Notes under the pieces: generated by a model
Database searches by the model: none
The model's input: the letters and a program-made list of their open reading frames with translations, nothing else
What the model was told of the DNA's origin: nothing
Translations under genes and position numbers: made by a program
Assembly (NCBI GenBank): GCA_963681505.1
Contig: OY811971.1
Span: forward strand, 1,642,090 to 1,706,089
Length of the DNA: 64,000 nucleotides
Direction of reading: 5' to 3'
From: Eunapius fragilis
Taxonomy: Eukaryota > Porifera > Demospongiae > Spongillida > Spongillidae
Part shown: positions 1 to 64,000 of the stretch, in pieces
How the letters are laid out: each line of letters begins with the position of its first letter
Numbering within the stretch: the stretch's first letter is position 1

Positions 1-227
1 GTTTCATACTAAGATAGATACCTTTTTGCTTCATATGCACAACCTAATCCTAAAACTTGATAATTTTAATAAACTAGTACATAGAGATGTGCAATAGAAA
101 TATGTGGTAAAATATTGGGCAATTAGTTTAATTTCGTTTGTAAGATACAAATGATATTATGGATGCAAAATAACTCTCTTAGTGCTTGAGATAGACAAAT
201 AGTTAGGTCCACATTTATTACTCTCCG
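1..227. other. AT-rich sequence without recognisable feature
   Basis: No reading frame, repeat or RNA gene could be recognised here. Confidence 0.4.
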
Positions 228-501
228 AACCCCCCCTTTTCCAGACCTGGCTACGGGCTTGAAAGCCGGGGGGGGGGGGGGGGGGGGGGAGGGGGAGGGG
301 GTGCTGTCCGCTTCAGGCCCGATACGAAAAGCGGGGGCGGGGCGGGGCTGATTTACGGGAGGGGCAGCACATTGACAATGAATGTATGCGAAGCCAGGGG
401 CGGATACAGAATTTTTCGTAAAGCAGAGACCCGCGATCCGAAAAGCGGTGAGTGCGTGCGGGTGCTGTCCGCTTCAGACCCGATATGATCAGTGCGAGGG
501 G

Positions 502-532
<31 letters not shown>

Positions 533-545
533 TGCTTGCCGTATG
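228..545. repeat. G-rich debris with hAT-like ends
   Basis: The stretch contains G runs of about 22 bases (268-289) and 29 bases (503-531) and two copies of a GGGTGCTGTCCGCTTCAG motif near 299 and 461. The segment near 393-408 (CAGGGGCGGATACAG) resembles hAT terminal inverted repeats. The start (CCAGACCTGGCTACGGGCTTG, shortened here) resembles in inverted form the sequence beside the G run at 34480. It is probably remains of non-autonomous hAT elements. No pair of ends with a target duplication could be fixed. Confidence 0.4.
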
Positions 546-1289
546 ATGATACGATGATTTATATATTCGTTTGCGTGCATGCCTGATAGTGCGTGGGGGT
601 GGAGCGGGGGGCGGTATTTCATATTGAATGGTGAGCGATGCACTGAAAGTTATTTCTACAATAAAGGTCTGTAGATTTTACAGATTACATCTATTGGTGT
701 ACTCAATTCTTGAGTACACCAAGGCATTTCTCACAGAGGAAGAGGGGAGGGGGCAAAGAGGTGTGACATGTACATACACAGGCCTACATGGGAAGAGGGG
801 AGGGGCCAAAAGGGGGTCACATTACTGCTGTTTAGTAGTTAACTCTTTGGATGCCACATGAGTATCCGTGTAGCTCCATATAGTGTGCCAATCAAACTGT
901 AAATAGCCTTGAAGTTGCTGACTAATTGTATCTATATAGTAGAGACCCCTCAGTCCCCTGGAGTCATCCTAGTGCCCAGGCCTCCTAGGAGTTGTCCCTG
1001 GAATGGGATGGTTCCCATGTCTCATGCAAGTGGCCCTGTGAGACTCCAAGTACTCAGTAGTGCATTATTTAGAACGAATACTCACACCTATGCTTACTGC
1101 TGACTAATACATACATCCATGCATTAAGCCAACATGTCACCTCTCCTCCTCCAATAGAAACGTGCAAACCAAAAGGTAGTGTTGTGTTAACAGTTTAGGT
1201 AAGGTACCATAGGAATGTGCAAGGTGGTATTAAGCACAGCCCTTCACACACAATTCCCCCAAATCCAAGTCCATATGAGTACATATGAT
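546..1289. other. No recognisable gene
   Basis: Only short frames lacking homology or coding character occur here. Two similar purine-rich segments near 735-760 and 790-815 suggest a small local duplication. Confidence 0.35.
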
Positions 1290-1299
1290 CCCTCTATGG

Positions 1300-1432
1300 G
1301 GTGCTTGTGTATGTGCGTGTGTGCATGTGCATATGGTGTAGGGGTATGCATGTGTGTGAGCATGTGTGTGTGCATGTAGGGGCAAGCATGTGTGTATATG
1401 TGTGTGCATGTGTGTGTGTGGTGTATGGGTGT
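1300..1432. repeat. Imperfect TG-rich microsatellite
   Basis: Interrupted TG/TGTGCATG repeats. The open frames on either strand here (poly Cys-Val or His-Thr) are repeat artefacts. Confidence 0.7.
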
Positions 1433-1821
1433 GCGCATGAATTGGCATGTGGAGATCTTGTGGGACGTGTTTATTGTGAATAAGAAATAAGCAATACATT
1501 ATACATTGTATTAACCAATGGGTGTGTGTGACATGTGTGCAATAATGGAACTTAAACATCAAACCAAGCAAACTGTACGAAAATGAGTACACACTGGAGT
1601 CACACACATAACTTACATGATATGCATAAGGACACATGCACACATGTTAATAAACATACACCTATGCATGTGCACACACACACATCACATCTAGTTTCTT
1701 TGAAGGGTTCTGTACATAAACAGCCAATCGGATCAGCATGTAGGTCAGCTGTTACCAAGTCCACCCCTTTAGATGCCAAACCAACCAATCACATAAAATT
1801 ACCAGTCCTCTATCCCATCTC

Positions 1822-2345
<524 letters not shown>

Positions 2346-2589
2346 ACGTGGTACGAGTTTGGAAAATAGTTTTGTTCTCTAAAGGAGGGATGTGGTCATT
2401 GAAGGAGGGATGTGGGCATTGAAGGTGGGTTGCATTTTGGTATACTATAGATGAAGTCGGCGGCGAGCTTAATGTAAGCATCATCCTATGCGACTCTAAC
2501 CTCGATGGGCGGTACGAACCATTTATGTTAAAAACTGCAGCGATGGCGTATCTCATTACTCACTACCCTCGACCAATGGTTTGTGCGTT

Positions 2590-4566
2590 TTCCCCTTTTT
2601 TGTGTTGTTAAGCATGTTGCTTTGCAGGGACAAAAAAAACCTGAAGTTTATCTTCTATACACTTCGTTGTCTGTGCCCATCCCTTCCAAGTGTATACGTA
2701 ACGACAATGGTGAGGCAACGTCTCCACCAAGGATTTACAGAACCTACTAGGGTAAGCTATGCATGAACTCTTTATGGCATAATTCATACCATTGGACAGG
2801 CATTTACAGATATTCGAGAGCCATCCAAATGAGCAGCATTCGTTCATCATAGCAGATGTGTAACAGTTTCAAGTATCACAGTCATCCTCCCACAAGCCAA
2901 CACATGGATAGGGCACATCTACAAGCACACTGAGGATGGAAAGTCACTTGTTGCACTTGCTGAGGAGGTAAATTTAAGCAAATGTTGTACGGAAAGATGT
3001 TATATTAATGTTACTGGACAAGACTACATAGCATTTACAACACCACACCAACTGAAGACCAAGTCTATGTGTTGTGGTGGCGTTGCAGTTGTCATGGTAC
3101 CATTGATCTTGGCTCCAGTAATCTGTTTTTTATGTGACAACCCACGTGCAGCACAGATATGCAACCATCTATATAGGATATTCTACTTACAAGTTCTGTC
3201 GGGTGCGTATGGTAAGTGGTATTAAAGGTGTAGATAAAAATGACATCTATGTTCTATTTCAAGCTGACTCAAGGGATGACCATATATGTGTTGGTGTGAG
3301 ACGGAGAAGATGTGATACAATTTGCTACAGCGAAAGATCATGTCAGAAAGGCAAAAAACACATTACGGACCGAGTATGGTGTATGTGAGGAGAATAACCA
3401 TTTCCTTAAACTTCCGTTAGACTTACATGGGTGTATTAGCTAATAAGTTGTTGGCAATTTATTGTTACAATTGTATTAATGGTTTTTAGGTGCATTCCTG
3501 TGGAACTTGTGCACACCTTGCTGTTAGGACCATATAAGTACCTCCTACCGGCCAAAATGGCAAAGCTAACACAGAAAGAGCGTGCAGAACTTTCAGCTCG
3601 CATTTCTGCCTTCCAAACATCAGGTTGAATTAAGAAAATGTTTAACAATATTGCTAAGCACTACAAGTCCTTCGTTGGTAGAGATTTTAAAGCTTTTGCA
3701 CAGTTAGCTCTCTTCGTGCTGTCTCCTTGTCTCCATCAGAAAAAGAAGTTTGGCTGGCCCTGTCTAAGGTATGCGCATTTACACATTTCATGCTAACATT
3801 TACTACTCCCTTATACGTATTCAGGATGGCATATTCAGGATGGCGTATTGCGGGAATTTTGATCCAGAAAAGATGGTGCCCTAGACTATCTGTTTGGTGT
3901 GGAGTCCAAAGAGGATAAAAATATATATGAACACTGCATATGGCAAGTTAATTTATTTTTCTCTGTACTTAATACATTGTTGATCGAGAATCATTGTTTG
4001 ATAGCAATACAGTTCAGAAAAATATGCAGTCTTGACTCTACAATGTTGAGCATTGTAGAGATTGGAGAGATCTCCTTTAACATGCTTCCAGAGAACTTTG
4101 CAGTCCTACTACCTCATGGATTGGACAGAGTGCAAGTCTATGTGGTGACACAATTCACAAGCCAATTCCATTGTAAGTTATTATTCTAGTTAAGGATGCA
4201 GAATTATCTTTAACTGCAACTTACACAGGAGATAGGAGCTCTGATCGGCTGTTTTCAAGTCCACACCACCACAACATACTGTGTTGTGCGTCACATGGAA
4301 CCTGTTGTCGCACCTGATGGAGTGCCACTCTTGAATGAATTGACTGCCCTTTGATGACACGAACAACTATTGTGAGATTCATGCATCCCTTCAGTACAAG
4401 TTGTCAGGTCTGTTTCTGTTGTACATCAAATGTGATAATGGATATAGACTCCAGCACTACAACACCTGTTGAACGACAGCAGGTCTCTGTCACAAAAACT
4501 GTTTTTCAACATGATTGGAAAAATGACCGGTATTGTTTGAATGTGAATAGTATGCACACAGACACG
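2590..4566 (+). pseudogene. Plavaka-like (CACTA/KDZ-type) transposase, decayed multi-exon
   Basis: Several short coding blocks on this strand, separated by stops and likely short introns, match in order the pattern I know from Plavaka-type transposases, best described in fungi. One block (about 3485-3635) reads IPVELVHTLLLGPYKYLLP and is followed by a segment ending FQTSGL. The next (about 3655-3770) contains VGRDFKAFAQLA in shifted frames and then SEKEVWLALSK. A later block (about 4430-4555) holds a FQHDWKNDRY...NVNSMH tail. At least one nonsense codon and frame changes separate the blocks, so no complete protein is made. Family assignment rests on remembered motif patterns. The DDE residues could not be placed. 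Confidence 0.5.
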
Positions 4567-4669
4567 TGATGCTTGTTTACATGTCCAGCAAAAAGGATGA
4601 TGGATTAAATCTGATTTTGAACCCGGTTTTAAGACTAATATCCGTTTCTCATGAAGGGAGCACGTCCCA

Positions 4670-5300
4670 TTCCCAAACCATGGTCCAGCAATTGCGGACA
4701 TCCATACACGTCTATGCATTGAAAACGCATGTAATGTATTTGATTGTTTTCAAGCATTAACGCAGTAGGATAATATATATAATGCATTATTTTATTTTTC
4801 GCTTTCATTATGCGAGCAGGAGAATCAACAACAAAATTAATTACTTTCGCTATTACGTAATATTTTCTTAAGAGGTCAATAATGATTAATAACATCAAAT
4901 GGTGGGCGCGCCCTTATAGTACTGGTGCATGTGCGAGTGGGAGGAGCGTGTAGTTTTCTAATTGTGCCCTTGGTTCAATACATTTGAATATTTCTTTCAT
5001 CGGCGTGGATAGACGATAGATGAACGTGCGCTCGGCGTGCATCTACCTGTTTGCTACTACTGCGTAAGTTAACGGTCCGTTCCTTCATACCTCATCCCGA
5101 TATGCGCAATGACACACCACGCGCACGCGCGCACACACATTCCTACATACTCCTAGCTCTTTTTCCTGGGGTGCACATTAGGAAGAATCACTTTAGCTGA
5201 TGCTGATTAAATGTTCTGTACACAGGGCAAGAATGGGTTAAATATCTATCTCTAGCCGCTATTAGTCAGCTGTGTCGTCTGGGTGTGGTCTGTACCCTGG
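4670..5300. repeat. Dispersed repeat A, copy 1
   Basis: About 600 bp is closely similar, in the same orientation, to 13450-14070. Shared landmarks include a GGACATCCATACACGTCT segment, GAGCAGGAGAATCAACAAC, a TTGAATATTTCTTTC segment, GTAAGTTAACGGTCCGTTCC and TAGCTGATGCTGATTAA. Here it follows the Plavaka-like pseudogene. At the other site it follows the thioredoxin-MYCBP2 gene. It may be the terminal non-coding part of a mobile element. Confidence 0.75.
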
Positions 5301-5401
5301 GCAAGATTGGGTTAAATCTATCTAGTTGAGTTGCCTGGGTGTGGCCAGTACCATGGGCAAGAATTGGTTAAATACCTCCAGTTGTGTTGTCTGGGTGTGG
5401 C

Positions 5402-5441
<40 letters not shown>

Positions 5442-5456
5442 CACTGTGTGTGTGTG

Positions 5457-5514
<58 letters not shown>

Positions 5515-5850
5515 TCCCAGCTCTTTTCCTAGGGTGTTTATATTAGGAAGAATCTTTTTAGCTGATGCTAATGTAACCTGTTGGGTTGATCTGTACCCTG
5601 GGCAAGAATGAGTTAAATATCTCAAGCTGCTAGTCAGTTGTGTCATGTGGGTGTGGTCTATACCCTGGGAAAGATTGGGTTATTATTTAAATCTCTCAAG
5701 CTGCATGCTGGTCAGTTGGTCTGGGCAAGAATTCAGATTCTCGTTGTTTTAATGTCTGGGTGTGGCCTGTACCCCAGAAAGGGCCACTGGTCATTGCAAT
5801 GCCTGGGTGTGGTCTGTACACAAGCGCACGCGCGGACGCACACGCGCGCG

Positions 5851-5928
<78 letters not shown>

Positions 5929-5935
5929 CTCTTTT
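5140..5935. repeat. Satellite-like block with TG/CA microsatellites
   Basis: A higher-order repeat of about 365-415 bp begins near 5143, 5508 and 5923 with the phrase CTCCCAGCTCTTTTCCTGGGGTG. Shorter units ending GGGTGTGGTCTGTACCCTGGGCAAG occur six or more times inside. Microsatellites are TG (about 5403-5442), CA (5459-5511) and CG grading into CA (5842-5926). A further single copy of the leader phrase lies at about 13925. All frames here are repeat artefacts. Confidence 0.75.
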
Positions 5936-6880
5936 CCTGGGGTGTAATGTATATTACTAATATTATATTCATCTCCAAAGCCTATGTACATATGTGGTTG
6001 TGTATTCTTCTGCCTACATGTAACTTTATCTGATTGTGGGATACTTGTATTTGCCTCTATTTTTTATTACAGAAATGAAAAAGTACATGGTATCTCCCAG
6101 CTTGCTAGGTGAAGCTTGCTGTGACCATTTCATGGGCATCTGAGTTGGCAAACGTCTTCTTCAAGCATGACATTATGATAAAGCGCGTAGTGTGCTTGAA
6201 GTCTTTTCAACTCTTAATTCCAAATACGATACTGCAAGATAGACATGCAGCTGGAATAGTTTTTATGAACATGTAAACTGTGGTTGATAAGGTACATACA
6301 TGTACAACCAGGACGATGACATAAAGCAGCAGTGTGGAGGCTGTGCTCACAACTATAGTATGTTTAGTAAGATTTTGCATTATCTTGCAAATTCTTACTA
6401 TACATTACATAAGCTGTTAATACTTATAGGCATTTTTTTATTGGAGGAGACCTGACATTTGGGTTTAATAGTCAACCCAGCAAGAAAATAGCTGAATGTG
6501 CATATTTGCAGTTTTATTGATACTTGATTTAATAAAATAGCAATAGGAATACAAATCTGGCATCCAAAGGTCTAGAAGGCAGGGTAACCTCATGAAGTAT
6601 CTGCGGTATATTAACACATGTAGATAGCTTTCTTGAATGAGAGGTGTTCGCTATTAATCGAAGACACCCAGAACAGTTAAAAGAATCTTGCATATACCTC
6701 CAACCAAGCCCATGCACCCTGAAGAATATGCATGAATGAATGCAAATTATCGTTACATACGCGTTACTTACGTCACCAAATATGTTGCACTACAAATATA
6801 TACCACGTGAGCGATATACCCTGCCTTCTTTCCTCCGTCGCTCGTTTTCGTCCCGCTTATTACCCTCTCGTCCCCAAATA
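5936..6880. other. No recognisable gene
   Basis: AT-rich sequence with short frames only. Nothing in it could be assigned to a family. Confidence 0.35.
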
Positions 6881-6916
6881 ATGACGTAAAGCGAAAAACA
6901 AAACACATCGCGCGCG

Positions 6917-6947
6917 TGACGTCAAGTATGTGCACATACTTTATAAA
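6917..6947 (+). promoter_or_regulatory. CRE-type site and TATA box
   Basis: A perfect palindromic TGACGTCA (6917-6924), the binding site of CREB/ATF-type bZIP factors, lies 15 bases before TTTATAAA (6940-6947). The ATG of the thioredoxin-like exon follows 41 bases after the TATA-like box, a natural core-promoter spacing with a short leader. A second half-type TGACGT occurs about 35 bases upstream. Stress-linked control of a redox protein would fit, but this is inference. Confidence 0.5.
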
Positions 6948-6988
6948 CATCGTTTTTCCTTCATTCATTTTAACCCGCGGCATATCAA

Positions 6989-7273
6989 ATGTCTCTGCTG
7001 GACCTTTTACTCGCAAAGGCCCTCGTAGATAGCCTGGCGCAGGCCGCTGACACGCCTGAAAACTTCAAGGAGTTGAGGCCTATCCCCGCGTCCTGGCGCG
7101 GTTTGAAGGAGACATGTAAAAGGGGGAACAACGTCATTGCGGTCGACGTCACGAGGAGCGATAACCAGGCCTGTCGCAGGACTCAGCAGATCTTCCTTCA
7201 ATTGGCGAAGAAACACGACGAACTTACATTTTTCCGCGCCGAAATCGATGAGTTCAACTATACGTTTCCAGAG
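6989..7273 (+). CDS. Thioredoxin-like domain, exon 1 of a thioredoxin-MYCBP2-module gene
   Basis: Codons 1-95 of a probable 269-residue protein. The frame opens at the first ATG after a TATA-like box. Residues 48-95 follow the thioredoxin pattern: a beta strand (VIAVDV), the active-site loop, a helix (QIFLQLAKKH) and a strand (FFRAEIDEF). The usual C-x-x-C is replaced by C62-R-R-T65, so only the first cysteine remains, as in monothiol relatives. The exon ends at GAG/GTATCG in phase 0. The frame after the donor carries no thioredoxin end, and the missing part (strand, cis-proline, strand) is found in phase 0 at 12814. The frame has no stop or frameshift although its neighbours are decayed. Splicing across 5.5 kb is inferred. 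Confidence 0.65.
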
Positions 7274-8559
7274 GTATCGTATGTATTTAAAAAGTGTGTA
7301 GAGCTCTAATGAATTCGACATTAAGTGGCACAAAATGGTTTCTTGCGCTGGCTCAGCTGAATCCAAGCCGGCGGAGATTAAATAAGGTTAAATGATGCAT
7401 CGCGCATGGCCATGGTATGCATTGAAAACTTTTTTTTTTGTTGTTTTTTACATTACGTAATATTGCGCAAGTTTTAGTCATCGTTTTTGACGTAATCATA
7501 ATTCGTGGGCGTGAGTGGGGGTGTGTGTCCCTCCCCACAGATTTTTCCATATCATACTGATTTCATCACAGACAATAGGCTTCGGTCTTTATTTATTCTA
7601 AACGTTTTATCCTACAATACGCAAAATCGCCTTCAAGCTTCAAATAAGGGAATTTAATTAGTGGTTAAATGGTTATCAACCCCCGCACCCCGGTCCAGTT
7701 GTCTCATCTGTGAAAGGAGATTAGTCTCGTACCCAGACCCACATCGCAGCTGCGGATGGAATACATCACCGCCTACGCGAGTAGTGGGTCTGGTGTCCTC
7801 CTGTACAAATTTCTGTCCAGCGATTACATAATAGCCGGCATACACGGGTCAACTTTTGTTGAGCAACAAGTTGATTGTGCGATGAATGCAATTATATTTT
7901 TAGTAAAACATTAGTTTACTGATATTTTACAAGAAATTTACAAAAATTCATTTGTTGCTCTACAAAAGTTGACCCCGTGTATGCTGGCCTTAATACATTC
8001 AAAGTCATGTATGAATAATATTATCTTCCGCAAGAATGCAATTAGTGTGTTAATGCTTTAATTAGCAAGCTACTACATTTCTGGACCTCTCCCTTCTTCG
8101 TACAATATCTTCCCCTATTAAGGAAGCGATTATCAGTGCACTTAGCATTGGTATCACCCGATCCTAAACGCCAGCTTTTTGAATTATCTCTCATAAGCGA
8201 TGTTATTCTGGTCAAAGTAAATGTAAGCTATATGTTGCATCACAAGTGCTGGGTCACAACCTGCGGTGGGGAGCATCCCGCCAAGGCCTGCCCAGCAACT
8301 GAAAGATCATCCTGACAAGGCTGCATCTCCTGACGGTGTGTCCATGGACCTCTCTTTACTTTCACTGCACACACCCTACATCGGACCTCACTTTCCTTTC
8401 ACTGCACGCAACCTAATTTCACTGTCCATTACTCCACAATTGACAATGTGGTGGGGCTCCTTAGCAGATTTGAAAAAGGAGCCATGATGGCAGTGCATTC
8501 AGAATGGTTCCAATTCAGGCCGCTGAATGGAGTTCCCATTCAGAGGCCATGATTGGAAC

Positions 8560-8995
8560 CATTCTGAATGCTGATTTTGAGGAGGCTCCACCACCATATC
8601 TATCCTAATTCTGAAGCCAGAGCTGACATACGATGGTGGAACAGCTTCCTACCATCTTGGACGGAATGGCATTTCTATATTCATCTCCCCAGTTTGGAAC
8701 TATCCAGAGTCCAATCCAGTTGTACACGGATGCCTCTGGCACCTGTGGTTATGCATGGGGACTGGTTCAGAGGCAACTGCCCACACCAGTGCCTCAAGAG
8801 CTGGCAGAGCTCTAGAAGGTCGCCTGAGACACCTCCTCCACAGAGCTGTGGCCCCTTCAACGTCGACCCTACAGGGCAGGGATCAGAAAGTACTATGCCT
8901 TCTGTCACAAATTTAACCTGACCACTCTGCCAAGGAATCAAGCACTCCATCAACCTTTTTACTGGGTATCTCAGTCAAACGGGGAGTGAGGAAGG
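8560..8995 (+). pseudogene. Tyrosine-recombinase (DIRS/Ngaro-type) retroelement fragment
   Basis: Three shifted frames join into the pattern at the RNase H/recombinase junction of DIRS-like elements. About 8620-8665 gives RWWNSFLPSW. About 8665-8810 gives SSPQFGTIQ and LYTDASGTCGYAW, with the RNase H aspartate in YTDAS. About 8830-8980 gives LHRAVAPST and then AGIRKYYAFCHKFNLTTLP, typical of the N-terminal SAM-like part of the tyrosine recombinase. Frameshifts and a stop (about 8814) break it, and the rest of the element is missing. It probably came along inside the outer Mutator-like element or inserted into it. Confidence 0.6.
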
Positions 8996-9453
8996 ATCGT
9001 CTATGGGAGAGGTAAGTTTATCAAAGTGGGCATGCTTACCCCTCTTAACTTTGTGGCTCAAGGGGTAGGGACATGGTAGTGAAGGCAGAAGGGGGCGTTG
9101 AGGAAGCTGCTCTCTCGCGACCTGGAGTGGTGGGTCCTCTCGCGCCGCTTGAACTTCTTCTTGCATGCGTCGGAGTCGCTGGACTCAGACGACGAGCTTG
9201 CTTCTCACCTAAGATGAGGATCGGCTGTGACATCGTTTCTCGCTCTTTGCCTTTTTAGCGCAATTGTGAGTGCCTTGCTTCGTACCCCTAGAACCGATAG
9301 CTCGTCAAATAAATACCCATAGCAGATCAGAACGCCGTAACCTGTTGGTAAGCTTACGAACGTGTCCCAACCACGGTCCGCGTCTTCGATGACTCGGAAC
9401 TGTTCGTCCTTAACTTTGGCATACCCCATACGTTCACCCGCCGACTGAATCGC

Positions 9454-10260
9454 ACGTATTACTAGTCTCGTACCCAGACCCAGATTCCCAACAGCTGCGG
9501 ATGGATTACATCACCGCTACGTGGAAAGTGGGTCTGGCTCATAGGTCGAACTTTTTTGTTCTGCGGATCCTGAGTGTTACACAATCTTTGTGTCGTCACA
9601 AAAATGGGGTGTCGTTTTTTGTCGTCATATACTAATTATCGTGTCGTCATAACTAATTACCTGGCTCAAAACACAGAAAGAACGTGCATTCCACCGCGCG
9701 CCTAGTAAGAATTAGGAAGCACCCAACAGGGCACATGCATGTCCTTTTATGACTGTGGCATGAGAAACAGTATACCTTAAACAATTTAGTTCCAGAAAGC
9801 ACGCAGGAAGCAGCTGCTCCAAAAGATAGAAAAGAACGTTGAGGTTGAGGTTTTTCGGGATGATAGGGGCAGGCGGCCTGGCTTCCATTCGCCTCTCCCG
9901 TTCTCATCGAGTTTCTAGCCGTGCGCAGTCGCGGGCGCGTCCTTGTCTTTGTAACGCTCCTGCCCACCATGGCGGCTTGTTTCCTCAGACCCGAGCGGGT
10001 ATTAAAGCCTTAAAAACAGTCACCCTTGAGAAGGCTCCAATTAGAGTACTACTATAGCTAGCTATGGAATGCAATTACACTCGTAATTAAGTAGCACCGT
10101 GACGTCACTACGGGCTGCAATTTGATTGGTTCTCCAATATCTAGGATCCACAGAACAAAAATGTTCGACCTATGAGCCAGACCCACTTTCCACGTAGCGG
10201 TGATGTAATCCATCCGCAGCTGTTGGGAACCTGGGTCTGGGTACGAAACTAACGTATTAC
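9454..10260. mobile_element. Inner Mutator-like element (9463-10251), nested
   Basis: Inverted ends of about 105 bp begin TAGTCTCGTACCCAGACCC at 9463 and end with a near-perfect complement at 10251. They are flanked by the 9-bp direct repeat ACGTATTAC (9454-9462, 10252-10260). The end sequence is a variant of the outer element's end, so both belong to one family. It interrupts the RecQ-like fragment inside the outer element, so it inserted later. Confidence 0.8.
9653..9970 (-). CDS. Unrecognised 105-residue frame inside the inner element
   Basis: The frame starts at an ATG in a GCCGCC-ATGG context (end 9970) and is Arg/Thr-rich at first, then hydrophobic and Cys-rich. I do not recognise it. 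The good initiation context and CG-rich start could mean that a host promoter and first exon piece was carried by the element. It could equally be chance. Confidence 0.25.
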   Translation of the reverse strand: MVGRSVTKTRTRPRLRTARNSMRTGEANGSQAACPYHPEKPQPQRSFLSFGAAASCVLSGTKLFKVYCFSCHSHKRTCMCPVGCFLILTRRAVECTFFLCFEPGN

Positions 10261-10721
10261 CTGTACATCATCCATCTCTAGCCTTACCGCCATAACCGAT
10301 AACTTCGATTGATAACTAGAATATGCAATTAGCGCATACCTCAAATCTGATTGGTCGCTACAACATTCCGGCGCAACTGGACAGAAATTTGTACAGGAGG
10401 ACACCAGACCCACTACTCGCGTAGGCGGTGATGTATTCCATCCGCAGCTGCGATGTGGGTCTGGGTACGAGACTAAAAGGAGATAGGCATAGGAGATCGC
10501 TAGCACTTAAATCATCAATATTTTACAGCACAGCGCTGGTTTCTATTCCTGCGGTCATGACTTGCTACTTAGACGTAGCTAGACGCTGGTTTGCAACATA
10601 AGTCTGCAACTGTTTATGGGAGACTTGCAAAACATGGCGACTCCCCACCAATAAATCAAGCTGATAAATACATTGTTCCTTTCGACGAACAACTTCTTAA
10701 CTGTTGAGGTCGAAGAGACCA

Positions 10722-12082
10722 CTTGTATCAGAGATAATATATAGAGGGATTGGAAACGAATCACGTGCGCCATAGACTTTAGCAATTTTAGCACGCCCTA
10801 TCCTTGCACGCGTGAATCACACCTACGTTGACCAAAAAAGGGGGCGGAATTGTAGGCTTGAATTGAAGTCTTGAATGTCACAAGGTAAAGAAACATGCCT
10901 TCTCAAGTTTTAAAAAAGTATTCGATAGACGAGCCATTAAAGATTCATTGAATGCTTATAGATTCAATTTTGAGCCATTTTTTAACCGAAAAAGAAAAAA
11001 AAATGGCCATTTTTTTACTTTGCGGGGAGAATCCGGCGATCTCGAAAAACTGTTCTCGTCATTATTTGTGTATTTAATGCTCATAGTCTAGTATGTGCCT
11101 ACCGCTATGTTGTTTGCGTATAGCATCTTCAGAAACCTCGCTGTGATGTTTTGGGTACCCTTACTCTTGCGGGGAGCCACGGCTTTTTGTAACAATGGTG
11201 TCTGGTTTTGATATATTATTTTGGTAGAGCTATGTTGGTTGTGTGCCTAGCACATGTCTATAAAGTTAAATCACGTTCCAATCGTTCTGTACATTTCTTC
11301 AAAGGTGATGGGTGGAAGTAAATTGAGGTTTCGGCACATTAATGTCTAATGTCCTGGGCGTACCCCGCGGTGCACGTTTGTACACCGCGGGGTACGCAAA
11401 ACAAAGTTTTTTGCATTCCGCCGTTTCAGCATTCTAATGAAATTTGACTGTTATGCCACGTTGTATAAGTCCTTATCAGTTTGGGCTGAAGCTTTGAAGG
11501 CCTAGTACCTTTCGCTGCTGATACAACAAGTCGCCACAGCGGAGGTACACTGTACGGCGAGTGTACGCGGTAATTGAAAAATAATAATAACGTACATACC
11601 GGAAGTTTCGCGTACCTCCGCTGTGACAAGTTGCCGTAAGAGCAGCGAATGGTATTAGGCCTTCAATGCTTCGGCCCAGGCAGATAAGAACTTATACAAC
11701 GTGGCATAACAGTCAAACTTCACTAAAATGCTGAAACGGCGGAATGCAAAAATCTTTGTTTTGCGTACCCCGCGGTGTACAAACGTGCACCGCGGGGTAC
11801 GCCCAGGACATTAGACATTAAGAACGCGAAGAAAAGGGGGACGCGCTCAAGTATATGTACCTGTTACAGAAGGCCTAACCTTGTCCGTGCCTGTTCCAGA
11901 TGTTATATCTGTACAACCTTCTAAACGTGTCTGTTGTATAAAAATTCTAAGTGCTATACCATAGATTATTTAGAGATATACGTATTCGAACCGCTTGTAA
12001 GGATTCGTTCGAGGATTGCGCGCGTTAATTAGTGTTGATTGGCCCCGTTTCCAATCCCTCTATATATTATCTCTGCTTGTAT
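10722..12082. mobile_element. Non-autonomous element with 30-bp perfect inverted ends
   Basis: Inverted ends 10729-10758 and 12046-12075 are identical over 30 bp and start CAGAGATAATATATAG. They are flanked by a 7-bp direct repeat CTTGTAT (10722-10728, 12076-12082). The CAG start and the 7-8 bp duplication fit hAT-type elements. No transposase was seen. It contains the TTAA-flanked palindromic element. Confidence 0.6.
11339..11821. mobile_element. Palindromic MITE flanked by TTAA
   Basis: Two inverted arms of about 220 bp run from 11343 and to 11817 (TGTCTAATGTCCTGGGCG at the outside) and are flanked by TTAA (11339-11342, 11818-11821). TTAA is the piggyBac-type target. Each arm begins with its own 40-bp palindrome built on GTACCCCGCGGTGCACG (11358-11397 and 11762-11802), so a single strand could fold into a hairpin with two side hairpins. 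Confidence 0.8.
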
Positions 12083-12099
12083 AAATCGCCTTGTCTATC

Positions 12100-12275
12100 T
12101 ATTTCGCTACCATGGAATGCAATAATATGATGTCACTTCATGCGTCATATATATCATGCCTGTAATCTGATTGGTTCTGTAAAAATCTGCATGCAGCACT
12201 AGGACAAAATTTTCTACCTTTATGCGTAGCGGTGATGTATAGAGTAATCCACTGCTGAGGGTCTAGACTGCTATT
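12100..12275. repeat. Degenerate end of the Mutator-like family
   Basis: Segments such as GGAATGCAAT, TGATTGGTTCT and GTAGCGGTGATGTA appear in the same order as at the right end of the element ending at 10251, but with many changes. It is an old copy, and its left end is not identifiable. Confidence 0.5.
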
Positions 12276-12813
12276 TATAGCATATTCGGAGATGTTATAA
12301 TATGGGTCGTGGCAGCAAAAAGGGACTTGGCGCATTTTCCAGGAAGGGGCACCAAATTTGACGTTTATAAATGTACTAAAAAATTCTGGCCACTGTAAAT
12401 TTAAGCCTGGTTCACAATATGACGCAAGAGTCCGCGCTGGGACGTGATGGTTGTTGCAGGAATAGAAAAAATTCTATTCCTGCGACGTCGCAGCGATAAA
12501 CCAAACCTAAACCACGCCCGATACTGTTACGTTTTGGCCGAGTCCATGCAGACCAGAATTCTTCATTCATCGCGACGCATCGCGGGCTCTTGTTTCATAT
12601 TGTGAACCAGGCTTAACTCATGGTGGACAGACTAATTTCCAGTGCGTAAAAAAAAAAAGTTGTAGTCACTTGTGGAGGACATGGTGTCTCTTAGAATATG
12701 AAACCTGCTGGTCCTATTTCGCTGCCATGATCTCTGCATGTTATATCTGGCATGTTTAATTTTATAAGGGTAATTAATTATTCAATTTATGCACCACAAA
12801 TGCATTGACACAG

Positions 12814-13338
12814 CTCCGTGAAGACCTCGGCAAGGTTCAGTACACACCCACTTTTGTGTTCGCCTTCTTTAATGACGACGGTACCGAGTACGCCAAATTC
12901 GAAGGCGAAAATGAGATAACCCTTGGAATGATGAGTGGACAAATTGATGGCGTGATAAACGAACTGATGAAGCGAAGAACGAAACTGAAAGTTGTTGATG
13001 GCATGGCCGCACTCGCAGCCAAGATGATGGTGATGAGGATGGTCGGAGATGCCATAGTAGACGTCTCCATTACAGGGGCGAACGAATCGTCCAAGACGGT
13101 CTGCGATATTTGCAAGGAGACGCATCCCAACCCAGTGACTTATCACATGAAGACTGCTCATCCCGGATGCGGGAAGGACGCTGGAGGATACGGATATGAC
13201 AAAACTGGTGCGTACCGTCCTGGTTGGCAGGGAGACTGCGGAGATGGCGGGAGCGGAACGAGCACGTGGTATCTCATGTGCAAGGAATGTCGTGTGAGGC
13301 ACCTCGCTAGACGTGAAGGGAAAATAATTCCTGACTGA
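12814..13338 (+). CDS. Exon 2: thioredoxin C-terminal half plus MYCBP2/Highwire-type zinc-binding module
   Basis: Codons 96-269. The exon begins after GACACAG in phase 0, matching the donor at 7274, and has no suitable in-frame ATG of its own before the conserved part. It opens with the end of a thioredoxin fold (KVQYTPTFVFAFF, cis-proline P107, then DGTEYAKFEGEN). After a Met-rich linker, residues about 192-254 carry C192-x2-C195, H206, H211, C214, C237 and C251-x2-C254 in a setting (NPVTYHM, HPGCG, GDCGDGG, STWYL) that closely resembles the cysteine-rich segment of the large neuronal E3 ligase MYCBP2/Highwire. The RING and RCC1 parts of that ligase are absent. The stop follows GKIIPD. Likely a small intracellular redox or adaptor protein; function unknown. 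Confidence 0.7.
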   Translation, partial: LREDLGKVQYTPTFVFAFFNDDGTEYAKFEGENEITLGMMSGQIDGVINELMKRRTKLKVVDGMAALAAKMMVMRMVGDAIVDVSITGANESSKTVCDICKETHPNPVTYHMKTAHPGCGKDAGGYGYDKTGAYRPGWQGDCGDGGSGTSTWYLMCKECRVRHLARREGKIIPD

Positions 13339-13449
13339 ACAATTATTATATGTATGTATTGCGGCATTGCCGGTGTGCATGTACTGTATTGCAGTGGACT
13401 TCAATAAGTATATAAAAAATTTCTCTTTGTAAAAATAGATTGGTGGTAG

Positions 13450-14070
13450 AACATGTCCAGCAATTTCGGACATCCATACACGTCTGTACATTGAAAACGC
13501 ATGTAAAGTATTTGATTGTTTTCAGACATTAACACATGCAGTACGATTATTTTTAAAATCGCTTTTTTTATTTTTCGCTTTCATTTTGCGAGCAGGAGAA
13601 TCAACAACAAAATTAATTACTTTTGCTATTTGGTAATAATTTTCTTTTCAGGCAATAATGATTAATAACATCAAATGTGAACGCGCCTTTATAGTGCTAA
13701 TTATAAGTGCTGTTGCGTGTGTGAGTAGGAGGAGCGTATCGTTTTCTAAATGCTCCCTTGGTTCAATACATTTGAATATTTCTTTCGTCGGCGTGAATAG
13801 ACTAACGTGCGCTCGGCGTGTATCTACTACGACTGCGTAAGTTAACGGTCCGTTCCTACATCTTGATACATCATCCCAATATGCGCAATGACACACTACG
13901 CGCGCGCGCACACACATTCCCACATACTCCCAGCTCTTTTTCCTGGGGTGCGCATTAGGAAGAATCACTTTAGCTGATGCTGATTAACCGGTTGGGTTGG
14001 TCTGTACCTTGGGCAAGAAAGCATTAAATATGTATAGATGCTAGTCAGTTGTGTCATCTGACTGTGGTCT
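13450..14070. repeat. Dispersed repeat A, copy 2
   Basis: Same orientation and order as 4670-5300 with small indels. It includes one unit of the CTCCCAGCTCTTTTTCC satellite phrase. It starts about 110 bp after the stop of the thioredoxin-MYCBP2 gene. Confidence 0.75.
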
Positions 14071-14439
14071 CAGGTTGGACTACTACCTCCCCTACATGTA
14101 TGATCAGATGTTAAGGGGAATGTGATTGAATGAGGTCATATTAGCAGCTGCCTGGTAGTTCACCTTTGACTGCTAGTATCAGAACCTACGCGAGTAGGTT
14201 CCATATAGCAGTATCATGAATGTCATTATAAAAACGTCACTCACGTCTAGCGGGTCATTCAAGAATCGGGTCACTTCGCTCTTAGTGGCAATCGAGCGAT
14301 ATCAAAAAGGAGAACATCTCTGCGCTGCATCTGTGTCATAAGACGGTGTACTTCTAGAGAACAAAAATACTCTACCCATCGTCCGTACCCAGTCTCACCT
14401 AGAATTTCTCCTCCGTCGGCTTTGTCACGCACGATTTGG

Positions 14440-16690
14440 TCCGCGTCTAATTTCGGTCCGGCCGGACCAAAAATGGCTGCCTGAAATTGTCCGGCCAGAC
14501 AATTTTAGGTGCTCGATTTTGTCCCACCTGGCATTTTTTGGTCCCATGTAGTTTTTTCCTTTGGAAGGTGCATGTTGTCAGAATCAGGGACAGACGAAGG
14601 TGACACTCGTAATTAAACTGGCCTACAGTTACAAGGTCAATGGAAAGTACCCTGAAGGATGCGATGCGAACAAGAAACGATCAATCAGAGGAAAGGCGGA
14701 AAATATTTTCTTAAAGAATGGCGAATCGTGGACTAAAGGAAAAATGAATGGAACGACTAAGGTGCGTGTGCGCAGCATGTAACTACTTGCTCTTGGTGGC
14801 AAAAAGATTCTTATCCACTCTTTGGTCATCGTTGATAAGCATGGTAGTAGGAGACAAATTATGACTATAGAATCTCTCATTACAAGGATATATGAAGTGT
14901 GCGTTGTTGCATCGAATGTATAGCGAGCGTATGATTTTAGGTTCTTAGGATAACTCATCCGATTTCACCTGTCGTCGCTCTTTCGCATGTTTACTGAAAT
15001 AGTTTGTGAGGCTCATTTTGGATGCATGTGAGAAGCAGAGGATACTACATTCCTGCCATTCTGACCGTACGTCTGGCCATCTGGGAACAAAACGCACCAT
15101 CAAAAGCATTAGAGAGCGTTTCACATGGAAAGGACTCAACAAAGACGTTTTTCAACTAGTAATGGTTGCAATTAGTCATGCACATTTACTGACATGTTTT
15201 CACAGGTAGCATCCTGTGAGGCTTGCCAGAAGGATTATGATAAACTTGTTGTTACTTCTACAGAACTTCATCCCGTTCACTTGGTATCATGTAGCACATG
15301 TAGTAAATGACTTTATTGGGCCGATTTCTCCAATTTCATTATCAGGATACAGGTCAGCTCTTTTTTTTTCCATGGTATGCAAGGAATACTTGCTTTCACA
15401 GGATAGATTGCACTTTATTTTTTAATTGTATGTATAGGTACATTCTTACACTGAGTGATCACGTTTTAAAATGGGTTGAGGCGGTTGCAGTTCCAACCAA
15501 AGAGGCACATCTAGTGGCAAGTGCACTACGCAAGGTATATGCTGATCAATATTCATTGTGCACACTTTACCATATTTTTAATGTACATGTATAGCTAGAT
15601 ATTCATGCGCATGGGATTGCCCAGCATTTTGACAACAGACAATGGTTCTGAATTCAGGAACAAACTGAACAATGCAATGATGAAACAGTTGGGGATATGA
15701 CATAATATATAATTACTCCTTACCATCCACAGGTACACAAAGTGTATAAAGTCCACATATAAAGTCTTTTTTTTTTTGAGTAGTCAAATGGTCTTGAAGA
15801 GATACAATCAAACTGTGCAAAGAATGCTCTCAAAAGCAGTGATGGGACATAAGGAGATTTGGGATCAATTCATTGATTCAGCATACAACACTTTGTCCCA
15901 TGAATCAACTAATTACACTCCATTTGAAGTGAAGTTCGGAAGAAAGGCGAGGATACCTATTGATGCAGACCTGGAATCTATTTGTGAACTATTAAGTTTT
16001 TTGCCAAAGTTTGATTTTGGTTTATTTTTTAATTTACATTGTATTTTTTTAGTTAAACAAAGGAACAAAACACAGCCAACCACATGGAACATGTGTCCAT
16101 ACAAAGACAAAGGATTATGAAGAATGTGAAGTACAATATCCTTGTTGCACAGGTATAAAGTATACATACTATACTGTGGCATCATGTACACTTTTGCTCC
16201 TAGGCTAAGCAAAAGCAGCAATATGATGCCAAACACGCTATAGCCTCATTGTTTGAAATTAGTGCTAAGGTGGTTAAAAAGGATTTTCTTCGGAAAAAGA
16301 GGAAGGGAGGGAAATTGGACCCCAAATGGGTTGGGCCATACATTATAACTGCAAAGTTCAGCAAAGGATTTTACTACTTGCAATCTGTTGCCTGACCGTA
16401 TCAAGCGTGTGAATGGTGCACACCATAAGATGTTCTATAAAATGCCCACAAGTCTCATGTTATATTTATGTGATACTTATATTTATTTTGTACTTTTATC
16501 TCGGACAAAAACAGGCTGCCTAAAGTGATCTGTCCAACGGACCAAAACAGGCATAGTGGGACCATTTAGGGCAGCCTGAAATGGTCCGGCGGACCATTTC
16601 AGGCAGCTTGATTTGGTCCGCCGGACAATTTCAGGCAGCCTAATTAGGTCTGCCGGACCATTTCCGGGTATAGGACAAAAGTAGGCGTGA
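14440..16690 (+). mobile_element. Ginger-type (Gypsy-integrase-like) DNA transposon, decayed
   Basis: Both ends contain inverted multiples of a unit built on GGCTGCCTGAAATTGTCCGG with GTCCGGCCGGACC-like palindromes: left about 14448-14530, right about 16505-16680 with several units. Between them lies an integrase-like pseudogene with introns. No reverse transcriptase, Gag or LTR was found. Ginger transposons encode integrase-like transposases and have long inverted ends, which fits. Exact termini and target duplication were not resolved. Confidence 0.55.
15006..16430 (+). pseudogene. Integrase-like DDE transposase, multi-exon and broken
   Basis: Blocks in order: zinc-binding region (SGHLGTKRTIKSIRERFTWK at about 15075-15135, then ACQKDY), ELHPVHLV, DFIGPISPIS with the first Asp (about 15310), YILTLSDHVLKWVEAVAVPT (about 15435-15500), MGLPSILTTDNGSEF with the second Asp (about 15610-15660), NGLEERYNQTVQRML with the Glu (about 15785-15830), YNTLSHESTNYTPFEVKFGR, and a KKRKGGKLDPKWVGPY-type tail (about 16290-16345). 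The pattern is that of Gypsy integrases and of their intron-bearing relatives (Ginger1, KRBA2/GIN-like). Short introns interrupt it, and stops and frame changes show decay. A partial inverted copy is at 33280-33915. Confidence 0.7.
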
Positions 16691-17855
16691 CAACTTCTTC
16701 TTATTCTTATTCTTCTTCCTTCGGGAAAGTATAACTCACGACAGGAACGTTTGTAAAGCACGCCAAGTGTACCAATCGCTTCAGGACGCGTTGATCCAGT
16801 TGATCTAGCTATACTCACAACCTGATTCGTCGAAGAAATAACTTGTGGTTAATATGTTATGCTTATTTACACCATAACGCTTAAAAATTAATATCAAACA
16901 TTTGTATAATGACGTGTACTGATGTAGATACTTGCTTTTGCTCAAACGCCAGCATGGACGTACCCTAGCCTCACTGAAACCACATGCAATGCATGTGAGT
17001 GCTCTGCCGCCGCTCCATCGAACGGTGTGCTTTCTAGTCCTATCATTGAGTACAGTACCGTATACAATGGTGCATTGAAGAGGAGGGGGGGGGGGGGGGT
17101 TTGGGGGGTTTGGGAGATCTAGGAAGCATTGCCATTTGCCAATTGGCATACGATATGTGTTCGAGCTTAGTGTAGCTTAGTCCCAATTAATTGGACTCGA
17201 GGAGACCCCGCCCGCCTAAGCCACCGTCACTGTCATTGTCATTTGACAGAGCTGCCGCTTTGGTCACCTGGGCCTACATGTATGTCATCCATCCGTACTG
17301 AGGAACTACATCCGTCGCTTTCTGTGGCTCCCTCGGTATATAAGCAGGGTTACTTAGCTTGGAGTGATGCAATCGCTTCGATCTTTGGAAGTATACTGCA
17401 TGGCCCACGGTTGTTTGCGGCTGGAAACTGTGCTAATAATTAGACTATTACGGTATTGGTTTCGAAATGGTGAAATGACTGCTAATTAAAGACACCCAAT
17501 GTTTTCAAGCTGTCCATAACTCAGAAGAACCAGCTAATGTATAAATGATAACAACGGAGAGCACTAGACACAATTTCTTGACATGTTCATTTTATGCGCA
17601 TACCTCAAATTGCACCATAATATAGTATGTGCAGACCGTTTTTATAAGAGCACGCGGCACATTATTACGAGGGGTGGTTACGAAACTCGGCAGCGTGGAC
17701 TCTGTGTACTGATCTATGAGGTAAGCATATAATACAAATGACCAGAAGGCGTGTGACAATCGGAATAAACAAGCCTAAAGCGCTGACGTACTCTCTATCC
17801 CACAAACAAGACTAGCGTATTTTATGAATAATCGATAAAGTTCATGCGTACGCAT
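16691..17855. other. No recognisable gene; G run
   Basis: An intergenic stretch with a 15-base G run at 17085-17099. Short frames here show no family resemblance. Confidence 0.35.
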
Positions 17856-17860
17856 TGTAC

Positions 17861-20197
17861 ATGAACATGATTATAGGAATGGAGTGCCACATCCAGCAAG
17901 TGCCTATGTATTGCAGAGTGTGTGGGCTGAGGCTAAAGAAGACCAGAGAGAAGCCAAATACTTGCTACCATTGCAAGGTTTTCTCAGCAGAGCTGAAAAT
18001 TGCCTTTAGCATTGACACCTCGGGTGATGATGCCCGCATACAACCAGAAAGTTTCTGCATCTGTTGCAAGCATTCTATGCAGAGAATTATCAACGCAATC
18101 ACAAAGGGGTTGCACTACAAGTGTGCTGTCATCCCATTTCAGTGGCTTAAGCATGAGGAGAAGGAATGCAAGGTAGAACTATTGCTTTAAAATCATATAC
18201 ATGTTTTGAAATAACAGTGTTCATGCAGGTGTGTGAGCACTTCAAAATGTGTGCACATGGACATGTTATGAGGTCGACAGTGTCTAGTGGACGACAAGCA
18301 GGCATCACTCCTAACTTGCTCATTATACCCATCTGTGGAAGATTGCCCCTCCTCCAATTGTTCTACATGAGCCTTGTCCACTAACGGCAGCCAAAAACAG
18401 CATGTCAATCTTGAAGGAACTGAAATGTGTATTATGTTCCAATATTCTCTCACAGCCACTGGAACTTGCATGCAGTTCACTCGTATGCACCAAGTGCATA
18501 GTTGATATGATAGCAGCCTCTGGTTCTGTGAACTGTCCTTTCTGCTCAGATGATGGCCCCCTTGTTCCATCTCATATCAGACCAGCATCGAATGCTATAC
18601 TTCTGCTGCTATCAGAAGTTTTGGTTCATTGCACAAGTTGTGGTTGGGATGTTAAAGCTGTAGAATATGATGCACACGAATGTGTACCATCGCTTACACC
18701 TGAAGAAGAAAGACAAGCAGCGGAACTTCTGAAGAGGGCTGTATCCAGCAGTCCTGAAACAGGTGCCATACAGCTTGCTACAGGATTAGGAGGACAAGTT
18801 AAGTGTATTTAGTGATGGTATGGTACTATTAGTATTATATTAACAGTTTATCACTTAGCCAATCACATTCATACGACTTACTAAAGCCAGGCAACAAACC
18901 TCAGCTGCCTGTGCAAAGACAGTAAAGACAAGGTGCTCTGAAATGCAGTCTATACGCAGCATTATCAGTGGAGGAGATTCATCTGCCCTCATCCAGAGAG
19001 AAGTACTCACCCTCACTGATAAAGAGCGCCAATCTTTGTTGGATGAAGCAGGCATCGATCTCATCTTCAAGAGAAATTGGGGCTGCTGAGGTATTGGCAA
19101 TAAAGGCTGGGCTTGCCATGCCTTGGAATTAATTGCGACTACTAAGACGGTATAGCTTTGCAATACAAAATAGTGCAGATGGTATAACTCACTGTCTTTT
19201 TCAGGTGGCTGAAATCATCAGGGATTCGTCTTGCTGGGGAGGAGAGGATGCGACACATTTCAACCTATATGGCATTAATTAATAGTAACAGAAATCCTCT
19301 AGCCAAGGCTCTTCTGAAACAAGCTGCAGACAAAATGAAATCTGTCAAGTCACTTGTAAGTTGCAATAAATATTTAAATGAGTAATTAATAAAAACATCT
19401 GCACCACTAGGAAGCCAAGGTTGTCAAATGCCAAGCTACAGTGAAAAAAGGGTTTTGTGAAAAAGAAGGGCCATTTGTCAAGACACTTGACAATGCTTTG
19501 CAATCCTTTGGAGTTCAAAGGCAGCAATATTTCAGTGGAGCATTTATTGGCAACCATGTCCATAAGGCACTGAAGGTAGAATTCTTTATTATGCAGATAA
19601 AAATTCATATTACATGGCTACTTTTCTCAGCTACCCAATGTACATCAATCTCACAAATGGCACAACAACAACTGCCCCATCGATCTGATGAGGTAGTGGG
19701 AAAAGTTTCACAGTTTATTACAGCATTTTCCTTATTTGGTAACTGTCATAATATTTGTGATCGTAACTTTAATATTGATGAGGCACATGCTCAAGCACTA
19801 GACAAGGTAAGTAACGACTTTTGTGCGATTTGTTTATAAAATTTGTCCTCTACGTAAATAAACAGGCCATTCTAGAGTTCTTACTCTTCTATCGGGATAC
19901 ATTTCCAGAGGCAACAGTTCCAATTATATGCACCTTTTGGAAGATCATGCTGTACAGTGGGCTAATGCAAACCATGTTGGCTTTGGCCTACTTGGTGAAC
20001 AAGGTGCAGAGTCTATACATGCCAAGTTTAATCGGCTTGCCCTGGCATTTGCGCCCATCAAAGACAGAGTGAAGAACCTACAGTGTATTTTAAAAGAACA
20101 TCTCTTAAGCATTGAGCCACAATTGCTAGCTGCCATCCCACCTCCCGCAAAGAGAATAAAGAACAATACTTCCAGTAGCTCTGCAGAACCTCAATAA
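17861..20197 (+). pseudogene. RAG1 N-terminal-like (N-RAG type) gene, seven exons, frameshifted
   Basis: Exons of about 17861-18172, 18229-18797, 18858-19155, 19206-19352, 19413-19575, 19631-19806 and 19866-20197 are joined by introns of 50-60 bp. The first part reads CRVCGLRLK, then FSIDTSGDDARIQPESFC-x2-C, then a Cys/His stretch ending KECK/VCEHF, the layout of the RAG1 N-terminal region. Next comes a RING-like finger (CVLCSNIL, CTKCIVDM, NCPFC) and a following zinc motif (VHCTSCGWDVKAVEYDAHEC), as in the RAG1 dimerisation domain. Later blocks (FGVQRQQYFSGAFIGNHVHK, MHLLEDHAVQW, GFGLLGEQGAESIHAKFN) resemble a C-terminal region common in cnidarian and sponge relatives. Frame shifts occur near 18320, 19085 and 19925. 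No RAG1 catalytic core was recognised. Confidence 0.7.
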
Positions 20198-20508
20198 ATT
20201 TGTATTTTAACAATATACACGTCTGAATGCGGCTGCTGGGTCATGCATGTTATATGCACAGAGCAGTTGTCTATTGAACTCATTTGTACTATCTCAAATA
20301 ACCTCCGAAAAATATTGTCTATAATATCATCCCGTCTTTTATTCTTTAGAGACACCTCCCCCACATGACAAAAATGGCGGATTTTCGAACGCTCAACGTA
20401 TAGTTCAGAAAAGGCGTCATCGTTAGTATTTAGCAAAAACGGATACAACCTACAGTGTACTTTACCGCTGTATTTGTTGTTTGGCCTGTCTCGCTCCCTG
20501 AATGCCAT
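20191..20508 (-). CDS. Hypothetical 105-residue frame, antisense to the RAG1-like 3-prime end
   Basis: Opens MAFRERDRPNNKYSG and is charged in its first 70 residues. Not recognised. It could be the first exon of a gene reading left, but no splice partner was found. Chance is possible. Confidence 0.25.
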   Translation of the reverse strand: MAFRERDRPNNKYSGKVHCRLYPFLLNTNDDAFSELYVERSKIRHFCHVGEVSLKNKRRDDIIDNIFRRLFEIVQMSSIDNCSVHITCMTQQPHSDVYIVKIQIY

Positions 20509-21110
20509 ACTCCTTTTTTGTATACACTATATCGAAACACGCCGTGCGTAAGTCGATTGGTTGCAACAATCCATGCTAACAGTTAGCAACGTAAGGCCGG
20601 GCGATTTATGCTTTGCTATAACAATCAGAGGTGTTCTCCACTTCTAGTATGTTTTTTAGGTATATTGTGCATTTGGTGTTCTTGGTGCAAAGCACATTCT
20701 AAGTGACATCGGTTGTCTGGTTCGTTGCTATGGGACAACGTAAATATTTCAATATTTCGGGCGTATGGTCAACTTTCCACGCGTTCAATGGGAGCAAACC
20801 ACCGTGGGCCGGCCGGTACGTGAGCGTAGATTGTTGAAGCCGTGGATATTGTTCCACAGATCCATCTGTCAGTGTATATTCAACTCCTATAGAGCTACCA
20901 GAAACCTGTCCTTCCTTGCCATACGTCGCTTTGAGTTAATTTGCTCACTATACTATATCGCCAGCGGCAAATGGTTTTTGAGCAAGCCAAACCTGTTTTA
21001 ATCGCGGCAGTATCACTGATCTGCATGATCTTGAATCTAGTGAATCACTAATATAAAAAAAGCATCAAGAGTACATCATTCTTTTAGAAAGTGGTCATCA
21101 TCCTTATTTT
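20509..21110. other. No recognisable gene
   Basis: Nothing assignable was seen. Confidence 0.35.
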
Positions 21111-21159
21111 AGGATGGCCATCCTTAAATAAGGATTGCGGGAGATTAACATAAATCAGA

Positions 21160-21290
21160 AACCTTTTTCCTCTGCTTTTTACACCTCCATCACCTTTGAT
21201 TTCTATGTACCACCTTCTCGTATTGAGAATGTTTTTATTACTTGTTTCCTAAATTTTTCTGTTGAATGTGGTGTTGTGTTCAGTTCTTGA
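21160..21290. repeat. Half copy of the hairpin MITE family
   Basis: GCTTTTTACACC, then a diverged segment, then GAGAATGTTTTTATTACTTG and TTTCCTAAATTTTT follow the right arm of the element at 31019-31306. Confidence 0.5.
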
Positions 21291-21571
21291 AACGTTTAAA
21301 TCAGGTAGCAAAAACGTCAACTTGCGCAGTCATTTTAAATCTGCAATGTTGTTGTGTACCATTTAAATGTTACACTAGTCCCCATGCAGACGAGGATCAA
21401 AGGGTGAGAAAGGTTTAAAGCTATATTTGGCAAAACCGAAGCCATGTAATTAATAGGATATATGTACCCAAAGTTAATTGGTATTATCGGATAAACCATG
21501 CACCACAATACATGACCAAATTGACGTAAGCAACATTGGTGTTATACACACATTTCAAACAACGCATATTA

Positions 21572-22039
21572 CTATAAAACGGAGAGAGACACAGTATCTA
21601 CCGCTGTAACTATTACAGAAACTATTTCTTCCACTTTAGCGATATACCATGCATGCTCATAATTTATCGATCCAACATTTATCAATGCTGTAGTTTGGGT
21701 GGTTGTTATGTTGGTCCTGTTGGTACCGTGCTTGACATGCACTCGTTTGGCAATCTGGAAACATCTGGATCTTTCCACTTTTAAATACTCGAGTGTAATC
21801 AGAATTGTCCTTGAGATTGCATGGTTAATTAAACCATCAAATTTGATTTTATCCCACTTGCTGTAGAGACATACGGCAACTGGGGCAAAGAAGCTCAAGC
21901 CACCTTCTCTCGCCTTGCATCCTGCATTGCCACCACCTATTCTTGCCACAAGAGCTGAATTGTATAGCAGGCTAAACTTCACCCTCATCCGAGCCATCTC
22001 AAGGGCCATCCTGGGTAGATGCCTACCGATCAAAGACAA
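21572..22039 (-). CDS. Unrecognised 155-residue frame inside the 21.1-kb element
   Basis: A complete open frame inside the inverted-repeat element. It has a Gly/Ala and hydrophobic N-terminal part and a Thr-rich C-terminal part. No motif was identified. It may be a remnant of an element-encoded protein or a captured piece. Confidence 0.25.
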   Translation of the reverse strand: MSLIGRHLPRMALEMARMRVKFSLLYNSALVARIGGGNAGCKAREGGLSFFAPVAVCLYSKWDKIKFDGLINHAISRTILITLEYLKVERSRCFQIAKRVHVKHGTNRTNITTTQTTALINVGSINYEHAWYIAKVEEIVSVIVTAVDTVSLSVL

Positions 22040-22103
22040 TATAGAATTATAAAGTGTATTAATGTTTAATCTCCCGCAATCCTTATTTAAGGATGGCCAT
22101 CCT

Positions 22104-22841
22104 TTTAATCGCTATAATTTCCTAAAAATTAAAGCAATCAAGGTAATTTTTGTAATACATGCCTTGTTCTATGGCAAAAATTAAATGTGTTTTTTTCTCG
22201 TAGGTCCTCTCCACACGATACATACAAAGGGCATTACCCCAAGGTAATCAACCCTTAAGTATCCACCGCTTTAGGGACAGTGTCCAACAAAATCATCCTT
22301 CTGGGTACTTTTTCAAGTTTTCTTGATTTTCCACGAACTCCAAAGAGCTTCTATCAAATGGTCTTTATGCATCCTAAATTGGACTATCCATCATAAAGTT
22401 GTTAGGCACTGAATTTATAATCAGCCCTCATTTCAATTCGAGCATTACTTTCTTTTGCTTCTCCTGAAAATTTTGATACAATATCATAAGAGTGATTTTG
22501 CTGGACTCTGTTCTATATATATATATGTATTTGAATCCAGCTGTCATTGATTTGTCTTTTTCGTTAATTTTTACTATACAGTTCTGCACCGCCACGGTCA
22601 CATTTATCTGCTCGATTTTGCGCCTATCTTATCGACATGTCTGGCCACACCATTTCAAAGTCTATTCAATTAAGATGGCACTCCTCACCTTAATGGGAAC
22701 TGGTGTCACAACCCATTATTTCAATCCCCATACATCAGTGCTGACACTCCATCCAGAAGATTATGAACAAATCATGATGGTGCATGAGAATCCTCACACA
22801 ACCCCTCTCTTTAAGGACTTGAGGAGAACACACCCATGCAT
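22104..22841. other. No recognisable gene
   Basis: A 124-residue frame (22492-22866, plus) runs into the start of the tandem duplication. It shows no recognised motif. Confidence 0.3.
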
Positions 22842-23175
22842 CAAAGAGCAAGCGTGGCCGGGATGACATGTACGTCGCGTCGTTGGCTTAAGTCACATTG
22901 GTGGGACTGAATAATCAATTTAGATTTATGCATTTTGGAGTGTATTCGGCAGAACAATCTTGCATAACGCGAACGTTCATATAGCTAGCTAGATACACTG
23001 GGGCACCTATTCTGCTATAGAAACGGCGTGGACATACTGCGCCCTAGTCTCGTCCCCAGACCCAGATTCCCAACAGCTGCGGGTGGATTCCATCACCGCT
23101 ACGTGGAAAGTGGCTTTCCACGTAGCTGTGATGTAATCCACCCGCAGCAGTTGGGAATCTGGGTCTGGGGACGAG

Positions 23176-23210
<35 letters not shown>

Positions 23211-23683
23211 TTGTTGAATGGAACATGCATGAGGATTTTTTTATTTTTTTTACCGTGCGGTCAGTGATCATAAGGTAGGTTCATCAAAGAGCAAGCGTGG
23301 CATGTGAAAATATATTAGCTGAGACATGGACGTCGCGTCGTTGGCTTAAGTCACATTGGTGGGGACTGAAAATCAATTTAGATTTATATGTATTCGGCAG
23401 AACAATCTTGCATAATGTGAACGTTCATATATAGCTAGCTAGATACACTGGGGCACATATTCTGCCATAGAAACGGCGTTGACATACTGCGCCCTAGTCT
23501 CGTCCCCAGACACATGCAGATTGTCAACAGCTGCGGGTGGATTACATCACCGTGGTTCCACGTAGCGGTGATGTAATTTACCCGCAGCTGTTGGGAATCT
23601 GGGTCTCCTAGCTTTGTTGAATGGAACATGCATGGGCATGATTCCTTTTAAACCATGCGGTCAGTGATCATAAGATAGGTTCT
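22842..23683. repeat. Tandem duplication (about 440 and 400 bp) carrying hairpins
   Basis: Unit 1 (about 22842-23281) and unit 2 (about 23282-23683) share CATCAAAGAGCAAGCGTGG, GTCGCGTCGTTGGCTTAAG, a CTAGCTAGATACACTGGGGC segment and GGTCAGTGATCATAAG. At the same internal point both contain a hairpin made of Mutator-like ends (about 23044-23176 and 23498-23610), starting TAGTCTCGTCCCCAGAC. In unit 1 the hairpin is followed by 33 C residues (23178-23210). Confidence 0.75.
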
Positions 23684-24289
23684 GATATCCTTGCTATCAT
23701 CTCACTAGCAAAATATACACACCAGTAGCCTATCTGATTGGATGATGCAAGAAACATACCTTACCCAGAGAAACAGGAAAGACAGACCATCAGAGTTCAC
23801 CAAACCATTCAATTACTACTATGTAGTGATTACTGTTGTAGTTTATAATAGAAGTGTGGGTGTAAATTGTTACATATCTGGACTTAAAGCAGCCAGACTG
23901 TATGTCCCTAATTGTATAGGTGCTTTTATAGAAGCATCTTCGCACGTGATGGATCGGTGTCACGAAATTGTTTATCCCCCTATAATTTCATCCCCCCGGA
24001 TAGTCTATTCTGGAATAATTTATCCTCCTGGGCTAGATTATTCCGGGATAGATTATCCTACCTTGAAATTATTCCCCCCCCCCCCCCCCCCCCCCCCCCT
24101 CCCCCCCAATCCCTAACATATAACCACGTGAACAGTTATTGTATACCGCACACAAAGCACAGCAGCTGTCAGATGGATGGTGAAGAGTACAACAATATGT
24201 TTCTTTTCCTTGAGAGCAAAGATGATAAGCACCGAACTTGGCCTCGGGGAACCCTAACCCTAACCCTAGGTAGAAGAATCTAGAGATAA
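23684..24289. other. Low-complexity intergenic sequence; C run and telomere-like repeat
   Basis: Holds a 26-base C run (24074-24099) and (CCCTAA)-type repeats at about 24250-24268 (GAACCCTAACCCTAACCC). No gene was seen. Confidence 0.5.
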
Positions 24290-25340
24290 GGAGGCAAAAG
24301 GGCACATCGCAAGAAATGCAAAGACTTTGCCACTCATGACGGTCTTCTGTTTAAGACGAACAGGCGGAAGAAGCATGAGACTGGAGCGTTGTCGTCCATG
24401 CGAGCGGAGGATCAAAGCAGGTACCGAGTGATTAAAATGGATGAAAAGATGCGCCTGCTCGAGAGCGTTCACAAAGATTCAGCAGGGGGTCACTTTGGTG
24501 TTCATAAAACGTAAGCACCGCATGCACTGCATGTTAACATTGCTAGCGCTTTTGATTTGATCAATTATACATTTATTAAGTGCCTGTATATCTAATGTTT
24601 CGTGCATGCATGGATTCTTATTTTACAGGCAAGTGAAGGTAGCTGCTGGAAAGGCTAAGGATGTAGCTGAAAATTGCAAAGAATTCTACTCTTATACAAA
24701 GAATAATACCTATGACTGTGGTGTATACATACGCGTCTGCAAGGTAAACTCTTTGACGTAATATAAACCCATATTACTATATGCCCATTACAGTTTGCAG
24801 AATGTATTGCATATATATTGACTCTGAACTTCGTAGTAAGTTATTGGTGCATTGCAGTTACCGGCTACAGCCACATTGAATTCTAATATAGACAGACAGC
24901 ATTGAACTTGGCTCGTGGCTAGCTGTGCAGTTGCTAGAATGGTATAATAATAACTGTACAAATATAGTTTCCCATTTATATGTTCATGTCTCCATACAGT
25001 TCAATGTCACCAGTCCACATCAATGCCAAAGCTGTGCAGTCAATGTTATACCTGTGCTCTGCAGAAGTCCTGCCTGTTGTGAAAACTATAATAGACAAGG
25101 TACACCTGTACACATGTACAAAGTGGGTCAGTATATGCACTATATATCATCTCTTCATATATACAGTTAACAAAAAATGGGGTTATCATTACCAATGGTG
25201 AAGTAGTGCAGGGTCTTCAGTGCATGTAGAGTAAAACATCTTCATATAGTTGAACAATATACATACAAGGACTTATTGCCACGCTTCAAGTCACCGATTC
25301 CTGAAGTGAGCCCAATTGATCCTCTACCCGAGATATGTAT
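24290..25340 (+). pseudogene. Ginger1-like gene: integrase zinc region plus Ulp1-like protease fragment
   Basis: Three exons fit in phase. One ends at 24510 with LLESVHKDSAGGHFGVHKT, typical of the integrase H-H-C-C region. Then 24629-24743 reads KDVAENCKEF and KNNTYDCGVYIRVCK, and 24794-24832 reads FAECIAYILTLN. The YDCGVYI block matches the catalytic cysteine region of Ulp1/SENP (C48) proteases, but the glutamine normally six residues before the cysteine is replaced by Lys. Ginger1 transposons are known to join an integrase-like transposase to an Ulp1 or OTU protease. A further frame at about 25231-25340 (VEQYTYKDLLPRFKSPIPEV) may belong. The DDE core is missing here. The LTR element at 25386 cuts the same locus. 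Confidence 0.45.
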
Positions 25341-25385
25341 ATAGTTATGAAAGACAAGCAAAGAAATTAAGGCTTTGGAAAAAGA

Positions 25386-25654
25386 TGTGGAAGACCGGCT
25401 TCCCATTCAGACGTGTGAACTCGTCAATGCCGATTGAACTGGAGTTAAGGGTCACAGTGGTCACTTGAATGAGTACAAGAACTTCACATTGATACTATAG
25501 AGTCGTGGGTGAAAGGCATGGGTGTATGTTTGGGTATATATACCCTGTGCGTTTACATTAATAAGAGTTGCGGTAGTAATTGGCTCAAGTGCACGTCGCA
25601 GATAACGGCGACAACGGCGCAGGCTATACGAGTAATACTGCTCGCGCGTTCACA
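25386..25654 (+). repeat. 5-prime LTR
   Basis: Starts TGTGGAAGACC and ends TTCACA. It contains TATATATA at 25535-25542, a probable promoter TATA box. Differs from the 3-prime LTR by A/G near 25514 and A/G near 25634. Confidence 0.95.
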
Positions 25655-25656
25655 TT

Positions 25657-25674
25657 TGGTGGCAGCGGTGGGAT
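25657..25674 (+). promoter_or_regulatory. Primer binding site for tRNA-Leu
   Basis: TGGTGGCAGCGGTGGGAT lies two bases after the LTR. It is complementary to the 3-prime end, CCA included, of animal leucine tRNAs of the AAG/UAG type as I remember them. Confidence 0.75.
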
Positions 25675-25746
25675 CCGATCGTCGAACAGTTCGTCGACAA
25701 TTCTACGCGGGTCCAAGGAAATACTGAACGGTGCTTCACCTCTCGG

Positions 25747-28700
25747 ATGACAACGCGTTCCGGAAAGGAATACAAAAGTCAACCGGTATCGGAAGAAGGT
25801 ATGGAGGCTGTTATAAAAGCGCTGATGGAGGATCGGCAGAAACGCGAGCAGGAGTTAATGATTCAGCAGGCAGCGGAGGAGACGAGACGGGCAGCGGAGG
25901 AGACGAGACGGGCAGCGGAGGAGTCAAGGCGCAACGAAGAACGGATAGCGCGAGAGCGGCGAGAAGAAGCGTGGAGAGCGGAGCGGAAAGAAATGCAGGA
26001 GCATATGCAAACTATGGTGGAAATGATGAGGACATCGGGGGAGATGAGCAGCAAAGCGAAACCATCGGCGGGATTAAGTGTCAAGCTGGTTCCGCTAGCT
26101 GAAAATGACGATATAGAGGCGTACCTAGTGACATTCGAAAGAATTATGGCTGCGCATAAGGTGGAGAAAAATCGATGGTCGCAGTACTTGGCACCACAAT
26201 TGTCCGGTAGAGCACAGCTGGCCTTTGCGGCTCTTCCAGCAACGAGTGCGAGCGACTATGACGCTATCAAGACGGCCGTGTTGGCAAGATATGATATCAA
26301 CGAAGAATCATATCGAAGGAGATTCCGTTCAATGACCAGAAAAGCAGGTGAAACCAATCGGGAGGTAGCTGTGAGGTTGATGGACGTACAGCAAAAATGG
26401 ATGAAGGAGTGTACGACGATTGATGAGGTGCAGCAGTTAATTGGGAAGGAGCAGTTCCTGATATCCTTAGGGAGCGCAGAGCAAAGCTTGTGGGTGATGG
26501 AGAAGAAGCCTGAGACGTGTGTAGCGGCGGGAGAACTGGCTGACGAGTACGAACAAGCGAGACGAAGCACCCGGATTGATACAGGGAGTGTTCTGGACCC
26601 AGGTCGGCGGAAACCGGTACAATTTCCCAAAACATCGATATCCAAATGCGGGTTTTGTGGACTAAAAGGGCATGTTGAAGAAGAGTGTCGGAAGAAGGTC
26701 GGGACCCAGAAGGAAGGAGTCGGGAACGAGGGAAAGATCCGGTGCTACCATTGTAAGAAACTGGGGCACATATCGAGCAGATGTCCGGAAAAGGAAGCTT
26801 TATTCTGTTTTGAAGACAGGGACTTCGCCGGTTCGAAACTGTGTCACAAGGGATTGGTAGAAGGACGGAAAGTAGCCAAGATACTACTAGACACGGGATG
26901 TTCCAGAACCATGGTGAACCAAAAGTGCGTTCCTTCAGAGAAGATCCTGGATGGAAAGATGGTTTCCATTCGGTGCGCTCATGGAGATACACGACTTTAC
27001 AACTTGGCAGAGGTGACAGTGCAGGTGCAGGGAGTAACAATGCAGGTGGAAGCTGCAGTGGCGGATAACCTGCCAGTGGATGTGCTGTTGGGAACTGATG
27101 TCCCGGAACTGACCAGGCTCATAAGTGACAGAGAGCCTAAGGCGGGAGCAAGCTTACCGAAGCAGGAAGACGTTATGGTGGTGCTGACAAGGGCACGGGC
27201 CAGACAGCAATTGGAAGAAGAGATAGTTAGGAGAGCAAAACAGGTGCAGTCTCAGGTGCGGCCAAACCCCCTAACTACTGCAAGCGAAGCGGACGAAGTA
27301 GCTCGTCAGGTGTTAGCCGAGAAGGCCGAAGGACCGAGGGCAGAAACGGTCTCTGCGAGAATACTACAGGACGAGTCCGGAACCCCACATTTGAGTTCCA
27401 GTTCGGCAGAACAGGTGGTTATTTCGTCGGGGAAAAAGGCACTCGTGAATCCAGTTCCTCAGATGGCTCTTAGTTCGAAAGAGTTGAAGGAACTGCAGGA
27501 GAATGATCCCACCCTTTCGAAAGTGCGAAGGAAAGTGGATCAGACAAATAACCCTGAAGGAGAGTTCTTCAGGAGAGAGGGATTGTTTTACCGAAGGTGG
27601 AAACCCCCAGGACGCGGTGTCGAGTACGAAGTGGAGCAGCTAATTCTACCTAAGCAGTGTAGGAAGACTGTCCTAGAACTGGCACATGACATTCCTATGG
27701 CGGGACACCAAGGGCGAGACAAGACACGGCAGCGGATCTTACGGAGATTCTACTGGCCGTCGGTATTTCAGGATATCGAGAACTTTTGCAAAAGTTGTCG
27801 TATATGTCAGAAGGCTTCCAAACAGAGGGTGAAGGCAGCTCCTTTAATTTCCCTACCTGTGATATCGGAGCCGTTTAGTCGAGTGGCAATGGACATAGTG
27901 GGTCCGCTTCCTCGCAGCAAGGCAGGACACCGCTATATACTGGTACTGTGCGATTATGCAACTCGCTATCCAGAAGCCATTGCACTGCGCAGTATAGATG
28001 CTGAACATATCGCAGAAGAACTCATGAAACTCTTTTCGAGAGTGGGAGTTCCGAAGGAGATCCTCACGGATCAAGGCAGCAATTTTACGTCACAATTGCT
28101 GGCCGAACTGTACAGACTGTTAGGAGTCAAGGGAATTCGAACAAGTCCTTATCACCCGCAGACGGATGGTCTCGTCGAGAGGTTTAATCAGACCTTGAAG
28201 GGGATGTTGAGAAAAACCGTGCAGGAGGAAGGGAAGGACTGGGATAAAATGATTCCCTACTTATTATTTGCTTATCGGGAGGTACCTCAATCCTCTACTG
28301 GATTTTCGCCGTTCGAACTGCTTTATGGTCGTGATGTCAGAGGACCTCTGGACATTCTACGAGAAACCTGGGAAGCAAGTTCTAAGAGCGACGAGACGGT
28401 TGTGAGTTATGTTTTGGAGACCCAACGGCGTCTGAAGGAGATGGCGGACATCGCTGGAGAAAACATGCTCGAAAGCCAAGAGGAGCAGAAAAGATGGTAC
28501 GACAGGAGGGCACGACTGCGTGAGTTTAAACGTGGTGATCCTGTGTTAGTACTCCTGCCGACGACGGCAGATAAACTTATGGCACAATGGCAAGGCCCAT
28601 ATCAAGTGCTAGCAAGAGAAGGAAAGGTGACCTACCTAGTAGACATGCACGATAGGAAGAAGCGACGCAGGGTTTTCCACGTTAACATGTTGAAAGCTTT

Positions 28701-30261
28701 CCACGTACGTACGGAGGCTGTGGGTTACATGGAAGAGGACATTCTGGAAGGAGTGGATGACATTCCTGTATGGAAGGAAGAGGTTGCCACAGAAGCCCAA
28801 TTTGGTGAGGAACTTAGTGTAGAGCAACTAGGCCAAGTGAAGGAAGTGCTGAAAGAGTTTCGCAAACAGTCAATATTCAGTAATCGGCCGGGAAGAACCC
28901 ACCTGATGCAGCATCGCATTAAAACGGGAGAGGCGCGACCAGTCAGAATGCCCCAATACCGCTTACCTCATGCATATCGGGAACTTGTTGACAAGGAGTT
29001 ACAGGAAATGGAGGAAGGGGGGATTATCGAGACGTCGAACAGTGAATGGGCATCACCTATCGTGCTGATAAAGAAGAAAGATGGAACGATGAGGTTCTGT
29101 ATCGACTATCGTCGGCTGAATGCTGTGACTCAAGTGGAAGCATATCCGATGCCGAGGATAGATGACATCATTGATCGCCTTGGAAAGGCGCAGTTCATTT
29201 CGACTCTGGACTTAACAAGAGGATATTGGCAGATGCCAGTAGCTACAGAGGATCGGGCCAAGACGGCCTTCGTTACACCTAAGGGTCTGTACCAATTCAA
29301 GATGATGCCCTTTGGATTAAATGGTGCTCCAGCGTCATTCCAGCGGTTGACAGATATGTTGGTGAAGGGGTGTGAAGAGTACGCAGCAGCTTACCTGGAT
29401 GATATTGTGATCTTCAGCCAGACATGGAAGGAACATCTCGGACATCTGAAGTCGATTCTGAAGCGGATTGGGAAGGCAAACCTTACGGTTAAGGCAGCAA
29501 AATGTCAGTTTGGGATGAAACAGTGTGTGTACTTAGGTCATGTCGTGGGGAACGGAATGGTGCAACCTGAAGGGAGCAAGGTTAACGCAGTCAAATCTTT
29601 TCCACAACCTGAAACAAAGCATCAAGTTCGAGGATTCTTGGGCCTTACTGGGTATTATCGGAGATTCATTCCAGACTATGCAGCAATCGCGACACCGTTG
29701 ACGGACCTGACTAGAAAGTCTTCGCCTAATGTTGTTGTATGGGATGATAAGTGTGCAGAAGCTTTTGAGCGGTTAAAGAACTACCTATGTTCCAGTTCGG
29801 TGCTGAGAAGTCCGGATTTCACAAAACCATTTGTGCTACAAACGGATGCATCCGACAGAGGAGCAGGGGCGGTGTTAAGTCAATGTGACTCGAAGGGAGA
29901 AGAGCATCCAGTTGCTTATTATAGTAGGAAGTTCCTACCGAGAGAGGAAAGGTACTCAACAGTGGAGAAAGAATGCCTGGCTATAAAACTGGCAGTAACA
30001 GCTTTCAGGGTATATCTATTGGGGAGGAAATTTACTATCCAAACGGATCATCGGTCTTTGGAGTGGCTAGACCGACTTAAGGACAGTAATCCCAGATTGT
30101 GCAGGTGGAGCTTGGGACTTCAACCCTATCAGTATACAGTCGTTCACAGACCGGGAAAGGCAAACGGGAATGCGGACTCACTCTCACGCATCGCAACAAA
30201 CAGGTCTGTTGCAGGAGAGGGGAGGTGGTGTGGAAGACCGGCTTCCCATTCAGACGTGTGA
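25747..30261 (+). CDS. Gag-Pol polyprotein, 1504 residues, order Gag-PR-INT-RT-RNase H
   Basis: Starts at the first ATG after the primer site; no earlier in-frame start is needed. Residues about 20-110 form a charged coiled-coil, followed by a retrotransposon Gag region. CCHC knuckles lie at C301-C314 and C333-C346. The protease has LLDTG with D382. Integrase follows directly: zinc ligands H647, H654, C684 and C687, catalytic D716, D775 and E811 (35-residue D-E spacing), and a GPY motif at 950-952. Reverse transcriptase comes after it: D1155 and YLDD with D1218/D1219. RNase H has D1367, E1409, D1434 and D1477. Most Ty3/Gypsy elements have RT-RNase H before integrase; this order is that of Gmr1-like elements. 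All catalytic residues are present and no frameshift separates Gag and Pol. The last 11 codons lie in the 3-prime LTR. Confidence 0.96.
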   Translation: MTTRSGKEYKSQPVSEEGMEAVIKALMEDRQKREQELMIQQAAEETRRAAEETRRAAEESRRNEERIARERREEAWRAERKEMQEHMQTMVEMMRTSGEMSSKAKPSAGLSVKLVPLAENDDIEAYLVTFERIMAAHKVEKNRWSQYLAPQLSGRAQLAFAALPATSASDYDAIKTAVLARYDINEESYRRRFRSMTRKAGETNREVAVRLMDVQQKWMKECTTIDEVQQLIGKEQFLISLGSAEQSLWVMEKKPETCVAAGELADEYEQARRSTRIDTGSVLDPGRRKPVQFPKTSISKCGFCGLKGHVEEECRKKVGTQKEGVGNEGKIRCYHCKKLGHISSRCPEKEALFCFEDRDFAGSKLCHKGLVEGRKVAKILLDTGCSRTMVNQKCVPSEKILDGKMVSIRCAHGDTRLYNLAEVTVQVQGVTMQVEAAVADNLPVDVLLGTDVPELTRLISDREPKAGASLPKQEDVMVVLTRARARQQLEEEIVRRAKQVQSQVRPNPLTTASEADEVARQVLAEKAEGPRAETVSARILQDESGTPHLSSSSAEQVVISSGKKALVNPVPQMALSSKELKELQENDPTLSKVRRKVDQTNNPEGEFFRREGLFYRRWKPPGRGVEYEVEQLILPKQCRKTVLELAHDIPMAGHQGRDKTRQRILRRFYWPSVFQDIENFCKSCRICQKASKQRVKAAPLISLPVISEPFSRVAMDIVGPLPRSKAGHRYILVLCDYATRYPEAIALRSIDAEHIAEELMKLFSRVGVPKEILTDQGSNFTSQLLAELYRLLGVKGIRTSPYHPQTDGLVERFNQTLKGMLRKTVQEEGKDWDKMIPYLLFAYREVPQSSTGFSPFELLYGRDVRGPLDILRETWEASSKSDETVVSYVLETQRRLKEMADIAGENMLESQEEQKRWYDRRARLREFKRGDPVLVLLPTTADKLMAQWQGPYQVLAREGKVTYLVDMHDRKKRRRVFHVNMLKAFHVRTEAVGYMEEDILEGVDDIPVWKEEVATEAQFGEELSVEQLGQVKEVLKEFRKQSIFSNRPGRTHLMQHRIKTGEARPVRMPQYRLPHAYRELVDKELQEMEEGGIIETSNSEWASPIVLIKKKDGTMRFCIDYRRLNAVTQVEAYPMPRIDDIIDRLGKAQFISTLDLTRGYWQMPVATEDRAKTAFVTPKGLYQFKMMPFGLNGAPASFQRLTDMLVKGCEEYAAAYLDDIVIFSQTWKEHLGHLKSILKRIGKANLTVKAAKCQFGMKQCVYLGHVVGNGMVQPEGSKVNAVKSFPQPETKHQVRGFLGLTGYYRRFIPDYAAIATPLTDLTRKSSPNVVVWDDKCAEAFERLKNYLCSSSVLRSPDFTKPFVLQTDASDRGAGAVLSQCDSKGEEHPVAYYSRKFLPREERYSTVEKECLAIKLAVTAFRVYLLGRKFTIQTDHRSLEWLDRLKDSNPRLCRWSLGLQPYQYTVVHRPGKANGNADSLSRIATNRSVAGEGRWCGRPASHSDV
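30213..30228 (+). promoter_or_regulatory. Polypurine tract
   Basis: AGGAGAGGGGAGGTGG directly before the 3-prime LTR, the plus-strand primer site in reverse transcription. It lies within the end of the Gag-Pol frame. Confidence 0.85.
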
Positions 30262-30497
30262 ACTCGTCAATGCCGATTGAACTGGAGTTAAGGGTCACAG
30301 TGGTCACTTGAATGAGTACAAGAACTTCACATTGATACTATAGAGTCGTGGGTGAAGGGCATGGGTGTATGTTTGGGTATATATACCCTGTGCGTTTACA
30401 TTAATAAGAGTTGCGGTAGTAATTGGCTCAAGTGCACGTCGCAGATAACGGCGACAACGGCGCAGGCTATACGAGTGATACTGCTCGCGCGTTCACA
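30229..30497 (+). repeat. 3-prime LTR
   Basis: Same length as the 5-prime LTR and about 99.3 percent identical. It overlaps the end of the coding frame by 33 bases. Confidence 0.95.
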
Positions 30498-30501
30498 AAG
30501 A

Positions 30502-30991
30502 CCATTCAGGCATTTGCTGACAGGTAACATGGTTTAATGAGTTTTTGTGGGTATGATGAACTATAGATGGTACATTCAGGGATCAACACATATCATTTGC
30601 CACTTTACTTGAGATGCATGTCACAAAAATGAGGTAAGCCACAGATGTTTGTAAAACCATTTGTCATGAGTTATCTCCTGCAGGAACATCTGAAGTTGAT
30701 TCGTCAGAAAACCATTTTAATTCTATCTTTTCCAATGTTTACAATCGAAGATGTGACAAGGTTTTCAAAAAAATTAACGTTAGTGAACTAAAGTGCTTTT
30801 TTAGAAAATGGCCTATTGATAACTGTCGCGATGTAAGTTTTAAATTGCACCCTGGGTAAATGAGATTTGTACTCTGTTTATGCAAATAGGTGGATGCAGT
30901 CGAGCATTATATGTACGGTATTGCCATTGATGAGGGTTATGGAGGCAACAGAGCAAACATCCTTGCCTTAGATGTTTTGTATCTAGAGGTA
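30502..30991 (+). pseudogene. Continuation of the gene split by the LTR element; unrecognised exons
   Basis: After the target duplication the frame continues as TIQAFADR to a donor at about 30522. Two further exons follow. About 30684-30830 contains FNSIFSNVYNRRCDKVFKK and FFRKWPIDNCRD and ends before GTAAGT. About 30891-30989 reads VDAVEHYMYGIAIDEGYG and NILALDVLYLE and ends before GTATGT. Frames are open and splice signals good. I do not recognise the protein. It may belong to the Ginger/Ulp1-like gene upstream or to an independent host gene. Confidence 0.45.
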
Positions 30992-31018
30992 TGTAAATTG
31001 TGTGAGTTAAAAATAAAA

Positions 31019-31306
31019 AGTAAATAAAAACATTCTCTCTGAGAAAGTTGGTGGGATATAGGTTTTTCAGGCAAATAGTATACTGGTGTAAAAAGCAAGG
31101 AAACAAGTTTCATCAGAAGGGAAAATGTAATAGTCCTTTATTTAGCACACTTCGACTAAGGCATATGCTGTTTCTGTGCTAAATATAGGACTATTACATT
31201 TTCCCTTCTGATGAAACTTGTTTCCTTGCTTTTTACACCAGTATACTATTTGCCTGAAAAACCTATATTCCACCAACTTTCTCAGAGAGAATGTTTTTAT
31301 TTACTT
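31019..31306. mobile_element. Hairpin MITE, near-perfect
   Basis: Two arms of about 130 bp (outer sequence AAGTAAATAAAAACATTCTC) are almost exact complements around a short loop near 31165. A related, more diverged copy is at about 58500-58695 and half a copy at 21160-21290. The central sequence shared with the 58.5-kb copy includes AATAGTCCTATATTT. Confidence 0.85.
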
Positions 31307-32486
31307 GTTTCCTTAATTTTTTAGCACCCAAATCACTGTTGCATCGCAGGTTTCCCCCCTTTCATTTAACCGATTTAATTCCATCCAGACGTATTGTGAA
31401 AATTTTCTAGGTACCTTTGCTTAATTAGAATTGGTAAGACCGTATATAGGCTTTTAGGCGTTTTTGTATCAAAGCGAGTCCTCCAGCAAATTCTAAAGCT
31501 ATTGGTGCAATTTTCATTGCTTAAAAGTGTTCCTGTCCCGAGTTATGAGTTCTCAAGAAGAAGAAGAAGAAGAAGAAGAAGCAGAAGCAGACGACCCGCC
31601 CATTATTTTTGGAAGGGGAACGAGGACGGCAGTATTTTTCTTTCTCGACAGTCACGCGGTTCTACGACGTGAAACAAAAACGAAACTACTCAGTTTTGAC
31701 TTCTAGATTGATTGCCGCAACAAGTTAGACGATCCGATCGTCGGGAGCGAAGCTAGGGTAGGGTCGCGTGATTTTAATTGAATTCATAGTCGGGGTCAAA
31801 ACTTATATGGAAGTCTCTAGCGAGACTTCCGATATCACATTAGGCGTCTATTATTTGTATATGAAATTGATGATCTATTTGATTTCAAACGAGCAAGGGA
31901 TGAAACGGGAAGAAGCAACAAAGTATTACGTGTTTTGTGTTTTTGTGTAATGAAATGATGCATGGCTGATAACTTTATACCGGCTATCAAAAGGCTAGTC
32001 ACACAACCAAGAGGGACGGGGCCAATGCAAATTGCATGGCGTGATATGTAATTTCACTTACTTTTGCATATTGCATGCATGTGCCCGTCTTGATTCACAT
32101 GCAGCACATCTTCCTGGCTATAAAATAGCTCCCTATATTCCAGCATCTATAGATCTTGAGCTCTATTGTTTTCGCGCGCCCGCGCGAGCACACACACGAC
32201 AAAGCATGCATGTACGTTGCACCAGAGATAGTATTTGCACCAGATATATGATACTTCATTCCCACTCACAACACCATTCTATAGCTTTGGCTTGTGCAGA
32301 GGCAAAGGTCCACTGAACATTATTCATTTGGCCTCGTCTTTATTATTAATTAATTAACTCGTCTTTTTTATTGTTAAATTTAATTTTCTGTTGTGTCGTG
32401 AAAAGAAATGTAATTATAAGTACTGTATCTTTTAAAAACTAGAGATAACAAACAATAATACATCAAACACTACTCCACACGCACAT
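31307..32486. other. Intergenic; dispersed repeat copy 2 and AAG microsatellite
   Basis: About 31487-31560 repeats the phrase series of 2150-2345, and about 31557-31582 is an AAG microsatellite. Short frames in the rest are not recognised. Confidence 0.4.
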
Positions 32487-32487
32487 A

Positions 32488-32680
32488 CGCCTGCACGCAC
32501 ACACACGCGTGACACACACACACACACACACACACATGTGCACACACACGCACGCACACAAACACACACGCGCTCACACACACACGCACGCGCACACTCA
32601 GACACAAACACATGTACACACACGCACACACACACACACACACGCACGCGCACACACATGCACACACACACACACACACT
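32488..32680. repeat. Interrupted CA microsatellite
   Basis: CA repeats with CGCACG interruptions. Open frames here are repeat artefacts. Confidence 0.9.
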
Positions 32681-32719
32681 ATTTAAATTGGTTTTTTTTG
32701 GGGGGGGGTCTGGGGGGGA

Positions 32720-32868
32720 GCTGCATGCAGTAGCGGATCCAGAGGGGGGCTGAAACAATATTCACAATTAATTTTCACTATATAAGGCATTGTCAGTACC
32801 ATATATGGTGAAAATGAATTGTGAATATGATTTTAGCCCCCCCCTCTGGATCCGCTACTGGCTGCATG
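32720..32868. mobile_element. 133-bp hAT-type MITE with 8-bp duplication
   Basis: Element 32728-32860 has ends CAGTAGCGGATCCAGAGGGG and its complement, flanked by GCTGCATG (32720-32727, 32861-32868). The inner arms are also complementary (TATTCACAATT... with ...AATTGTGAATA), so it folds as a hairpin. Confidence 0.85.
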
Positions 32869-32959
32869 TCCTCCTTAGCGTCAGTGCGTTAGCGTTTGCG
32901 GTGGCTCCGTGTACCAATTGATACGCAACCTGGTGGCGCCTGGAAAACCTTCAGACAAG

Positions 32960-34440
32960 TCCTTGTAAAACCTGTTCGCACTCATTGTTGCCCTCCCCCA
33001 TCCGTTACAGTGCAACGCTACAATTTCGATTCAATTCGCGGTCGCAGAGGGACGGGGAGTCGGTATCGCAGTTTGTCGCTGAGCTGCGTATAAACTCTCA
33101 AAGCATTGCGACTTCGGGAATTCTCTGGAGGATATACTACGGGTCCGTCTTGTATGTGGCATTCGGGACGTCAGGGTACAGCGGAGGCTCGCAGGTCTCA
33201 CCTTCGCCAAGGCGTTTAATTCGATTGGCTCAGACGTCTGGAAAAGAATGTTCAGGAACTCCAACATGTAAAAGGTATACCCCTGTTCATCCGGTGCATA
33301 ACTTGTATCATTCTTCAAGACCGTTTGACTACTCAAAAAAAGACTTTATATGTGGAACTTTATACACTTTGTGTACCTGTGGATGGTAAGGAGTAATTAG
33401 GCTGTGTCATATCGCCTCTTTGGTTGGAACTGCAACCGCCTCAACCCATTTCGAAACGTGATCACTCCGTGTAAGAATGTACCTATACATACAATTAAAA
33501 AATAAAGTGTAATCTATCCTGTGAAAGCAGGTATTCCTTGCATACCATAGAAAAAGAAAAGAGCTGACCTGTATCCTGATAATGAAATTGGCGAAATCGG
33601 CCCAATAAAGTCATTTGCTACATGTGCTACATGATACCAAGTGAACGGGATGAAGTTCAGTAGAAGTAACAACAAGTTTATCAGAATCCTTCTGGCAAGC
33701 TACCTGTAAAAACATGTCAGTAAATGTGCATGACTAATTGCAACCATTACTAGTTGAAAAACGTCTTTGTTGAGTCCTTTCCATGTGAAACGCTCTCTAA
33801 TGCTTTTGATGGTACGTTTTGTTCCCAGATGGCCAGACGTAGGGTCAGAATGGCAGGAATGTAGAATCCTCTGCTTCTCACATGCATCCAAAATGAGCCT
33901 CACAAACTATTTCTTAAAGGTGGAGCCGGCCGTAAGGCCATGTCAAGGAACTGTTTCCGTTGTGGCGGTAAGCAAATGGCGTTTGACTGTCGGTGTAAGT
34001 CATTGGTTTGTTAACAAGTGTGGCAAACAAAGTCATGTGACTCGAGTTTGTCGCAGCCATGGAGATGGGGGCAACAAAGGCACTCGCGACGACGGACGCT
34101 CGGATGAACAAAGTGGCAAGTAGCCCATGGACGGGGAGAAGACAGAGACATATGCCTTGTATAAATTATCGTCTAGCAAGTCTCGAATGCCTCCATGTTC
34201 TGGTACAATTGTTGGCGGTAAAAGGTACTCCTTTGCAGATGCAAGTGGATACTGGAGCGGTGGCCGGTCTCTCTTATTAGCGAGAATACTTACCAATAAA
34301 GTTACCAGCGTGTTTGCGCACTTACACGGGGGAAAGTATCAATTCGTTGGAAAGATACGTTGACGTGCAATATGGGGGCTTGAGTCTGGAGATAGCTTAG
34401 CTACCCTTCTTCAAGGCAACACTTTACAATTGATTATTAA
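32960..34440 (+). pseudogene. Ty3/Gypsy gag-protease remnant, interrupted
   Basis: Gag-like blocks in shifted frames: about 33010-33105 RFNSRSQRDGESVSQFVAEL, then about 33112-33270 LRVRLVCGIRDVRVQRRLAG and LTFAKAFNSIG. After an inserted integrase-transposon copy (33280-33915) come two zinc knuckles (CFRCGGKQMAFDC at about 33950 and KCGKQSHVTRVC at about 34018) and a protease-like block (MQVDTGAVAGLS at about 34235 with catalytic Asp in VDTGA). Stops and frameshifts abound, and polymerase parts are missing. It is a different, older lineage from the element at 25.4 kb. Confidence 0.65.
33280..33915 (-). pseudogene. Second integrase-transposon copy, inverted and internally deleted
   Basis: This matches 15005-15800 on the opposite strand with few changes. 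It contains the zinc-region exon (SGHLGTKRTIKSIRERFTWK), the following intron, GPISPISL and WVEAVAVPTKE. The part equivalent to about 15510-15700 is deleted. It lies between the Gag body and the zinc knuckles of the Gypsy remnant. Confidence 0.8.
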
Positions 34441-34479
34441 CGACTTCAGAAATTTTAGTAAATCAAGTGCAAAATATCT

Positions 34480-34507
34480 GGGGGGGGGGGGGGGGGGGGG
34501 GGGGGGG
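34480..34507. repeat. 28-base G run beside hAT-like end
   Basis: The run is followed by CTAATACCCCTTTTCAGGC and a GTCTACGCCCTTGGCG segment. These resemble in inverted form the sequence beside the G runs at 228-290 and the CAAGGGCGTAG-type ends of hAT elements. Confidence 0.5.
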
Positions 34508-34907
34508 CTAATACCCCTTTTCAGGCTTGTCTACGCCCTTGGCGTTTGGTCGGGTGACGATTCCGTAACGTATTCTAGTTAACGCACACCCGTTTTCCAC
34601 GCATGCGTGGAAATATAATAGTGGCCATCGGCGCGGCGGCCGAAACGTTGCTATGTCAAGTTTTTTTCAGCCGTGACACGGGAAAATGGGAGGAATAAGC
34701 CTGTGCAGAGGTCCCCTATAAAGACGGTCGAGAGAAATGCAAGTACCACGGGTGGAGAAAAGGTGGGCACTAATTAGCGTGAAGTCGAGTGAGGGGAAAA
34801 GGAAGAAGGCGCTATAGTGAGGGTTACTGAGGGATGGCGTGCACTGTTACAGTGGTGGAGGGTAGTAGCGTTGTACAAGATGAAATTGAAGGATGGCATG
34901 AACTTGT

Positions 34908-36228
34908 GTGGTGACACTGGCGGAGCCAGGATTTTTTTATAGGGGAGGGCCAAATTAACGGGAGGGACACACTCTCCCGAGTCCCGACGGGACCAGCTAA
35001 CGCGTGTTGGTGTCTGGTGCAGATGCCAGAAGCGAAAAGCTCTTGCTAGTTTTAATATGTTACATTTTATCATCGTGCATGGAATCCATGGATAATATAA
35101 CTTCTATACTAGTACTGATGCAGAATCATTGAACCATGTTTTATTTCTCCCTGCTTTATATATTGTGATTGTGATAACATGTGATGGGAATAACACATTG
35201 AAATATTAAATAAATGAAGCAGTTGGTTTGATGATTTACTACGCAATTACTCAGTGGATCACATCGTTTCCCTTCTCTTCCCAAACTGTGTGGCAAAGTA
35301 GTTAATGGCTTGAGTGAATGAAGTGTCACTGTCATCTACTTTGAGAATAGTATCCACCAGGTCATTTTCTACAAGCATGCATGGTCAATAGATCCAATGG
35401 TAGACCTGAGGCGGTTCTTAGCATATTTCCCAGAGAAGTTCCACTCACATGCAGCTGAGGAGTAAGGCAGCACACTTACAAGAACATGCAAACGCTGAGT
35501 AATCGGGTAGCTGCCTGACTTGGTATGCAGCCATTTGCACATGTCATTCATTTTCATCTCTGACAATTCAGTTACTTTTTTCACCATTGTAATCTCAGTA
35601 ATCATCAGCTCCACTTCAGTTGACAACGTTCCACGTTCAGTGTCATTGGAAGCAGTCTTAGCAGTGCTTCCCTTGCTTGTGGCAGCAGAGGCCTTAGTTT
35701 GGCGAACAGATAAATGGCGGTCATCTGCTCCCCAGACTACAGAGGTAGAGGCATTGGTTCCATTTGGTATTTCAGGGGCCGAAGCATACCTATATCACCA
35801 ATAGTATCACCTTTGTTACATGCCGCTAACTCTGGCTCTTTTATCTTCGCCGTACAAGTAAATCCAAATTTAATTAACGATGGTAATGTACGTGCACCTT
35901 GCATGCAGGGAGCCTTGGATGAAGCCATGGCTTGTCCAAACTATTTAAGTCTATTTTAGGAAAAATTTGGCGTCATTGTGACGTAAATGTTTTTAACCCC
36001 TTACGGAAGGCAGTATTAATCAAGAGAGGAGTGACGTGTTCGACAAAGCTATTAAAGGATAACCGATTGGAGGCACACAGGCTGCTAAAAACATGTACGT
36101 GTGCATACACATTTTGGGGGGGGGGGGGGGCCAAGCGCTGACGTCACTGTACAAGCTGAAAACGCAGGGGGGCCAAGCCCCCTCCAGCCCCCCCTCCCCC
36201 CCACCTAGCTCCGCCAATAAGTGGTGAT
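34908..36228 (-). mobile_element. Internally deleted hAT element
   Basis: Ends TGGCGGAGCCAGG (left, from 34916) and its near complement (right, to 36220) are flanked by GTGGTGAC (34908-34915) and GTGGTGAT (36221-36228), a 7 of 8 match as expected for hAT. Minus-strand coding debris of a hAT transposase lies inside. G-rich runs near the right end (36116-36130) follow the end motif. Confidence 0.7.
35259..35928 (-). pseudogene. hAT transposase: start and C-terminal part joined
   Basis: An ATG at 35928 opens MASSKAPCMQGART, running to a possible donor near 35790. Farther down, 35640-35369 reads MKMNDMCKWLHTKSG, then RLHVLVSVLPYSSAACEWNF and KNRLRSTIGS, the C-terminal dimerisation region of hAT transposases. 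A frame change near 35370 restores a tail ending GKRRETM (about 35259). The BED finger, DDE core and most of the protein are missing, so the element cannot move itself. Confidence 0.65.
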
Positions 36229-36469
36229 GAACACGCACACGAATGCTACTTAATGATAATGCGCAAGCGCGGCGCACTTGTGCAACCACTGAATAGAAGA
36301 AAAAGTACTGAGGGAAGCAATAGGCGCAGATGAAGTATAAGCAGGAACTAACAGGTATAAGGGATCTGGTGTGAGGTTGAACCCAGGGCACTAACCACAT
36401 CTTTTTTCATTTTGATGATCCATTCTGTTTCACATTTTCATAATTCACCTCATGTTGTACCACTGTTAG

Positions 36470-37430
36470 GCTAGCTTCTGAAAAATGCTGGTGCCCATGG
36501 CTGTACCTTGTTTTGTTCGTTTGAGATACCTTTGATGTTTAATTTGCTGTGTTTCAGTACAAATTCCATGGGGACTTTCTTTTTATTGATTAATGTGACT
36601 TCCTCAAGGATCCTGAATGGTACTTTGTTGTTAAACTTTCTCATGAAACTGATGGCTACTTTCATCCCAGGGGGTGTTGGTGTAAAGGCTGCTCACATAC
36701 ATGGCCCTTTTCAAAAGTGACAGCCATCTCTATCTGTGGCTTCTAGAATCGCAGATCAGGTTTTGTGATGCGCATGAGAGTATCTCCGTAATACGTACTT
36801 TGGTGTAAGAGGCTGTCCCTGCTATGGTGTTTCTGCACCAGAGTTTCAGGCAACAGCCGCATTGTGTGTGGCCACAGGGGTTGATCATTCTGGGGATTCC
36901 GTATACAGTTAGATGTTGTTGAGGTGTTTATCTCCTGGGAGTGCTGCCCTGGTAATTTCCTTTTTGATGTTTGTGGTGTTTGGATGGCATATGACTAGTT
37001 TGTTGCTGTAGGTGGTCTGGAGTGCTGGATTTGCTGAGAGGTCCAGTGTGTTTCAAGGTGTCGTAGTATGAGTGGTCTCATTTGATCAAATGTGGTTTTG
37101 AGGATGGTTTATAGCTGTTGGAAGGTGATGATCAGAAGATGGTGAAGCGCCTTATTGAAGATGCGGTTAATGGTCTTGGCATTGTAGCTGAAGTGTATTT
37201 TGAGTGTGTTGAGTTGGGCTTTTACGGGGGTCTGATGATTTTGTGATGTGACGAAGTGCTTTGGCGAAGATGATTGATTGTTTTGTGGCTGCAGAGTGGT
37301 TAGATGAGCTGTATATGCACTGGTGTGAGTTTGTTGGTTTGGTGTATGGGTTTATACTTAAGGATGTCCTTGTCGGGGTCCCTGTAGATGGTGATATGTA
37401 AAAAGTTTACGCTGTCAGGAGAGTGAGTGG
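36470..37430 (-). pseudogene. Penelope-like element fragment: RT end and Cys-rich linker
   Basis: Minus-strand blocks in changing frames read VNFLHITIYRDPDKDILKYK (about 37405-37345), a basic region with KQSIIFAKALRHITKSSD (about 37290-37230), and a CGHTQCGCCLKLW segment (about 36880-36840). They then lead to MKVAISFMRKFNNKVPFRIL (36665 downward). The order resembles the region between RT and endonuclease of Penelope-like elements. Heavily broken; no endonuclease was seen. Confidence 0.45.
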
Positions 37431-37634
37431 GTCGTCGAGCATGGTGTGGATGTTTCGAGGGTTATCACTAACACTTCATTCATCAATTCCTTCATTTTCC
37501 ATTTCATTTCTCATCATTTCACAATTTTCTTTCATTTATTACTCACCTCTGTCTTTATTGTTCAACATTGTACACTTTACTCCTATTTCAGTTACGCTTC
37601 ATTACATCTCTGTGGATTTCTATGACTGGCATCC

Positions 37635-37937
37635 TCATCTTGTACACTCCCAGTTATCTCGGTGGCACTGTTGTCCACAGCCTTTACTTATCTTTGGTGA
37701 CGAATTTCGACGGTCATATGTCTGCCGCTGTTCTCTACGAGATTGGCACATGCTTCTGGCTAATTCGTCCATTTCTTCTTCGTTTCTGCCCCATTCTGAT
37801 TCCATCACATGGGTAACAAACGAAGATTGTAGCGCGTTATATCCTATCTCTGCGTTCGTGTATTTTTTAAATACTGCCTGCAAGAACCTGTTCCATTCAG
37901 CAGAGTTACGGAATGGTGCTCCGCCCTCTGAGGACAA
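37635..37937 (-). CDS. Hypothetical 100-residue frame
   Basis: Opens MSSEGGAPFRNSAEWNRFLQ and is hydrophilic and helical in character up to about residue 75. Not recognised. The complement carries a longer hydrophobic frame that looks like its shadow. It may be part of a gene or an element gag-like protein. Confidence 0.35.
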   Translation of the reverse strand: MSSEGGAPFRNSAEWNRFLQAVFKKYTNAEIGYNALQSSFVTHVMESEWGRNEEEMDELARSMCQSRREQRQTYDRRNSSPKISKGCGQQCHRDNWECTR

Positions 37938-38358
37938 ACTACATGTCCCTGTTCAGGGATTTATCTGACTTTTATTTATGATGGGTGGGTAGGCAACTGG
38001 GCACGGGTGGGTTATGTCAACCATGAAAGTTATATGTCAAATGCCAGAATTCAATTCTGTACAATCAATTCATGCACGATTCATGATTACATGTATAAAC
38101 AATAGCATACACAAATTAATTTCCAGTGTTGACATACATAGCGATGCACTGTTGATGCAAAACTGTTTTACCCTGTAATTGCGCCATAGAAGAAAACTTG
38201 ATTAATATATTTCCTATTTGCCTCAATATTTTCCATTTTGCCTCGAGGATCAGGAATATCTGGTCCCTCCATTTCAAAGAAAAGTAGGTTGTATTAAACA
38301 ATAGCATTTTGAATAACGCCTACTAAAAGAAGGTCCAGCTGAAAAGAGTACAAGTAAT

Positions 38359-40029
38359 GTATGGGTCATTCCTCCTCTTATGAGCAAGAGTTGTGACTCA
38401 CGTCTTCCAATTTTGCTCTAACTTCTCATATATGTTGGTCTTGATATGATAATGACTTGTACCATTTATTGTGTTAATAACGTTAATGGTTTACGAAATA
38501 TACGCCACTGAATAATTAATTTTTTCGTAAACGTTGCAACTTGGCACACTCATATCTTGGCTGCTATGCAATTGACAGCTTGGTTTTTGGCATCGAATTG
38601 ATGGCCATGATGAGTAGAACTGATCTATGGCGATTATTTTGGGGAGTGGGTAAAGGGTTAAATTTCTAGCTTCATCAAAGTACCTTTTTAAAATATAGAG
38701 GTGTCTACCACGTGAAATACAAGTTTTTTATTTTACACAACTGAAGGGACTATCAATGTCTATACGCTTCAGAAAAAAAAAGTTTGTATATTGATTACCT
38801 CTGAGAACCACACGAGATTTTACCAGAGGGCGCCATTTTTATCTCATCAAAATTCACTTCTGTTTACATACGTTGCAAGTGATGTTATGTAATCGTCTTA
38901 CCACAGCTACCCACGTGTGGTTTTATCAAATAGCATGAATCAGCAGTTTGTGTTTCCTTATTTGGGGCGTGGATTAGATCGAGGGCCTAAATATAGTGCT
39001 GTGAAGGAGCGCTGGGTCCATACTTGTGTTCTTATTCTTCTCCGAGTCTGGGATGAAGGCGGCGAGTCGGGAAGCTGCACTATTCCACGACGTGCCGTAT
39101 GTGGAAGTACATCATGATCAGGAGCGACGTGCACTGGCAGTATATCGGTAGAGGGTCGCGGCAGATCGGTAGTGAGTCGCGGCAGATCGGTAGTGGGTCG
39201 CGGCAGACGGTAGAGGGTCGCGGCAGATCGGTAGAGGGTCGCGGCAGATCGGTAGAGGGTCGCTCCTGATGTACTCCCAATGCTTCCACATACGGCACGT
39301 CGTGGAATAGTGCAGCTTCCCGACTCGCCGCCTTCATCCCAGACTCGGAAAAGAATAAGAACACAAGTATGGACCCAGCGCTCCTTCACAGCACTATATT
39401 TAGGCCCTCGATCTAATCCACGCCCCAAATAAGGAAACAAACTGCTGATTCATGCTATTTGATAAAACCACACGTGGGTAGCTGTGGTAAGACGATTACA
39501 TAACACCACTTGCAACGTATGTAAACAAAAGTGAATTTTGATGAGACAAAAATGGCGCCCTCTGGTAAAATCTCGTGTGGTTCTCAGAGGTAATCAATAT
39601 ACAAACTTTTTTTTCCTGAAGCGCATAGACATTGATAGTCCCTTCAGTTGTGTAAAATAAAAAACTTGTATTTCACGTGGTAGACACCTCTATATTTTAA
39701 AAAGGTACTTTGATGAAGCTAGAAATTTAACCCTTTACCCACTCCCCAAAATAATCGCCATAGATCAGTTCTACTCATCATGGCCTTCAATTCGATGCCA
39801 AAAACCAAGCTGTCAATTGCATAGCAGCCAAGATATGAGTGTGCCAAGTTGCAACGTTTACGAAAAAATTAATTATTCAGTGGCGTATATTTCGTAAACC
39901 ATTAACGTTATTAACACAATAAATGGTACAAGTCATTTTCATATCAAGACCAACATATATGAGAAGTTAGAGCAAAATTGGAAGACGTGAGTCACAACTC
40001 TTGCTCATAAGAGGAGGAATGACCCGTAT
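38359..40029. mobile_element. 1.66-kb foldback element
   Basis: Arms of about 745 bp (38363-39107 and 39283-40025) are nearly perfect complements, starting GGGTCATTCCTCC. A 4-bp direct repeat GTAT flanks the element (38359-38362, 40026-40029). The loop (39108-39282) holds a 20-21 bp tandem repeat. Frames that appear on both arms are mirror copies of one another. No transposase was found. Confidence 0.9.
39150..39267. repeat. Tandem repeat in the foldback loop
   Basis: About six units of GGTCGCGGCAGATCGGTAGA, one of them with a one-base deletion. Confidence 0.9.
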
Positions 40030-40110
40030 GCGTAATGTATGCGTAGCGTTTACGTGTGACGCTACTTGGAAAAACACTTTGTCATTCCTATGCAAATGCA
40101 GACTCGATCC

Positions 40111-40252
40111 TGACACTACCCTGCCTAAGTGGACTGATCCAACACTACCCTGCCTAAGTGGACTGATCCGACACTACCCTGCATAAGTGGACTGATCTGA
40201 CACTACCCTGCCTAAGTGGACTGATCGGACACTACCCTGCGTAAGTGGTCAG
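40111..40252. repeat. 29-bp tandem repeat, five copies
   Basis: Unit GACACTACCCTGCCTAAGTG plus GACTGATCC, with single-base variants; the last copy is partial. Confidence 0.95.
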
Positions 40253-40438
40253 ACTATTGTGGCACAATACATGTGTTCCATAAAAACACTATACAAACAT
40301 TACATGTACTTCGTTGTGACCGCTAATCTTATAACATATAGCGGTTTATACAGTAATAAAAATTAAAATATTCATACATCTATAACATCATGCAACGCAT
40401 TGAAAGATCACGCCCGCATCACTGGTGAGAAGCGTGAT

Positions 40439-40667
40439 TACAGTAGCGGCTCACAAATAAGACCACCCAGTAATAAGACCACTTGACCACCTAATCAAAA
40501 GACCACTTTGCCAATCCGACCACCATTTAATATGATCTCGTTGAACGAGTATTCAAACATTTTGAAAGGTGGGAAACTCGCCAATGAGACCGAAACAGTC
40601 GTGTATGCAAGTTTTACCACAAGATCTGATTGTCCCGGAGTGGTTTTATTGGTGAGCTGCTACTGTA
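40439..40667. mobile_element. 225-bp MITE with TA duplication
   Basis: Ends CAGTAGCGGCTCAC (40441) and GTGAGCTGCTACTG (to 40665) are inverted for about 26 bp and flanked by TA on both sides, as in Tc1/mariner-type elements. Confidence 0.65.
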
Positions 40668-40930
40668 ACCATCCAACATTATTCTTACAGGTGGGTAAAG
40701 CCCAAAAGTTATGGGTGGGTAAGCCCAAAAGTCACGGGTGGGTAAAGGGTGGGTTTTAACCGATTATATGCTAAATTATTTGTAACGTAACATAACCACT
40801 ACGCGGAATTAAAATTTGTGGATAATGTCTAATTCGGTATCGTTTGACTCACGCGCGATAACTTTTGAACGAAACGACTTTTCTATTGGCTACTTTTTGA
40901 AATCGGGCTGATGGGTAGACTAGCTATTCG
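40666..40930. repeat. Short direct repeats
   Basis: GGTGGGTAAAGCCCAAAAGT and close variants occur three times at about 40691-40755. Related words occur near 37981-38015 beside the foldback element. No gene was seen. Confidence 0.5.
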
Positions 40931-41489
40931 CTAGTGCCTTCTGATTGGCGATCCTATGTAGGAAACATACAAAGAGCAGGTGTCATAATTTTCGACACAG
41001 ACGGACAGGCTTACAAAGACGTTGTGACGCGAGCAGGTAGTATCATCCACTTTTTCCTGTTCAAGGTTGCTGAATTCATCATCACTCCCTGACATAACAG
41101 GCTCGTCAGGGTCACTACAATACTTCTCGAGGGTATCGTCATCCTTGTCAAGAAGTTCTATAACGTCTTCGCGGTTCATTCGGTGCATGCAATCGATTGT
41201 TTACCTTGTCAGTAGAAACCCACAATAGCAAGCCTACTAGTTCGATAATAAACTGAATAGTACAGGAACGGGTGTACACAACTGTGTAAGTTTTAGAACC
41301 AACGCAGCTCCATTCACTGTCAATTCCAATCATGTTTGGCTCCTCGATCTCTTCATCACTGGACAACTCTGCATCTACCTCCTCGTCCATATCAAACTCT
41401 CGTCGCTGTTTAGCCCCGTTGAGCAACTCTGAATCATCTTGCATGGCTTGCACCTCCTCAGCACTAAAAGTCCTTCGCCGTGTTGCCAT
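40931..41489 (-). CDS. Acidic N-terminal frames, possibly a transposase start
   Basis: Two frames in sequence: 41489-41148 opens MATRRRTFSAEEVQAMQDDS and has an acidic run (DMDEEVDAELSSDEEIEEPN), and 41188-40931 opens with a charged part (REDVIELLDKDDDTLEKYC) and a second acidic stretch (SGSDDEFSNLEQEK). Such acidic starts are common in piggyBac-like transposases of animals, but no DDE region follows here, so this is a guess. Could be two exons or a decayed duplicate. Confidence 0.35.
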
Positions 41490-41849
41490 TGTCCATTGTG
41501 TGTATTTGTAATAATTATGTTTATTTCGGGGGGAGTGGCAAAATACAGCGAAACTTAGTAGCCGTGTTTACCTCGATTACGCCCGACACCCGACAAGAGC
41601 CACAAATGATTGATTTGTACAATACCCACAACACTGTAGAACTGACTGACACGATTTATTACTCTTTCAACAGCCTGTACTTTATACAGCATCGTATTAA
41701 CATAAATGTATATCAGCTGCCGGCAACCGCCACAAACGTGCAGTTTAATTGTGCCGCGAATTCGCAGCATCCAGCCTCAATCGGTTAACCTTGCTGTTCT
41801 CTCTCCCTCCTCCCCTTTCTGTCTATCTTACCACAAACAGGTGCTTGAG

Positions 41850-42045
41850 GTTGTAATCCCCAATCTTGGTCCCGCATATCACTGTACTCCTCCAGGCCAG
41901 CATATATCGAGCAAACATGTCTCTCCGAAGATTACAACCTAGCTTCCGATAACAGTCTTCGATGGTGGGGTCATACTCGCTTGCGAAGTGGCTCTGTATC
42001 AACTGAATCGTCAGGGCACCTCAGGCTCTACTGAGTACAGGTTGC
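41850..42045 (-). pseudogene. Ras GTPase pseudogene fragment
   Basis: Minus strand reads [20 protein letters not shown], followed by DCYRK (switch I region), then in shifted frames [12 protein letters not shown] and EYSDMRDQD (the segment around switch II). The P-loop GxxGxGKS is deleted just before ALTIQ, and frameshifts and a stop follow. The pattern is that of the Ras subfamily. It is non-functional and probably a retrocopy or captured fragment. Confidence 0.7.
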
Positions 42046-43429
42046 CCTCCAACTGCAGCTCCCACTGCATAGTCGTTCCTGAGAGCGTGCTGAGGGAAGG
42101 CTTGTGTACGGAAGCATCACTCCGTATTTCATGCCTTTGTCAGACTTCCGTCTGCACTTTTGTACGCTTCTTTTTGTGCATTGATACCTGCTAGCACTTG
42201 GTCCTATGCCAGCCATTTCCCACGAGATGACAGTAACTTTTTGCACTCACCTCTGTATTGCCTTTCCTCTGCGTTTTGATTTGTCTGACACCATGACTGC
42301 CACAGTTTTCAATGATTCAGAGCATCTAGGTACTTCAAAATTTAAAGCTAAGACAGTTAGTGAATAATTTGCCTTCTTTCGAGTCCCTTGACTCCTACAT
42401 GAGTACACATATTTGCCTTTATCTACAATCTATACCTCCATTATATCAATTATCTTCATGTGAGTGAGAAAATCTTTCAGCAAATTCGCACCTTTCACCT
42501 CAGATATATGTGGCTCTGCTGGGCCATTTCACCCTCACGTAGGCAAGGAATGCTATTGTGCATGCATGTATGTAGTTATGCATCATCTATGTATGTGCTA
42601 ATACAATTAAGCATGCGATACATATATTGATGTACTTAACAATCTCCTCTCTATTGGTATTTCGAAATTTGCGTAGCTGCCCCGTTCAGTCCCGAGACTA
42701 CTGGTCGAACTGCTATGGGGTTCTTTTGAAATTTATATGGGGGATGTGTTATGTTTTAACTGGGTCTGGTGGCATCAGGAATTTGAGCTCAATATCATAA
42801 TATAAACCCAACTTGGTGTATTTGTACACTTTATTGGCTTTTTTGGGGTCCTATTGTTTTCCTGTTATTTATATGCTCCCACATCCGCTAGGTGCACTTC
42901 CCCATCCATTAGTCCGCTTTCTTAATGACTAGTAGATTCTGTTTATTTTAATAGCTCTTCTTTCCTCCCTGGATATATTCTGTTTCTATTTTCCTAGATT
43001 TCTTTGTATACCTATTAAGCTCTTCAACTCTCGTCTAGGTTTTTGTACTTCGAGGGTCCCGGATCGAAATCACTTTTTTCTTTTAAGGGGTGTCTTTGTC
43101 GAAATCACTTCTTCCTTTAAACGGGTGTCTTTTGGACTGGGGGATATAATATTCTGAGCCTTACCCTCCTCTTATAGTCATCTATGTTTGGATTTCTTAG
43201 TGGTCCAAGTGGTGTTAGAATTAATGAATTTGCAGTATCTTGCTGGGCTGTTTTGGTTTGGTTTAGTTAAGAGTAGAGAGATGTGGTGGAGGACTTGACA
43301 TAACAAACTAGAGTGGTGGACGGTCAGGTCTGAGCAAGCGTTCGAAACGGGGGGACGGAGGCTCCAAGTTAAATTTTTAAGGGGAGGTGGGGCTCCAATG
43401 AGTGGGGCATCTCTTGTTAAAGGTAAAAG
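42046..43429. other. No recognisable gene
   Basis: AT-rich sequence with one short direct repeat (TCGAAATCACTTYTTYCTTT) near 43065 and 43098. Nothing assignable was found. Confidence 0.4.
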
Positions 43430-45082
43430 AAGAATGTTATGCCTCCGCTGGTCCTATCCGTAGATTGGGTTTGGTCCACCAGATGTACAAAGGAGACTGG
43501 GGCCACGCTTTTGGCTATGGTGTCATTGTATTCCCTCTGTCTAATAAGGAGTTTGAGGAGTGCATTGCAAAGTACCTGGGTTCAGAGCATCTTTTCATAA
43601 GTCTCAGGGCTTCCCCTTTGATGATGCCCCTCTTCGTAGCTGGGGGGTGGTGGGAGGAGCTCTTGACATACAGGTGTCTGTTGCTAGGTTTAGAGTACGA
43701 TTTGAAAGCTAGACGATCCTAGAAGTTTCTCGGCTTGAAGATTGTGATATCAAGGAAATCTACTTTTTGAGGGAAGTAGTTCCACGTGAATTTTATGGAC
43801 GGATGTGACAAATTGAAGCCATTGAAGAAGCGGAGGAGAGAGGTTTCACTGTGGGTCCAAATAAAGAATATATCAATGTACCTGCGGTATAGCGTGGGAG
43901 TATCTACTTGGGAGGCCAAAAATGCCCTTTCCACAGAGTCAAAGACTATTCCCAGAGTAGGGGACAGAGGTGAGCCCATGGCTATCCCCGTTGCTTGGTG
44001 GTAAACAGAGCAAGCAAAGATAAAACAAGTTCCTGATAAAACAGTTCCTCTTAAACACAAAGTCAAGAGCTCGTTTAGTGACTTGTCGAGGGAAGGGTAG
44101 TTGGTTTTTGCAACTTTCAAAAAGGACCTCTATGCCTTCGTCCTGGGGTATGGTGGTATATAAGTTCTTCACGTCTGTCGTGATGAGAATGGCGTCATTG
44201 GGGAGAGATGGCAACGAGCAATGCAATTTAATGATGTCCGTGTCAATGAGGTGGGAGGGGATTTCCCTAAGTTTGCGTTTCAGAAAGAAGTCTAGTAAAG
44301 TTGCCGGGTTGGCAGTAGGGCCCGAACTGCCTTAGACGATGGGGCGGATGGCCAGCTGGTTTTTATGCGTCTTCCATAGGTGGTAAAATTCAGGCGTGCG
44401 ACGTGTCGGGGGTTTAGTGAACTGTGGTGTGGTTTTGTCGATGAGGCCCACTCTCAGCAGTTCATTGCTATAGTGTTTAACCAGCTGTCAGGGTTGGCGT
44501 AAGGTCATTGTCCAATATCCGGTACGTAGTCAAGTTGGCAAGATGTACCAAGCCCTCCGTAAGGTAATGGTCGATGTCTGAGACAACCTCACTTTCTTTG
44601 TTGGATTTATTAATAACTAGTGAGGCATCCTTCTTTAGACGTCGTATCGTCTTCCATTCTTTGGTCGTTACGTTGTTGAGGGGTCTGGGTACATCGGCAA
44701 CGGTTGGCAGCACTGTTTCAAGGTTGTAGATCCAGACCTCTAGGGTAACGCTGCCTGGGGTGTAGGCTGGGGAGCCATCAGCTGTTTCGTTGGCAACTGT
44801 GTGAGTACGGTCTCTGCATGGGAGCGAGGGTAGAAGGATGGCAGGATGCATCCCGTTGAGGGGAGAAGGTTGGCCATCCCCCGGGATAGTGTGTGGGCGT
44901 GTGACATCAATTGTCGTAAAATTTAAATTAGGGCAAGTAGACCAGGGAGGAGGACAACTGTTGGGGTAAACAGAGACGATCGCCTCGAGAGTACCACCCG
45001 CGGACGACTTAGGGTTAGGGTTATGATAAGGGTTTGGGTTGCCTTTGGGGCAACCCCGTACAGCTCCTACGACGTTCATCAA
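43430..45082 (-). pseudogene. Penelope-like reverse transcriptase, copy 1
   Basis: Minus-strand blocks: KEWKTIRRLKKDASLVINKS (about 44655-44595), DHYLTEGLVHLANLTTYRIL (to about 44510), NPATLLDFFLKRKLREIPSH (about 44305-44245), DAILITTDVKNLYTTIPQDE, TGIAMGSPLSPTLGIV, and YRRYIDIFFIWTHSE, where the catalytic Y-x-D-D has become YIDI. It ends with VDFLDITIFKPR and a thumb-like region to about 43430. The motif order is that of Penelope-like RTs. Several frame breaks and the lost catalytic Asp show it is dead. A parallel copy is at 50560-52030. Confidence 0.7.
45007..45035. repeat. Telomere-like repeats in PLE region
   Basis: TTAGGGTTAGGGTT followed by a diverged AAGGGTTTGGGTT. Another AAGGGTTAGGGTTTG is at about 45288. 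On the minus strand they encode an Asn-Pro repeat at the start of the PLE frame. Confidence 0.6.
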
Positions 45083-45289
45083 AGAACCTTATCACTTTGA
45101 GTTGTGTGGGGATGCCCTTCTAGAGGTTGGTCTCACACAAAATGAAATTAGACTTTGGATCTCCGAGGAGGTGACCAAGTGCAAGAGGGAGAGGGGAGGG
45201 GGGGGGGAGAGGAGATGATGATTAACTTGGAAAAAGTTTAATCAATAACGTTTTTGGCTTATTAAGTTGATACAGTACACAGAAAGATA

Positions 45290-46176
45290 AGGGTTAGGGT
45301 TTGTGCAAGGGTAGATCACTACCATGTGTGTTGCCCTCTACGTCAGTATTATAATCTCTACAGGCATAGAGGGCTTTTGCAAAATCCCTACGTCCCATCT
45401 TTGATTCCAGCTTGGTCTATTCCCACCACCCCTTCCATCCCATGTTCCTCCACCTCTGTATCCTCGACTATACCTTTGCTGCCATCATCCTTGTTACCAT
45501 CCTCCACTATCCCTTTGCTGCCATCCTCCCTGGTTCCAAGTCGTCATCCTACATCCTGTTGCCATCTACTTTGGCCCCCACCTTGGTCCTAACCTGTTCA
45601 TTATCTATTATGGGGTTCCACTGTGTTTGCCCCTGTCTTTGTGGGTTCCATCCCCAGAATCTCCCATTCTTCCTCTACTGCCCCATTGAGTGCCAACCAT
45701 ATGGAATCCAACTACTTTTCCCCCTTTTCCCTTTTGTTTCCTCATCTCTGTCCCAATTTGTGGTTACTCTCTCTTTCCACTACTACACCCTCTTCTTTAT
45801 TATCGTTTGAGGGCCCCACTTGTTATCTCATTTATCGTTCCTACAGCACCCTCCTTATAATTTTTCGAGGTATCTTCATTACGTGTGTTTTTGTTGGTGT
45901 ATTGGTTTTGGGTATGCGTCATCTCCCTTCCTTCTTGGGTTTCACCTTTTTCTCTCAAACAACTGTCTATGAATATCCTTCTTTCTTTATGTATCTTCTT
46001 CATAGCATGTTTGAGTTTTTTGGTTCTTACTCCCTTCATCTCTTTGTCCTTTTTTATAATTTCCACTTCTAAACTCATTTTTCTCTCCTTCCATAGAAGC
46101 TAGCAGAGATGAGGAAGGGATTGGTACATTTGTTTTTCTAGTTGGTCAATCTCCTCTTTGGTTTTTTCTAGTAGGG
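45290..46176. other. Pyrimidine-rich stretch, coding status unclear
   Basis: Plus strand is CT-rich. The minus-strand frame 46078-45800 is Lys/Glu-rich (KKIHKERR, EGREMTHTQNQY). It may be the lysine-rich N-terminal part of an element protein, but no motif was recognised. Confidence 0.3.
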
Positions 46177-46930
46177 TCAAATAGTGTGATCTACACAGTG
46201 CCAGCAGCAGGAGTCACTGTAGACTGGGACATACATGTATATGACATTCATATTTTGGTGGGCAATTGGTGGGTTTAACACTCGGTGACAAACGCTACCC
46301 CTCCCCCATATTGACAACCATGTCATGCCCCCCATTGACAAAGCAGTATGCAGCGTTGCAGGCCTCATCAAAGATGGTTTCAGCAACGTTAGGCTGGAAG
46401 GTAGTACAGCCATCACATCTGTTTGATGCCGCCACAAGAGCTTCCTGTGTTACAACCCCACCTACTTGTTTTGTAACAGTATGCATTATGCCTGCCATAT
46501 GGGATCCAAACTTTTTTGTTCCTTCCTTTAGTGTTTTCACTTCTGGGTTTTATTTGGTCCCTTTCCTCTCTCATCCTAACATACTCTCTTTCATTAACTT
46601 GTTTAACATTGTGGGTGTCCTTTTTACCCTCTCGAACGTTACTTTATTCCTTGGTCTGCTCCAAATTTTCACACTTGTCTCTACTTCCCTCATTGTTTTT
46701 CTAGTTTGTTTTACCCCTACACTATTTTGGTTGGCATTGCTTGGGTTTGGGTTTGGATAGACAGCATTTTTTTTACTGTTGTGTGCCTCTTGTCTAAAGT
46801 GGTTGGTATTCTCTTCTGCTCTTGGGGGCATCACATTTAACTTCTTTGCCTTCTGTACACTGTCATTCATACCCTCTTTTTTTTTTTTTCTTTTCTTCCA
46901 CCATGGTCCTTTTCTCTCTCTACTAAACAA
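46177..46930 (-). pseudogene. SET-like fragment A with basic leader
   Basis: The frame 46930-46571 is basic (WWKKRKKKKEG) and unrecognised. The following frame 46540-46295 contains EALVAASNRCDGCTTFQPNV and AETIFDEACNAAYC, NGGHDMVV, clearly parallel to the SET-like protein at 49932-50561 (ALVASCDRNAGCDMYAPGV, AEKVFD, NGGQEMVI). It stops before the C-terminal part of the SET fold. Confidence 0.4.
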
Positions 46931-47159
46931 TCTTCTACAAAAACTCTACCCTCTTTATGTACTCTCATTGCATGTTTCTTCTCTCACACTCTTCGTAGGG
47001 TATTGAGATAAAGCGCAGGTGGTCTCCAGCTCCCCAAGTCGATGTGATAACCTCTTTAGAGAAGTAGGGTACAAACCGCAGTTAATAAGCCAACTCTGCA
47101 GTGAGAGGCAACTGGCAATTTTCCTGGTAATTGGATTGAAATTGATAAAAATACATCAC

Positions 47160-47646
47160 TATAACACAAACCAAACCCTCCTGCTGCACTGTCTTGCAGG
47201 GTCGGTTGGATGGCTCTTGTTTGCAGAGCGCTCAAGGCAACCAGTCAGCCCTGCACACTGCTCAACGAGGGATGTGAGTGTGGTTGACTTGCGAGCATTG
47301 CTACCATTGAATAGCTTCCTGTCAACATCCCCTATGACTATAGGAGGAGCAATTATAATAGTGAACATGTCGATCATATGCTAGAATAATTCAATATGTA
47401 GTATTTGTATAAAGAAGCAAACAAACCTTCAAAAGGAATCCGCCACACAGAGTCCTGAATCGCCTCAAGCTGTGAGGTGGTCCTCGCCAGCTTGTACCCT
47501 GTCCGTGAATCCCTCACCATTACATCAACCATATTGCAGGGCCTCTTGCCACGAGGTACCACAGATGTATCTGATGCAACTGAGAGAGAAAGAGAGGGGA
47601 GAGTGCGATAACCTACGTGTAGGGGAGGTGATGGTTCATAATGCAT
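47160..47646 (-). other. Two unrecognised exon-like frames
   Basis: 47590-47400 reads RGKRPCNMVDVMVRDSRTGY and ARTTSQLEAIQDSVWRIP. 47330-47195 reads RKLFNGSNARKSTTLTSLVE. The frames are open and of good composition, upstream of SET-like fragment A on the same strand, and could be its 5-prime exons. No family recognised. Confidence 0.3.
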
Positions 47647-47664
47647 GCCTGAAGGGATGAACTA

Positions 47665-47838
47665 TTACACATGATAATGGAGAAGGCCACAGAGGAGGGA
47701 ACTAGGGGATTAACCTGCGCTCGTGTCAAAATGAAGAGCAGCTGCTGATGTATTATACATGATAATGGAGAAGGCTACATAGGAGGGAACTAGGGGATTA
47801 ACCTGCGCTCGTGTCAAAATGAAGAGCAGCTGCTGATG
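47665..47838. repeat. Tandem duplication, about 88 bp x 2
   Basis: The sequence from ATTACACATGATAATGGAG to AGAGCAGCTGCTGATG occurs twice in direct order with three or four changes. Confidence 0.9.
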
Positions 47839-47867
47839 AGGACTGGCTGGACGCAACATCCTGGCCA

Positions 47868-48363
47868 TCTTTTAGAGGCGACTTTAGTTACGCTCAATGG
47901 AAGTGGGAAGGCCCCTGTCATTTCCCATTCGTTACTTATGTAATGTCGGACTTAGAAATTTTGCCAGCGAGTTTTGTTTTTCTTTATTTCTTTCCCCTTG
48001 CACTTTGTGCATGCATCTCTTTTGGATAATGCCTACACCATGCAGGCCGACAAATGCTAGCCCTCCCCCCTCTATTTTAGAGGCGACGTTTGTTACGCAC
48101 AATGGAAGTGGGAAAGCCCCTGTCATTTCCCATTCATTACTTACATAATGTCGGACTTTGTGAAAATTCGCCAGCCGGTTTTTTTTTCTTTCCCCTCACA
48201 CTTCGTGCATGCGTCTGTAATGCTCACACCATGCAGACCGATAAATGCTACCCCTCCCCCCTCTCTTTTAGAGGCAACTTTAGTTACGCTCTGTGAAAGT
48301 GGGAAGGCCCCTGTCATTTCCCATTCGTTACTTATGTAATGTCGGACTTTGAAAATTTGCCAG
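47868..48363. repeat. Tandem repeat, about 200 bp x 2.5
   Basis: Units begin TTTTAGAGGCGACTTTAG near 47870, 48074 and 48266. Each holds GGAAGTGGGAAGGCCCCTGT and ATGTAATGTCGGACTT. The third unit stops at the border of the PLE frame (about 48363). Confidence 0.9.
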
Positions 48364-48369
48364 TACAAC

Positions 48370-49652
48370 TTAAATCTTTATGATTTTGTACTACAATGGT
48401 ACTGTCTTTGTCTGCTTTGTTTATTATCAAAGCATTGTCATCCATAATCTGACGTAATGCTTTACGTTCAGCTACGGTGAGGTTAGTGCCGGGGTGCTGC
48501 TCAAATGTGAGATTTGTAATTAAATCTCTCATTGTGCCTAACGCTGCTTCCAGCGTTTCTCTTCTTGGAAGAGCGAAAAAAGTACCTAAATCTCATTTTG
48601 GTCAAAATCTGAGATATTTTCCAAGTATACTTTGGAGGATTTAGGTACAAAAGAGAGTCCTCTATTTAGTAGTTTGATTTCACAACTTGTGAGTGTGTGG
48701 TTTGATTTGTTCACTATATTAGTGGGGACCACGTCAGGGTCTTTGCAAATCTTTTGTCTGTACTTTGCAGAAACATGTCTATTAACACAGTATACAGTAT
48801 TTCTGTGTTTAAATGCATGGGCTCTATGTTTACATCTGTTCAATGTTAGGGCTTTCCCCTGTAAGAGCCTCTCCTTCCTCTCTGACCTCCTCTGCACCCC
48901 CCTCTGTATGGGTGGTGTCTTGGGGAGGTGTTGTCCATGTGCCTCCGCCCCCTTTCTCGATTCGAGGTTCCAATGAGGTCCCTCATGACTTCGAGAAGGT
49001 TTTCCCAGTCAGGGGGTCAGTTATGTGGTTACTGCCATGGGCTTCTCAGCGGATAGTTTTTAGCCTCATCCCGCTCTTTGAGGGCCTCCTTGAGTTTAAG
49101 TAGCTTAGCCTCAAGGATTTTTTGCTGAGCTAAGATACAGGGAGCAAGGTCTTTGCTAATCTGAGAGTCAGCTGCTTCTAGCAGCTTGATCAGATTTTTC
49201 TGATCAGATTGGGGGATATCCTTGTTTTTAAGGATGTAATTCCCAGTTTGAGCAAATAGCCTTTGGGCTGTGTCTCCTTTGGCCTTAGCTTAATCCTCAT
49301 GGTGCATTTTTAGTTCACCGATAAGGGTTTACTGGCATTTTTTTTTCAATTATGAGCTAAGGCCTTCATTCTCCGGGAGGTGTTTGACCTTAAGCTGTTG
49401 CTCCTTCTTAAGAAGTAGCCAGTTGGGAATGAACTCAGCATCTGCATATGCTGAGAACATCTTCGCTATTGAAGTGTGCTCCACGCATTTCTTGAGAAGT
49501 TCAAGTGCGTCTTTAGCATAGGAAGTAATTCTCACGTTCGCATTTTGAATGGGTGCAGGCACGGGGTCACAAACCTGAGGGGGAGGGATTACAGCGACGC
49601 CATGGTGTGTGTCCCTTGGTAAAATGGGTAATTGTGGTAAAAGTCTTGTCAA
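48370..49652 (-). pseudogene. Penelope-like element, N-terminal part (copy 3)
   Basis: Reading from 49652 down: a frame with DALELLKKCVEH and AEFIPNWLLLKKEQQLKVKH, broken stretches, a Gly/Arg-rich region, then 48897-48586 with KSNHTLTSCEIKLLNRGLSF and YLENISDFDQNE. Finally 48532-48380 reads LTVAERKALRQIMDDNALII, NKADKDSTIVV. The last two resemble the region before RT motif 1 of Penelope-like elements (compare copies 1 and 2). The RT core is missing; the sequence stops at the tandem repeat. Confidence 0.55.
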
Positions 49653-49931
49653 GGGTCAACCTCACGACCACACGAATCAAACAAGCAACGGTATGCTAAC
49701 CTGTTGTCCAAAATTGGCCAATAGGTCAAAGGCACCAGATGTTCGGTTAAACATTGGTTGGCTATTGCTAGTAGCCTTTGCATCCACTACTAAAAGTGGG
49801 GCTTGGGAGTTCGTGGGTAGGAATATGTTTCCATCCATTCCATGACCAAACTATATACTGTGAGCAGTATATAGTTTGGTCATCTCCTCCTGGATTTTAT
49901 ATGAAATAAGTATGTGCATATGCATTAGTTA

Positions 49932-50561
49932 TTAGTACTTCCCAGCAGCAGGTGGGAAAGGGCATTTGGCATTAGCATACAGCTGCACTATCTCACGGGG
50001 GATATGTCTATGTGGCGTGATGTATGCAGCCTGGACGTCTTCTGGCACGCACGATCTGCTGCTGCTGCTTAAGCCAGAAGACACCCTTGACCAAGTCGTG
50101 AGTCCCAGGCGGAGATGGTCCCTTACTGCTAAGGTCATCCAGTATGACAGATCGTAGTTGGCATAGAGCTCTATGGCCTCATTTGAACTGGTGGTGATGT
50201 CCACTGAAGCAGTAATGACCATCTCCTGTCCACCATTCATTTTTTTATAACCACAATTGGACTTAGTGTCAAAAACTTTTTCAGCTACGCCAGGCGCATA
50301 CATGTCACAACCAGCATTCCTGTCACAGGATGCCACCAGAGCCTTTATCCCAACGCAAAGACCTGCTTGATTCACAAACCTGCCTATATTTTTACCATCA
50401 TACACCTGGGGGTCATAAACGAGGTTTCGGGAATCACTCCTTGGGCCACGTGCTGACTCCAGCACATAGTCTGAATCTGGACCATGTAATTGCTCCTGCC
50501 GGGTGGCAAAGAAATACAGGTACTTATGCGACGGGATTGTGACATCCTGTTGGGTGGACAA
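49932..50561 (-). CDS. SET-domain-like protein fragment B, 209 residues
   Basis: The frame (MSTQQDVTIPSHKYLYFFAT at the start) contains YDGKNIGRFVNQAG, then SNCGYKKMNGG and MVITASVDITTSSNEAIELY, then ANYDLSYW. This follows the end of a SET domain: the RFxNH-like element, then a beta strand and the GEEL-x2-DY-like region before the final Trp. The zinc-binding post-SET part is not visible, and the key NHS-C motif is changed to NQAG, so methyltransferase activity is doubtful. It overlaps the end of PLE copy 2 by about 40 bp and may be part of a composite element. Confidence 0.45.
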   Translation of the reverse strand: MSTQQDVTIPSHKYLYFFATRQEQLHGPDSDYVLESARGPRSDSRNLVYDPQVYDGKNIGRFVNQAGLCVGIKALVASCDRNAGCDMYAPGVAEKVFDTKSNCGYKKMNGGQEMVITASVDITTSSNEAIELYANYDLSYWMTLAVRDHLRLGLTTWSRVSSGLSSSSRSCVPEDVQAAYITPHRHIPREIVQLYANAKCPFPPAAGKY

Positions 50562-52030
50562 ATTCGACGGTGGCTGTGCTAAGGATTATTACCTTATTGC
50601 TGTATCCTCTCTGCCTAAAGAGGAGTTTAAGGTCTAAAAGGGCATACTTGAAATACTTGGCTTCCAAGCATCTTCTCACCAGTCTAAGAGCTTCATCTTT
50701 AATTATCCCTCGTTTCATCATCGGTGGGTGATGGGAATCATTTTGGACTTACTCGTGGGTTTGGAGTAAGGTTTAAAGGAAAGGGTGTGAGGGGAGTTGC
50801 GGGACTTAAAATTGTTAAGTCAAGAAAAATTACAGAGGTTTTAGAAATATCCCAAGTGAGCTTAATCAAAGGGTGTGCCTCATTGAGACCGTTAATGAAT
50901 ACTGATAGGGAAGCTTCACCATGTCCATATCAGGAATATTTTTGTCAATGTAATGCCGGTATAGAATGGGGACCAGATGTTGTGATTGGATGTAGTTATG
51001 TTCGACTACATCCATAAAAATAATCGCCAGCGTAGAGGAGAATGGGGAGCCCATGGCAACGCCCGTCTTTTGATGGTAAATATTATTACAAAAAACAGGA
51101 AGACTAGGTCTAAGGCTCTCTTTGTGACTTGTGGTGGAAAAGGCGAGAGGTTACTGCAGCTCTGAAGGAGTGCCGTAATTCCTTCCTCTTGGGATGGTTG
51201 TATACACGTTTTTGATGTCTGCAGTCACCAAGATAGCGTCGAGGGGTAGGGGTGGGAGCTCAACTAAGGTTTTGATGAGGCCGTCTGTAACAAAGAGGTG
51301 GGCTGGGATCTCCCGAAGTTTCCTCTTCAAGTGGTAGTCAAGGAAGCTGGCATGGTTGGCTGTGGGGCCCGAACATCCCGAAACGATGGGGCGTACAGAT
51401 AAAGGTGTTTTGTGCATTTTCTAGAGGTGGTAGAACACTGGGGTGCGACAACGAGCTGGCGGTTTGATGAATTTAGCTTCAACTTTGTCAATCAGACCTA
51501 CCCTCAGTGCTTCGTTCGCAAACATAATCACTTCAGCCGCTAGGGTGGGCATAGGGTCACGGTCATAATTCATAGGTGTTCGAGTCTGCGAGATGTGCCA
51601 GACCCTCGGTAATATAGTGGTCAAGATCTGAAACCACGACCTCACCACCCTTGTCTGATTTATTAATAATGAGGGTTGGATCTCTATTGAGTTGTCTGAC
51701 AGCAGCCCATTCTTCTCTAGATAGGTTGACGGAGAGAGGTATGGGGGTATTGGTCATGGCTGGCAGTATCTGTTTCAGAGCCTGAATAAAGTCTTCCAGA
51801 GTGGAGTTTCTGGATGAGAGAGGGTCGTATCCAGATTTCGATTTAAAAGGGTTAACCGGTGTGTCTGGTGCATTCCTGTACAAGAAAGCTAATCGGAGGA
51901 TTCTGGCACATTCATCGAGATCCGAATCTACGCTGGGTAAAGGGGCGACAAGGGTAGGGATCAACAGGAGTTCTCGAGAGAGTACAGAGTAGTGGGAGGT
52001 AGAGTGTTTTTGAAGAAAGCTTAGTAACAA
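50562..52030 (-). pseudogene. Penelope-like reverse transcriptase, copy 2
   Basis: The longest frame (52030-51563) reads SREEWAAVRQLNRDPTLIIN, SDKGGEVVVSDLDHYITEGL, AHLADSNTYEL. Then KRKLREIPAHLF, DAILVTADIKNVYTTIPRG, TGVAMGSPFSSTLAII and YRHYIDKNIP follow, with the Y-x-D-D changed to YIDK. The thumb-like tail (RGIIKDEALRLVRRCLEAKY, about 50715-50655) follows. Frame breaks lie between the blocks. Closely parallel to copy 1 but in better condition at its 5-prime part. No GIY-YIG endonuclease was seen downstream; a SET-like frame follows instead. Confidence 0.75.
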
Positions 52031-52142
52031 GATTTTCTGGTGGAGGAGTGCTGAATAGACGACAACAACGTTCTCTCCTTGAACAAGAGCAGAGTGCGTC
52101 GTTAGGAAATATAATTTGGGCTTCTGGCTTTCGGTTTTTGGC

Positions 52143-52166
52143 GGGGGGGGGGGGGGGGGGGGGGGG
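52143..52166. repeat. 24-base G run
   Basis: A pure G run, just upstream (minus strand) of PLE copy 2. Confidence 0.95.
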
Positions 52167-52739
52167 CCAAAGGCCCGCTATGCCCTTCAACGTTTCACCC
52201 CCTCTCCGAATCCGCCCTCAAATTGCACCCGTCCCTCCCTCCCGACACTCTTCATTGAAACTTACTAACTCACCCGCTCCTTAATAACCGCCATCTTTTT
52301 GAACGAGGTGCCGAAGGCGCCATACTATCTTTTCTAACAGTGGCATGGCAGTTGCGTTGGTACCCTTTGCAATACATTGAATAGGCGTGTGGTTACTCAT
52401 TAGGTTACCTTTTTTATTCATTGCCAATGATAACCCTGCCAACGGTAGAAATGGTTACCAACCCTAGTAACCCATATCTCTTGTTGTGTTGCTTATGGCT
52501 TGAACTAGCTTGGTTTTCTCGATAGAGCAGCCACTATAAAATTAGCCCGTACCTCTTGTTGTGTATCAAATGGTAGTGGCTTGTGCGCTATGACGCCGCT
52601 AGCTAAGGGGGCATTTCCAAACTATTAAAGTTAATGTCATTTTAACGTTTCATTATAGCCTCCCCCCGATAACTTAATGGACTTTTTTACTATCATGATT
52701 ACAGTTCTTCCACAATCAGTACACAAAGAACGCTTAAAC

Positions 52740-53270
52740 TTCATTTCTTTTTTCTCTTTCCACGAACATATGTAGGACAAGTGAAGTCATCAGTAAAGTC
52801 AAAAATGTAGTCAGGTGGGATGCATTTAACATGGATCCAGTTGAAACATTGAGTGCACTCCACCCATATCTGTCCTTCATTATTTTCTTCTGGTAACTTA
52901 CACACCATACATACTTCATAACCTTTGTCTAATTCATCACATTTGTCTTCTTGCTGAACTATCTTCTCTCCTTGAACTTAACATTCACTTTCAACAATCA
53001 ATTCACATTCTTTCTCAATTTGACTTAGTGTTGGTCATCTCTCGTCTTCACTTTCTCTCCCTTTTTCCTTATCTTCAAATTCCCCTTGGTCAACTCTCTC
53101 TTCACCACTCCATTCTTCCAAAATTAACATACGAGCTGCACAGATCTTCGAAAATTTTCTGACAGGCACATCAAAAATTTTTTACTATGCCCTTGGTGCT
53201 CTCGATGTTTTCGTAGCTGATATACTGAAGAAAACTTTTCACCACACACATTCTTGGAATCAATGAGGTT
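52740..53270 (-). pseudogene. C2H2 finger and PHD finger fragment
   Basis: About 53265-53180 reads a Cys/His segment (VCGEKFSSVYQLRKHREHQG) like a C2H2 finger. About 52925-52750 reads VCMVCKLPEENN, WVECTQCFNWIHVKC and FTCPTYVRGKRKKK before a stop. This is a PHD finger at the very end of a protein, but its last zinc cysteine is replaced by Tyr. Stops separate the two. Such fingers end several transposon proteins and some host chromatin proteins; which applies here is unclear. Confidence 0.4.
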
Positions 53271-53818
53271 GCATACATGCACAAACGAAGACATAGCGGT
53301 GGAGTCCTACGAACTGTACGTGAGGTAATTTGTAGTTATCTAAATGTAGCCGCGAAATGGCATATAGTTGCTAGTGGTACCAGCTGCATATTGTGTGTTA
53401 TAGGACCTCTGACATTTAGTATGTTTGAAGTCTGTAATTAAGTCATACATGCACGTGCCGAAACCGCAATTGTGTAGTGTTATCTTACCAGTCGGGTCCC
53501 CAGACTACTTTGCTGCGCAATAATGTCTCAGACTACATTAAATATACACGGCGAGGAGATTGCATTTCCTGCATGCAAGGACCACTTCTTAGCAAACTAA
53601 TATGAACAAAATTGGCTCGACTTGTTTAACCAATTAAGTCCTGTAGCCGCTAATTGGCGTCAAATAGTTGTTTACAGCTACCAAGGTAGTTTGGGGGATG
53701 CGTCCCGATGCGACCACAAATCACAGAAAGATTATACCAATTTGAAATCTCTCATGAACACGGCTTCAGCGGGTATCGTTTGATTACCCTTCCTGCCACA
53801 AAATATTTTTGTGACCAC

Positions 53819-54590
53819 TCACTTGAGTCCATTGGAGTGGAGCTTGCGAGTCTCAGCTGCCAGGGCTGCTGCACCAGCCTGGTGACATGATTCACCCAAG
53901 ATGACAGAGCAGAGTGGTGAGGTAATGGTCAGGTCTAGTGCCGCAGGTTTGCCTCTGTCCCAGCCAGCAATGAGGATGTCAGCAGGTCTGGTGTGGGAAA
54001 GGTCTCTGGTAAGGCCATGACCTCTCTCCACACTCACACTTGTGAGTGTGGAGAGAGGCACAATGACAAAGGTCAAATACCTCATCTTGTAGACGATTAT
54101 GGCATGTGACCACATCCCCCCCATGTCTGCAGGTCACAGCATGGTGACCAAGAGGATCAAGAGCAGTATCGGGGCAGAATGGGCACATGGATCGACCAGA
54201 AGTGTCTAACCCCAGCCACCACCTAATAGCCATCTGGAACTCATTCAACTCCAGGTGCAAGCCCAAACTGGGGGAAGGGACCACTCATAGCCAAGAGGAA
54301 GCATGAGGAGCAGCCACTGACAGGAGGCGAGCTCTGTTAGCTGGAGAGGAGGATTCCAACAAGATGTGGAAATGTTGGGTTTGGATCAATCCTGACAAGA
54401 CCTTCTGGTGAATGGGAGACTCCAGAGCAGAATTGACTGTAATGGCATTAAAGGGGGAGACCTGAGTGTTAAACATTGCCACTGCCTGTTGTAGGTGGAT
54501 GTTATCATCCTTGCCAAAGCAGAATGACAGGGAGGCAATGAACGCTGCAGCAGCATGGTGAGAGAGGGAGCGAAGACCCAGACCCACAAA
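53819..54590 (-). pseudogene. LINE-type retrotransposon, C-terminal region
   Basis: Minus-strand blocks: GLGLRSLSHHAAAAFIASLS (from 54590), a helical stretch, HASSWL, one in-frame stop, LNEFQMAIRWWLGL, CPFC-x-DTALDPLGHHAVTC with a C-C-H-C zinc motif, GGDVVTCHNRLQDEVFDLC, and, after a frame change, SHTRPADILIAGWDRGKPAA, LDLTITSPL. This is a C-terminal region I know from retrotransposon proteins of corals, sponges and molluscs. The RT core is not present. Confidence 0.6.
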
Positions 54591-54666
54591 TTTTAGTTCT
54601 AGCTGTAAAGGATGAATATGGTACTAAGTAGTAAAATAACATCTTAATGACAAAGTGTAGTCATTA

Positions 54667-54836
54667 CCAAGACAGCTACTCCGATCAGCAAGTAGCTTGT
54701 AACCAGGTCGGCATATGCAACCTCTTCCTGTTATGCAGCTGTGTTCACAGATAACTAAACTGCAATTTATACTGGGTGCATCTATACATGTTGGAAAGAA
54801 GGGAAATTGTTGCGTTACAGCACTAAAATCCATAGC
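54667..54836 (-). CDS. EGF-like exon
   Basis: Flanked by an acceptor (ACGCAG) at 54837 and a donor (CTTG/GTAATG) at 54666. It encodes CIDAPSINCSLVICEHSC and GCICRPGYKLLADRSSC, an EGF-like repeat with six regularly spaced cysteines. The entry phase is 1, which does not fit directly to the last exon seen of the secreted-protein gene (59704, leaving two bases), so at least one more exon must lie between if it belongs to that gene. Intact frame; probably a real host exon. Confidence 0.6.
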
Positions 54837-54922
54837 TGCGTTAGAATTGAAATGACTAAATTTAAGTCAGGTATGTGCCTAAGGTTAGATGACAGTTTAA
54901 TCTATAATCGACGAGCGCGCGG

Positions 54923-57290
54923 TTAACCTGACAGTTGACCTGTCAATTTTCACCCATCAATGAACTAATTAAAAGTCAATAGCAAATAATAACTAAAATG
55001 GCTTCTCGAGGAGCTGCTGGGACTCAGCTATCAGTGCCAAAAACAATAACTACTATATCGTATCCAACTCCAAAGCTGCATGATAAAGTATTGCGGCAGG
55101 GCAGATTCTTTACCAAAGCTAAAGATTTATTAATGCGTACGTTTGGATTGCAGTAGAAGGAGTCGAGCTTTACAGGGAAAGTGATCGGTGCCACAAAAAC
55201 GTCATGGAGATTGGAGTGGACTGTGGGGGAGGCCACAATGGTGTTGGATCATGGAAAAGCGTTTTGGAAGCCAAATGTAACTCCAACTGCAGATGCGGAC
55301 ATGGGTTCAGTAACTGCTCCATCAGTAGAAAATGCTTCTCTTGAGGAGCAAGGAGCTAGAGGAAGTCACGAAATGGAAGCTGAAGCTGAGGAGGACAATG
55401 AGGGGCATCAAGAAGGTGAAGATGATGTCGATGATCCCCTGAAATGCAAGCTGGGAGGTGAATTCCTCAAGTGGGAGATAATGGAAGGGGGCGTGGTGGC
55501 TGATCAGTGTGCGAAGGATGGTTGGGGTGATAAAATGTTACAAATGCACTGGCCACATGAAATGGCACATCAGGAGCATAAAACAGAGGAGGATTGTTGG
55601 AATATTTTGTTTCCTGTGGACTGGTATCTTGCTGAGAATGGTCCTCTGAGTTGGACTAATGCATCATTGCCTGACAATGTTGATGTTTTGACTGAACACC
55701 AGTGCATTGGAGTCTTATATGGGAGGACTCTTTTACCAGCTGGTTGTATTCGTGAGTTGTGGAGCAAGACAACAAATGGATTTGTGCCAGCAATGAACAT
55801 TGGAGGAAGGTTTGGGTTGGTACGAGATCGTTTTGAACAGTGGAGAAAGTATCTCAAGTTGTGGCCCCAAGATTCTGCAGCTGATCCCTGAGCACATGTT
55901 ACTTACCTCATTTCTGCCTTCAATGTTACTCGTAAGAGCAACATTACTCGGAACTGGTGTTTGCATTGATGGAGTATGGGTAAATGGATCCAGTGACACA
56001 CCTGAAGGTATTCCTCACCTCACCAAATTGATAAGAAAGCCAGTTGGTGTTGGATTTGAGTACAAATGTATGGCTGATGCATTTTCTGGTATCATGCTTA
56101 TCCTTGAATATCAAGAAGTTAAGGAATCAATGGAGAAAAAGAAATGGTGTGACAAGTACCCAAAGCATGTAGCTCTTTCCTTGAGGCTGACAGAAATGCT
56201 GCATGGCAAGGGACATATAGTCTATATGGAGATTCTTACTTCACCTCTGTGCAGACAGTAAAGGCCCTGCTTGAGCATGGCACATATTATTTAGGTATGC
56301 TAAAGATAGCATCAGCAGAATTTCCAAAGAAATATCTCCAATCCCTTGCATGGAATGAAGGAGCATTGAGAGGGGAAACTCGCACCATCCAGCAAAACAA
56401 ACATCAATGGCACACCAAAGTTTATCTTTGGGCATGCATGGAATGAGCCAGGCACAGAAGGATTGCCCAAGAAGATTTTGTGTGGGTCAGCACACCACAC
56501 ACTGCCTGTAGACCCTCACATAAAACAGAGGTGGACAATCAATGAGGCTTCTGGAAGCAGTGAACGAATAACTCGCACTGTGCCTAGAACATCTGCAATC
56601 AAAGAATATTTTCAAGTTGCATGTATTGTTGTTGTGCATAACCACCTTAGGCAAGGCAGCTTAGCAATGGAAGATGCTATATCTACTCACGATTAGTGGT
56701 TCAGAAATTTTTGCACCATTTGTGGGTATATGTGAGGTTGATTCCTTCAAACTGTATTGCTTAGAAATCAGTACCCACACCTCTATCACACCATAAATTT
56801 GTGGAGTGGTTGACAGTGCAGTTACTCACTAACAACAGGGTTGGGGCACCAGAAAAAACTCTTGAAAAAATGCAGTTGAGAAAGGGGAGTAGAGATGCAT
56901 TACAAGAGGAAGTAGAGAAGGAAAAGGATGTAACTGCTCACGAAGCTATTTCTGTAGCTGATTGGAAGGCTCAGAAGTTTGGCAAAGGAAGGAAAACCCC
57001 AAGATAAGAACTTCATGGAACAAGTGTTAGGTGCAGAGAGTGCACAGGACCTCATCCTAATGCTTATTACTGCTGTTTGAGGTGAAGAAGGAAAGCCATA
57101 TGGGATATGTGGATCAAAAACTGGGCGATCTTGCATAGAACAACATCAAAGGAATGCTTTGAAGAGCCAGTTAAATTAAGGGTCAACTATTACTCTGAAC
57201 ACTAAACAATTTGATAATAAAGTAATGTTGTAGAACCTTTGAATCTAGTAGTGTAATTGTTTTATGAGTTATCAAATTTTGACAGGTTAA
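54923..57290 (+). mobile_element. piggyBac-type element bounded by TTAA
   Basis: TTAA at 54923-54926 and 57287-57290 flanks ends CCTGACAG and, inverted, CCTGTCAAAATT. A single decayed transposase gene fills the inside. It lies in what is probably the intron between the EGF exon and the exons at 59.7 kb and beyond. Confidence 0.75.
54998..57180 (+). pseudogene. piggyBac-like transposase (DDE_Tnp_1_7 type)
   Basis: ATG at 54998 opens MASRGAAGTQLSVPK. One nonsense codon occurs near 55154, after which the frame stays open to a frameshift near 55890. Later blocks include GIPHLTKLIRKPVGVGFEYK with the first Asp in the preceding CIDG, GDSYFTSVQTVKALLEHGTY with the second Asp, and VHNHLRQGSLAMED, where the third Asp position is Asn or Val. 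A Cys/His tail (CRECTGPHPNAYYC, then YGICGSKTGRSC) resembles the C-terminal zinc region of the family. Acidic stretch EAEAEEDNEGHQEGEDDVDD near residues 125-145. Broken, so not active. Confidence 0.75.
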
Positions 57291-59703
57291 CCTGTCAAAA
57301 TTCTCATCACTTATAGATTAATGGCTATAAGAATTAAAATCCATTTGAAAATAGAATTTGTGATATAAAAGTGTAATATACACTGATGATTAAGTAACCT
57401 TATATATTTTTTGCTTACATCCAACGTCCAGGATCAGACAATGCTTTGCTGACATTCGTCTAAAAAATAATAACACATTGATAAAACATGCACTGTATCT
57501 TCAAATTGCTGCAATTATTAAACACCATCATACTGACTTGACCGGTGTTATTTATAATTGTGTTAGGGCATTTTCTAATGGGATGGCAGGTCATTGGCTC
57601 TAAATTATACATTGATGAAAAATATAAGAATATTAAATGCCTAGTCCTTCATATGCCCACATTCAGCAAATTGCCCATTTACTCAAAGTCATATTAGTTG
57701 GCAATTCTTTGTTCAGGGATAACATTTGACATACAAGACCTAGCTCCTTTGAAACATGCTATTATTTGTCATACCAGCTTAAAGGATGTCTGTCACACTA
57801 TACTCTTGAACTCAGTTATCTTGCCCTACTGTCTATCGAGGTGGCAACCCAACTGAGAACTCTCTCTGCCTTAGTTGCGTAGAAAACTAACTGCAAAAAT
57901 ATTACTGACAATGCGTCTGTCAAAAAAAACCTGAGAATCATCTGGACTACAACTTACTCAATCCCTACTAGAGAGAATAGCCCTGAATAGCATAAGTCAC
58001 TAACATTGGATGCAGAGCTCCTTTGGAAATGAAATACTTTGTCATACCAGTTTAAAGGATGTCGTTCTTCATGCTATACAATTTACTATCACCATTGCTG
58101 CAATGCTGCTTTTACCAGACTAGTGGAATAGGCTCTTCCGCAATGCTATCTGGCTTTCCCACTGAAGATCATGGGTAACCTTTTCCAGCTCTCTTCTGCA
58201 TCCATGAACAAGCAAAGAAGAAGATGGACAAGGATTGTTTCTTTATAGTAGTGTTTTATGTAATGCCACACTTTGAAATATAAACCAGTAGTTTTTATAG
58301 TGGTTTGAATGATATACAGTTTGTATTTTCACAGGTCAGGCTTGTATCTAATTACCAAAAGCATTAATTTTATTGCCATGATTTGCAAAAATCGAAATGA
58401 GCGGATCCTGCGAAAGCAGGTTTCAAATAGAATTGATGTTGAATAAAGAATGGTTTTTAAAATGTCACTTGTGATAGGGCAATAGGGTGGCATATGGGGT
58501 AGTAAGGCAATAGCAGTGCAAAAAGGATGGAAACAAGATCAAATAATAAGGGAAATTTTTAATAGTCCTATATTTCGCCCATTTGTAGACAATATGTTGT
58601 TTGTGTGCGAAATATTGGACTATATTGTTTGACCTTTGCTTCCTTTTTACGTCATTATTGCCTTCCAATCCTATATTCCACCAATTTCTCATAGATACCC
58701 CATGAGTACTATGATGTGTTCGAGTATGTGTCGTAATCTATCATATATCATTATAGGTATAATATTAGACATCTTATATTGTTTGACTATTATTTTATAA
58801 TAACAATCAAATTAAAGCTGTGAGTTTGTGCCTCCTTAAAAGAGTTCAGGCTGATACTAAGAGGATGCCAGCCAACCTCCTACTAAGAATGTAGGGACAC
58901 AATTAAATGGTGCACGGTAGACTAAAATAATTTAAGCTGTATCTCACCTCTTGTCTTTGTGCAGTAACGAAATAAAGACTACATTGAAATTAATCATTGA
59001 TATTTTGTTCATTTTTAGAAAAGGGTGTACATGCACGATATAAATGCACACATACTTGGCTCTTTGCGCACAATATAAGATGAATATAAGACATAATACC
59101 AACCCTCAGCTTTCTAGAATGTCATTCTCATGACATTCTAGAAACCCATATGTTGAATCATAAATATTTTTATTCGAGCCATATTAAAGTCCTCTAGTAT
59201 ATATTACCTTACATGTGTTATATCCTTGCAAAACTATTTCAGTATCAAAGAGGTCTATGTGCCCTCAGCACGCATTGGAAATCTTTATGATGCTGCATGA
59301 TATCCTTTTATAACATCACTGCGCTGATATTTGCATACAACTCGTAATTTTGAACTGAAATCATTTTCAAATTGTATAAATTGCAATTGAATAAATGTGC
59401 CTTCAGATTGGTTTTGTGTTTTATTGTTATGTCATCCAGTGATTAAAAATTGTTCTGGTTCATCCAAAATGAAATCAGAACGATGATTTATACTTGTTTT
59501 GATTTTATTCAATGTGTTAGCAGGCTTTGGTAGCATACATGCAACCTTTCTTGATATGTAAGACCAGCTTCACGTATCTAGACAGCAATCTACCAGTAAC
59601 TTCAAATTTAGCTAGTTACTTATATCAAATTCACTTTCTCTACAACAGGTATATATGGTGTGTTCCTAACATGCCATGTAATCAATTCTTGCTTTCAACC
59701 CAC
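57291..59703. other. Probable intron or intergenic sequence; MITE copy
   Basis: No gene recognised. A diverged hairpin copy of the 31019 MITE family lies at about 58500-58695. A degenerate direct repeat (CATACCAGYTTAAAGGATGTC) occurs at about 57772 and 58044. A short hairpin (TTTCTAGAATGTCAT and its complement) lies at 59111-59145. Confidence 0.5.
58500..58695. mobile_element. Diverged hairpin MITE
   Basis: Complementary arms around AAATAGTCC-type sequence, with TTTCTCAT and CCTATATTCCACCAA at the right as in the 31.0-kb copy. Confidence 0.6.
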
Positions 59704-62700
59704 CCAAGGTTGTCAACAGCAGCATAGCAAAGAATATTCGCTCCATATTGTGTGTAATCAGGTCTCCAATTCAGTGTTATATAACGTTCCCGAAAACCGC
59801 TGCGATTAAGAATAGATGATTTTGTCATTCCTTTTGGAGACACAGTAATAATTTCAATTATACTGTGGAGACAAAAAAAAACATGTTCAGCTTCATATTA
59901 CAGGATTAATGTTTTAACATACATACTTGTTGCCAATGCTGCTCTGGGCTGTAATGTTGTAACTCCATGTAACATTAGACAACACTGAAATGTAAGAATT
60001 ATCTGGCAATGTACCAATGATGCGTGGAAGGTCACTACAAGGGCTTTTGCTGTTGTATACATCAACTATGAACTGGAGTGGAATGCTGCTGAGGGGAACA
60101 TTTGATGTCCTGGATTCAAAATCTTCTATCTGGATGGCGATTCCATATTTTCCAATACCAGTATTACCAATGTCCAGTGCGCACTAGATAAATGTTTAAT
60201 GAAATAATTACTGCACCATACAGATTAACTGTATTACATCATTGATGCTTCCTGATATCTGTTGACAGTAGCTACCACATTCACGTTGATCAGCTTTTGC
60301 CCATCTGCATCTTACATCATCTCCATCAGAGTCCTCAACTGAAACAATAAAATTAAAATGGGTAATGATGATGCTGAATTTTTTACAGTAATAATGTCAC
60401 CTGGAATTTTGACGGTCCTTCCACAACCATACTGCATTCGTATAATTGGTAGCATTTTTGTAATGGGTGAAGAGTTGTTAGTAAAGTACGATCTTATACT
60501 TAGTCCCAATGACCGAGTTCCAATATCATCAACCCAACAACAGCTTGAAAACCTATGGAGAAGTAAGGAATAAATATAACGGAATAATGCCTTTATAATG
60601 GGCACCACAAGTAGTGTGAAATTTATATACACTCTAATACTGTTCCAGTGTATCTCTATATCACATGCAATAATATGAGCCTAGTTTTTATTAAACTTAA
60701 CTGATTTTTGAATATGAATAGAACATTAATTAAGGCCTTGTGGTCCCTAAGTTCAAAGTTTCATTCCCAAGTTTATGTGCAAGTTATGTATTGTTCTAAA
60801 TCCTAGGGTGGCTCTGAATTAAATCAGATTCTGGCATGAAAGGTTATTCCTTTGCTTCAAAGTGATACAGAATGCATCACATTCAAGTTATACAGCAGTT
60901 GCCCAATTTATTTTACAGCTGCCTACTCAAAATCAGACACAATGTAAAACATGCAGATTATGTGGACACACACACACAAATGCACAGCTTGTTGGCACTA
61001 ATAAGTATGTGATGTAATTGCATTTTAAACCAAGTCGACAGGTTAGCATGAGCATATCTATGTATGTATGTGCAGTTGTAGATGCCTGGACTTAAACTAT
61101 GTGAATTGCTTAAATATCTAAAATTTTATCTATGACTCAGTCGAGAGCATTTTTAATCAAACAACACTAACTACTCCCAATCCACTGTTCCTTAATGATA
61201 TCATGGTGATATCTATGTCAGTGCCTTTCTCAGCCAGCTAACACTAAACTAATGAATAAATCTCTAGATAGGTATTACAACTTACTCGCCATCAATGGTT
61301 ACATCTCTGTATACAAATTTCTTTTCACCGGATTTCCAGTTTTGTGAACGGCTGAAATCTCCATTGGTACAGTTGTGAGATACATAATGGCAGTTATAGC
61401 AGGAAATTGATGATTCACTGCAGAAACTTTGTTGTGATCTCCAGAATGTTTGAAAGGTAATTTCCGTCTACAATTGAAGAATAACCATAATTTAAAATGA
61501 TTATATTTATTAACCAATTATCGCCGAGAAACACATATCTGCGTCAATGGTGCGTTTACCGTTAACAAATGAATTCTGCCAGGCCCTTTGAAAGAAATTA
61601 TACCAAGTTACTATGTTCATGGCTTCAGATTATATAGTTGAAACCACTTCTAGCTACATAACATCGCTCTGCTGCCTCATTTTATTGATCTTGTACAATT
61701 CTACTTTAGTTAAAAACAATGTGATAATCGGTTGAGGTCTTACACTGATCATACATGTATGTTAGTACTCTTGCAAGGTATTTACTTTTGGATATAAAAA
61801 CTATACTAAAACCTTGCATGAGTTTACTAGACATGTGTGCAGTGGTGAAAAAAAACCAAGAAAGAATGACTCCAAATATTCTGAATTTTAAGACACAATG
61901 ACATAATTTTAATTGTGGCTATTATTGTGAATTATTACTAGATAGTTCAAGAGTATCTTGTTAGTAAAGAGGTCATTTAGCATCACCAAACATTGATGCG
62001 GCTAACTGTAACGGGATGGCAACAGATTGGTAAAGAAACATTTATAAATTTCATTTCCCAGTATGCCTTCGCCTTGCCTCGCTGTGAGAAGTTAAAGCGG
62101 TACAGTTCAATTTTTCGGTAGTTATCTCTACTTTCAGAATAGAAAATTGCCCATGCTGAATATGTTAATAATGATAAATTAGTATCCATCTGTAGAGAAG
62201 AAAATAGGCATTCCGAGTACGTATTAAAAAAAAAATGAAACGTATATAAAAGTTTGTTTACAAAATTTAAATGTATCTTTTTTGTCTTAAAATACAATTC
62301 AATATGGCATGCCAGGGTAATTTGGACTATTGCGAATGTATTTATGAAAAGAAACATTAAAGTGATACCCTGACCAATGTCCTTGTCCTAAGCCGCTGTG
62401 CATTATGGTACAATGCAAACGAAGGTATTCTCGAACCTTTGTGCTGTCTGACAGACAGCATTTATGATGCACCGTCTTTGATGTCACTTTTGACGAATCT
62501 GCATGTGAATGTATCATGCAGATTGACAAAAGCATTAACGAGTGAAGTAGTGCCAATGTACGTTTAAGGCTTAATAGCTAATAACCTGGTGAACCATTCC
62601 TTTCGTACAAAACTCATGTACATGTATAAGAATAGCATCATATTAATTGGTCAATGGCAATTAATGTACATTAACATCTTACTCTTATGTTTTAGCTATT

Positions 62701-63566
62701 AATGTAATGAAGTAAGACAACCATTCGATACTAGCATTTGAAGTCATTGCTTGCAGAAGCTACACTATTAGCTGGGCTTTAGGGATACACGGCTGCATCC
62801 TCCTCAGAGTGAAATGCCACACCTAGCAAGGCCGGAATAAATGATTCATACTGGCATATCAGTACTATATGATGCCCTTTTTTCTTTCTGTGTTTTTCAC
62901 ACTGTGCAATGCAGCTGAGCGTGTTGGTAATGGTACATGTACTCCATTGTATGTGACATGATTATTCATAGAAACAGGAAGCCCACTTAGTCCGAATACA
63001 GCTGGCCAAAATTAGTGGAGAGCATAAATCCACTACTATAAGCTTTCACATTGCCTGTATGTCAAATTTACATGTGGGAAAATTGGCAGCTACATGTAAT
63101 TGGCATATCTTTATTACCTATTCGATCTTGCTGTAACTCTAACAACGTGGCGAGTGCAATAATTGGAAAGCGTAATGGTATTGCTTCAGGTGTACGTACC
63201 TACTGTTTATACGTAAGCATCTTGCAGGGCAGATCGTTGACATATCGTAATAATGAGGCTAACCGCTGTGATTTTTACATCATATACCATAACACTCTAA
63301 TTATTAAACAAAATGTCCAGCCGCAAACAGGTGTAGGATGAAATATTAATGTGGAACATAGGAGTCAATAGCGTTTAGCCGTTCGGCGATTCAAACGTGC
63401 ATCAGTTATTATTATATCAATGATTACAGAGAATCACTCTCACTTGATTAAGTTCATCATTGTACTTCAATGACATCGTTCCTCCGCTAAAATGGGAACA
63501 TGCTATTTCGTTGATCAGGAGTAAGTAGCACATGTGCCACAGAATGGTCTTCATCTTTATCTTCAT
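59704..63566 (-). CDS. Secreted multi-exon protein, first six exons
   Basis: Exons 63444-63566, 61286-61467, 60401-60552, 60238-60338, 59927-60183 and 59704-59862 (minus). All have GT-AG borders and the phases agree throughout, giving about 324 codons without a stop. Exon 1 encodes a signal peptide (LWHMCYLLLINEIACS) and then HFSGGTMSLKYND. Later blocks are EITFQTFWRSQQSFCSESS, SSCCWVDD, NNSSPITKMLPIIRMQYGC, VEDSDGDDVRCRWA, YGIAIQIEDF, VPLSSIPLQFIVDVY, IIEIITVSPKGMTKS and YGANILCYAAVDNLG. I know this block order from unnamed extracellular proteins of sponges and cnidarians. Role unknown, probably cell-surface or matrix. The 3-prime end is not located; reading through 59704 would meet a stop soon after (VESKN). 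Confidence 0.8.
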
Positions 63567-63937
63567 CTAAATGTAAAGAATAGCGGATTATGGTAGGACA
63601 TGTACATGTATGAACAGCATAGACAGCTGTAATTGTTCATAGGAATACCGCTGTTACATGTACATACATATGTATGGTAACCGCACGAAATCTCGTCCGT
63701 GTTCTGTCCGCACGAAACTTGCCTAGATCGAGTTTAAGCGAAGGCCGATTAGCGCGCGTGACGTGATCGTGAAGCGTGGAAGTGTTAATTGCAAACGGCT
63801 AAATATAACTGTCCCGCTAGCACTAACCTACGCCAGATAAAATCGGCTACATATAAATCCACCGCCTTCTATATAATACACCGGGAATATTCTTTACTTA
63901 AAATGCACTTCAATTGGTTGTATTATACATACTTACT
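63567..63937. other. Upstream region of the secreted-protein gene
   Basis: Probable promoter side for the minus-strand gene. Contains TGTACATGTA-type palindromes and a TGACGTGA near 63759. No clear TATA box was located. Confidence 0.3.
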
Positions 63938-64000
63938 CAAAGACTATATGTACATGCTCAATAACTATATGTACATGCTCAAAGACTATATGTACATGCT
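63936..64000. repeat. 22-bp tandem repeat
   Basis: Three copies of CAAAGACTATATGTACATGC with T, the middle one reading CAATAAC. It runs off the window end. Confidence 0.9.

Follow-up and report, generated by a model that had tools for sequence, protein, structure and literature searches.

A sponge gene family that looks to join a thioredoxin-like domain lacking the catalytic dithiol to a MYCBP2-type Cys/His module

Domain organization and proposed role

We describe in the freshwater sponge Eunapius fragilis a family of two-exon genes at three loci, whose products of 269–272 residues appear to combine a thioredoxin-like domain that is redox-dead with a C-terminal Cys/His module of the type seen in MYCBP2, and which we lean towards reading as binding adaptors. 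The copy under study lies on chromosome 1, in a window of 64,000 nucleotides (the whole stretch of DNA analysed; contig OY811971.1, positions 1,642,090 to 1,706,089), and all positions without a contig label are those of the window. As originally predicted, its exons have open frames and join in phase 0 to encode 269 residues (95 and 174 codons, then a stop), with a GT just after 7273 and an AG just before 12814. The two-exon gene is real, and its features are as follows.

6989..7273, + strand: exon 1 (95 codons), encoding the N-terminal helix region and the putative first half of the thioredoxin-like domain; open frame, GT donor; a homologous exon occurs in two paralogues and in three genes that are more distant
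7163..7174, + strand: Asn-Gln-Ala-Cys, codons 59–62, occupying the position of the Cys-x-x-Cys of thioredoxins with its first Cys lost, according to alignments with PDB thioredoxins and among six genes
7274..12813, + strand: GT-AG intron of 5540 bases that carries dispersed repeats and foldback elements
12814..13338, + strand: exon 2, 174 codons and stop, putative second thioredoxin half, linker and Cys/His module; the frame is open after an AG acceptor, and two paralogues have the same exon
12847..12849, + strand: Pro, codon 107, at the place of the thioredoxin cis-proline; aligned to PDB thioredoxins and invariant in six of six genes
13102..13290, + strand: Cys/His module, residues 192–254, C-x2-C-x10-H-x4-H-x2-C, then C237 and C251-x2-C254

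The protein would begin with a helix region, continue with a thioredoxin-like domain lacking the catalytic dithiol and then a variable linker, and end in the Cys/His module. On the most economical reading, the thioredoxin-like domain would act as a protein-binding scaffold and not as an oxidoreductase, the module would bind zinc and dock a partner, and the whole protein would work as an adaptor. Non-catalytic thioredoxin-like domains serve as scaffolds in other proteins, and to our knowledge the product holds no recognisable catalytic motif.

The domain combination looks both real and unusual. New domain pairings are common among animals; we know of no protein that carries a thioredoxin-like domain together with a MYCBP2-type module, and, in line with the original prediction, sequence searches of Pfam, NCBIfam, PADLOC and PDB returned no such architecture. 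Searches of an open-access literature collection gave no description of this architecture or of the module. The conserved domains named in the accessible part of PMC4806438 are RLD, PHR, RBD, FBD1, MBD and RING; the words "zinc" and "cysteine" are absent from its main text as far as accessible, and "zinc" was not found in the accessible text of PMC10945567. A natural protein of 269 residues that holds the module on such a small scaffold would lend itself to work on the structure and the partner of the module.

The C-terminal Cys/His module

All eight Cys and His residues of the module are invariant in the three copies and, judged from their pattern, would suit two zinc ions; the first part is spaced almost like a C2H2 finger. 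The module had no match in Pfam or NCBIfam, its sequence matched no solved PDB structure, and no relatives were confirmed among 40 pattern matches in viral contigs and 28 in prokaryote contigs. It is 40/72 identical, gapless, to a provisional human MYCBP2 sequence that does not come from a database record, in which all eight putative ligands are presumably kept. A 638-residue stretch of human MYCBP2, provisional in the same way, retrieved from the genome, at E values up to 10, the three fusion genes only (3.0e-23, 2.9e-22 and 1.6e-20). MYCBP2, Highwire and RPM-1 presumably carry the corresponding Cys/His module upstream of their DOC domain. Compared with these PHR ligases, the 269-residue product contains no RCC1, PHR, filamin, DOC or RING domain (Pfam, E up to 10).

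The sponge has a MYCBP2-like gene of its own on the minus strand of C19 (~4.353–4.367 Mb), where four of the seven frames scanned gave Pfam matches, among them RCC1 repeats (E 9.2e-13), a PHR domain (1.7e-8) and a filamin repeat (3.6e-6). Probes for the module, for RING/TC and for the module-to-DOC stretch, whose sensitivity is reduced by introns, did not find its second half (DOC/RING) in the assembly; of five places retrieved with the module probe, two (E 0.33 and 0.35) were set aside as spurious, as their frames look retroelement-like. Directly after the filamin exon, the gene runs into an assembly gap of 200 N (C19:4352842-4353041), and a loss of the second half therefore cannot be claimed; a gene ending after filamin is a reading that this gap supersedes. 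Two candidates on C11 were also dropped: a DOC-domain match considered as the missing half, which is followed downstream by ZZ-like Cys motifs that would fit a ZZEF1-like gene, and GGWFLVCDHC at C11:1717.57k, considered as a split module, which reads better in another frame. The accessible text of PMC12616128 gives the Eunapius fragilis assembly a BUSCO completeness of 60%, with 825 contigs in 23 scaffolds, and absences from it are therefore weak evidence.

The likeness to MYCBP2 could be an artefact of a reference sequence that was written down after the query had been viewed, or the domain could be an old, free-standing one of which MYCBP2 is one user among several. The stretch aligned with the module is indeed provisional, and probes for the module gave no match in the MYCBP2-like gene of the sponge. 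However, MYCBP2 had been named independently in the original prediction, the gap interrupts the sponge gene just where its second half should begin, and as a control, a RING/TC stretch of MYCBP2 written down in the same way was correct at 253 of 254 positions against PDB 6t7f. We hold both of these possibilities to be improbable. Within the limits of a provisional human reference, the identity and the eight kept ligands speak for the MYCBP2-type module that had been predicted, and the C-terminal module looks homologous, by this comparison, to one in MYCBP2.

The thioredoxin-like domain

Sequence comparison of the spliced product with PDB retrieved poplar thioredoxin h (1ti3; E 3.2e-5, 26.4 bits, residues 35–112), and further thioredoxins matched at E 0.0065 to 1.5, some of them reaching residue 131–132; a profile built from six family genes matched 1ti3 at E 1.2e-6. 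Exon 1 alone matched 1ti3 at E 1.7e-4 and accounts for 24.9 of the 26.4 bits, so that exon 2 contributes little to this match. No thioredoxin was retrieved in a sequence search with exon 2 alone, and structure prediction for this exon gave an unusable model (mean pLDDT 42). The spliced product matched no Pfam family at E values up to 10, hence no thioredoxin-type model, and NCBIfam likewise gave none. What counts against the thioredoxin reading is that the top 11 of 28 PDB matches are designed TIM barrels; these stem from one stretch of ~25–45 residues that is repeated in those proteins (three chains aligned, and four with the six-gene profile), and they also head the PDB matches of the six-gene profile and of exon 1 alone. 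The two exons had been predicted to complete one fold: matches to thioredoxins do span the junction, and the fold itself is a proposal drawn from sequence. Together, the alignments support a thioredoxin-like N-terminal part.

In the PDB alignments S-D-N-Q-A-C-R falls on S/T-W-C-x-x-C-K/R, which places Asn59 at the position of the attacking Cys and Cys62 at that of the resolving Cys. Across the six-gene alignment the attacking Cys is kept in 0/6, the Cys62 position in 5/6 and Pro107 in 6/6. The active site had originally been read as C-R-R-T, which is out of register, since the Cys of that motif is Cys62; CRRT as a redox motif was discarded on this ground. Similarity to thioredoxin h and cytosolic thioredoxins (PDB 1ti3, 1wmj, 2vlt and 3trx) extends over product residues 35–131, with Pro107 on the cis-proline, whereas the product differs from them in its Asn-Gln-Ala-Cys in place of Cys-x-x-Cys, an N-terminal extension of ~35 residues, the C-terminal module and the lack of a Pfam thioredoxin match.

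Redox sensing, as first suggested for this protein, is left unsupported by a family in which none of the six members has the CxxC dithiol. A redox sensor or monothiol redox protein, in which Cys62 would react with oxidants or partners and relay a signal to the zinc module, can still be envisaged from the retention of Cys62 in five of the six genes, and zinc-bound Cys residues of the module could be oxidised too. We nevertheless think this quite unlikely: the attacking Cys is missing throughout, the Cys that remains aligns with the resolving one, and in one relative both positions are without Cys. With Asn59 in the attacking position and the first Cys kept in no gene, dithiol chemistry is unlikely, and we prefer to see the domain as a probable scaffold.

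Related genes with other C-termini

The exon 1 search also retrieved three more distant genes (C19:5589170, C19:4800616 and C3:14385923), whose second exons were retrieved in the exon 2 search. Their first exons are homologous to that of the window gene and they share its junction, so that in 6/6 family genes an identical splice site, with GT and AG, follows a Glu codon. Identity to the window product in the thioredoxin part is 57% and 47% for the C19 pair (in the order given) and 38% for the C3 gene. What differs is the remainder: in the C19 genes a long charged coiled coil takes the place of the module (frames of 368 and 366 residues), and in the C3 gene a short coiled-coil-like stretch does. 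A module profile run against 20 kb around each C19 gene and 10 kb around the C3 gene gave nothing convincing (best E 0.15, 0.12 and 0.43), and a Pfam scan of one of the C19 coiled-coil genes returned sub-threshold matches only. One of the C19 thioredoxin/coiled-coil paralogues is without both active-site Cys.

The replacement of the module by a coiled coil suggests that the N-terminal part is a reusable interaction cassette with exchangeable C-terminal parts, and in this early-branching animal a thioredoxin-like domain lacking the dithiol may be in use as such a module. More tentatively, and with rather low confidence, the six genes could be taken as a sponge family whose members are small adaptors, each with a redox-dead thioredoxin-like cassette and an exchangeable C-terminus, in which one branch uses a free-standing MYCBP2 module that binds the partner of that module or competes for it. 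If so, this branch would give access, in minimal form, to a portion of the giant ubiquitin ligase for which the literature searched described no role. A role as competitor for this partner would be the boldest form of the adaptor proposal.

Exon junction and paralogues

Whole-genome searches covered 218,937,333 bases on 24 contigs, and those using the exons as queries located both of them at three loci: the window, C1:719661, which lies on chromosome 1 at 0.93 Mb from the window copy, and C17:914887. Some of the places retrieved were set aside as spurious, namely one of seven for exon 1 (E 0.21, 32 residues) and four of ten for exon 2 (E 7.5e-4 to 0.38), whose frames look retroelement-like. 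A pattern search yielded four matches, one of which was set aside (two mismatches); a reversed control pattern gave three. In the order window, C1 and C17, the introns have 5540, 5509 and 1051 bases and the products 269, 272 and 272 residues, and all three copies have a common phase-0 GT-AG junction with no stop or frameshift. A chance meeting of the two exons is ruled out by the agreement of the three loci, which also contradicts a joining of exon 2 to a MYCBP2 gene elsewhere (the outcome named beforehand as speaking against the gene), as exon 1 precedes exon 2 with the same junction at each of them. That the exons never share a transcript, exon 1 ending alone by read-through and exon 2 belonging to another transcript, would fit a long, repeat-rich intron, a join predicted from DNA alone and the 12 further codons that stay open past exon 1 before a stop, but is made highly improbable by the agreement of 3/3 copies, whatever their intron length, in the two exons and their order and in the junction and its phase, and by three further genes with the same first junction and a homologous start of the second exon.

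In exon 1 the proteins of the C1 and C17 copies are 91% and 84% identical to that of the window copy, and in exon 2 they are 84% and 82% identical, respectively. At the DNA level, the exons of the C1 copy are 93.3 and 91.3% identical to those of the window, with intron ends at 84.6 and 70.5%, upstream flank at 79.6% and downstream flank at 51.4%. For the C17 copy the exons are 90.5 and 90.6% identical, whereas the first and last 200 bases of the intron and 300-base flanks reach 43.5–45.1% in a forced global alignment. Agreeing with this, blastn of window 5000–16000 against a 10-kb piece of C17 (C17:914200-924199) gave two matching pieces, 6961–7277 and 12790–13319, and homology between the two copies ends close to the exon edges. 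The dS of the C17 copy to the C1 copies is just 0.16–0.18, though intron and flanks fail to align; each of three processes could account for this, namely gene conversion between exons, constraint on synonymous sites, or turnover of repeats.

Selection was estimated from dN/dS (NG86) among the three copies. Over the whole protein the ratio is 0.50–0.57 (Fisher p 0.004–0.038), and over the thioredoxin half 0.36–0.43 (Fisher p 0.004–0.018 in 3/3 pairs), which shows that the thioredoxin half is under purifying selection. The module has 0.50–0.81 (p 0.07–0.35), with none of the three pairs significantly below 1, and the linker 1.05–2.33; both results count against the adaptor reading.

Intron and surroundings

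The intron proved to be rich in repeats, as had been noted, with both dispersed repeats and long inverted repeats present. Positions 8230–8930 match at least 40 genomic places, the intron itself included (40 scored of 163 candidates), and at the other 39 scored places the best pieces are 78–91% identical. A foldback-element-like inverted repeat of 210 bases, 91% complementary and with a 63-base spacer, occupies 11339–11821.

Downstream on the + strand, 17829–20198 holds an adjacent gene or element of several exons. One piece of it is RAG1 importin-binding-like (Pfam PF12560, E 3e-4, 20.9 bits, under the cut-off of 23.3), another is a RING piece (PF00097, E 2.3e-4, 21.4 bits, slightly above the cut-off of 21), and a third had no match when scanned against Pfam. 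Further along the same strand, 25636–30258 is open between stops for 1541 codons and, judged by eye, is probably a retroelement gag-pol.
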